IMG/VR virus record: IMGVR_UViG_3300021432_000028
Span: 1-33,009 of that record
Origin: a virus
Length of the DNA: 33,009 nucleotides
Direction: 5' to 3' (one strand)
The position numbers and the translations under genes are program-made. Numbering within the stretch: the first letter of the stretch is position 1; every line of letters begins with the position of its first letter. The notes beneath the pieces were generated by a model, which searched no databases, was not told where the DNA came from, and saw nothing but the letters and a program-made list of their open reading frames with translations. Below are positions 1 through 33,009 of this stretch, in pieces.

Positions 1-1
1 G

Positions 2-448
2 GCGTCCCTGGGTCGGCCGAAGCAGTTCGTGGTCACCTCGACCACCGCTGCTGGTCCTACCACTCTGTCAATCGCCCCCGGCATCATCACCGGCGGCGCA
101 TACCAGAACGTGGACAACGTGCCGGCGAACGGCGCCTTGATTCAGATCTTCGGTGTTTCTGGCGCGGCGGCTTCCAGCCCTCTCGCCACCATCAGCGGCG
201 CTCTGATCAAGCAGTCCCTGGGCTGGTATCGCGATGCTATCGTGTTCGCGAATCCTCCGATGCTCGACCTGTCGCCCCTCGTCAAGATGACGGCGGCAGA
301 GGCGTTCGAGGGTTACAACATGCGCTTCGCGCAGCAGTGGGATCCGTCTAACGACGTGCTCCCGGCTCGTCTCGACTCGATTGTCGGCGCGGTGCTAGCT
401 TATCCTGAGCTGGCCGTGCGCAACATCGAAGTCGCGTCGGCGTCCTAA
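2..448 (+). CDS. P22 coat-like major capsid protein, C-terminal part (5' truncated by window edge)
   Basis: The frame is open to the left edge, so the gene starts outside the window. The visible 148 codons match the C-terminal part of P22 gp5-type coat proteins: a beta-rich segment ending in a GAYQNV motif, then a LGWYRDAIVFA motif (family: HRDAfalA), then QWDPSNDVLPARLDSIVGA and a YPELAVR ending (family: D...p.RlDvl.G...yPElacR). It would form the icosahedral shell. It is followed after 23 nt by another virion-type gene with a good Shine-Dalgarno sequence. The assignment to the coat family rests on recalled family motifs; the missing N-terminus cannot be assessed. Confidence 0.8.
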   Translation, partial: ASLGRPKQFVVTSTTAAGPTTLSIAPGIITGGAYQNVDNVPANGALIQIFGVSGAAASSPLATISGALIKQSLGWYRDAIVFANPPMLDLSPLVKMTAAEAFEGYNMRFAQQWDPSNDVLPARLDSIVGAVLAYPELAVRNIEVASAS

Positions 449-471
449 TCTGAAACCATAGGAGAAAACAT

Positions 472-897
472 ATGGCTAACATTCAGGTTGGATACGGTCA
501 CGGCGACGTCGTTGGCGTCCCGTTTGACTTCTACGCCGGTGCGACTGGCGTGGTTACCGGTGCAACGTACACCATGCAGACGGGTCAGTTGGTTCTGTTC
601 CCCGCGGCCGCCGTAACTGGCGTCGTGGTGAACCTCCCGCTGAACCCGGTCGATGGCTGTTGCGCTGAAATCAGCAACGTCGGCTTGGTTGCCAGCACCG
701 TGACCCTCACGGTGAACCCGAACACGGGTGACGCGATTGCGGTTGGCGGCCTCGGCATTGTAACCTCTATTGTGCCTGTCGCTACCGTAAACGGCGGCAG
801 CGCGAGCAACACCGTCAAGTACAAGTACTCGTTGAACGGCTTCCAGCCGGCCTCGGGTGCCGCGGTCAACCCGCGTACTTGGGTGCGTGTACAGTAA
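472..897 (+). CDS. small beta-rich virion protein (possible capsid decoration protein)
   Basis: 141 aa, ATG start preceded by AGGAGA with 6 nt spacing. It is rich in Val, Thr, Gly and Asn, has no membrane segment, and reads as alternating short beta strands. It contains a NPNTGD turn followed by an AVGG segment, and it ends in a TWVRVQ motif. The gene downstream (967-1329) has the same architecture (a PASGD turn, then GVGG, then a WRVISS ending), so the two may be diverged paralogues. Its position directly after the coat gene fits a decoration or head-stabilising protein. No family was recognised with certainty. The function is inferred from position and composition only. Confidence 0.6.
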   Translation: MANIQVGYGHGDVVGVPFDFYAGATGVVTGATYTMQTGQLVLFPAAAVTGVVVNLPLNPVDGCCAEISNVGLVASTVTLTVNPNTGDAIAVGGLGIVTSIVPVATVNGGSASNTVKYKYSLNGFQPASGAAVNPRTWVRVQ

Positions 898-914
898 GAG
901 GAAACTTTGACTTA

Positions 915-947
915 GGGGCGGCCTTAATCGGCCGCCCCACTTTTCTT
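915..947 (+). terminator. strong intrinsic terminator hairpin inside the late region
   Basis: A perfect 9-bp GC-rich stem (GGGGCGGCC at 915-923, GGCCGCCCC at 930-938) with a 6-nt loop TTAATC is followed by ACTTTTCTT. It lies between two co-directional virion genes. The next start codon is only about 20 nt further on, so no full promoter fits in between. It may therefore act as a leaky terminator that lowers expression downstream of the capsid genes, rather than as a full stop. Confidence 0.8.
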
Positions 948-966
948 GTACCTAAAGGATAGAAAA

Positions 967-1329
967 TTGAGCATCTTAAACCAAACCACGTTCGCGACTT
1001 TAGTAACCAACACCAACACCGCAGGAAATCCTCCCGCGGGCGCTCCATCAGTTGTTCAAGCCTCAGATATAGCAATCGTAACGCTTGTTTATGGCCCTAA
1101 CGCGGCGCCGGGCCTCGCTGCCGTCGTGTTACCAGCCTGGGTGGCGCCCGGCAATGAACTTGAACTGCTCGGCGATTACACTAACCCCCAGACTATCTCT
1201 TTCTACCCCGCATCCGGCGATACGGTCGCAAATGCTACAGGGGTAGGCGGTAATGTTGGTCCGGGCGGCGTAAGAGTTTTGAAGAAAATGACCTCTACCG
1301 ATTGGCGCGTCATTTCTTCTGTGGGATAA
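967..1329 (+). CDS. small beta-rich virion protein, likely paralogue of the upstream one
   Basis: 120 aa from a TTG at 967, chosen because AAGGAT lies 6 nt upstream. An earlier in-frame TTG at 946 would sit inside the terminator T-run and has no ribosome site. The protein is rich in Val, Ala, Pro and Gly, with a PGNELELLGDYTNP segment, a PASGD turn, and a final WRVISSVG. Turn and ending resemble those of the 141-aa protein before the terminator. A virion surface role is likely but inferred. Codon use is slightly less GC-biased than its neighbours (for example TTA and AGA codons), which may indicate a different origin or low expression. Confidence 0.6.
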   Translation: MSILNQTTFATLVTNTNTAGNPPAGAPSVVQASDIAIVTLVYGPNAAPGLAAVVLPAWVAPGNELELLGDYTNPQTISFYPASGDTVANATGVGGNVGPGGVRVLKKMTSTDWRVISSVG

Positions 1330-1332
1330 AAA

Positions 1333-1470
1333 GCGCTCCCGCCCTCACCCGGAGAGCGCATTGCGTGAACGCCAGCGTTTTAATGGCGTGACTTTGATGG
1401 TGTTCAGAGTAAACCATCACCTAATTTATCTCGCGGGGATGATATCCGACCGCGAATGGATGAAATCCAT
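1333..1470 (+). other. non-coding stretch with five consecutive hairpins
   Basis: Between two virion genes lie about 150 nt without a convincing ORF, packed with stem-loops: GCGCTC/GAGCGC extended by CCG/CGG (1333-1359), ACGCCA/TGGCGT (1369-1389), TGATGGT/ACCATCA (1395-1419), CGCGG+GGAT/ATCC+CCGCG (1432-1454) and ATGGAT/ATCCAT (1456-1470). None is followed by a T-tract, so they are not ordinary terminators. They could be an RNA-processing or mRNA-stability element, a structured leader for the gp4-like gene, or a DNA site. Confidence 0.5.
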
Positions 1471-1482
1471 AGAGGAACGCTA

Positions 1483-1926
1483 GTGGCACCTACCAGTCAG
1501 ACCAACCAGCAGATCATCACTGAGCCGTTCATCAAGCTCGGGCTCGTCGCCGAAGGACACCAGCCGTCCGCGACGCAAAGCGCCCAGGGACTTACGATCC
1601 TGAACGACAACATGCTCACGCAGATGATGGACGGCTGGCGGGACATCGGCTGGTACCCACAGACCACCGCGAACCTCACCACGCCCGCGCCCCTGCAGGA
1701 CTCGGACGTTGCCGACATCAAGCTCGCGCTCGCGGCGTGGATCGCTCCGCATTACGGGAAGACCGTCGATCCGCCGACGAGCCCGGCCGACAAGTCCTCC
1801 CTCGGCGCTCAGGTCGAGGCCGCCTTCACGCGGCTCGACAAGCGCTATCTCCGTCGCACGGAGGCTGACCTTGGTGAGCTGTCGCGCCCCCAGGGAGGGC
1901 CCTGGGGTGGGCCGAACTGGCTATGA
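1483..1926 (+). CDS. P22 gp4-like head-completion / tail accessory protein
   Basis: 147 aa. GTG at 1483 is preferred over the ATG at 1456, because AGAGGA lies 7 nt upstream of the GTG and the ATG lies inside a hairpin. The family signature is visible: an N-terminal helix with an ITEPFIKLGLVAEGHQP stretch, then a GLTILNDNMLTQMMDGW segment, and later an alpha-helical region ending in RLDKRYL. In P22, gp4 is the first head-completion protein after packaging; it binds the portal and carries the gp10 ring. The length is close to P22 gp4 (about 166 aa). Its stop overlaps the HNH start (ATGA). The family match is recalled from motifs. Confidence 0.75.
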   Translation: MAPTSQTNQQIITEPFIKLGLVAEGHQPSATQSAQGLTILNDNMLTQMMDGWRDIGWYPQTTANLTTPAPLQDSDVADIKLALAAWIAPHYGKTVDPPTSPADKSSLGAQVEAAFTRLDKRYLRRTEADLGELSRPQGGPWGGPNWL

Positions 1927-2402
1927 TATTGATTTCATTGAAGTTTTCTGGAAAACCCTGCAAGCGGGGGCACGACGGAACCAGATGGAAATCGAACGGC
2001 GACTGCGTCGAGTGCGGGTACGCGCGTCGTCGCGCGCACCCGGAGTATGATCGTACCGCGGACGCGAAACGCCGCGGCACCGAGAAGCGTCGGGCGCAGA
2101 AGCGCGCGGCAGAGAACGCGCGCCGCAAACTTCCGCACGCCCAAGCCGCGCGCGCCGCCGAGCGCATGAAACGCATCGCCGACCAGAGGCAGCGCACTCC
2201 GGCCTGGGCCGACCACGAAAAGATCCGAGCCTTCTACCGGCTCGCGGCCGCGTTCAGTAAGCTGTACGTGCCGCATCACGTAGATCACATTGTGCCACTG
2301 AACGGAGAGCACGTTTCCGGTATTCACGTGGAGCACAACCTGCGGGTCATCCCGGCTTCGGATAACTTGCGCAAGGGCGCGGGGTTCTTGGAGGCGGCGT
2401 AG
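1923..2402 (+). CDS. HNH homing-type endonuclease
   Basis: 159 aa. The N-terminal zinc-knuckle residues C13, H17, C28 and C31 are followed by a highly basic helical linker rich in Arg and Ala (about residues 40-95). The C-terminal catalytic motif VDHIVPL...HVEHNLRVIP...N is typical of HNH nucleases with a beta-beta-alpha metal site. The gene overlaps the gp4-like stop by 4 nt and shares one base with the next gene's GTG. It sits between gp4-like and gp10-like, genes that are neighbours in P22, so it looks like a mobile insertion that kept translational coupling. A host-gene-cutting or packaging role is less likely, given its free-standing homing-type architecture. Confidence 0.8.
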   Translation: MILISLKFSGKPCKRGHDGTRWKSNGDCVECGYARRRAHPEYDRTADAKRRGTEKRRAQKRAAENARRKLPHAQAARAAERMKRIADQRQRTPAWADHEKIRAFYRLAAAFSKLYVPHHVDHIVPLNGEHVSGIHVEHNLRVIPASDNLRKGAGFLEAA

Positions 2403-3931
2403 TGGCTGCACAAACCAAAAACCTCCCCCTGCCCCTTGCCTCGTACCAGCTACAGGATCTTCGCGCCAGCGCGAAGCGTCTCGTTGGGTGCTACCCGGAG
2501 CCTGTGCCGCCGGACGGCCAGTCCGACGTCATGGACCCGAACGCGGCCAGCGCGCCGGTAACGCTGCGGCGGTGGCCCGGCATCACGAACCTCGCCTCCA
2601 CCAACACGGTCGGCGACACGGTGCGCGGGATGTGGGAGATGATGGGCGTGCAGTACGCCGTCATCGGCGCGAACTTTTATTCGGTCAGCATGACCGGGAT
2701 CTTAACGAAGCTGAACGGGGCCACCCCGATCACCGGCACCGGCTTCGTGCGGATGTCAGACAATCAGGCGTGTCTTGTGATCCTGCAGCCGGGGACCACC
2801 AACTGCTGGACCTACTGCCCGAACGGCGCCGGCTTCCAGCTGCTGACGTCGGCGTTCTTCCAGGCCCTCGGCGGCGCCATCGATGTGTGGTACCTCGACA
2901 CGTTCATGGTGTTCTTGGCGAACAACAACGGCGGCAACGGCAGCTACACGTTCTTCAACGACGACGGCAAGCAGGTGAGCGGTAACAACCAGATCACCTT
3001 CACGACCGCCGCCAGCTTCAGCCGCCAATTCGGTACGGACCCGTTCTACGCGATGGCCATCGACCACCGGCAGGGGCTGTTCTTCGGCTCGCGCACGACG
3101 GAAGGTTTCGTGAACACCGGCAACGCGACCGGGTCGCCGTTCTCGGCCGCGTCGGATACGTTCATGCCGCTCGGCGTGCACCCGCAGTGCCAGTTCAGCG
3201 CCGTCCTGCAAGACAACACCGTGTTTTGGGTGGCGAACGACCTCTCGGTCCGCCGCCGCGAGGGCCAGACCCCGCTGCGGGTATCGAACCCCGGCATCGA
3301 GTTGGTGCTGCAGGAGGCCCAGCAGGCCGGCCAGCTTACCGGCACCTATGCCTTGGCGCCGGTGTGGCATGGGCACCCGATGCTGGTGATCACGGTCCCG
3401 CTCGCGGCGCGCAGCCTCGTGTACGACTGCGTGACCCAACAGTGGTGGGAGCTGTCGTCCATCGTTAGCGGCCAGGACGTCCAGTGGCGCCCGCTGAGTT
3501 GGTACAACGGCTTCGGACGGCAGCTGGTGGGCGACGGACTCAGCGGCACCATCGGCTTCTTGGACCCGACCGTCAACACGGAGTACGGTTCCGCGAACCC
3601 GACGTTGTGCCAGATGATCCTGCAGCCGATCTACAACCAGAACAAGCGCGTGATTGTGCGCCGCATAGAGGCGGTAATCACGGTGGGCCAGGGCACCGTC
3701 AACGCCTACGCCCCGAAGGTGACGCTGCTATTGTCGGACAACTGGGGCACGACCTTCTACCCGGTAGGCGATGAGGACCAGACGCTCGGTATGCCGGGCG
3801 ACACCGACGACCGCGCTTTCTGGCTCAACCAGGGAGCGCACCGGTCTCTGGTGGCGATGCTGCGGGTCACGGACTCGTCGCCGCTCTTCACGGTGGACGT
3901 CAACGCTGACATAGAGCTGTGTAGCTCGTGA
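2402..3931 (+). CDS. P22 gp10-like packaged-DNA stabilisation / tail hub protein
   Basis: 509 aa, GTG start sharing one base with the HNH stop codon. The N-terminus (LPLASYQLQDLRASAKRLVG, then CYPEP and a RRWPGI segment) is the hallmark of the P22 gp10 head-completion family, which forms the hexameric ring that plugs the head after DNA packaging and joins gp4 to the tail spike/needle. The protein continues as a beta-propeller-like body with many W/Y-G repeats (for example VYDCVTQQWWELSS). P22 gp10 is about 472 aa, so the length is normal. The following gene starts within its stop codon (GTGA). Confidence 0.85.
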   Translation: MAAQTKNLPLPLASYQLQDLRASAKRLVGCYPEPVPPDGQSDVMDPNAASAPVTLRRWPGITNLASTNTVGDTVRGMWEMMGVQYAVIGANFYSVSMTGILTKLNGATPITGTGFVRMSDNQACLVILQPGTTNCWTYCPNGAGFQLLTSAFFQALGGAIDVWYLDTFMVFLANNNGGNGSYTFFNDDGKQVSGNNQITFTTAASFSRQFGTDPFYAMAIDHRQGLFFGSRTTEGFVNTGNATGSPFSAASDTFMPLGVHPQCQFSAVLQDNTVFWVANDLSVRRREGQTPLRVSNPGIELVLQEAQQAGQLTGTYALAPVWHGHPMLVITVPLAARSLVYDCVTQQWWELSSIVSGQDVQWRPLSWYNGFGRQLVGDGLSGTIGFLDPTVNTEYGSANPTLCQMILQPIYNQNKRVIVRRIEAVITVGQGTVNAYAPKVTLLLSDNWGTTFYPVGDEDQTLGMPGDTDDRAFWLNQGAHRSLVAMLRVTDSSPLFTVDVNADIELCSS

Positions 3932-4779
3932 CCGCGCTGCCAAGTAAACCGGGCATCACTGGCGCGAGCACGCTCGCGATCCCGAAGAACTGGGACCCGC
4001 ACTGGTTCCGCGACTTCATCATCAACCAGCTGAAGGGCGCGGACGTACGGAACGCGGTCGGCGCGAACGGAATCGTGGTCAGCGGCAACATCTCAACCCC
4101 GTACGCTACGATCTCGATTGGCTCTGGCGGCCTTTCTCTCAGTGTCAATGTGAACGGAACCTTCGAGCCGCTCTTTGCGAGTAACAGTAGCGCGGGCGCG
4201 GCCGCCACGAACCAGATTCAGTTATCGAACAATGCCGGCGACAGCATCTTCTTGGGTATAGCTGGCTCCGGCAACACCGGCGTACAGTGGAGCGGCGGCC
4301 CCACCGGCGAGCAGATGTTTGTCGGCGGCAACGGCGGCCCACTCACCTTCGCCACCAACAATACGTATCGCGGGCAGATAAATAGCTCCGGGTGGGTTAT
4401 AGCCACGCCGACCGTCGTGCCAACGGGCAACAACGGCGCGCTTACCGTCAACGGCATCAGCGGCAATTACACGGCGAGCCTTTTCGGCGGCAGCACAACC
4501 GGCAGCTCCTTCGGACTGAACATACAGGCCGGAACCAATGCGTCAGACATCTGCGCCATCTTCAGGAATCAGGGGAACACCCAAAATTTCTTTGAGATCA
4601 CCGGCGCGGGCGTCGTCACGGTGACCGGGGGCGCCACGCTGTTGGCTACTTTCAGCACGCTCACGAACGGCGCTGGCGCCTCCGCGGGCACGCTTACCAA
4701 CGCTCCTAGCGCGGGCAACCCGACCAAGTGGATCGCCATCAACGACAACGGCACCACTCGGCGCATCCCGGCATGGTGA
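3928..4779 (+). CDS. fibre-like virion protein
   Basis: 283 aa from GTG overlapping the previous stop. A short N-terminal helical segment (PKNWDPHWFRDFIINQLK) is followed by a long Gly/Asn/Thr/Ser-rich beta-repeat body typical of fibre shafts or beta-helices. The last residues (NPTKWIAINDNGTTRRIPAW) match in layout the KWLPIQCDGSTYLLPLW ending of the fibre gene at 13879 and an internal WLSFSCDGSIYYTPLW in the next fibre gene. It is therefore probably a tail or neck appendage built with a module shared across the virion. No catalytic motif is visible. Confidence 0.6.
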   Translation: MTALPSKPGITGASTLAIPKNWDPHWFRDFIINQLKGADVRNAVGANGIVVSGNISTPYATISIGSGGLSLSVNVNGTFEPLFASNSSAGAAATNQIQLSNNAGDSIFLGIAGSGNTGVQWSGGPTGEQMFVGGNGGPLTFATNNTYRGQINSSGWVIATPTVVPTGNNGALTVNGISGNYTASLFGGSTTGSSFGLNIQAGTNASDICAIFRNQGNTQNFFEITGAGVVTVTGGATLLATFSTLTNGAGASAGTLTNAPSAGNPTKWIAINDNGTTRRIPAW

Positions 4780-4783
4780 CGCA

Positions 4784-5128
4784 GTGACAATACTCTCGTG
4801 GACCTTGGCCGCGCCCGCGCCAGCTACAGGGTACTGGACACTCAGCATCGACAGCGTGTCGAACTATGACCTGCCGCTGATCACACCCTACACCGGCGCC
4901 GGCGCCTATAGCTGTGATCTGACCAAGGTGCCGGTGCTACGGGACGGTAACCCGCATCAAATCGGCGTCGTACTTGTGGTGAGCGGAACATTTAGCCCAG
5001 TTTCTGCGACCGTGGCGGTGACTCTGCCCTTTGTCGCGCCCGTAGCTGTATTGCCCCCGGCCCCGGTGCCTGTCACCGCCGTCGCGAGCGCTGTAGCAGT
5101 AGCCGCGACCGCGGTTCCAACTATCTAA
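4784..5128 (+). CDS. hypothetical protein, possible small virion protein
   Basis: 114 aa with a GTG start 4 nt after the previous stop. The N-terminal part is beta-rich with aromatic residues (LSWTLAAPAPATGYWTLSID). The C-terminal 45 residues are a Val/Ala/Pro-rich tail with low complexity. No signal peptide or clear membrane helix is seen. It lies between a fibre-like gene and the lysis genes, so a minor structural role is possible. No family was recognised. Confidence 0.5.
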   Translation: MTILSWTLAAPAPATGYWTLSIDSVSNYDLPLITPYTGAGAYSCDLTKVPVLRDGNPHQIGVVLVVSGTFSPVSATVAVTLPFVAPVAVLPPAPVPVTAVASAVAVAATAVPTI

Positions 5129-5144
5129 GGTGAGGAGAGGAAAC

Positions 5145-5396
5145 ATGACTGAGATTACTGATGCGATCAAGCAAGCGATTGAATCCGCGAACCCCGGCGT
5201 GAAGGTAGATCTTACGCAGGCGCCACCGGCGCCCGTAACGCCTGTCGTGCCGCCACACGTCGCCGCCAACATCTGCAAGATGCTGGAGCGCGTACAGGTG
5301 ACAGGCGTCGAGTCGGTTGCATGGGTCGAGGCGTACCAGACCATGCGGCAGTTCGTTCCGCAAGGTCCCGGCGTCCCGTTCGTGCCGCACGGCTAA
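5145..5396 (+). CDS. hypothetical protein
   Basis: 83 aa. ATG at 5145 was chosen because GGAGAGG lies 4 nt upstream; an in-frame ATG at 5130 has no ribosome site. The N-terminus is a charged helix (TEITDAIKQAIESANPGVKV), followed by a Pro-rich linker and a second helical part (NICKMLERVQVTGVESVAWVEAY). It is soluble and directly precedes the lysis cassette. The function is unknown. Confidence 0.6.
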   Translation: MTEITDAIKQAIESANPGVKVDLTQAPPAPVTPVVPPHVAANICKMLERVQVTGVESVAWVEAYQTMRQFVPQGPGVPFVPHG

Positions 5397-5405
5397 GGAT
5401 ACAAC

Positions 5406-5669
5406 ATGTCATTGAAGTGGACCATGGAATCGGTGTGGGCGGCAGTCGCGGTGGCCGTAACTACCTGCGGCGGTCTGTACTCCACCAGCTACCATTGGGG
5501 TAAAGCGGCCGAACAAATTACGGCGGTCCAGTCGCACCAGGCTGATCAAGACAAAAATATTGATGCGAACCGCTCCGCGCTTGAGGCGCAGAAACTGCTG
5601 GACGCGGCCGTCTCCCAGAAGCTGGATGACATGGGCCATCAGCTCGACCGCATCGAGAAGAAGTTGTGA
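5406..5669 (+). CDS. small membrane protein with coiled coil, possible holin/spanin-like lysis protein
   Basis: 87 aa with AAGGA 7 nt before ATG. One membrane segment lies near the N-terminus (about residues 10-28, VWAAVAVAVTTCGGLYST), followed by a hydrophilic coiled-coil region rich in Gln, Asp and Ala ending in LDRIEKKL. A single N-terminal helix plus a long heptad-like tail fits an accessory lysis protein (pinholin-like or i-spanin-like). It overlaps the endolysin start by 4 nt (GTGA), which supports a lysis role. The exact class cannot be decided; the stronger holin candidate is two genes downstream. Confidence 0.55.
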   Translation: MSLKWTMESVWAAVAVAVTTCGGLYSTSYHWGKAAEQITAVQSHQADQDKNIDANRSALEAQKLLDAAVSQKLDDMGHQLDRIEKKL

Positions 5670-6178
5670 GCATCACAGACGCGACAGTCCTTGACCCGCG
5701 CATTGATCGACGCCTCGCGGTTGACATCGATGCCGCCGAATCCGACGTGCTCACGGCCTACTGGGACCCCATCGGCAAGGTGTGGACCTGCGGACGCGGG
5801 CACGTCATGCCGCCTCCCGCGCCACCGGCCACGTGGGCCGGGTTCTCCGTCATCCAGTCCACCTCTGACCGGTGGTTCAACACCGACATCGTGAACGCGA
5901 TGGTGCTCGCGCAGAAGTGGCCGGAGTACGAGAAGTGCGACACCGCCTGCCGGAAGAACGCCCTCATCGAGATCGCGTTCAACCTGGGCGGCAGGTGGGC
6001 GGGGTTCCATCACGCCCGCGCCGCGGCGCTCGCGCAGGACTGGCAGGGCGTCCACGACAACCTGCTCTGGGACGCGCCCGGCGTGAAGACCGCGTGGTAC
6101 GCCGAAGTGAAGGGACGCGCGGAGCGGCTCGCGAACTATTTTCTAACAGGTGAGTACCCATGCCAATCTGGAACCTAA
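5666..6178 (+). CDS. endolysin, GH24 (T4-lysozyme-like) muramidase
   Basis: 170 aa, GTG start within the previous stop. The lysozyme catalytic layout is visible near the N-terminus: Glu in DAAESD, Asp nine residues later in AYWDP, and Thr in the VWTCGRGH motif (family E...D/C...T with GxGH). The Asp-Thr spacing is one residue longer than in T4 lysozyme. A conserved helix (KNALIEIAFNLGGRWAGF) corresponds to the family N-G-x-F region. It cleaves the glycan strands of peptidoglycan at the end of infection. There is no N-terminal signal or SAR segment, so it needs a holin to reach the periplasm. Its 3' end overlaps the holin gene by 19 nt. Confidence 0.8.
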   Translation: MSITDATVLDPRIDRRLAVDIDAAESDVLTAYWDPIGKVWTCGRGHVMPPPAPPATWAGFSVIQSTSDRWFNTDIVNAMVLAQKWPEYEKCDTACRKNALIEIAFNLGGRWAGFHHARAAALAQDWQGVHDNLLWDAPGVKTAWYAEVKGRAERLANYFLTGEYPCQSGT

Positions 6179-6591
6179 TCGCCGGGCCCGTGCTCGGCAT
6201 CCTCGGTAAGCTGATACCCGACAAGGCCGCCGCCGCCGCCGCGCAGGCGCAACTGCAGCTGCTGGTCACGCAGGGCGCGCTCTCTGAAGAGTTGGCGCAG
6301 CTGCAGGCGGTCACGACCGCGCAATCGGACATCAACAAGGTTGAGGCCGCCAGCTCGTCGCTCTTCGTAGCGGGCTGGCGCCCGTACGTCGGCTGGATCT
6401 GCGGCACCGCACTCGGGATGGACTGCATAGTCCGTCCGCTCGTCAACTGGACCGCCGCGCTCTGCGGTCACCCGGTTGACTTTCCGACTCTTAATGATCC
6501 GATCCTGAAGTCAACACTCGCCGGTATGCTGGGCCTCGGCTTTGGCCTTCGCACCTTCGAGAAGTCGCAGGGGATCGCAGGGAACCACTGA
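6160..6591 (+). CDS. holin, 3-TM GTA/phage holin family
   Basis: 143 aa. The protein begins with an amphipathic/hydrophobic segment (IWNLIAGPVLGILGKLI), then a charged Gln/Ala-rich helix. It then has the family motif SLFVAGWRPYVGWICGTAL followed by a second membrane segment, and ends with GMLGLGFGLRTFEKSQG. The GWRP-GW and LGLG-RT-EK motifs are characteristic of the holin_3TM family found in alphaproteobacterial gene-transfer agents and many phages. It would permeabilise the inner membrane to release the endolysin encoded just upstream. ATG start inside the endolysin 3' end. Confidence 0.8.
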   Translation: MPIWNLIAGPVLGILGKLIPDKAAAAAAQAQLQLLVTQGALSEELAQLQAVTTAQSDINKVEAASSSLFVAGWRPYVGWICGTALGMDCIVRPLVNWTAALCGHPVDFPTLNDPILKSTLAGMLGLGFGLRTFEKSQGIAGNH

Positions 6592-7034
6592 TGTTACCCG
6601 GTAGCCTCTCAAACTCCATGGGCATGTACGGCGCCTCCGCCGTACGACCACCGTCAACTGGGATAGCCGCGCCGGCTACGTCGGTGGGCGGACCTAACAA
6701 TCCGGGCGCGGCCTTCAGCGGCCTTAGCTCGTTGGGCGGCGGCGCGAACCCACAACTCGGCAACCTCGGCAACCTCGGCATCGCGGGGTTCATGCAGCCG
6801 TCACACGCCGGCGTAGGCCAGATGGCACCATCGATGCACGCGTCTGGTCTACCGAACCAACCGCCGGCGGGCATCCACCCTCAGCTCTGGCAGTCGGTGC
6901 TGCAGCACCTAGGTCAGACAAACTTCGGCCAGCAACCAGGCCGCATGCAGCGGCCAACGGCCCAGCCGTTGCCGGGTAATATCGATGCGCACGCATGGGG
7001 CGGCCCGATAGCCGGGCCCGGAGCAATGTACTAA
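6591..7034 (+). CDS. Pro/Gly-rich protein, probable minor virion/ejection protein
   Basis: 147 aa; ATG shares one base with the holin stop (TGATG). It is low in charged residues, with Gly/Pro/Asn-rich disordered sequence and repeated LGNLGNLG steps. A short amphipathic segment is present (GIHPQLWQSVLQHLGQ). The same L-G-N-L/I-G-N steps occur in the next two proteins, suggesting a family of co-ejected internal proteins. It overlaps the next gene by 1 nt (TAATG). No known domain was recognised. Confidence 0.55.
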   Translation: MLPGSLSNSMGMYGASAVRPPSTGIAAPATSVGGPNNPGAAFSGLSSLGGGANPQLGNLGNLGIAGFMQPSHAGVGQMAPSMHASGLPNQPPAGIHPQLWQSVLQHLGQTNFGQQPGRMQRPTAQPLPGNIDAHAWGGPIAGPGAMY

Positions 7035-7870
7035 TGGACCCGACCACCGCCGGACAACTCGGCAACCTCGGCGCGTCGCTGCTCGGCACCGGCGCGCAGA
7101 TGTACGGCCAGCAGAACGCCGCGGAGGCGGTCTCGAAGGCCAACAACGCCGCGATCACGAACCAGAACACGGCGCTCGGCAACATCGGCAACATCTACCA
7201 GCCGTACACAACCGGCGGCGCGAACGCGCAGACCGCGCTCGGCACCGCGCTCGGCACGAACGGTAAGCCGGCGGACTACTCCGGCTTCGAGCACATGCCC
7301 GGCTACGACTTCGCGGTCCAGCAGGGCACGCAGGCGATCCAGCGTCAGGCGGCCGCGAGCGGCAACGCCTACACACCTAACACCCAGGCGGCCATCGGTC
7401 AGTACGTGACCGGCACCGCGATGCAGGACTACAACACCTACATCCAGCAGCTGCAGGCGCAGGCCGGTATGGGCGCGACCGCCGCGAACTCTCTCGGCAA
7501 CATCACCTACAACACCGGCGCCAACACCTCGCAGCTCATGTCCAACACCGGCCAATCACAGGCCGGTATGTACACTGGTATGGGTCAGACCGCGAGCACG
7601 GCGCTCGGCGGCTACGGCAACCTGCCCCCAGGACTCGCCGCGCTGCTCGGCGGCAGTGGAGCTGGCGGCGGAGCTGGCGGCCTCGGCGCAATGTTTGGCA
7701 AGGGACTCAGCTACATGTTCGGTAACGGCGACATCGCCTCCAATAACCCGCAAGGCGACCCGAACGCCGGCTACGCGCTCCCGACGTCTCCTGACTACGG
7801 AAGTATGACGCAGCCGATGCCGAACTTTGACGCCAGCACATCCGCTGATCTTTCGAACCTGACCTACTGA
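7034..7870 (+). CDS. ejection (DNA-transfer) protein, P22 gp7-like
   Basis: 278 aa from ATG at 7034, coupled to the previous stop. Gly/Ala/Asn/Gln-rich. The central block is typical of internal DNA-transfer proteins: HMPGYDFAVQQGTQAIQ, then RQAAASGNAYTPNTQAA, then an Ala/Tyr/Gln-rich helix (family layout PGYxFxxxQGxxAxxxxAAAxGxxxSxxT). A glycine-zipper-like stretch follows near residues 195-225. In P22 such proteins leave the virion before the DNA and help build a conduit through the cell envelope. Assignment to gp7 specifically is moderate; assignment to the ejection class is stronger. Confidence 0.65.
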   Translation: MDPTTAGQLGNLGASLLGTGAQMYGQQNAAEAVSKANNAAITNQNTALGNIGNIYQPYTTGGANAQTALGTALGTNGKPADYSGFEHMPGYDFAVQQGTQAIQRQAAASGNAYTPNTQAAIGQYVTGTAMQDYNTYIQQLQAQAGMGATAANSLGNITYNTGANTSQLMSNTGQSQAGMYTGMGQTASTALGGYGNLPPGLAALLGGSGAGGGAGGLGAMFGKGLSYMFGNGDIASNNPQGDPNAGYALPTSPDYGSMTQPMPNFDASTSADLSNLTY

Positions 7871-7878
7871 GCGCATCA

Positions 7879-8991
7879 ATGCCTCAGATGATCGGCAGCG
7901 CTATCTCGGCCAACTCTGCCAATGACTGGCAGCGGTACGAGCCCGCGCCCGCACCGTCCGTCGGACCTAACCTCGGCAACATAGCCGGCGGCGTAGGGGC
8001 GCTCATCGGCGGTGGGGGTCCCGCGACCGCGGCCGCCCTCTACGCGTCGATGCAGGGTGGTGGCGGCAACATCGGTAACCTCTCGCGCGGCGTCGCTGAT
8101 GCGAGCCTCGCCTACAGCGGCCTCAACCGGCTCACCGGCGGCGCGACCGCGAACGCCGGCGTCTCCGGCGGCCTCAGCACACTCGGCGGCGGCCTGCAGT
8201 TCCTCCAGGGGATCCAGCAGGGCGGCGTCCAGGGTTACGGCAGTGCCGCGGTCGGCGGCCTGCGCGCCGCGGCCGGCGTCGAGGGTATGCTCGGTAACTC
8301 CGGCGCAGCGGGCGCGCTCAGTGGCGCCGCCGGCTACGTCGCCGCGCCGCTCGCGCTATACAACGCGGTGGCGAACTATCAGTCCGGCGACACCGCCGGC
8401 GACACGATCCGTGGCGCCGAAGCTGGCGCGGCTATCGGCAGCATCGTCCCCGTCGTCGGCACGCTCATCGGCGGCGTGGTTGGCGGCGCGGTAGGCGCGA
8501 TCTCTTCCGCGTTCGGTAACGGCAAGGTGGACCCGGAGACCAACAACTGGCAGTCGTTCATCAACGCGACCGGCGGAGCGAACGCGAACCAGGCACAGGT
8601 CAGCAAGGCGCTTCAGGGCGCGTCCCCCGCGCAAGCGTTCAACCTGCTGGCCGGTGTGATGGACATCAAGGACGGCAGGATCCCGATCACGAACGCGTTC
8701 GGCCAGAAGGGCGAGACCAACGTCCTGAACGGGATGACGCAGCAGGTCAACAGCGCGATCTCGTCCGGCAAGCTCTCGAAGAACGCTACGCCGCAGCAGA
8801 TGTACAACCAGGTCGTGGCCCCGTGGCTCAACTCTAAGGGCGCGACCATCACGCCAAACACCGGCGGCCTGCAGCTCCAGAGCGTGCTCCAGAGCCTGCT
8901 CGGTAGCTGGCAGAGCGGCCAGCTAACAAACAAGACGGCGCTCACCTCTACAGGGTCAACCAACTCGTCGTTGCCGACGTTCGGCGGATAA
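7879..8991 (+). CDS. ejection-type internal virion protein with glycine-zipper membrane segment
   Basis: 370 aa. The N-terminal 120 residues are Gly/Ala-rich. Around residues 170-215 there is a long glycine-zipper stretch (GAAIGSIVPVVGTLIGGVVG and following) able to span or insert in a membrane. A polar C-terminal helical domain with NNWQSFINATGG and an AWLNSK-like region follows. This architecture fits a pilot protein that enters the host membrane during genome ejection. It lies between a gp7-like protein and further internal proteins, all co-transcribed. No precise homologue is claimed. Confidence 0.6.
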   Translation: MPQMIGSAISANSANDWQRYEPAPAPSVGPNLGNIAGGVGALIGGGGPATAAALYASMQGGGGNIGNLSRGVADASLAYSGLNRLTGGATANAGVSGGLSTLGGGLQFLQGIQQGGVQGYGSAAVGGLRAAAGVEGMLGNSGAAGALSGAAGYVAAPLALYNAVANYQSGDTAGDTIRGAEAGAAIGSIVPVVGTLIGGVVGGAVGAISSAFGNGKVDPETNNWQSFINATGGANANQAQVSKALQGASPAQAFNLLAGVMDIKDGRIPITNAFGQKGETNVLNGMTQQVNSAISSGKLSKNATPQQMYNQVVAPWLNSKGATITPNTGGLQLQSVLQSLLGSWQSGQLTNKTALTSTGSTNSSLPTFGG

Positions 8992-9001
8992 GGTACAACA
9001 C

Positions 9002-10942
9002 ATGGCAGATATTGCTCCTCAGCCCTTCATCAACTACGGTCTGTCCCAGGCGCAGCAGGGGCAGGCGCAGTCGTCGGCTGCTCTCCAGGGGCAGCAGGCG
9101 CAGGGCGCCGCGATGACCAACCAGATCACGGCCGCGTCGATGCCCATGATCATGCAGGCCCTCGATGAGGCGAACTCGTCCAGCTCGACCGCGGCCCAGA
9201 GCGGCACGGCCCCCAGCTCCCGCGCGGTCAGCGCGCGTAACCGCAGCGGCGTGAACGGCCAAAGCTCGTCCGATGATGACACCGGCACCGGTCACGGGTA
9301 CGACGGCGCGAGCATGGAGACCACACTACGCGATCAGAACTTCGTGCCGCCGTGGACGCAAGACGAACAGCAACAGCTGACGCAGTGGACGAAGTTGGCG
9401 GGATTGCCCGGCCCCGCCGGTGATATGGCTAAGGCGAGAGTAGCCGCGCTACAGGTGCGGCGTCAGGCACGCATGGAGAACGCTACCGCCCAGAACCAGA
9501 AAGCCATGGGCAACATGTACGACACGTGGGCCACGGCCTCGACTGCGCCCGATCCGCTGGTAGCGCTCGCGAGTGTGCCCGACGGGAAGGCGGTGGCATC
9601 ACAGATCGCCATGCGCCACGGCGCTGACGAAGACGGCGCGCGCGCCGAAGCGAAGGCGTTCCTCGAACACGGCGCGGCCGTGTCGCACCTGTACTCCGGC
9701 CGCCCGACCCACGACGTCAACGGACAGCTCGTGGACGACAAGACCTCACAGAACGTGGTAGGCCAGAACCAGGTCTACCGCGGATCAACCGCGGAACAGC
9801 TCGGCGAGGACCGGAAGTTTGCCGTAGGGCAGGTCGATGTCCCGACCACGTCCGGCACGCCGATCAAGATGTCGCGGCTGGACGCGCCCGTAGAGAACGG
9901 CGGCGTTCGTGGCGCCCACGGCGAGAAGATCACGGCCGACCAGTACGCGCTCCAGCAGGACCAAGCGCGCCGCAAACTAACATCCGCCCAGCAGGCCGCT
10001 GACCCAGGCGGCGCGCCCGTGCAGCCGCCACCGTCACCGTCCGCCGCCCCGGCGGTGCCGCAGCAGCCTGGGACCGCGACCACGCCCGCGGTGCCGGCCT
10101 CTGGCTCAACGGCCGTTGGACCCGCCGGCAAGCAGGCGGCGCTCCAGGCCAAGCACGCCGCCGCGCAGACACCGCCTCCGGCCGAGCAGTACGGTACCGC
10201 GCCACCGGTGGGCACGCCGGAGTACGGCCAGCGCATGCAGGTCGCGCTCGCGAACGCGAAGCCCGCTGAGTACGGCCCGAAGAACACACAGACTAGGGTC
10301 GGGATGCCCGTCGCCGGACAGGCCGAAGGGATCAAGACGTTCCAGGCACAACAGAAGGAGCTGCGCGAGTACGGCTCTGAGTTGGCGACGTCCTCGGACC
10401 AGTCGCTACAGAACTTCAACGCCGCGAAGCGATTGCTCGCTGGCGACACCACGTTACCCATCACGGGCGCCATCGGCGCCGCGCTACAGAAGGCGTCGGC
10501 CGCGCTCGGCATCCTCGACACCAACTCCGCGCGCGTCCGCCAGGAGGCCGCGAAGTACCTGGTGCAGGGCGCGGTCTCGGGACTGAAAGAGACCTACGGC
10601 TCCCGCCCCGGTGTGTTCGATGTCAAGATCAACGTCGAGAAGGCGTTCCCCAGCCTCGAAGGGATGGGCATCAATGAGGTGCGCAACCTGGTTGACTCTC
10701 AGATCACGCAGGCGCAGTACCTGAAGGACACCTCCCAACGTGCGACACAGTACGCGGACCGCGGGTACGAGCCCGGCAACTTCAAGACATGGAACGCGCG
10801 CTTCTTCCCGCGCGCGAACATCGTGACGCCGGCAAATAACGGTCCGCCAACCATCACGAGCCAAAAGGATTACGACGCGCTTAAGCCGGGCGACGCCTAC
10901 GTTGACTCGCAGGGTGCCTCCCACCACAAGGGCGGACGCTAA
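9002..10942 (+). CDS. large internal virion (ejection) protein
   Basis: 646 aa, ATG start preceded by an AAGG-type site. A Gln/Ala/Ser-rich N-terminus is followed by a helical region with charged residues, a Pro/Ala linker (about residues 330-400), and a conserved-looking C-terminal domain. That domain contains NFNAAKRLLAGDTTLPITG, a YLVQGAVSGLKETYG helix and FDVKINVEKAFPSLE. The last 25 residues (DYDALKPGDAYVDSQGASH and a KGGR end) match a short terminal motif I recall from other podoviral internal proteins. There is no lysozyme or transglycosylase catalytic motif that I can see. Its stop overlaps the next start (TAATG). Confidence 0.6.
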   Translation: MADIAPQPFINYGLSQAQQGQAQSSAALQGQQAQGAAMTNQITAASMPMIMQALDEANSSSSTAAQSGTAPSSRAVSARNRSGVNGQSSSDDDTGTGHGYDGASMETTLRDQNFVPPWTQDEQQQLTQWTKLAGLPGPAGDMAKARVAALQVRRQARMENATAQNQKAMGNMYDTWATASTAPDPLVALASVPDGKAVASQIAMRHGADEDGARAEAKAFLEHGAAVSHLYSGRPTHDVNGQLVDDKTSQNVVGQNQVYRGSTAEQLGEDRKFAVGQVDVPTTSGTPIKMSRLDAPVENGGVRGAHGEKITADQYALQQDQARRKLTSAQQAADPGGAPVQPPPSPSAAPAVPQQPGTATTPAVPASGSTAVGPAGKQAALQAKHAAAQTPPPAEQYGTAPPVGTPEYGQRMQVALANAKPAEYGPKNTQTRVGMPVAGQAEGIKTFQAQQKELREYGSELATSSDQSLQNFNAAKRLLAGDTTLPITGAIGAALQKASAALGILDTNSARVRQEAAKYLVQGAVSGLKETYGSRPGVFDVKINVEKAFPSLEGMGINEVRNLVDSQITQAQYLKDTSQRATQYADRGYEPGNFKTWNARFFPRANIVTPANNGPPTITSQKDYDALKPGDAYVDSQGASHHKGGR

Positions 10943-13758
10943 TGGCGTGGTCACCGCCGGCCGCCGACCGCGACTGGACGCCGCCAGCCGCCGACCGCGA
11001 CGACGCGGCCGACGTCACGACGCCGTCGGACGACGACTCGCCAGAGGCCGCCGAGGCTAAGGCCGCTATTTCCGGTGGGGACCTTTTGGGCAGCGTGGCC
11101 CGTGGGATAGCCGGCCAGACCTACGGTGCCCTCGCCATGGGCGGCAAGGCGCTCACCAACGCGCTCGGGGTCACCTCCGGCGACCCGATAGAGCAGTACC
11201 GCGCCGGCGCCGCCAGCGTACCGTCCGAACCGCTCACTCAGGGCGGCGCGGCAGCGGCCGGGGCCCTTGACCGCGGCATGGCCGCTGCGGACCGCCCCAT
11301 CGAGCGCGCCGAAGACTACATCGACCCGACCGGCAACCTTAAGGCCACCGCCCAGGACGTCGCCGAGCGCGGCAACGCTGTCGCCGCCCTCACGGGCGTG
11401 GTACCGGGTGTCGGCGCCGTGGTGGACGCGGCCGGCGCCGCGCGCGGCGCGCTTCGGGCCCGCTCCGCCGTCAAGACCGCCACCGAGGCGTCCGCCGCGG
11501 CCGAGGCCGCCCCCGCAGCCGCCGCCAAGGCGCACCTGGAGGCCAAGGGCGTCCCGGTCAACGGGGTGCCGGTGGAGGGTGCCCCCGGCAAGAGCGTGCC
11601 CGCCACGAGCCAGCAGCTCAACCAAGGCTACAACCGCGCGGTGCTCGCGCACGTCGGCGAGACCGGCGAGACCGCGCACGATCCCCTCGCCACTCTTCCG
11701 GCGGCGCGCGAGCGCATCGTCGGCGTGATGGACGACGTCGGCGCGCGCACGAACCCGCAGCTCGACACGCAGGCGGCGGGCGATATACAGCGGGTCCAGC
11801 GTACGATCCCCGGCCGCATGTCCGATGAGGCGGCCGCCCCGATACACCACAACATCGAGACCCTGATCGACGCGGCCGCCAAGAACGACGGCCACATCCC
11901 CGGCCCCCTCCTCCAGGAGGTCAACACGAACCTCCGCTCGCTCGAAGCCAACCCCGCGCTCGCGGAGACCGCGTCCGACATGCACGAGGCGCTCGGGGAT
12001 CTCGTGGGCCGCCACGCAGCCCCCGGAGACGTCGAGGCGCTCGCGACCGCGCGCAACCAGTACCGCGCGTTGAAGCAGATCGAGGGCTCGATCAATACGA
12101 CCACGGGCGACATCGACCCGAAGAAGTTGATGACCAAGCTCAGCGCGAAGAAGAACCGAAACCAGTCACTCTACGGCGCGGGCGACCAAGGACTGATGCA
12201 GACCGCGCGCGCCGGCGCCCGCGTGCTGCCCGACATGCACAACGCGCTCGCGGACGCGAAGAGCGGGCAACTGAGCACCGCCGACCGCGTGCGGGTCAAG
12301 CTCGCCAACCTAGTCGAGGGCGGTACGCTCGGACTCGTCGGGGCGCACACCGGCGGCCTTGGGGGCGTGGCGGCGGCCGTCGGCATCGAAGGTAGCGGAC
12401 TCGGCGGCCGGCTGCGCGCCGGCGTCGTACACGCCACCGGCGGCTCCTCGGCCGCGGCCGCGGTAGCGCGCGGCGATAGCCCGCTCGGCGCGCGCGTCGC
12501 CGGCGGCAAGATGCGCGGCGCGGTCGGAGACCTGAAACCCCCAAAAGCGGCGGCCGCCCCGGCGGCGAATCCGGGGGACGTCACCGCACGACACTGGACG
12601 AGGGTTGGGATTGATCCGAGCACGGGCGAGGTAAGCGACCGCGCCGCGTACGGGAAAGCGAAAGCAGACTACGCGGCCCACCGGGACACCGCCGGCGGCA
12701 AGATCATCAGCGCGGACACGGCCCGGGACCTGTCCCCCGACTACAACGCGTCCAAGGAGTCACGGGGCACCTTGGCCGCGGCCGTACACGAACCCTCGTC
12801 CGCGTTCGTGAAGCAGCTCTACAAGGATAAGCTGGCCGAGCCGGTACCGGCAGGCCAAGAGCGGCGCGTCCTGTTCACCGCGGGCGGTACCGGCGTGGGC
12901 AAGACCAGCGCCATCTCTGACGTACCGGCCCTCGCCGCGTTGCGCGACCGGGCGCACGTCGTCTACGACACGAACATGAACGGGCTCGAAAGCTCCCGGC
13001 AGAAGGTGCAGCAGGCGCTCGCGGCCGACCACGCAGTTGACATAGTGTACGTGGAGCGGGACCCTTACGACGCGTTCCGCAACGGCGCGCTCCCGCGGGC
13101 CGAGCGCCAGGGGCGCACGGTGCCGATACAGGCCCACATCGACACCCACTCGGGCGCGTACCCCACCGTACGGGCCCTAGAGCGCGAGCACAGCGCGGAC
13201 GGTCGAGTTAACGTAATCAGGCTCGACAACTCGCACGGGAAGGGGAACGCGCGGGTCGTCCCCTCCCTTGACGCCTTCGCAAAAAACAATCATAATCCTG
13301 ATGCGGCCACGTTGCGCCGCATAGCAAAGGACCAGCTAGACGCTGGAACTATATCGAGGAGAACCTATGACGGTACAACCCAAGACGTGCCAGTGCGGGG
13401 ACCCGCACTGCGAGCGGCACCGGAAGGTCAAGCAGCAGTACCTGTCCCCGGCCTGCCTGAAGGAGCTGGGGGACAAGGCCCCGTGGGGCCTGCGGATGGC
13501 GGCCGCTATGGCGGACAACCTGAACCGCCTCAACACGGAGTCACCGGCAATCCGCAAGGCGCGGGAGGAGCGGGAGGAGCGGGCCATGCGGGCCTGGAAG
13601 GCCAAGCACCAGCACGGGTAGGGCCACTCGGCGAGCGCGTCTTCGGCGGCAAGCAGCGCGGCGCGGTAGGGAATCACTCCGGCGCGTTCAGTCGAGCCAA
13701 CTCTGACATCACGGCAAGGAATCAGCGAGATGAAAATCAAAACGAACGTGCTGCGTAA
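10942..13758 (+). CDS. very large internal virion protein with C-terminal zeta-toxin-like kinase domain
   Basis: 938 aa. The N-terminus has a duplicated PPAADRD motif and Ala/Gly-rich helices (to about residue 200), followed by a coiled helical middle. From about residue 540 there is a zeta-toxin/polynucleotide-kinase-like domain. Its Walker A GGTGVGKTS is at residues 648-656 (Lys 654), with VVYDTNMNG as the likely substrate-side Asp motif, then DIVYVERDPYDAF and an IDTHSGAYPT segment. Zeta-type kinases phosphorylate UDP-sugars or nucleotides. In a protein of the ejection operon the domain would be delivered into the host. The last 130 codons overlap two small genes in another frame (13367-13621, 13730-13879), so the true C-terminus is uncertain. 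Confidence 0.65.
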   Translation: MAWSPPAADRDWTPPAADRDDAADVTTPSDDDSPEAAEAKAAISGGDLLGSVARGIAGQTYGALAMGGKALTNALGVTSGDPIEQYRAGAASVPSEPLTQGGAAAAGALDRGMAAADRPIERAEDYIDPTGNLKATAQDVAERGNAVAALTGVVPGVGAVVDAAGAARGALRARSAVKTATEASAAAEAAPAAAAKAHLEAKGVPVNGVPVEGAPGKSVPATSQQLNQGYNRAVLAHVGETGETAHDPLATLPAARERIVGVMDDVGARTNPQLDTQAAGDIQRVQRTIPGRMSDEAAAPIHHNIETLIDAAAKNDGHIPGPLLQEVNTNLRSLEANPALAETASDMHEALGDLVGRHAAPGDVEALATARNQYRALKQIEGSINTTTGDIDPKKLMTKLSAKKNRNQSLYGAGDQGLMQTARAGARVLPDMHNALADAKSGQLSTADRVRVKLANLVEGGTLGLVGAHTGGLGGVAAAVGIEGSGLGGRLRAGVVHATGGSSAAAAVARGDSPLGARVAGGKMRGAVGDLKPPKAAAAPAANPGDVTARHWTRVGIDPSTGEVSDRAAYGKAKADYAAHRDTAGGKIISADTARDLSPDYNASKESRGTLAAAVHEPSSAFVKQLYKDKLAEPVPAGQERRVLFTAGGTGVGKTSAISDVPALAALRDRAHVVYDTNMNGLESSRQKVQQALAADHAVDIVYVERDPYDAFRNGALPRAERQGRTVPIQAHIDTHSGAYPTVRALEREHSADGRVNVIRLDNSHGKGNARVVPSLDAFAKNNHNPDAATLRRIAKDQLDAGTISRRTYDGTTQDVPVRGPALRAAPEGQAAVPVPGLPEGAGGQGPVGPADGGRYGGQPEPPQHGVTGNPQGAGGAGGAGHAGLEGQAPARVGPLGERVFGGKQRGAVGNHSGAFSRANSDITARNQRDENQNERAA
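13367..13621 (+). CDS. small Cys/His (zinc-knuckle-like) protein overprinted in the end of the large gene
   Basis: 84 aa in the +1 frame relative to the 938-aa ORF. GAGGAGAA lies 4 nt before the ATG, a better ribosome site than most in the window. Nearly every codon ends in G or C, unlike the overlapping frame, which reads as Gly/Ala/Pro-rich filler. The N-terminus has a CQCGDPHCERH cluster likely to bind zinc. A soluble basic helical C-terminus follows (EEREERAMRAWKAKHQH). No family was recognised. It looks like a genuine gene inserted in, or overprinted on, the 3' part of the ejection-protein gene. Confidence 0.7.
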   Translation: MTVQPKTCQCGDPHCERHRKVKQQYLSPACLKELGDKAPWGLRMAAAMADNLNRLNTESPAIRKAREEREERAMRAWKAKHQHG

Positions 13759-13879
13759 CGCACCCCTCTCCGCTTGGCTATCCGGCAAGTCAAAGGCGCC
13801 TATCCAGCCAAAGGCGCCCAAGAACGCGAAGTTGATCAAGACTCGCGCTGATCTCACCCCGTTCCAAGGGATTCGATAA
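13730..13879 (+). CDS. 49-aa basic peptide
   Basis: The ATG is preceded by AAGGA with 9 nt spacing. The product is a short Lys/Pro-rich peptide (MKIKTNVLRNAPLSAWLSG at the start, a LTPFQGIR end). It overlaps the last 29 nt of the large ejection-protein ORF in another frame, and its stop TAA overlaps the ATG of the first fibre gene (TAATG). The tight coupling and ribosome site support translation. The function is unknown; it could be a small chaperone-like or regulatory peptide for the fibre genes, or simply a coupling ORF. Confidence 0.55.
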   Translation: MKIKTNVLRNAPLSAWLSGKSKAPIQPKAPKNAKLIKTRADLTPFQGIR

Positions 13880-14502
13880 TGACCGTCATCTCGCAGCTCT
13901 TCTACGACCCGTCCGCTCGCCCTCTAAGCGGCGGCCTCCCGCTGCCGCTCGGGTACTACAACTTCTACGTGTCGAGCACGACCACCCCGACGCCCGTGTA
14001 CCAGGACGCGGGCCTCACGACCCCGTTCCCGGCCACGACGCAGCCCATCGGCTCCGTCCCCGCCGGCAGCTACATGGTCCAAGCGGACGGCACCGGCACC
14101 TTCCCGCCGATCTACCTGAACCCCACGCTCATCTACCGGGTGCAGCTATACAACTCCAACGTCCAACTCCAGCGCGACGACGACCCAATCATCCCCGCGT
14201 TCCCCGTGACCGGCACCGGGCCGATCAGCTTCGACGCGCAGGGTGAGATGACGATCAACGCGCCGCTGCCCGGCGGGGTCGGCGTGACGCTGACGATTGC
14301 GCCGGCCGCGCTCCAAGCGCTCCTGCTCTCCGGGGTCGCCGCCGGCACGCCGGCGATGATCATCAACAACGCGATCTCGGTCGGCACACAGACCGCGACC
14401 TTCTCCGCCACCAACAAGCCCGGCTCCGGCACGACCGCGCCATCGAAGTGGCTCCCGATACAGTGCGACGGCTCGACCTACCTCTTGCCGCTGTGGCTAT
14501 GA
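13879..14502 (+). CDS. short tail-fibre-type protein
   Basis: 207 aa. The N-terminal domain carries the common fibre motif VYQDAGLTTPFPA ... ADGTGTFPPIYLNP ... YRVQLYN, found again in the next gene as VYQDAALATAF ... ADANGLFPPIYLDT ... YGVQFVN. The middle holds a TFSATNKPGSG segment and the C-terminus is KWLPIQCDGSTYLLPLWL. The two genes are clear paralogues in this part. This shorter one lacks the repeat and glycine-rich parts, so it may serve as a base or collar for the longer fibre. Coupled to the upstream 49-aa ORF by TAATG. Confidence 0.65.
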   Translation: MTVISQLFYDPSARPLSGGLPLPLGYYNFYVSSTTTPTPVYQDAGLTTPFPATTQPIGSVPAGSYMVQADGTGTFPPIYLNPTLIYRVQLYNSNVQLQRDDDPIIPAFPVTGTGPISFDAQGEMTINAPLPGGVGVTLTIAPAALQALLLSGVAAGTPAMIINNAISVGTQTATFSATNKPGSGTTAPSKWLPIQCDGSTYLLPLWL

Positions 14503-14503
14503 G

Positions 14504-16654
14504 ATGGCGTTCCCGGTAGCACGAACAGGGCTCCTACAGGTCGGCGTACCGTACCGCGACCCGCACGTCAGCCTCGGGACGACCGGGGCCGGGTGGTCGG
14601 TGCTGTTCTTCACCTCCGCCTCCAACTTCGTGACCCCGGCGAACGTCTACCAGGACGCCGCCCTCGCCACCGCGTTCTCCCCTACCGGGCAGGTGACCGC
14701 GGACGCGAACGGGCTCTTCCCGCCGATCTACTTGGACACGTCCGTGAACTACGGCGTGCAGTTCGTCAACGCCGCCATGGTCGTGCAGCGCCAGTACGTG
14801 CAGCACCAAGGCTCGCTTGCCAGCACCGGTAACGACGCCTCCACTGGCGCGGGCCAAGGGCTCAACCTCTCCGCCTTCAACGAGTACAACCTGCGCACCG
14901 TCGCCGGCGGCTCGGGCGCTGCGCTCACGGTGAAGGCGCAGGCACCGGCCGGTATCCCGCTGCGCTTGACCGCCACGAGCCCCGGCGCTCCGGCGCTCGC
15001 TATCAACAACACGGTGACCACCGGCGCCCAGACCGCGACCTTCACTGCGACCAATAAGCCGGGCGCGGGGCAGGTCACGGTGCTGCTCACGGTCGCACCT
15101 CCGCCCGGCGCCGGCTACGTCGGCGGCACCCTCACGGCGAACTGGCCGTACGCGACGATGTCGGCGACCGCCACCGTGACCTTAAGCACCGGGCAGGTTA
15201 TCAGCGGGGCCACGCTCACGAACGGCTCGACCACGTTCACGACCCCCAGCACCACCATCACCGGCGTACCCAACACCGCGATCTCTGTCAGCACCGGCAT
15301 AGGGCCGGTGGCGTGGTTGTCGTTCTCCTGCGACGGCTCGATCTACTACACGCCGCTGTGGCGCCTGGACGACTTCTTGCCGTTCGGAACTGCCCTGATA
15401 CCGGCGCAGGTGAACGGGCAGACGATCAGCGCGGCGACGGTCACGTTCAACGGCAACGGGTCCTCGTCCGTCACCGGCACGGGCGCGACGGTGGTGCCGT
15501 CGAGCTGGTACACGCCCAACCAGACCAACATCGGCTCCGGTTACTGGATCACGATCACCAAGACCGGCGGACTCGCCGGGCTAACCTTCAGCGCGGCCGC
15601 GAACACGAACATCACGAACGGCGGCCTGACCATCACCTCGAACGGCGCCGCGCAGATAACGGGCACCTACAACCTCTCGTCCAGCGTCACCGGCAGCCCA
15701 ATCGTCGCCAGCGGCACGATCACGCTCGCCGGCGGCAACGGCGTGCAGCAGACCAGTTACAGCGGCCCTGCGAACCTTGTGCTCGGCGGCGACGGCACCG
15801 CGACGATAGGCGGCGGCGGCGCGGCGCCCAACTGGTTCCTGCCGACAACGGGCAACACCGGCAGCGGGTACTGGATCAACATCACGCGCACGGGCGGCTC
15901 GACCGGGACCAACTTCTCGGTGGCGCAAGGGTCGTGGGTAAACATCACCAACGGCGGCCTGACGATTGGCCTTACGGGCGGCGGCACCAACGCCAGCGGC
16001 ACCTACCAGATCGCCACCAACTCAAGCGGCACGCAGCTCGTCGCCAACGGCACTATCGCGCTAACGCAGTCCTTTACCCCCGTCACCAACACCTACAATA
16101 GCGCGGGTACCTTCACCGAGACGATCCCGAACGGCGCTACCACGGTCGTTATCGAAGACTCGGGCAGCTCGGGAAACGGCGGCAACGGCGCCAACGGGAA
16201 CAGCCCGCCGCACAATGACTGGGGCGGCGGAGGCGGCGCGAGCGGATCCTACTGCCGTACGTCGTTCAGCGTCGGCTCGCAGAACGGGAAGTCGTTCACG
16301 GTAGTCGTCGCCGCGGCTAGCTCGGGCGCGTCGTCCACGGTAACTCAGAACACGGTCACCGGCTTCGCCAAGATGACCTCACCGGGCGGCGTCGCGGGGT
16401 CCAACGCGACGTCTACGGGCGCCGGCAATGCGGGCGCGGGCGCGGCGGCACCGGCGATTGCAACCGGCGGCACCGCGCAGAACACCGCCGGCAACGCCGG
16501 AACAGCGGGCGGCCCGGGCAACGGCGGGACGGGCGGCTCGGCTATAGTTGGCGTCAACGAGACCGGGCCGAAGGGCGGCAACGGCGGCGACGGCTCAGGT
16601 AACGTGGGCCACACGAACGGCGGCGCCGGCAAGATCGTCTTCAAGTACACATAA
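14504..16654 (+). CDS. long tail fibre / adhesin with tandem repeats and Gly-rich tip
   Basis: 716 aa. The N-terminal fibre domain (about residues 1-130) is shared with the preceding gene. A TFTATNKPGAG segment follows, then WLSFSCDGSIYYTPLW near residue 270. From about residue 300 to 520 two copies of a roughly 109-aa domain occur, each with a GSGYWI(T/N)IT motif and a NITNGGLTI motif. The last 180 residues are extremely rich in Gly, Asn, Ala and Ser (for example GGNGANG and GGGGGASGSY), like glycine-rich receptor-binding tips. It probably binds the host surface. It is the last late gene before the convergent terminator. Confidence 0.7.
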   Translation: MAFPVARTGLLQVGVPYRDPHVSLGTTGAGWSVLFFTSASNFVTPANVYQDAALATAFSPTGQVTADANGLFPPIYLDTSVNYGVQFVNAAMVVQRQYVQHQGSLASTGNDASTGAGQGLNLSAFNEYNLRTVAGGSGAALTVKAQAPAGIPLRLTATSPGAPALAINNTVTTGAQTATFTATNKPGAGQVTVLLTVAPPPGAGYVGGTLTANWPYATMSATATVTLSTGQVISGATLTNGSTTFTTPSTTITGVPNTAISVSTGIGPVAWLSFSCDGSIYYTPLWRLDDFLPFGTALIPAQVNGQTISAATVTFNGNGSSSVTGTGATVVPSSWYTPNQTNIGSGYWITITKTGGLAGLTFSAAANTNITNGGLTITSNGAAQITGTYNLSSSVTGSPIVASGTITLAGGNGVQQTSYSGPANLVLGGDGTATIGGGGAAPNWFLPTTGNTGSGYWINITRTGGSTGTNFSVAQGSWVNITNGGLTIGLTGGGTNASGTYQIATNSSGTQLVANGTIALTQSFTPVTNTYNSAGTFTETIPNGATTVVIEDSGSSGNGGNGANGNSPPHNDWGGGGGASGSYCRTSFSVGSQNGKSFTVVVAAASSGASSTVTQNTVTGFAKMTSPGGVAGSNATSTGAGNAGAGAAAPAIATGGTAQNTAGNAGTAGGPGNGGTGGSAIVGVNETGPKGGNGGDGSGNVGHTNGGAGKIVFKYT

Positions 16655-16690
16655 AAAAGAGGGCCGCTCACAGCGGCCCCAAGTTTCTCC
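16651..16690. terminator. terminator between convergent late and early regions
   Basis: An 8-bp perfect stem (GGGCCGCT at 16661-16668, AGCGGCCC at 16672-16679) has a 3-nt loop. Read leftward it is followed by TCTTTTTTAT, a classic T-tract, so it should end transcription of the early operon. Read rightward it is followed only by CAAGTTTCTC, a weaker tail, so it may also end late transcription. It starts 6 nt after the last late stop codon. Confidence 0.85.
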
Positions 16691-16703
16691 TCACCACGTC
16701 AGT

Positions 16704-17261
16704 CTACGACTCCGACCCCTGAGTCTTGACCGTCAGCCCCTCGCTGTACTGGTCCTGCAGCAGGCGAATGTTCTTCGCCGCCACCACGCCCGTGAGCTGC
16801 ACACGGACAATCTCAACCCCCCACTTCCATCCCTGCTTGCGACACGCCGCCGACAGCGCCTCGCTGGTCTTGTTGTGCACGATGTCGTCCCAGGTCGCTT
16901 CGCTCAGCTCGGTCCCGATCACGCCCATGCAGCAGTCCGAGATCGCGTCCTTCAGCGAGCTGATCTCCAAGAGCGACTTGTGCAGGTCGTTTATGCGCCA
17001 CGTGATCACGGCCTCAAACCCCGCGGTCCTGCCGTCCTTCGTGGTCGTGCTCATCGAGTGGATCCGCGCCGTGCGCGGCACCGTGTGCTCGGTGATGATG
17101 TGCTCGACCTTGAGCGGGATGATCCAATTGAAGCCCGGCTTCAGGTCGCGGTTGTAGATCCCCAGCCGCAGCACGAGGCCGCCCTCGTACGGGTGGACGA
17201 TGGTCCAGCACTGGAACAGCTCCCCGAACTGGGAGATGAACTCAAACAGCCGCTCAAACAC
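16704..17261 (-). CDS. SPFH / band-7 (stomatin-prohibitin-like) domain protein
   Basis: 185 aa. After a short N-terminal segment (FERLFEFISQFGELFQ), the SPFH core is visible: VHPYEGGLVLRLG, DLKPGFNWIIPL, a TVPRTARIHSMSTTTKDG region, AVITWRINDL, and a helix ending before GVEIVRVQLTGV. The final LLQDQYSEGLTVKTQ fits the start of a coiled coil but stops early, so it is shorter than typical bacterial HflC/stomatin proteins (280 aa or more). A clear N-terminal membrane helix is missing. SPFH proteins organise membrane microdomains and regulate membrane proteases. It is the last gene of the early operon and overlaps its neighbour by 8 nt. Confidence 0.75.
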   Translation of the reverse strand: MFERLFEFISQFGELFQCWTIVHPYEGGLVLRLGIYNRDLKPGFNWIIPLKVEHIITEHTVPRTARIHSMSTTTKDGRTAGFEAVITWRINDLHKSLLEISSLKDAISDCCMGVIGTELSEATWDDIVHNKTSEALSAACRKQGWKWGVEIVRVQLTGVVAAKNIRLLQDQYSEGLTVKTQGSES

Positions 17262-17733
17262 CGCAGCCGTCCACGCCGTGCATGATGCCGTGCGCTATGA
17301 CGACCGGGCTCATGTCGCCCGCGCGCATATTGAACAGGCGTTTGCCGCACTTGCAGTGCACCTGGATCACGTCATCAGGCGCCGGCTGGCTCGGGTCGCG
17401 GGCACCGGTGGCGGGACCGGCGGCTGCCTCCGCCTCTATGGCGAGCTGCAGCTCGGCGAGGACACGCCATGCCGCCTTCGCGAGGTGGTACGCGCCATCC
17501 GTGTCCTTCACCTCACCGCGGCCGTGGTCCATCATGTGCCGGATAGCGGTGTTGGTCTGGTCCATGGACTTGCCGCGCGCCCAATGCAATTTCTCGCCGG
17601 GGTTGTGCTGCTTGTTCCCCAGCACGCTCACGGCCGCTACGGCCGCGATAGCGTCAGGGAAGTACATCAGCACGCCGTCGAAGATCGGCACCGCTTTGCG
17701 GCCTTCGTAATCAACCCCAAATGTTTTACTCAT
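17254..17733 (-). CDS. dATP/dGTP diphosphohydrolase-domain protein (MazZ-like, DUF5664)
   Basis: 159 aa. The N-terminal 110 residues match the dATP/dGTP diphosphohydrolase N-terminal family (formerly DUF5664): GNKQHNPGEKLHWARGKSMD, then AIRHMMDHGRG and DTDGAYHLAKAAWRVLAELQ. Members are MazG-like all-alpha enzymes that hydrolyse dATP and dGTP to monophosphates. In some phages with 2-aminoadenine DNA this activity (MazZ) clears dATP and supplies dGMP. A C-terminal extension has a CKCGKRLF zinc-knuckle-like pair. It overlaps the upstream DUF4406 gene by 4 nt, so the two are probably co-translated. The family also occurs in phages with ordinary DNA. Confidence 0.75.
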   Translation of the reverse strand: MSKTFGVDYEGRKAVPIFDGVLMYFPDAIAAVAAVSVLGNKQHNPGEKLHWARGKSMDQTNTAIRHMMDHGRGEVKDTDGAYHLAKAAWRVLAELQLAIEAEAAAGPATGARDPSQPAPDDVIQVHCKCGKRLFNMRAGDMSPVVIAHGIMHGVDGCGV

Positions 17734-18134
17734 CGCGTGAACTCCTGGTGCAGGATGTCGGCCACCGTCCGCGTCGAGTACATGACCGGCGTGTCGATGT
17801 TGTCGTCCCAGCGCATGAAGCTAAACTTCTTCAGGAGGCCGAGCGTCGCCTCCAGCCTCGCGCCATCGGAATCCTCCCAACCGGGCAGGAAGATGATACC
17901 CGTGATCCCGCCGTCGGCGAGCACCTTCACGTCGCGCGACAGGAAGTCGCCCCACGTCTTCTTTGACTTTCGGTCCTCGACGGCGTCAAGCTCGGCCGGA
18001 GAGACAACGTCAAAGCCCTGTGCGCGCAACGACGTCGCCACCCGATTGAACATCGGGACGTTAGACTGCGGGAGACCAGACATCTTGCCTGAGAGGTACC
18101 ACTTCCCTTCGGTGTACCACCTAGTTATTTCCAT
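17730..18134 (-). CDS. DUF4406 (nucleoside 2-deoxyribosyltransferase-like) protein
   Basis: 134 aa from ATG at 18134, chosen because a perfect AGGAGG lies 6 nt upstream; longer in-frame extensions overlap other genes. The fold signature is clear: WYLSGKMSGLPQSNVPMFN at the N-terminus, RAQGFDVVSPAEL, then RDVKVLADGGITGIIFLPGW and SDGARLEATLG. The family resembles nucleoside 2-deoxyribosyltransferases, which exchange the base on deoxynucleosides; activity of DUF4406 members is mostly untested. Next to a dATP/dGTP diphosphohydrolase it suggests management of deoxynucleotides. Confidence 0.75.
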   Translation of the reverse strand: MEITRWYTEGKWYLSGKMSGLPQSNVPMFNRVATSLRAQGFDVVSPAELDAVEDRKSKKTWGDFLSRDVKVLADGGITGIIFLPGWEDSDGARLEATLGLLKKFSFMRWDDNIDTPVMYSTRTVADILHQEFTR

Positions 18135-18285
18135 ACAGATCCTCCTGTGCGGCGATAAGCCGCGACTGCACCACATCCAAAAGTACCTCAAGGAACTCCA
18201 CGTACTCGTGAAGCTCCAGGGCGTCCGCCTCCACATCGATGAAGTTCCCCACCGACTCCACGGCCTCATACGCTGCTTTACTCAT
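18121..18285 (-). CDS. small acidic helical protein
   Basis: 54 aa from ATG at 18285, preceded by GGAG about 8 nt upstream. It is acidic and helical (NFIDVEADALELHEYVEFLE, then LLDVVQSRLIAAQEDLYG), likely forming a helical hairpin. It overlaps the DUF4406 start by 14 nt. No family was recognised. A longer reading frame upstream is a shadow of the exonuclease gene. Confidence 0.6.
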   Translation of the reverse strand: MSKAAYEAVESVGNFIDVEADALELHEYVEFLEVLLDVVQSRLIAAQEDLYGNN

Positions 18286-18290
18286 AGTGA

Positions 18291-18992
18291 CTACTCCATC
18301 TCTCGTTTGTCGTAGGTCCCCAGCTTCGAGCGGTTCTGTATCCACTCTTGCTGCCGTATCCACAGCTTCTCTGTGGCCTTGATGTCCTGAATGTTGTATT
18401 TCTTCATCTCTACCCAGGCGGCGGGATTGTCCTTTAAGCACTCGACCCACAGCTCCATACCTGGGAACTTGCGGTGTTTGCTCTTGGGCGTATCGGTTAA
18501 CTTCTCTGCCAACCACGCCAGCTTGTGCGATGTGGCGGCGAATAGCCGACGCGACGCGAGCAGCGTATCCGAGATCCGCACCGGATCGTACGGTGGGAAT
18601 TTGTGGTACACTAACCGCCAGTTGATTTTCTTGACATCAAAACGGTTCCCGTTTTGTGCGATAACGTTTCTGGCCTTGTTCATCAGCGCCCACAGCCCCG
18701 GCATCAGGATACTGTCGTCGCGGACCTTGTCAACGCCGCGCCCGCCCGTATCCTGATAGAACACCTCGGGCTTGCCGACCCACTTCGCGGCGTAGCTCAG
18801 GATGCACCAGTCCTCAACGATACCGTCGGGGATGTTTACATTCTGTTTGAACGTACCCCATGTATACGACAGGATAGGGGCCGTCTCGATGTCGATGACA
18901 AGATCCCCTGGGAGTATTACCGGGCGCTTGAGGGGTGGGCGCGTTGCCTCGCCCAACCCTTCAGCGCCGCCCTTGCGTTTAGCCGGTCTCAT
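18291..18992 (-). CDS. DEDD-type 3'-5' exonuclease (RNase H-like fold)
   Basis: 233 aa. After a basic 30-residue N-terminus, the three exonuclease motifs appear in order: LVIDIETAPI (Exo I, D and E), VIAQNGNRFDVKKINW (Exo II, N...FD), and KKYNIQDIKATEKLW (Exo III, Y...D). It would degrade single strands 3'-5' during replication or recombination. The phage polymerase has its own intact proofreading motifs, so this is an additional nuclease. It overlaps the upstream gene by 4 nt. Confidence 0.75.
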   Translation of the reverse strand: MRPAKRKGGAEGLGEATRPPLKRPVILPGDLVIDIETAPILSYTWGTFKQNVNIPDGIVEDWCILSYAAKWVGKPEVFYQDTGGRGVDKVRDDSILMPGLWALMNKARNVIAQNGNRFDVKKINWRLVYHKFPPYDPVRISDTLLASRRLFAATSHKLAWLAEKLTDTPKSKHRKFPGMELWVECLKDNPAAWVEMKKYNIQDIKATEKLWIRQQEWIQNRSKLGTYDKREME

Positions 18993-19585
18993 TTCTGCAC
19001 CTCGAACTTCTTCAGCTCATAACGCCCGTAGCGGGGGCGGTAGTCGCCTATTCCTACGAAGTTACCGCCGTTGGTGATCCACGTCTTCAGCATGGCCGGC
19101 GCGACCATCTCTTCCAAGATCGATACTTGAAAGCTGGTAGACCAGCCCTTGAAGAACGGGCGCACGCGCATCACCTTCGCCTGACCCACAACCACCGCGA
19201 GCCGCAGCTGGTGCTCCTCGCTGTCAAGGATCTGCGCGACGGTCATCGGGCCGCCGTCGTAGGCGAGGACGCCGTCCGTGTCCACGAACATGCCCGCAAG
19301 CGCCTGCTTGCCCTCTTTGGTCTTACGCGCGCCCTCGGAGATGTGCGCCTCCAGCACGCGCGTCGGGATGATCACGCGCTTCTTCGCGTCGAGGTAGAGG
19401 CCGGCCTCGCACTCGATGCGGCCCATCTCCAAGATGCCCTCGTCGGTCTTCTTGCGCTGCTTGTCGGAGGTGACCTCCTTCAGCATCTTCGCGAACTTGT
19501 TCAGCGGGTCCGACGTCTGCCCGTTGTGCATGATCAGCTGATCGCCCGCGATCTCGACCTTAACTTTCAAATAACCGGTACTCAT
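18989..19585 (-). CDS. conserved-looking replication-region protein, function unknown (possible RAMP-like fold)
   Basis: 198 aa with AGGAGAG before the ATG. The N-terminus (VEIAGDQLIMHNGQTSDPLN) is followed by a Lys-rich helix (EVTSDKQRKKTDE). Then come an IPTRVLEAHISEGARKTKEG helix, a KVMRVRPFFKGWSTSFQV strand region and a final GIGDYRPRYGRYELKKF. The late Gly-rich RPxxGR turn after beta strands recalls RAMP/Cas7-type proteins, but this is only a pattern impression. It sits in the early operon between the helicase and the exonuclease, directly downstream of the five-base repeat array. No confirmed family. Confidence 0.5.
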   Translation of the reverse strand: MSTGYLKVKVEIAGDQLIMHNGQTSDPLNKFAKMLKEVTSDKQRKKTDEGILEMGRIECEAGLYLDAKKRVIIPTRVLEAHISEGARKTKEGKQALAGMFVDTDGVLAYDGGPMTVAQILDSEEHQLRLAVVVGQAKVMRVRPFFKGWSTSFQVSILEEMVAPAMLKTWITNGGNFVGIGDYRPRYGRYELKKFEVQK

Positions 19586-19621
19586 GTCGCTCTCCTAGTC
19601 AGTTTGTGTGAATCAACCATG

Positions 19622-19866
19622 AAATCCTCGCCCGGCCAAACCTAGCCTTGCCGCGCCTTGCCACGCCAGAAGATCCTTGCCACGCCCAGCCACGCTAGGA
19701 AATCCCTGCCGAGCCTCGCCGAGCCCTGCCGCGCCGCGCCGCGCCTTGCCCTGCCGTGATGTCCACGCCTTACCCTGCCCTGCCCAACCCTACCGCGCCG
19801 CGCCGTGATATCCTCGCCTAACCTCACCTTGCCCCGCCTCGCCTCGCCTCGCCACGATGTCCCTGC
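19622..19866 (-). repeat. array of five-base GG-starting repeats with phase-shifting spacers
   Basis: On the - strand the sequence runs in five-base steps beginning GG (such as GGCAA, GGCGA, GGCGC, GGTTA) for about 245 nt between the helicase stop and the next ribosome site. It is interrupted by AT-rich spacers of the type GGAYATC / GGATTTC. Spacer positions (at 19624, 19673, 19702, 19761, 19810 and 19859) are 49, 29, 59, 49 and 49 nt apart, always a multiple of ten minus one, so each spacer shifts the five-base phase by one base. No gene is credible in it. It would be transcribed in the early mRNA as a G-rich leader with many AAGG/GAGG sequences. Confidence 0.8.
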
Positions 19867-21279
19867 CTAGCCATTGTCTATTCTCCTCGCTCGCGCGCTC
19901 TTGAGGGCCTGTTCAACGGTTATCTTTCGGAAGTTGGATTGCACCACCTCCGACTCCATCGTGCCCTGGGCGTATGCGTACCACACGCGGACAACTTGCT
20001 TTTTCCCGGCCTGGGCCTGCCGCGCTGGGCCGACCCGGTCAATAAACTGCTGCCACAGCTCGGCGTTCCAAGTGTAGCCATAGAGCATCACGTCGCGGCA
20101 CGGCATGTGGAGGTTGAGGCCGTGGGCGCTCTGCTCGTGGAGCAGCAGCACGCGAATCTTTTTCGAGTTCCAGTCGTCCTCGTCCTTCTGGCCGTTATAG
20201 ATCCGCGCCTTGATGCCGCGCTTCTTCAGGTGCTCCATGATCCTGGGCGCGTCGAACTTGAACCAGTACCCCAGGAGCAGCGGCTGCGGCTCGATCTGGT
20301 CCAGCACGTCGTCAAGGGTCTCCAGGCGCGCGTCGTGGACCCAGTGCGGCATCTGGTTGTCATCGTAGATGCTGCCGGCGCACAGCTGCAGCAGTTTGCT
20401 CGACTTGATCGCGGCGGTTCCGGCCTCTATCTGTTTGTCGTCAATCTCAAGGAAGAAGTCGCGCTCCATGTCAGAGTAGCGGGCCTTCGCCTCGGGCGGC
20501 AGCTCGAACGGCACCGGTATGATCTGCGGCTTCTCTATCGGCAGCCAATCCTCCGCGCGGAACGCGATCAGCCGGTCCGCCACCTTCTCGTGGATGGTCT
20601 CGTCAGCGCGGTGCTGCAAGCTGATCCGCCTCGTGTACCGGTCCTCCAACAAGTATGCTTCGGAAAACGCTGTGTACGATCTCTTCAGTCTCTCGCCGAA
20701 GTCGATGAACCACATCTGCCCCCACAAGTCTTGAAGTCCATTCGGCGTCGGTGTACCAGTCAAATTCCACCAGCGTTCCGTAAACTTCGCGATAGACGAC
20801 AAGGCTTGCGCCCGCTCGGTACCACCGTGCAGACGGAAGCCCTTCAGCCTCGAACTCTCGTCGGCGACCACAATCCGATACGGCCACGTGCCCGAACGGA
20901 AGAACGATACGAGCCACGGCACCAATTCGTAGTTCACGATGTAGATGTCGGCGCGCATCCTCGCCAAGATGGACGCGCGCTCGCTCGGGCTCCCCGTAAT
21001 TCGTTGCACACTCAGTCCATGAAACGTCTGCCACTTGTCACGCTCCCCGGTCCACACCACGTCGGCGACGCGCTTGGGCGCGAGCACGAGGGCGGGAAAG
21101 TAGTTCGAGCCGAGTAACTTCAAGAGGTCCAAAGCCAATAAAACCGTACCGGTCTTCCCCAGCCCTGGGTCGGCCACGAGCATACACCTCGGGTGCTCGA
21201 TCAAGTATTCCGCGCCGATCAGTTGATATGGTCGCGGCGCGAAGGGCGTACTCGATGACCCACTCGATCTCAAGATCAT
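19867..21279 (-). CDS. SNF2/superfamily 2 DNA helicase
   Basis: 470 aa, ATG at 21279. Q-like motif PFAPRPYQLIGAEYL, Walker A DPGLGKT (Lys 42), motif II VADESS, motif III LTGTPTPNG, and a C-terminal RecA domain with HEQSAHGLNLHMPCRDVMLYG and QQFIDRVGPARQAQ (motifs V and VI). Phage SNF2-type helicases of this layout accompany family A polymerases, DUF2800 and DUF2815 proteins in a common replication module. Its 5' end overlaps the VRR-NUC ORF by 242 nt in another frame. The five-base repeat array begins right after the stop. Confidence 0.85.
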   Translation of the reverse strand: MILRSSGSSSTPFAPRPYQLIGAEYLIEHPRCMLVADPGLGKTGTVLLALDLLKLLGSNYFPALVLAPKRVADVVWTGERDKWQTFHGLSVQRITGSPSERASILARMRADIYIVNYELVPWLVSFFRSGTWPYRIVVADESSRLKGFRLHGGTERAQALSSIAKFTERWWNLTGTPTPNGLQDLWGQMWFIDFGERLKRSYTAFSEAYLLEDRYTRRISLQHRADETIHEKVADRLIAFRAEDWLPIEKPQIIPVPFELPPEAKARYSDMERDFFLEIDDKQIEAGTAAIKSSKLLQLCAGSIYDDNQMPHWVHDARLETLDDVLDQIEPQPLLLGYWFKFDAPRIMEHLKKRGIKARIYNGQKDEDDWNSKKIRVLLLHEQSAHGLNLHMPCRDVMLYGYTWNAELWQQFIDRVGPARQAQAGKKQVVRVWYAYAQGTMESEVVQSNFRKITVEQALKSARARRIDNG

Positions 21280-21517
21280 CGCGCGCCACCCACACGTCGA
21301 GCCCGCGGTCCCGCCAGTACTTGTGCCTTCGTAGCTGGTGAGGTTCGGGATCGGCGTCCGGCGCCCATTTGGTCTCTACCATGCAATGGTAGCCCCATGG
21401 GAACGACAGCACGCAGTCCGGCTCCCCACGTAAGGCACCTCGATAGATTTCGCACGCGCCGCCTACCTGCTCAGTCCGCCACTTCAATCGATTTCGAACC
21501 GGTGTCTCCCGCCTCAT
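21038..21517 (-). CDS. VRR-NUC domain nuclease
   Basis: 159 aa. The nuclease core is in the first 90 residues: a helix ending RTEQVGGACEIYRGALRGEPD (here with an acidic Asp), then CMVETKWAPDADPEPHQLRR with the E-x-K catalytic pair, then RDRGLDVWVARDD. The Q/R-HxxW-type ending matches VRR-NUC proteins, which act as structure-specific nucleases. Residues after about 95 overlap the helicase start and read like an out-of-frame shadow, so the functional protein may have lost its normal stop. It overlaps the upstream gene by 47 nt. Confidence 0.75.
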   Translation of the reverse strand: MRRETPVRNRLKWRTEQVGGACEIYRGALRGEPDCVLSFPWGYHCMVETKWAPDADPEPHQLRRHKYWRDRGLDVWVARDDLEIEWVIEYALRAATISTDRRGILDRAPEVYARGRPRAGEDRYGFIGFGPLEVTRLELLSRPRARAQARRRRGVDRGA

Positions 21518-21800
21518 GCTTCACCACCTGTAGCCGTACCCCGGCAACCATCTGGCCGAACGTCTTCGACGCTATGATAAACATCTCAGCCTCGTTCCGA
21601 TCATAGAACGTGCAGACCCACACGTCGTTCCCGTCCTTGCTGTCCGCGTCGCACCCGAACACGCCGCTGAACATCACCGGCACGCCGATGGGATGTTTAT
21701 ATTCCATTGGCCGGATGATCAGGGTGCGCGGCATGACGCCGACGGTCGGTACCGTAGCGGCCTGCTCGGCCGCGAAGTCTGTCTTATCTTTCTCGCTCAC
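21471..21800 (-). CDS. hypothetical early protein
   Basis: 109 aa from GTG at 21800, preceded by GAGG 7 nt upstream and overlapping the previous stop (GTGA). A flexible N-terminus is followed by a compact domain with MPRTLIIRPMEYKHPIGVPV, VFGCDADSKDG and FYDRNEAEMFIIASKTFGQM. No membrane segment and no known catalytic motif. It lies between the polymerase and the VRR-NUC nuclease, so a replication-associated role is possible, but nothing more can be said. Confidence 0.55.
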   Translation of the reverse strand: MSEKDKTDFAAEQAATVPTVGVMPRTLIIRPMEYKHPIGVPVMFSGVFGCDADSKDGNDVWVCTFYDRNEAEMFIIASKTFGQMVAGVRLQVVKHEAGDTGSKSIEVAD

Positions 21801-21946
21801 TGTACACCTCGTAGTACTAACATCGATCCAACATCCGCGAGCGCGCAGCCGGCAAAGAGCACAGCGAACGGCCAACGGCCCGTATAAATGAATCCGCCGG
21901 CGCACACCACGTTCAGCAGCGCCTTGGCGCCAACTACCCAGATCAT
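21797..21946 (-). CDS. small membrane protein (49 aa)
   Basis: ATG at 21946 follows directly on a TGATG overlap with a mini-ORF and precedes a GTGA overlap with the next gene. Two hydrophobic segments are visible: MIWVVGAKALLNVVCAGGFI and PFAVLFAGCALADVGSMLV, the latter resembling a FAGYALANVG motif I recall from small phage membrane proteins. It would sit in the inner membrane. The function is unknown. Confidence 0.65.
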   Translation of the reverse strand: MIWVVGAKALLNVVCAGGFIYTGRWPFAVLFAGCALADVGSMLVLRGVQ

Positions 21947-22005
21947 CACTCGCACCGCCAGCGCTCTCGCCCGGTTAGTGGTCGGTCAGGTAGTACACGC
22001 TTCAT
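21946..22005 (-). CDS. possible 19-aa coupling ORF
   Basis: A 19-codon frame whose ATG overlaps the polymerase stop (ATGA) and whose TGA overlaps the ATG of the small membrane protein (TGATG). It could be translated simply by coupling and serve to carry ribosomes from the polymerase to the next gene. The encoded peptide is Arg-rich with no recognisable feature. Low confidence as a functional product. Confidence 0.3.
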   Translation of the reverse strand: MKRVLPDRPLTGRERWRCE

Positions 22006-24227
22006 CGTTTTCCGAACCTCTCGTGAACCCACGAGTCCACAGCTATAGGCAAGTCTGATGCCCACGCCGGCCGCGTCGTCATCACCTTCACCAACCGCTC
22101 TTTTGAGTAAGAGCCTTTGGGCACGTCGAGGCATACCTCGTCATGGACGTGAAGCGCTATGGCAGTCCGCTCGTGGAGCGGCAACGTATCGAGGTACGCC
22201 TTGATCGCCGGCACGGTGAGTGTGTCCGCGTGTAGGCGCCGCATAGCGGCTCTGAGTACGTCCGCGGCAATGGCTTGAACCATGTTTTCCACGAACAGGC
22301 CGCTCCACGCTCTCTCGCGTCGCCAGCCACGCCCGCGTGCGGTCGCATAGGTCATGTACGAACTTGTCCACGGCTCACCTCCGTCGGGGTCAATGATCGA
22401 CTCGGTCTTCAGCTCCGGGTTCGCGTACAGCAACCTGCGCCCGCTCGGCAGCTCGATCACGAGGAACGTGCCCGTGCAGAAGATCTTGCACCGGCCGACG
22501 TTGTAGACCGCGTCGTCCGGGGACATGATGGCGTTCTTCACCGCGACGTCCACGTCCTTGCGCAGCCGGTCGATGGCGGCGTTGGTCGTGCGGTACGCCT
22601 GCTTCAGGACGTCGCACGCCATGTACACGACCCGCTCCAGCCCGAAGTCCTCGCCCCGCAGGAACGCCCGCCGCCACGCCTTCTCCGCCTTCCACAGCTG
22701 CTCCGGCGTCGCCGTCGGCAGCACCAGATCCGCGAGCGGGTCGAGGCCGAGCTGGTACGTGATCGCCATGTTGACCAGCGCGCTCACGCCGCCGCCGAAC
22801 CCGAACGCCAGGATCATCACCTTGCCCATCTGGCGCTCGGTCTCGTTCACGTCCTTCGGGTCCTTGCCCAGGATCTTCCCGGCAAGGATGCAGTAGACGT
22901 CCTTGGCCGGGTCCCCGTGGGAGGCGAACGACGCCTCGAACTGCGCGAGCTGCGCGGTCTCGCCGGCGATCCAGGCCGTGACCACCGACTCGATGTTCTT
23001 GAAGTCGCCCGCCATCAGCTGGCCGGCCTTCGAGATGATCACGTGCCGCATCGCGAGCGAGCACGCCTCGTACGGGCCGCCGTAGATCAGGGGCTCGTTC
23101 AGTGCGGCGTTGGAGTAGATGCCGGGGATGATGACATCATCGATATATGCTGCCTTAACTGGCTGCAGCTCAATCCGTCCCGCATGTGCGTGAGTGTCGG
23201 GTCGTCGGACACGGAGAGTCGGGCGAGCCATGTTATGCGGCTGGAACCCGCGCCCGCTGTGACGGCCCGTACGCCCCGCACCGTTCCACCGGCACCAATG
23301 GCGGATGCAGTCTTCGGGGCCAACCAGACCCAGTCCCCGCTTGTACTTCGAACCAGCACTTCGACCGGCTTCGAGTCGCTGTTCGAGAAGCAGTCGAGTA
23401 GTTGGGTCAAGGTCGTCATGCTCTAACCATTCCGTAACTTCAGAGGCGCGCAGCGACTCGATGTTGATCTTGCTGTGCTCTCGGAGCCACTGGAGGAGTC
23501 GGTCACGCTGAGTAGCAGCGTGCACGGCCCCGCCGGTCGCGCCTGATATTTTAAGGTCGCTCTCAATCTTCGCTCGGCTAAGAAATCCGACAGCTGCTTT
23601 CGCGAGCGGCTTATCGAAGCCGAATCCCCGGCCGTTAACGAGCTGATCCAGCCACCAGTCGCGCAGAGTGTCATCCCGATAGTTCGAAGTCGGGAGGGCT
23701 CTATCGATGGCCCGTAGAGTTTCAGTGTCGCGAAGTGCGTACTCACAAAACTTCTTCCAATCATCGGGACGCTCCCAGGGTTCAATGAACTTGTCACTAG
23801 CGCGCTGCGGGATGCAGAACGTGTCGATCAGCTTGTAGTCATCACCGGTCAGCTTGCGCAGGTGCTCCGGCAGGTTGCATACGGCGCCCAGCGACTCCAG
23901 CGAGCCGGGCAGCGCGTGTGCGTTCGCCTTCGCCATCGTGCACTGAAAACGTTCCACCGGAACATTGATATTCAAACACCGTAGTAAAATCAATCTATCA
24001 AACGCTGAATTATGCGCCACCAGCACTACTTCTGGATCTTGCGTCGCCGCCCAGAAATCCTCTGGGGGTATCGTATCTTTCCATGGCTCCCAGATCTTCG
24101 CTGGGCCCTCCTCGAAGGCGTAGGTAACTATGAGGCATTCGGCATTTCGAGTGTACAGGTCCGTGCCGTCGGATATATCGACACGACTTCTCGTCTCAGT
24201 ATCAACGAAGAGACGTCTAACGGCCAC
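22002..24227 (-). CDS. family A DNA polymerase with 3'-5' proofreading domain
   Basis: 741 aa, GTG start with GGAG 9 nt upstream. Exonuclease motifs are intact: FVDTETRS (D9, E11), LVAHNSAFDRLI, and YALRDTETL. Polymerase motif A is GDFKNIES (Asp about residue 408), motif B RQMGKVMILAFGFGGG and motif C HVHDEV (about residue 694). Position +8 of motif B is Leu and +12 is Phe, instead of the Phe and Tyr of E. coli Pol I; this fits the phage subgroup that travels with DUF2800/DUF2815 proteins. It replicates the phage genome. There is no 5'-3' nuclease domain. Confidence 0.9.
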   Translation of the reverse strand: MAVRRLFVDTETRSRVDISDGTDLYTRNAECLIVTYAFEEGPAKIWEPWKDTIPPEDFWAATQDPEVVLVAHNSAFDRLILLRCLNINVPVERFQCTMAKANAHALPGSLESLGAVCNLPEHLRKLTGDDYKLIDTFCIPQRASDKFIEPWERPDDWKKFCEYALRDTETLRAIDRALPTSNYRDDTLRDWWLDQLVNGRGFGFDKPLAKAAVGFLSRAKIESDLKISGATGGAVHAATQRDRLLQWLREHSKINIESLRASEVTEWLEHDDLDPTTRLLLEQRLEAGRSAGSKYKRGLGLVGPEDCIRHWCRWNGAGRTGRHSGRGFQPHNMARPTLRVRRPDTHAHAGRIELQPVKAAYIDDVIIPGIYSNAALNEPLIYGGPYEACSLAMRHVIISKAGQLMAGDFKNIESVVTAWIAGETAQLAQFEASFASHGDPAKDVYCILAGKILGKDPKDVNETERQMGKVMILAFGFGGGVSALVNMAITYQLGLDPLADLVLPTATPEQLWKAEKAWRRAFLRGEDFGLERVVYMACDVLKQAYRTTNAAIDRLRKDVDVAVKNAIMSPDDAVYNVGRCKIFCTGTFLVIELPSGRRLLYANPELKTESIIDPDGGEPWTSSYMTYATARGRGWRRERAWSGLFVENMVQAIAADVLRAAMRRLHADTLTVPAIKAYLDTLPLHERTAIALHVHDEVCLDVPKGSYSKERLVKVMTTRPAWASDLPIAVDSWVHERFGKR

Positions 24228-24609
24228 GCAGATACTCCACGAGGCGCGAAGCGATGACGATGCTGTCCTTCATCAGGCCCAACGTGGTGTTGCAGTTGCT
24301 GCAAAGCCAACCGCGAAATGTGTTAGTCAGATGATCGTGATCCAAATGGAGTGCGCGCTTCCCCGGCGGGGAACCGCATACCTCACATCGTTCTGGGCAG
24401 GGGCGTGTGGGTTCAGGCATGCCGGCGTAGCGGCGGCGTAAAGAGCGCGATCTGTCGCGGTTACGTTGATGCCACTTTCGCTGCAGCTCGCGCGCATGCG
24501 GCCTGTCCAGCCTACCGCGCATGGCGCTGTTGCTGATGCCTAGCGCGCGAGCGGCGGCTCGAATGGACGGATACTCCATTCCGTTGTAATTAAGAGGCCG
24601 AGGCTTCAA
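24217..24609 (-). CDS. endonuclease VII-like HNH protein with N-terminal DNA-binding helix
   Basis: 130 aa. The N-terminal part (YPSIRAAARALGISNSAMRG) resembles the helix-turn-helix repeats that accompany homing endonucleases. The C-terminal part is of the recombination endonuclease VII type: CEVCG, then LHLDHDH, then FRGWLCSNCNTTLGLMKDS, giving four zinc cysteines and the His-Me catalytic site. T4 endonuclease VII resolves DNA branches, but free-standing copies with such N-termini are usually homing nucleases. It sits directly before the polymerase gene with an 11-nt overlap, a common insertion place. Confidence 0.8.
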   Translation of the reverse strand: MKPRPLNYNGMEYPSIRAAARALGISNSAMRGRLDRPHARELQRKWHQRNRDRSRSLRRRYAGMPEPTRPCPERCEVCGSPPGKRALHLDHDHLTNTFRGWLCSNCNTTLGLMKDSIVIASRLVEYLRGR

Positions 24610-24818
24610 AGGCTAATCTGCTCCGCCATCTTTCTCGCCCACGACCGGAACGCCAGCTCCGGCGTCATTCCGTGACCCACCATCAGCGGGCGCGCTCCCC
24701 ACCCCGACAGCTGGCACGTCCACTGCGGCACTCCCGGCAGCTTTCGGATCACCGGCTTCGGGCGAAGGGAAGGGAACTGCCGCCGCTCCCGGTGGGGCCA
24801 CGAGCTTTGCGTAGTCAT
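24606..24818 (-). CDS. small hypothetical protein
   Basis: 70 aa, ATG two bases after the preceding TGA. A basic N-terminus is followed by PQWTCQLSGWGARPLMVGHG and MTPELAFRSWARKMAEQI, a compact motif (W-x-C ... G-x-G-x-T-P-x-x-A-x-x-W) familiar from short phage proteins of unknown role. A parallel open frame shifted by one base is Gly/Ala/Pro-rich filler and was discarded. Overlaps the endonuclease gene by 4 nt. Confidence 0.6.
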   Translation of the reverse strand: MTTQSSWPHRERRQFPSLRPKPVIRKLPGVPQWTCQLSGWGARPLMVGHGMTPELAFRSWARKMAEQISL

Positions 24819-25004
24819 TCAGCACCCCTGGCGGGACTTCCGAATCATGTTCATGCGATCCACGAGATCAAACATCCCGCGCTGCGCGAAGAAGCGCGTC
24901 ATGCTCTTGCGCTGGATCCGCAGGTATCGCGCGATCTGCCGGTTCATGAGGCCGCGCACGGGCTCGTACCCCAGCGCGCCCCACTTCGGAATCTGCTCAG
25001 TCAT
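24819..25004 (-). CDS. small helix-turn-helix-like protein
   Basis: 61 aa, AGGAGT 6 nt before the ATG. The middle (LMNRQIARYLRIQRKSMTRF) resembles a helix-turn-helix with an A-x-x-L turn, followed by a hydrophobic and basic tail. It could be a small DNA-binding protein. Neighbouring genes are replication proteins. The family was not identified. Confidence 0.55.
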   Translation of the reverse strand: MTEQIPKWGALGYEPVRGLMNRQIARYLRIQRKSMTRFFAQRGMFDLVDRMNMIRKSRQGC

Positions 25005-25108
25005 GTTGACTCCTGAAAAAGAGGGGCGCGCTGCCTCATTGCGGAGACATCGTAGGCTATGCCCGTTGGGTACTCATTCCCCGACGCGCCCTCGCGTAGG
25101 TACGCCTC

Positions 25109-25759
25109 TTAAACCAGACTCTCGCCGCCCGTGCTCTGGCTCGGTGCCGGCTTGTCGGCGTCGCCGACCGTCAGACCGAACTCCTTGCCGCTCGACACGA
25201 CCGCGTTCGAAAGACGCGGGCCGTGGCCGGCGAACTGCACGCCAAGGACGCTGCAACCGATGCCGGCGCCGTTGAAGTCGTAGCCGTAGAACTGCAGGTG
25301 CACGTTGGCCTTGCACCCCGCGTACGGCCACACATCATCGGCCGGTGTCAGCACCGCGGCGCTCCCGCGGTTCTGCACGTTCACGCCGTTGACGGTCGCC
25401 AAGATCGTGGGCTGGGTCTCGTTGCCGGCGCTGAGGTACAGCTTCCCGGCGTAGTGCGGCTTGCCCGCACGGTACTGGTCCCCGCGCTGCAGACAGAAGC
25501 GCTGGTTGTTGCCCTTGATCATGGCTAAGACCTGGTCGGCCTTCTCGCTGAACCGCTTCACGGCCGCAGCGCGAATCACCCCGATCAGTTCCTTGAACTG
25601 CGGGTGCGTCTCGCCGAAGATCGCGTCGATGTGGTACTTGTCCGGCTTCGCCTGGCCGGTGCGTGTGTCGATCTGCGGCTGCTTGCTCTTGAACGGGGTC
25701 GCGAGCGAAACACGATCCAACAGCACGTCATTCAGAACTATCTCTACCTTGTCACTCAT
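25109..25759 (-). CDS. DUF2815 ssDNA-binding-like protein
   Basis: 216 aa, GGAGA before the ATG. The family pattern is visible: VLLDRVSLATPFKSKQP near the start, a YHIDAIFGETHPQ segment and a LQRGDQYRAGKPHYAGKLYL segment. VWPYAGCKANVHLQFYGYD and GIGCSVLGVQFAGHG follow, with an acidic/Ser-rich tail. DUF2815 proteins (about 180-220 aa) are regarded as phage single-stranded DNA-binding (OB-fold) proteins and occur beside DUF2800 and family A polymerases, as here. It would coat replication intermediates. Confidence 0.8.
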   Translation of the reverse strand: MSDKVEIVLNDVLLDRVSLATPFKSKQPQIDTRTGQAKPDKYHIDAIFGETHPQFKELIGVIRAAAVKRFSEKADQVLAMIKGNNQRFCLQRGDQYRAGKPHYAGKLYLSAGNETQPTILATVNGVNVQNRGSAAVLTPADDVWPYAGCKANVHLQFYGYDFNGAGIGCSVLGVQFAGHGPRLSNAVVSSGKEFGLTVGDADKPAPSQSTGGESLV

Positions 25760-25772
25760 TTAAGTCTCCGGT

Positions 25773-25974
25773 TTACTTGCTTCGAATTTTCGCGCCGTTA
25801 CGCCAGCCGGGCTGGGCGTGGCAGCGCTCTACGAACCGCGCCTCGGTCGGCGCGTCCTTCTCTAATCGCCGGCCGCCGTTGGGATCTTTCACCCAGCGCG
25901 TGCTCGACGGTTGTCTTCGAGCTGAAGCGCTCGGCGCCCTTGCGCCAGCGACTGTTCATTTTCACTTTAGCCAT
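25773..25974 (-). pseudogene. small early gene split by an apparent frameshift
   Basis: The frame from ATG 25974 starts as a normal protein (MAKVKMNSRWRKGAERFSS) but then turns into Arg-rich filler and ends at 25798. A different frame from about 25900 to the TAA at 25773 encodes RWVKDPNGGRRLEKDAPTEA and then RFVERCHAQPGWRNGAKI with good codon use, but it has no upstream start. Joined, they give one basic protein of about 66 aa. The break lies near 25895-25925. It may be a real frameshift mutation, a sequencing error or a programmed shift. Confidence 0.55.
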
Positions 25975-26350
25975 CGGACGTCTCGTCAGCACCTCTAAAG
26001 TCTTGTGATGGATTGCAGAAACCAGAATGAAGCGCAGTTCGTGCTATATCCCGCAAACTTCCTCCTTCAAAGATAGCGGCGCTTACTGTAGTGAGCGGTG
26101 GGCTATGAACTATCCGCTCCAGCGCCGCGCGCAGCCGCACGTTCTCTCGGACTACGCCCAAATGCACCTTGAGATGTGTATCCAGCTCCTCAGTCAGCCG
26201 CTCAATCTCGCCAACCAGCGCATACGGACTGTCGTGCACGGTGAACTGGTGATTTGAGGTCAGTGCACCGTTTCTGGTGGCTACGGTGCCAGAGCCAGCG
26301 GCCTCCGATGTCCCAGCATCGCCGCCTTTGGACTGGTTATGCTTGGTCAC
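25967..26350 (-). CDS. coiled-coil hypothetical early protein
   Basis: 127 aa. A Gly/Ser/Thr-rich disordered N-terminus of about 35 residues precedes a helical coiled-coil segment (LVGEIERLTEELDTHLKVHL, then RENVRLRAALERIV) and a short C-terminal helix. Such proteins are frequent in phage early operons; a role was not recognised. It is coupled to the upstream gene by a 4-nt overlap and overlaps the frameshifted gene by 8 nt. Confidence 0.6.
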   Translation of the reverse strand: MTKHNQSKGGDAGTSEAAGSGTVATRNGALTSNHQFTVHDSPYALVGEIERLTEELDTHLKVHLGVVRENVRLRAALERIVHSPPLTTVSAAIFEGGSLRDIARTALHSGFCNPSQDFRGADETSDG

Positions 26351-26601
26351 GTATTTTCCTTCACGGCCGCTCGTGCCTTATCCAACCAAGGCGGAACGTC
26401 GTACCTATGCACGTTGTCGTTTCCGAACACGCGCAGGCTCTCGACTAGCTGTATCCCTCCCCGCAGCAAACGTTCCAAGTTCTCGATCTTATCTGCAGCC
26501 GCACCGAACAAGTCTTCGGCCGCGATCTTCGTGACCTTATGCGGCAAATTTTCCAGATCGCGAAGCTGTGCAACAAGATCCGATGTCCGCTGCTCGCTCA
26601 T
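26347..26601 (-). CDS. small helical hypothetical protein
   Basis: 84 aa, ATG overlapping the stop of the 27-aa ORF (ATGA). Helical: TSDLVAQLRDLENLPHKVTK, AAADKIENLERLLRGG, and a final PPWLDKARAAVKE. No membrane segment. It resembles small phage helical proteins that contain leucine-rich heptads. The function is unknown. Confidence 0.6.
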   Translation of the reverse strand: MSEQRTSDLVAQLRDLENLPHKVTKIAAEDLFGAAADKIENLERLLRGGIQLVESLRVFGNDNVHRYDVPPWLDKARAAVKENT

Positions 26602-26681
26602 GCCAGTGCGTCCATTATCTTCCCCAAAAAGGCCGTCCCCTTTTTATGCGCCTCATCCATCAAATAGCCTCCAAAGTTCAT
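26598..26681 (-). CDS. 27-aa mini-protein
   Basis: AAGGAG lies 5 nt before the ATG, and the ATG overlaps the DUF2800 stop (ATGA); the TGA overlaps the next ATG. The peptide begins MNFGGYLMDEAHKKG and continues FLGKIMDAL, an amphipathic helix. Excellent ribosome site and tight coupling support translation. Confidence 0.5.
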   Translation of the reverse strand: MNFGGYLMDEAHKKGTAFLGKIMDALA

Positions 26682-27865
26682 GTGGTCTCCTTGTCGAACG
26701 CTTCGCTGCCGTCTTCGCCGGCGGCGCCTTGGGGGACGAGCCGCCACGGCGCCTCGCTCTGCGTGACGAGATTCGCCAGCGGCTCGTACCCCTTCTTCAG
26801 CAAGCGCTCGGCCTGGGTCGGTGAGATTGGCACGCGAGGCTCGAACGCCTTCTCTGCCAAGGCCAGCTCTAAGACGCTGGCGGCGTGTGCCGGGTCAACC
26901 CACTTGCGCTTGCCCTTGTTCCCCTTGACCAACTTCCACCCCTCGATCTGTGTGCCGCGGGTCGCGCGCGCCAGCGCCTCCGCCTCGTAGTCCGCGAGCG
27001 CGCCCTTGATCGTGCGCCCGTTGGTTAGGAGCTGCCCCAGCACCGCGTCCGTGACGCTGTGCGCTTGGATGACGGGCTGGAAGAGCGACCCGATGTAGCG
27101 GGCGCGCTCGACGCACTTGCCGCGCACCGGGCAGAACGTGCACTGCTCAGGGCCCGCGCGCAGGTGCTGCGTGTCATCGAACGCCACCGTGCCGTGGTAC
27201 AGGTCGTACGCTAGCTTCGCGGTCGGGCGGATCAGGTCCATGAAGTAGATCAGCTCATCGCGCGTGTAGGTCCACTCGTCGTAGTGGTGCATCTTCGGTT
27301 GGTGGATGCAGAACCGGAACGCCTGGAACTCGTCCACCAGCGAGTAGAGCATCATCGCGGCGCACAGGTAGATCAGGCCCTGCGTGTTGTCCTTGGCGTT
27401 GACGACGATGTAGCCGTCCTTGAAGTCGTGCACGGTCACGACGCCCTTGAGCAGCGTCCCGTCCTTGACTACCCCGCCCTCCGGGTAGAGCACGACCGTG
27501 TCGGCGTGCCCTTCCTGGTCAGGAAGGCCCATGACCGGCGTCGTGTCCAGGCGCGCCTCGTACAGGTGCGTCCCCGGCTCGCGCTTGATCGCGGTCACGT
27601 ACTGGCGCACGCGGTTCAGGCGCTCCTCGTCCACGGTGAACTTGAAGGGTGGGTTATCGCCGAACGTCATCTCCTTGCCGAGCCACGCGTCGAGGTCGAG
27701 GTCGGGATGCGAGAGCGCCCACTCGCCGAGCCAGTGCGAGCACGTGCCGGAGGCGTTGTACTCCGCGTCGAGCGTCGGCACGCCCTTCGACATGTAGAGC
27801 GCACCCGCGCACCGCAGCCAGCGCGCGGAGTCGCTCGGGGCCAAGATGGAATGGCTACCGGCCAC
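26678..27865 (-). CDS. DUF2800 protein (PD-(D/E)XK/Cas4-like nuclease)
   Basis: 395 aa, GTG start. N-terminus LAPSDSARWLRCAGAL and a SGTCSHWLGEWAL helix; then GLPDQEGHADTVVLYP and VTVHDFKDGYIVVNAKDNTQ, holding the D...D-x-K catalytic pattern; then a YLCAAMMLYSL helix and IHQPKMHHYDEW. Four cysteines (first RCAGAL, later ECTFCPVRGKCV-like: QCTFCPVRGKCVERA) could hold an Fe-S cluster, as in Cas4/AddB nucleases. The family is found beside DUF2815 and family A polymerases and is thought to process DNA ends. Overlaps its upstream neighbour by 11 nt. Confidence 0.8.
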   Translation of the reverse strand: MAGSHSILAPSDSARWLRCAGALYMSKGVPTLDAEYNASGTCSHWLGEWALSHPDLDLDAWLGKEMTFGDNPPFKFTVDEERLNRVRQYVTAIKREPGTHLYEARLDTTPVMGLPDQEGHADTVVLYPEGGVVKDGTLLKGVVTVHDFKDGYIVVNAKDNTQGLIYLCAAMMLYSLVDEFQAFRFCIHQPKMHHYDEWTYTRDELIYFMDLIRPTAKLAYDLYHGTVAFDDTQHLRAGPEQCTFCPVRGKCVERARYIGSLFQPVIQAHSVTDAVLGQLLTNGRTIKGALADYEAEALARATRGTQIEGWKLVKGNKGKRKWVDPAHAASVLELALAEKAFEPRVPISPTQAERLLKKGYEPLANLVTQSEAPWRLVPQGAAGEDGSEAFDKETT

Positions 27866-28049
27866 CGTCTACCTTCGGTAGCTGACACTTCGCGACGAGC
27901 GCGCGCTTCACGGACTCAAGGTCCGGGTGATCGATCCAGGTTCCTTCAGGCGTAGCCGGCGAGGGCGGCGCCTTCAGCTGCGAGCCGGTGAACTGCGTCG
28001 CGCGAACGATGCGCGGGCCGCGCTTGTTCCAGAATCCGCGGAGACTCAT
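27855..28049 (-). CDS. small hypothetical protein
   Basis: 64 aa from ATG at 28049 (GGAG upstream, ATGA overlap with the HNH gene). Basic N-terminus (MSLRGFWNKRGPRIVRATQF), a Pro-rich middle, and a helical ending (HPDLESVKRALVAKCQLP). No domain recognised. It precedes and overlaps the DUF2800 gene, so it is likely co-translated with it. Confidence 0.55.
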   Translation of the reverse strand: MSLRGFWNKRGPRIVRATQFTGSQLKAPPSPATPEGTWIDHPDLESVKRALVAKCQLPKVDGGR

Positions 28050-28474
28050 GCGGCTCTCCATTGACGTAACAGCTTCGAGCGCCTTCTAGCGTCGGCGATG
28101 ACGTGGTTGTCCGTCCTAGTCTTCTCAACGTGTTCAAGCTCGGTCAGCGGCTGCAGATTTTTTACGCAGTGGCGGCCGCCAAGCCTCAACGGGATCTTGT
28201 GATCGACATCGTGACCGCAGAGCACAGCGCTGTTGAAGATGGCTTGGAATTGTTCATTGGTACAACAACCGCATCGCTGTTGAAGTTTCATGGCGCGACG
28301 CTTAGCTTCGTTTGCTCTTCCCTTCTCCGGGTGCGCCTTGGCCCAAGCCAAGTACCGCGCCAGCGCTCTCTCCGGGTGCGCCTTATCCCAAGCGGCGGCG
28401 CGTCGTCGCACTATCTCTCGGTGCGCTGCGGCCCAAGCCCGATGACTTTTGCGCCGTTTCTCCGGGTCTCTCAT
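28046..28474 (-). CDS. HNH endonuclease (third HNH-type gene in the window)
   Basis: 142 aa. The first 60 residues contain repeats of the type A-W/R-A-K-A-H-P-E (AWDKAHPERALARYLAWAKA), a basic helical linker often seen in free-standing HNH proteins. The catalytic part has CGCC, then CGHDVDHKIPLRLGG and HCVKNLQPL. It is a probable homing endonuclease. It overlaps the metallopeptidase gene by 4 nt and the next gene by 4 nt, so it was inserted without breaking coupling. Its zinc/HNH sequence differs from the other two HNH genes, pointing to independent acquisition. Confidence 0.8.
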   Translation of the reverse strand: MRDPEKRRKSHRAWAAAHREIVRRRAAAWDKAHPERALARYLAWAKAHPEKGRANEAKRRAMKLQQRCGCCTNEQFQAIFNSAVLCGHDVDHKIPLRLGGRHCVKNLQPLTELEHVEKTRTDNHVIADARRRSKLLRQWRAA

Positions 28475-28917
28475 CGTCTGATCTCTTCTTGCAGGTCGGA
28501 TATGGCCTGTTTGATTGAACGCGGAGGATCATACGCATACAGTGGCGCGACGAGCCGCGCGGCGGTGGACACCAGCAGCTTGGCGCGGTAGTTGCGGTCG
28601 ATCCGCGGGCCCAGCTGGGCCTTGTACTCGGCGACGTGCGCCTTCAGCTCCTCGGTGTAGCGGAACTCGGGGTCGCTGAGGTAGAACTTCCACCACAGGT
28701 TGGTCAGCATCTCGGGCGAGCCGAGCGCGCGCGAGCCCTCGCCAGTGATCTGTCGGCGCTGGTGCACGGCCTCGTGCGCCAGCAGCGCCGGCGGGATCGG
28801 GTTGCCGGTGGGGTTGTAGATGTGCTCGCCGTACGCGAAGATCACGCCGGGCTTGCCCGCGTCAGGGAACGCAGCCAGGATCTGGTCGAAGTTGGGCGGT
28901 CGCTCGACGATGATCAC
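28471..28917 (-). CDS. zinc metallopeptidase-like protein (HExxH)
   Basis: 148 aa from GTG at 28917 (GGAG with 5 nt spacing; the ATG just upstream is followed at once by TGA). The active-site motif HEAVH is at residues 48-52 in PPALLAHEAVHQRRQ. Downstream a WWKFYLSDPEFRYTEELKAH helix provides a third ligand candidate. Small phage proteins with this layout exist; the substrate is unknown. The ribosome site can be sequestered by an upstream structured leader (see 28921-29013). Confidence 0.7.
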   Translation of the reverse strand: MIIVERPPNFDQILAAFPDAGKPGVIFAYGEHIYNPTGNPIPPALLAHEAVHQRRQITGEGSRALGSPEMLTNLWWKFYLSDPEFRYTEELKAHVAEYKAQLGPRIDRNYRAKLLVSTAARLVAPLYAYDPPRSIKQAISDLQEEIRR

Positions 28918-28920
28918 ATA

Positions 28921-29013
28921 GGCTCCAGGTTACAGCATAAAGAAACGGTCGGCCTCGGGGTCTTCGTTGGGGACTCGAACCCTAACCCGCACCAGCGGTA
29001 AGACCCCGGAGCC
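28921..29013 (-). promoter_or_regulatory. structured leader with tRNA-like three-way junction
   Basis: Read on the - strand: an 8-bp stem (GGGGTCTT, AAGACCCC; 29007-28957) encloses a CCGC-TGGT-GCGG hairpin and a T-arm-like hairpin (TTAGGG, loop TTCGAGT, CCCCAA, one A-C mismatch). The whole 51-nt unit resembles a tRNA acceptor, one arm and a T-arm but lacks an anticodon arm. Immediately outside it, GGCTCC (29013-29008) is complementary to GGAGCC (28926-28921), which contains the Shine-Dalgarno sequence of the metallopeptidase gene. This could be a translational switch, an RNA-processing site or a degenerate tRNA. Confidence 0.55.
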
Positions 29014-29021
29014 AGACTCGG

Positions 29022-29444
29022 TTAGACCAGGGACGCCTGCGCGGCCGCGGCGTCGATGGCGGCCTTCTTCTCTTCCAAGGCGTCGATGGCCGCCTGGAAC
29101 TGCTCCGGCTTCAGCTCGGAGGCGTTCGCGACCTTGAACGTGCCGAGGATGTCCACGGCCGCCTGCCGGTTGATGCCGGCGAGGGCGAGCACGGCCTTCT
29201 TCAGGGTCTCGAAGGCGGGGTAGGTCGGCGGCGCCGGCGGCGCGGCAGCGGGAGCAGCGGCGGGAGCCGTCGCAGCGGCAGCGGCTGGTGTTGCGGCCGG
29301 CGCGGCCGATTCGGTGGCCGCCACGACCTTCTTCACGGTCGCCTTGGCGGCAGATTTGACGGCGGCGAGGTCGGCCTTGAGGTCGGCGACGACGGCCGCA
29401 ACTTCCTCGCGAATGATCGCGCGGAGGTGTGCTTCGAAACTCAT
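29022..29444 (-). CDS. Ala/Pro-rich protein with two small helical domains
   Basis: 140 aa. The N-terminal helix (EAHLRAIIREEVAAVVADL) is amphipathic and could oligomerise. An Ala/Pro linker of about 35 residues follows, then a compact C-terminal domain (TLKKAVLALAGINRQAAVDI, ... VANASELKPEQFQAAIDAL). The C-terminal part looks like small helical domains seen after linkers in some phage DNA-binding proteins, but no family is claimed. AGGAGA lies 10 nt before the ATG. Confidence 0.6.
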   Translation of the reverse strand: MSFEAHLRAIIREEVAAVVADLKADLAAVKSAAKATVKKVVAATESAAPAATPAAAAATAPAAAPAAAPPAPPTYPAFETLKKAVLALAGINRQAAVDILGTFKVANASELKPEQFQAAIDALEEKKAAIDAAAAQASLV

Positions 29445-29516
29445 TGGTTACGGTCTCCTGGGAGCGACATGCCCCTCATGGTTAGGGTGGTCACAAAGGG
29501 CAGCCGGTGTCAAGCG

Positions 29517-29702
29517 CTACTCGACGGGCGTGTCGGCATAGCCCCGCATCGACTCCTCGAACGCCTGCTCCAGGGGGTCCCCGGCGCCCCCGGCCTCGTT
29601 GTGCTCGATGCGCCGGTCCCGAAGGTAGCGTTGCTCGGCGGCCAGGATGGCGCGCTTCTCGGCCAGGGGTAGGGCGTCAAGGTGCTGTCGGAAGGTCGTC
29701 AT
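29517..29702 (-). CDS. small charged hypothetical protein
   Basis: 61 aa, ATG preceded by AGGAAC. Highly charged, helical (FRQHLDALPLAEKRAILAAE, then RYLRDRRIEHNEAGG). Ends in an acidic tail. It overlaps the upstream gene by 26 nt. No family recognised. Confidence 0.6.
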   Translation of the reverse strand: MTTFRQHLDALPLAEKRAILAAEQRYLRDRRIEHNEAGGAGDPLEQAFEESMRGYADTPVE

Positions 29703-29856
29703 TTATTCGTTCCTGTTGGATGATGAGGTAGCTGGGGTTGAGCATCGCGCGCCCGCGCACCGCGGACATGTAGCTCGGGTAGGCGTAGGGCTGCCCGTTG
29801 GGCTGCAGGACGACATCGCCCCCGCGCGTGCGTAGGATGTACCGGTACTCTTTCAT
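29677..29856 (-). CDS. small hypothetical protein
   Basis: 59 aa from ATG at 29856 overlapping the upstream stop (ATGA). Basic and beta-prone (EYRYILRTRGGDVVLQPNGQ), then PYAYPSYMSAVRGRAMLNPS and an IIQQERI segment. No clear ribosome site, so translation is probably by coupling. Longer in-frame extension would overlap the neighbour entirely and was rejected. Confidence 0.55.
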   Translation of the reverse strand: MKEYRYILRTRGGDVVLQPNGQPYAYPSYMSAVRGRAMLNPSYLIIQQERINDDLPTAP

Positions 29857-30041
29857 GGGCGCCAAAACTTGCCGGTCTCGTTCAGACTCTCCAGCCGCAG
29901 GCGCTGCGCCTCCGTGAGGGGCGTGGGCGTCTCTAAGGTGACGTGCTCGTGTACGCCGTCCTTGGCGGCAGGGTCCGGCTCGTAGGTGGTCGTGACGATC
30001 TGCACGGCGCGTCCGTGCGCGACGATGACGCGCGCGGTCAT
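29853..30041 (-). CDS. small hypothetical protein
   Basis: 62 aa from ATG at 30041 with GGAGG 6 nt upstream. Beta-rich N-terminus (TARVIVAHGRAVQIVTTTYE), acidic middle, and a C-terminal helix (LTEAQRLRLESLNETGKFW). Overlaps both neighbours by 4 nt. No family recognised. Confidence 0.6.
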   Translation of the reverse strand: MTARVIVAHGRAVQIVTTTYEPDPAAKDGVHEHVTLETPTPLTEAQRLRLESLNETGKFWRP

Positions 30042-30223
30042 GCACCCCTCCACGCCATCCGGCCGCAGAAGCGCGCGGCGCGGGCGAGCACGTAGCGCTC
30101 GCTTTGGCGCTCGTAGGACTGGCCGCGCACTTTGCGGGCGAGGGTGATGTACTGCCCGGCCTTCTTGCGCCACGTGCGGCAGTTCTGCTTGGCGGGCGTA
30201 GAGTTGGCGTCGGTGTAGGTCAT
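30038..30223 (-). CDS. small basic hypothetical protein
   Basis: 61 aa from ATG at 30223 (AAGG upstream). Very basic (RTWRKKAGQYITLARKVRGQ, then RQSERYVLARAARFCGRMAW), so it may bind nucleic acid. Overlaps neighbours by 4 nt on each side. No domain recognised. Confidence 0.6.
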   Translation of the reverse strand: MTYTDANSTPAKQNCRTWRKKAGQYITLARKVRGQSYERQSERYVLARAARFCGRMAWRGA

Positions 30224-30435
30224 GGGCGCACCTTGCAAGGAACGTCGGCCATCGCGGCGATGCCGCAAATACACTGTTTAAACAGATGGTCGCAACAGCC
30301 AACCGGGCACCAGTCGTTACCGCGTAAACACGGCTGCACTCGGCGGGTTTCCCGTTCGCGCTTCAGGCGCATGGCTCCCTCGTGAGCGCAGAACTGACAG
30401 ACGTCGGCGTAGGCGTCGTGCGGACAGAGGCTCAT
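30220..30435 (-). CDS. Cys-rich zinc-binding-like small protein
   Basis: 71 aa. The N-terminal CPHDAYADVCQFC group and a second group (CLRGNDWCPVGCCDHLFKQC) give at least eight cysteines and histidines that could bind two zinc ions. The middle is basic. Zinc-ribbon proteins of this size are common in phage early regions and may modulate host transcription, but no target is visible. Overlaps both neighbours by 4 nt. Confidence 0.6.
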   Translation of the reverse strand: MSLCPHDAYADVCQFCAHEGAMRLKRERETRRVQPCLRGNDWCPVGCCDHLFKQCICGIAAMADVPCKVRP

Positions 30436-30728
30436 GGCTTGCCTCCTCGGATCAGGGTGAACGCCGCGCGCCGCTCCTGGGGGCCGGCGATGCGCGGGGC
30501 CTGGGCGAACTTCAGGTCGTAGCCTTTGAACTTGGGTGCGGCCACGAAGCCGCTGACCGGGTCCACGCGGTGGTAGTCGCCGAAGCTCTCGAGCTGCGCG
30601 GCGGTGCGGGTGGCGGCGAAGCGCGCCTCCGCGACCTCGGCCATCCGGGCGGCAGCTTGGGGCCGCGCCTCGAAGGACACAGAGAACGGGACGCCGTCCT
30701 TGCTGGTAACGATGATGGTAGTAATCAT
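30432..30728 (-). CDS. hypothetical early protein
   Basis: 98 aa. N-terminal beta part (ITTIIVTSKDGVPFSVSFEA), a helical Ala-rich middle (AAARMAEVAEARFAATRTAA), then YHRVDPVSGFVAAPKFKGYD. The layout suggests a small alpha/beta domain. No catalytic motif or family recognised. It follows the Mom-like gene by 2 nt. Confidence 0.55.
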   Translation of the reverse strand: MITTIIVTSKDGVPFSVSFEARPQAAARMAEVAEARFAATRTAAQLESFGDYHRVDPVSGFVAAPKFKGYDLKFAQAPRIAGPQERRAAFTLIRGGKP

Positions 30729-30730
30729 TC

Positions 30731-31429
30731 TCAGGCTCCTATCAGATCAAGGTTCCGGTTCAAGTGAACCGGGGTCGCTTTCGGGTACTGCCTCGAAAGT
30801 GACCACAGTATATCAGACGGCTCGACGCCGTTCAAGTACACGTACCGGTACTTCGGCTCGATGGGCACGAACTGCACCCCGTTCTCGCGGGCCCACTGCC
30901 GCGGGCTCGTGATGCCGCGGGCGGCGAGCGTGCGCGGATGCACGCGCTTGCCATCGATCAGGTACTCGGAGTCGTGGGGCCGGCTCTCGCCGGCGAACCA
31001 AAAGTTCGTGGCCTGGTACACGAAGCCGACGTGCGCCTGACCGCGGTCAGCGAACGAGACGCAGATGAACGGGCGCGGCAGCAGGCGTAGCGCGCGGCCG
31101 ATCAGTCGGCTCGCGGCGTTCTTCTCGTGCGTCGTGATCGCGAGCCGGTTCAGCTCCCACACGATGTCCCTATTATTGGGCGCCACGCTGCGCGCTACCT
31201 GCGGCGACGACGGGCGCCCGAACGTAACTACACCCACCAACTTATCGGCAGCGAAGAGACCGAACGCGAAGCTCGCGTTGGCCGCCCGCCCGGAGTAGTG
31301 GTGAGCGATGATAAACGGCGCGCTCTCCCGCGCCGTTATCGGTTGGACGTGGAGCGGAGGGGTCGGAATTGAACCGCCACCCGCGGTTGGTACCGCGTGT
31401 TCTTGCCGTTGAACTACCTCCGCGTTCAT
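30731..31429 (-). CDS. Mom-like DNA modification enzyme (GNAT-related)
   Basis: 232 aa. Mom-family layout: IIAHHYSGRAANASFAFGLF (HHY at residues 43-45), LVGVVTFGRPSS, IVWELNRLAI, ASRLIGRALRLLP, FICVSFADRGQAHVGFVYQA and FWFAGES. Phage Mu Mom converts adenine in DNA to N6-carbamoylmethyl-adenine, blocking host restriction. Here the residues after 160 are basic and differ from Mu. The ATG overlaps the previous stop (TGATG), and no other in-frame start exists before HHY. Codons 3-27 coincide with a tRNA-like sequence, so the 5' end is unusual. Activity is inferred from family motifs. Confidence 0.7.
   Translation of the reverse strand: MNAEVVQRQEHAVPTAGGGSIPTPPLHVQPITARESAPFIIAHHYSGRAANASFAFGLFAADKLVGVVTFGRPSSPQVARSVAPNNRDIVWELNRLAITTHEKNAASRLIGRALRLLPRPFICVSFADRGQAHVGFVYQATNFWFAGESRPHDSEYLIDGKRVHPRTLAARGITSPRQWARENGVQFVPIEPKYRYVYLNGVEPSDILWSLSRQYPKATPVHLNRNLDLIGA
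31350..31423 (-). tRNA. tRNA-Gly-like sequence with irregular anticodon loop (likely degenerate or a tRNA mimic)
   Basis: On the - strand: acceptor GCGGAGG/CCTCCGC (7 bp perfect), D-stem GTTC/GAAC, anticodon stem CGCGG/CCGCG, T-loop TTCAATT with a 4/5 T-stem, discriminator T and encoded CCA. The first acceptor pairs, the T discriminator and CC in the loop point to glycine (anticodon ACC if the loop is read TACCAA). The anticodon loop is only six bases and the T-arm has one extra base, so a normal tRNA is doubtful. It lies wholly within the 5' coding part of the Mom-like gene. Confidence 0.5.
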
Positions 31430-31590
31430 CAGACCTTTTCCCGTAGCGCCGCGATCTTATCGGCGGCCTGCTTGATGATGCGGTACGCTTCGGCCGCGTT
31501 CTCGCCGCCTTGGTTGTACGCCGGGACGTACTCAAGAACGTCCGTCAGGCGGTTCCACAGTTCATCGAAGCTCGCGTAATCCATTTCCAT
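31429..31590 (-). CDS. small helical early protein
   Basis: 53 aa from ATG at 31590 with GGAG and GAGG just upstream. Helical and acidic: MEMDYASFDELWNRLTDVLE, then a NQGGENAAEAYRIIKQAADK helix. The TGA overlaps the Mom-like ATG (TGATG), so it may control translation of that gene, in the manner of Com for Mom in phage Mu, though no Cys motif like Com is present. No family recognised. Confidence 0.6.
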   Translation of the reverse strand: MEMDYASFDELWNRLTDVLEYVPAYNQGGENAAEAYRIIKQAADKIAALREKV

Positions 31591-31602
31591 CCTCGGTCTC
31601 CC

Positions 31603-31619
31603 AGGTGGACCATCCACCT
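31603..31619. promoter_or_regulatory. perfect palindrome, possible operator
   Basis: AGGTGGA (31603-31609), a 3-nt centre, and TCCACCT (31613-31619): a perfect 7-bp inverted repeat between the recombinase stop and the leftward operon, just upstream of the 53-aa gene's ribosome site. It may be an operator or an RNA hairpin in the leader. Confidence 0.4.
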
Positions 31620-31623
31620 ACTG

Positions 31624-31656
31624 AAGAGAGTGTACCATAGCCGAAAACCGAAAACC
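31624..31656 (-). promoter_or_regulatory. candidate leftward early promoter
   Basis: On the - strand two copies of GGTTTTC are followed by a TACACT (-10-like, 4 of 6) at about 17-nt spacing from TGGTTT. It is AT-rich compared with surrounding sequence and sits in the only non-coding gap (about 70 nt) of the right part, with the palindrome just downstream. The match to a sigma-70 consensus is weak. Confidence 0.25.
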
Positions 31657-31661
31657 ATGAC

Positions 31662-32444
31662 CTACGTCACACTTTGAGCGGATTTCCATAGGGTCGGGTC
31701 TACCAAGGGCTCGATTTGACGTAATACCAAGGGCCCGCCCGGCCGCGCCAGGGGCCGCAGGCGCCGCCCGTCCTGGGCCCCCGTCCGGGTGAGGGTGGCG
31801 CCCCAGGCGAGCCGGCCTGCGTAGCGAGGGTTCGCCAGGATCCTCTTTACAGCATTGTGGTGCCAGCGGGGCCCTCGGGGGCCGGGTATCCCCTCCCGGT
31901 TCAGGGTCCGTGCGATCTCGGCAGGCCGCGCGCCTCCGGCAGCCGTGGCGTAGATCCGGCGGACCACGCCCGCCTCGCCCGGCCCGTAGCCGTAGCACTT
32001 GCCGCCCGTAGGTTTGCCGGCGAGCGCCCGCCCCTCCATGCCGCGGCGGGTGCGGTAACTGATCTGCTTGCGGTACGCGGCCGCCATAGACCCCATCACG
32101 GCCCCTAAGATCTCCGCGGAGTCTTGGCGGGTGTCCAGGTCGCGCGTCACGACGTGCACGCCGATGTCGGACAATTCCGCGAGCCGCGGAGACTGCTCGG
32201 CCATGTTACGCCAGAGCCGCGACGTGTCTTCAGCCAGAATCACCTCGAAGGCGCCGGCTCGCGCGGCCGCAAGGCACGCCTGATACCCAGGGCGGGCAGT
32301 CTTGCCTCCAGAGATAGCTCGGTCCTCGAACCGTGCTACTACCTCGAACTCGCGAGCGAGCTGCTGGCAAACACGAAACTGATCCTCGATAGAGGATTCG
32401 CTCTGCCGGTCCATCGAGTAGCGCGCGTAGAGCGCGGCCTTCAC
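31662..32444 (-). CDS. serine recombinase, C-terminally short
   Basis: 260 aa. Resolvase-type catalytic domain: ALYARYSMDRQSESSIEDQ with nucleophile Ser 10, EVILAEDTSRLWRNMAEQ, and QISYRTRRGMEGRALAGK. A partial recombinase domain follows (VVRRIYATAAGGARPAEIAR, NREGIPGPRGPRW, NPRYAGRLAWG) and the protein stops in VDPTLWKSAQ. Large serine integrases usually continue for another 200 or more residues with a zinc ribbon and coiled coil. Loss of that part makes it doubtful as an integrase; it may be a remnant or a minimal form. Overlaps its upstream neighbour by 4 nt. Confidence 0.8.
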   Translation of the reverse strand: MKAALYARYSMDRQSESSIEDQFRVCQQLAREFEVVARFEDRAISGGKTARPGYQACLAAARAGAFEVILAEDTSRLWRNMAEQSPRLAELSDIGVHVVTRDLDTRQDSAEILGAVMGSMAAAYRKQISYRTRRGMEGRALAGKPTGGKCYGYGPGEAGVVRRIYATAAGGARPAEIARTLNREGIPGPRGPRWHHNAVKRILANPRYAGRLAWGATLTRTGAQDGRRLRPLARPGGPLVLRQIEPLVDPTLWKSAQSVT

Positions 32445-32893
32445 AGCACTATCCCCACGATGTGCCCGGTCGCCAGGAACAGCCTCCGGCCCGATTTGAA
32501 GTCCACCTCGAAGTCATCCTCGGGGTCCCCCTTCGCCCAGCGGCGCACGTAGCCGCTGCACAGGCTCAGCATGTAGCCGCTGATGTGCAGCTCTCTGTCG
32601 ATCACCACGTCCGGCACGCTGAACTCCTCCACGATCTGGTGGTTGCCGACGCACACGTGCGTGTGGAAGTCAGCGACCGTGGTCTGCGTGTGCAGCGCGT
32701 ACGCGGTCTCAAGGTGCAGACCCTGATTGGTGGCGCGCGTGTCGAACGCGAACTCCACGCGGTACCGGTCGCCGTCGCGGTAGATCACGCCGCCGCACTC
32801 CACGGTCTGCGTGAGGCGCTTGCACTCCGTAAGTGCCGCGACCGCGGCCTCGTCGAGACTGGAGAACGTCAGGAGCGCGAGGAGCGCGTTCAC
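32441..32893 (-). CDS. JAMM/DUF4329-like putative metalloprotein
   Basis: 150 aa from GTG at 32893 (GGAGGTAAA upstream; GTGA overlap). A hydrophobic N-terminus (NALLALLTF) may be a weak signal. The core has VECGGVIYRDGDRYR (Glu 32), VADFHTHVCVG (His 77, His 79) and EEFSVPDVV (Ser 92, Asp 95), the order of JAMM-type zinc sites (E ... HxH ... SxxD), with a longer HxH-S spacing than usual. Such sites occur in DUF4329 and deubiquitinase-type proteins. Family membership and activity are tentative. Confidence 0.5.
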   Translation of the reverse strand: MNALLALLTFSSLDEAAVAALTECKRLTQTVECGGVIYRDGDRYRVEFAFDTRATNQGLHLETAYALHTQTTVADFHTHVCVGNHQIVEEFSVPDVVIDRELHISGYMLSLCSGYVRRWAKGDPEDDFEVDFKSGRRLFLATGHIVGIVL

Positions 32894-33009
32894 TTTACCT
32901 CCACAAACTTTCCGTTCTTGAGTGTGTACCATGTATCGGCCTTGATTCTTTTCTTGCCGACGATAGCGGAACCAACCGCAATGATGTTCCAGTTTTCGTC
33001 GCGCTCAAC
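32890..33009 (-). CDS. partial early gene (3' end only)
   Basis: The frame is open to the right edge. The last 39 residues are visible (for example NWNIIAVGSAIVGKKRIKAD and a KNGKFVEVK end). It overlaps the next gene by 4 nt (GTGA), consistent with the operon. Too short for family assignment. Confidence 0.55.
   Translation of the reverse strand, partial: VERDENWNIIAVGSAIVGKKRIKADTWYTLKNGKFVEVK

Follow-up and report, generated by a model that had tools for sequence, protein, structure and literature searches.

A tRNA-like junction closed by a helix in the spacer between two phage genes, and folded RNAs at the corresponding site in related phages

In the early region of phage T7, RNase III sites are intercistronic hairpins between co-transcribed genes. 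Here, we describe an element on the - strand of the record of an uncultured virus (33,009 nt, called the window below), which lies between two phage genes and resembles these sites in several respects: a stable helix stands directly after the upstream stop codon and ahead of the next Shine-Dalgarno (SD) sequence, more than one such element occurs per genome, and only the coding strand carries them. However, the helix of the present elements encloses branched, sometimes tRNA-like hairpins, and cleavage is putative here. A library of papers was also searched for tRNA-like spacers in phages, and nothing directly relevant was found in it.

Predicted fold of the window element

The original prediction for this locus described a compact three-way junction in which an 8-bp perfect stem encloses a short hairpin and a T-arm-like hairpin, with no anticodon arm. 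All of the features named were found in the sequence of the - strand (Table 1). The stem (P1) and both hairpins are present in the MFE fold, and the anticodon arm is indeed missing, with zero bases between hairpin 1 and the T-arm-like hairpin. In addition, the 53-nt core folds at -26.8 kcal/mol, and 1000 dinucleotide shuffles give -18.7 +/- 2.9 kcal/mol (z -2.8, p 0.007). The predicted ensemble probability of P1 is 0.87. The three-way junction is real and better than chance, and it starts no more than about 15 nt past the upstream stop codon. Meanwhile, the complete 122-nt leader is unexceptional against shuffles (z -0.85), and helix counting over the whole window hardly discriminates at 64% GC (34 observed, 19-24 in shuffles).

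Table 1 Features of the window bearing on the element
Feature	Positions	Strand	Basis or detail
Upstream gene (SLV gene), Ala/Pro-rich, C-terminus ..ASLV	29022..29444	-	HMM of relatives, flanks
Downstream HExxH protein, 148 aa, metallopeptidase-like motif HEAVH	28471..28917	-	ORF; homologues with invariant H48 E49 H52
Compact three-way junction (P1, hairpin 1, T-arm-like hairpin)	28956..29008	-	MFE fold, sequence
P1, GGGGTCTT with AAGACCCC	29007-29000 with 28964-28957	-	8 bp; 9 with closing C29008-G28956
Hairpin 1, CCGC-TGGT-GCGG	28998-28987	-	4 bp, D-arm-like position, GG in loop; sequence, MFE
T-arm-like hairpin, GTTAGGG-TTCGAGT-CCCCAAC	28986-28966	-	One A.C mismatch; fits GGTTCGANTCC
Lower helix extension, GGCU/GGCC	29013-29010/28954-28951	-	MFE fold
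Lower helix extension, GUC/GAC	29017-29015/28950-28948	-	MFE fold
Lower helix extension, CG/CG	29020-29019/28947-28946	-	MFE fold
GGCTCC, complementary to SD region	29008..29013	-	Sequence
GGAGCC with SD core GGAG, upstream of the GTG start	28921..28926	-	Sequence
Second P1-closed branched spacer, after SSB (gp2.5-like) gene, ends CTTTTTC (terminator-like)	25016..25093	-	Sequence, fold

The downstream gene starts with GTG at 28917. Its homologues form a small protein family, about 130-150 aa long, in which H-E-x-x-H is invariant. No homologue was found in known phages at E 1e-3 (only insignificant matches up to E 10) or in the genome_contigs collection (one genome per species), and there was no DNA similarity of note to the region in known phages. 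In addition, the SSB (window 25109-25759), the SLV protein, and the Cas4-like exonuclease of locus L010 (DUF2800) have the C-terminal ..SLV in common; the SSB of L017 is among the proteins concerned, and relatives have ..GLI. It is possible that ..SLV is a common C-terminal tag of replication proteins.

Spacers at the corresponding site in related phages

Of all records, L001 (39.9 kb) is nearest and represents the same phage: it is 99.98% identical to the window over the common part, and the leader is identical. Contig G001, nearly identical to the window, runs colinear with it from 2491 on; the two part at 32443, where the serine integrase ORF (31662-32444) begins. More distant relatives were found via the DNA polymerase and via an alignment of the HExxH protein, and the spacers that follow the SLV stop codon were taken from 13 further loci (n = 14 with the window). 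When viral contigs were scanned with the SLV protein, only three known loci came up because its motifs are too common.

In the relatives, the SLV homologue sits upstream of HExxH, either directly or a gene or more away. The spacer is followed by an HNH gene in L040, a 136-aa gene in L037, a 50-aa ORF in L045, and other genes in L052. The structured spacer thus accompanies the 3′ end of the SLV gene rather than HExxH. In L050, the SLV and HExxH genes abut and leave no spacer.

We found a helix of 10-14 bp beginning 7-13 nt past the upstream stop codon in 9 of the 14 spacers (each p <= 0.004, dinucleotide shuffles), and the combined test over all 14 gave p of about 2e-13. In the window, the p value was only 0.03, and it came from the SD-complementary helix rather than P1. 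The test was not significant in four spacers (L036, L046, L039, and L037). The nearest relatives, L036 and L046, form strong hairpins, and their closing stem is missing from the best fold, folds that include it being worse by 2.1 and 5.6 kcal/mol, respectively. A second helix of 12 bp (AGCTTGGCGCTA/TAGCGCCAAGCT), closing two hairpins, was seen right after the first element and just upstream of HExxH at L048:3900-3990. Rfam gave nothing at gathering score for the window and the 13 related loci, and no match up to E = 1 for two SSB/array spacers.

The relatives include a sub-family with GAGUCCCG directly before the P1 helix and AGAUGGGC directly after it, with 12 copies in 9 contigs. Its copies are found also after the SSB (gp2.5-like) gene, and two are in an array in L030. 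The 12 copies were compared in a register set by the flanks, not by pairing. Standard pairs made up 95% of P1 cells, 9 of the 12 pairs were changed on both sides (31 such cells), and none of 2000 column shuffles matched the paired percentage or the double-change count. Sliding the P1 partner by one or two bases lowered pairing to 32-65%, and the covariation count of a tool on 9 of the 12 copies agrees. Furthermore, over 35 whole records the pattern was confined to such sites, on one strand per record, while the reversed control pattern had no match. The sub-family is absent from Rfam 15.

A covariance model (R1) recovered the 12 copies, with scores of 38-73 bits, and in L119 two candidates with weaker scores of 20-25 bits. 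There (L119:10829-11009, contig G011; SSB flank seen also in L023), several tandem P1-closed elements of the CCCGCGCGCC/GGCGCGCGGG kind flank a tRNA. The window element was rejected as a member: the best R1 score in the window was 5 bits with filters off, and the element has neither the GAGUCCCG/AGAUGGGC flanks nor the 12-bp P1 of the model. It does lie directly after the stop codon of a ..SLV gene, one of the two sites accepted for the sub-family, the other being after the SSB gene. The two kinds of element are alike in the orthologous site after the upstream gene, the closing helix near the stop codon, and the hairpins inside; they are unlike in sequence, in the 3′ flank AGAUGGGC, which the window element does not have, and in the model score. 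With so few bits from R1, the two kinds are akin by position and architecture, and the window element is a counterpart of the sub-family in these two respects, not a sequence member. Compensatory changes, by which the original prediction was to be judged, occur in the P1-type helices of positional homologues, but the window's own P1 shows no variation for such a test because the sole close homologue is identical there.

Complementarity to the Shine-Dalgarno sequence

It had also been proposed that a 6-bp helix directly outside the junction can mask the ribosome binding site of HExxH. The GGCTCC/GGAGCC complementarity is present, but the SD helix is missing from the predicted fold, in which GGCU pairs with GGCC beside P1. 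The whole lower helix extension (28946..29020, - strand) competes with the proposed SD helix. Constrained folding showed that forcing the SD helix costs about 7 kcal/mol relative to the best fold, which corresponds to an ensemble weight of about 1e-5, and GGCTCC arises by chance in 5.2% of shuffled leaders. In homologues there is no compensatory change at GGCTCC/GGAGCC, the very outcome named beforehand as speaking against the mask. Pairing of the SD with the leader is not conserved in the relatives, and no equivalent pairing was found there. As for an SD-sequestering cis-regulator of the riboswitch or thermosensor kind, no pairing of the SD with the leader was seen in the predicted ground state or in a conserved alternative. 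SD masking as the main reading was rejected after constrained folding, shuffles, and comparison with relatives, and the mask is a complementarity only. The idea of an HExxH leader that hides its own ribosome binding site is not supported: in the relatives, structured spacers follow the upstream gene at its 3′ end, and the mask is energetically unfavourable.

A related explanation is a translational switch or coupling device for HExxH, in which GGCTCC at 29013-29008 would pair with the SD and a ribosome terminating at the upstream stop codon would melt the pairing. The complementarity is exact over 6 bp and reaches 9 bp with one G-U (p 0.03 in shuffles), GGCTCC stands 9-14 nt past the upstream stop codon, inside the footprint of the terminating ribosome, and the SD is partly paired in several leaders. 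However, the modelled accessibility of the SD barely shifts (from 0.38 to 0.47) when the first 15-18 nt are masked. Together with the folding cost, the frequency of GGCTCC in shuffled leaders, the lack of an equivalent SD pairing in relatives, and a structured spacer that is not bound to the HExxH gene there, this makes such a device very improbable.

tRNA likeness and possible function

The window element is like a tRNA in that P1 corresponds to the acceptor stem, the T-arm has a TTCGAGT loop, and the short first hairpin has GG in its loop. It is unlike a tRNA in that it has no anticodon arm, no CCA, a first loop of only 4 nt, and one extra base between T-arm and P1. ARAGORN made no call at 28956-29008, and the Rfam tRNA family (RF00005) did not match even at E <= 10; a real tRNA was thereby ruled out as the identity of the element. 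The T-arm consensus GGTTCGAGTCC (7-nt loop, 5-bp stem) is present with one stem mismatch, a stringency at which 10-22 chance matches occur in 595 kb and about one is expected per window of such size; the motif scan picks up 28966..28986 as a T-arm with 3 of 4 positions in the outer stem.

Meanwhile, 14 long contigs (665 kb) contain 17 perfect T-arms, compared with 0-3 in shuffles. A T-arm lies in the SSB 3′ flank in 7 of the 14 (G007, G009, G011, G012, G022, G024, and G026), one further perfect T-arm is in the L030 array, and most of the remaining ones are inside tRNAs called by ARAGORN. Two of the seven SSB-flank T-arms belong to called tRNAs, namely a tRNA-Thr in L017 and one without assigned type in L023, where the closing helix GTTTCCGG/CCGGAAGT runs on beyond the acceptor stem. 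The SSB flanks of L041, L043, and L045 hold cloverleaf-like elements that are not called as tRNAs, that GGGCC/GGCCC closes, and that precede a T-run, and that of L020 holds a single T-arm hairpin inside a long helix. Because T-arms recur in the lineage, the one at 28986-28966 is less likely to be an accident. The suggestion of a tRNA-like scaffold therefore stands as regards the compact junction, the structured site in relatives, and the recurring tRNA-like theme of the lineage, but not as regards cis-regulation of HExxH.

In L039:6332-6420 and L030:6600-6700, a T-arm is followed by a capped hairpin and by a D-arm-like GGTGTAGTGG(C/T)AGCAC, all within a GGGG/CCCC helix. By eye, this arrangement looks like a circularly permuted tRNA-like fold, although the MFE does not show such a fold.

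A separate tRNA-Gly-like gene with CCA was called by ARAGORN at window 31350-31423 (- strand), where it forms the first ~25 codons of the ORF for the DNA-modification protein Mom (30731-31429). The Mom domain begins right after the CCA, and there is no standard start codon after it. The same arrangement is found at L010:4567-4640 (Mom 70% identical), with compensatory changes in the acceptor and anticodon stems; a tRNA upstream of Mom was not found in six other phage records checked. Mom makes a glycinamide-type adenine modification, so it is conceivable, as a speculation, that the tRNA-Gly-like gene serves as glycyl donor for Mom.

Three explanations of the window element remain to be weighed. 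First, it could be what is left of a tRNA, as a decayed gene or a fragment, with no function today. The fit to GGTTCGANTCC, the GG in the first loop, and the acceptor-like P1 point this way, as do the tRNA pieces in comparable spacers, some real, some degenerate, and some permuted-looking, and a functionless relic is conceivable for the window copy in particular, since its P1 offers no variation in which covariation could show. However, P1 is perfect, the core is better than shuffles, the site is under structural constraint in relatives, and neither ARAGORN nor Rfam calls a tRNA, so that we regard a relic as unlikely.

Second, the element could lower read-through into HExxH as a transcription attenuator or as an intrinsic terminator, either with a loop that is large and branched. 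The window has a GC-rich stem and then GTTTCTTTAT, and T-runs end many SSB-flank hairpins of the lineage, including the one at 25016-25093 and the cloverleaf-like ones. We consider this reading unlikely for the window element: the site was not called by a terminator scan, the tail after the extended stem is only U-rich, the loop is far larger than usual for a terminator, and U-runs are lacking from the GAGUCCCG elements of the orthologous site. Where U-runs do follow the helix, termination is the simpler reading, and the SSB-flank hairpins that end in them may be plain terminators.

Third, the strong closing helix right after the stop codon, with the next SD outside it, fits intercistronic punctuation. 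We propose, as the most likely of the readings and with a probability of roughly 0.45, that the window element is a structured intercistronic RNA that punctuates the mRNA by processing and/or 3′-end protection and is under the same constraint as the elements of its relatives. The P1-closed tRNA-like junction separates the SLV gene from HExxH in a co-oriented gene run. The helix might be a processing site of the polycistronic transcript, through RNase III-type cleavage of the long helix or, where the spacer holds a tRNA, tRNA-type processing, and/or might protect the 3′ end of the upstream message; the downstream SD would be left free, outside the closing helix. The relatives keep a strongly folded P1-closed element at the SLV and SSB sites, while the inner hairpins, and sometimes a whole tRNA or cloverleaf-like element, are exchanged. 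It is doubtful, but conceivable, that the lineage as a whole punctuates with interchangeable modules (tRNAs, tRNA-like cloverleaves, and P1-closed junctions) between co-transcribed genes; such a system would follow a logic like that of mitochondrial transcripts, which tRNAs punctuate.

Folded spacers in phage genomes usually receive no attention. Here, different phages have different folded RNAs at one spacer site, among them a strongly covarying sub-family new to Rfam, and tRNAs or tRNA-like folds occupy another site, behind the SSB gene. What deserves study is the upstream gene at its 3′ end, not an SD switch. If these elements are processing or stabilising modules, they would offer a testable case of tRNAs and RNA hairpins arising, decaying, and replacing each other inside operons.
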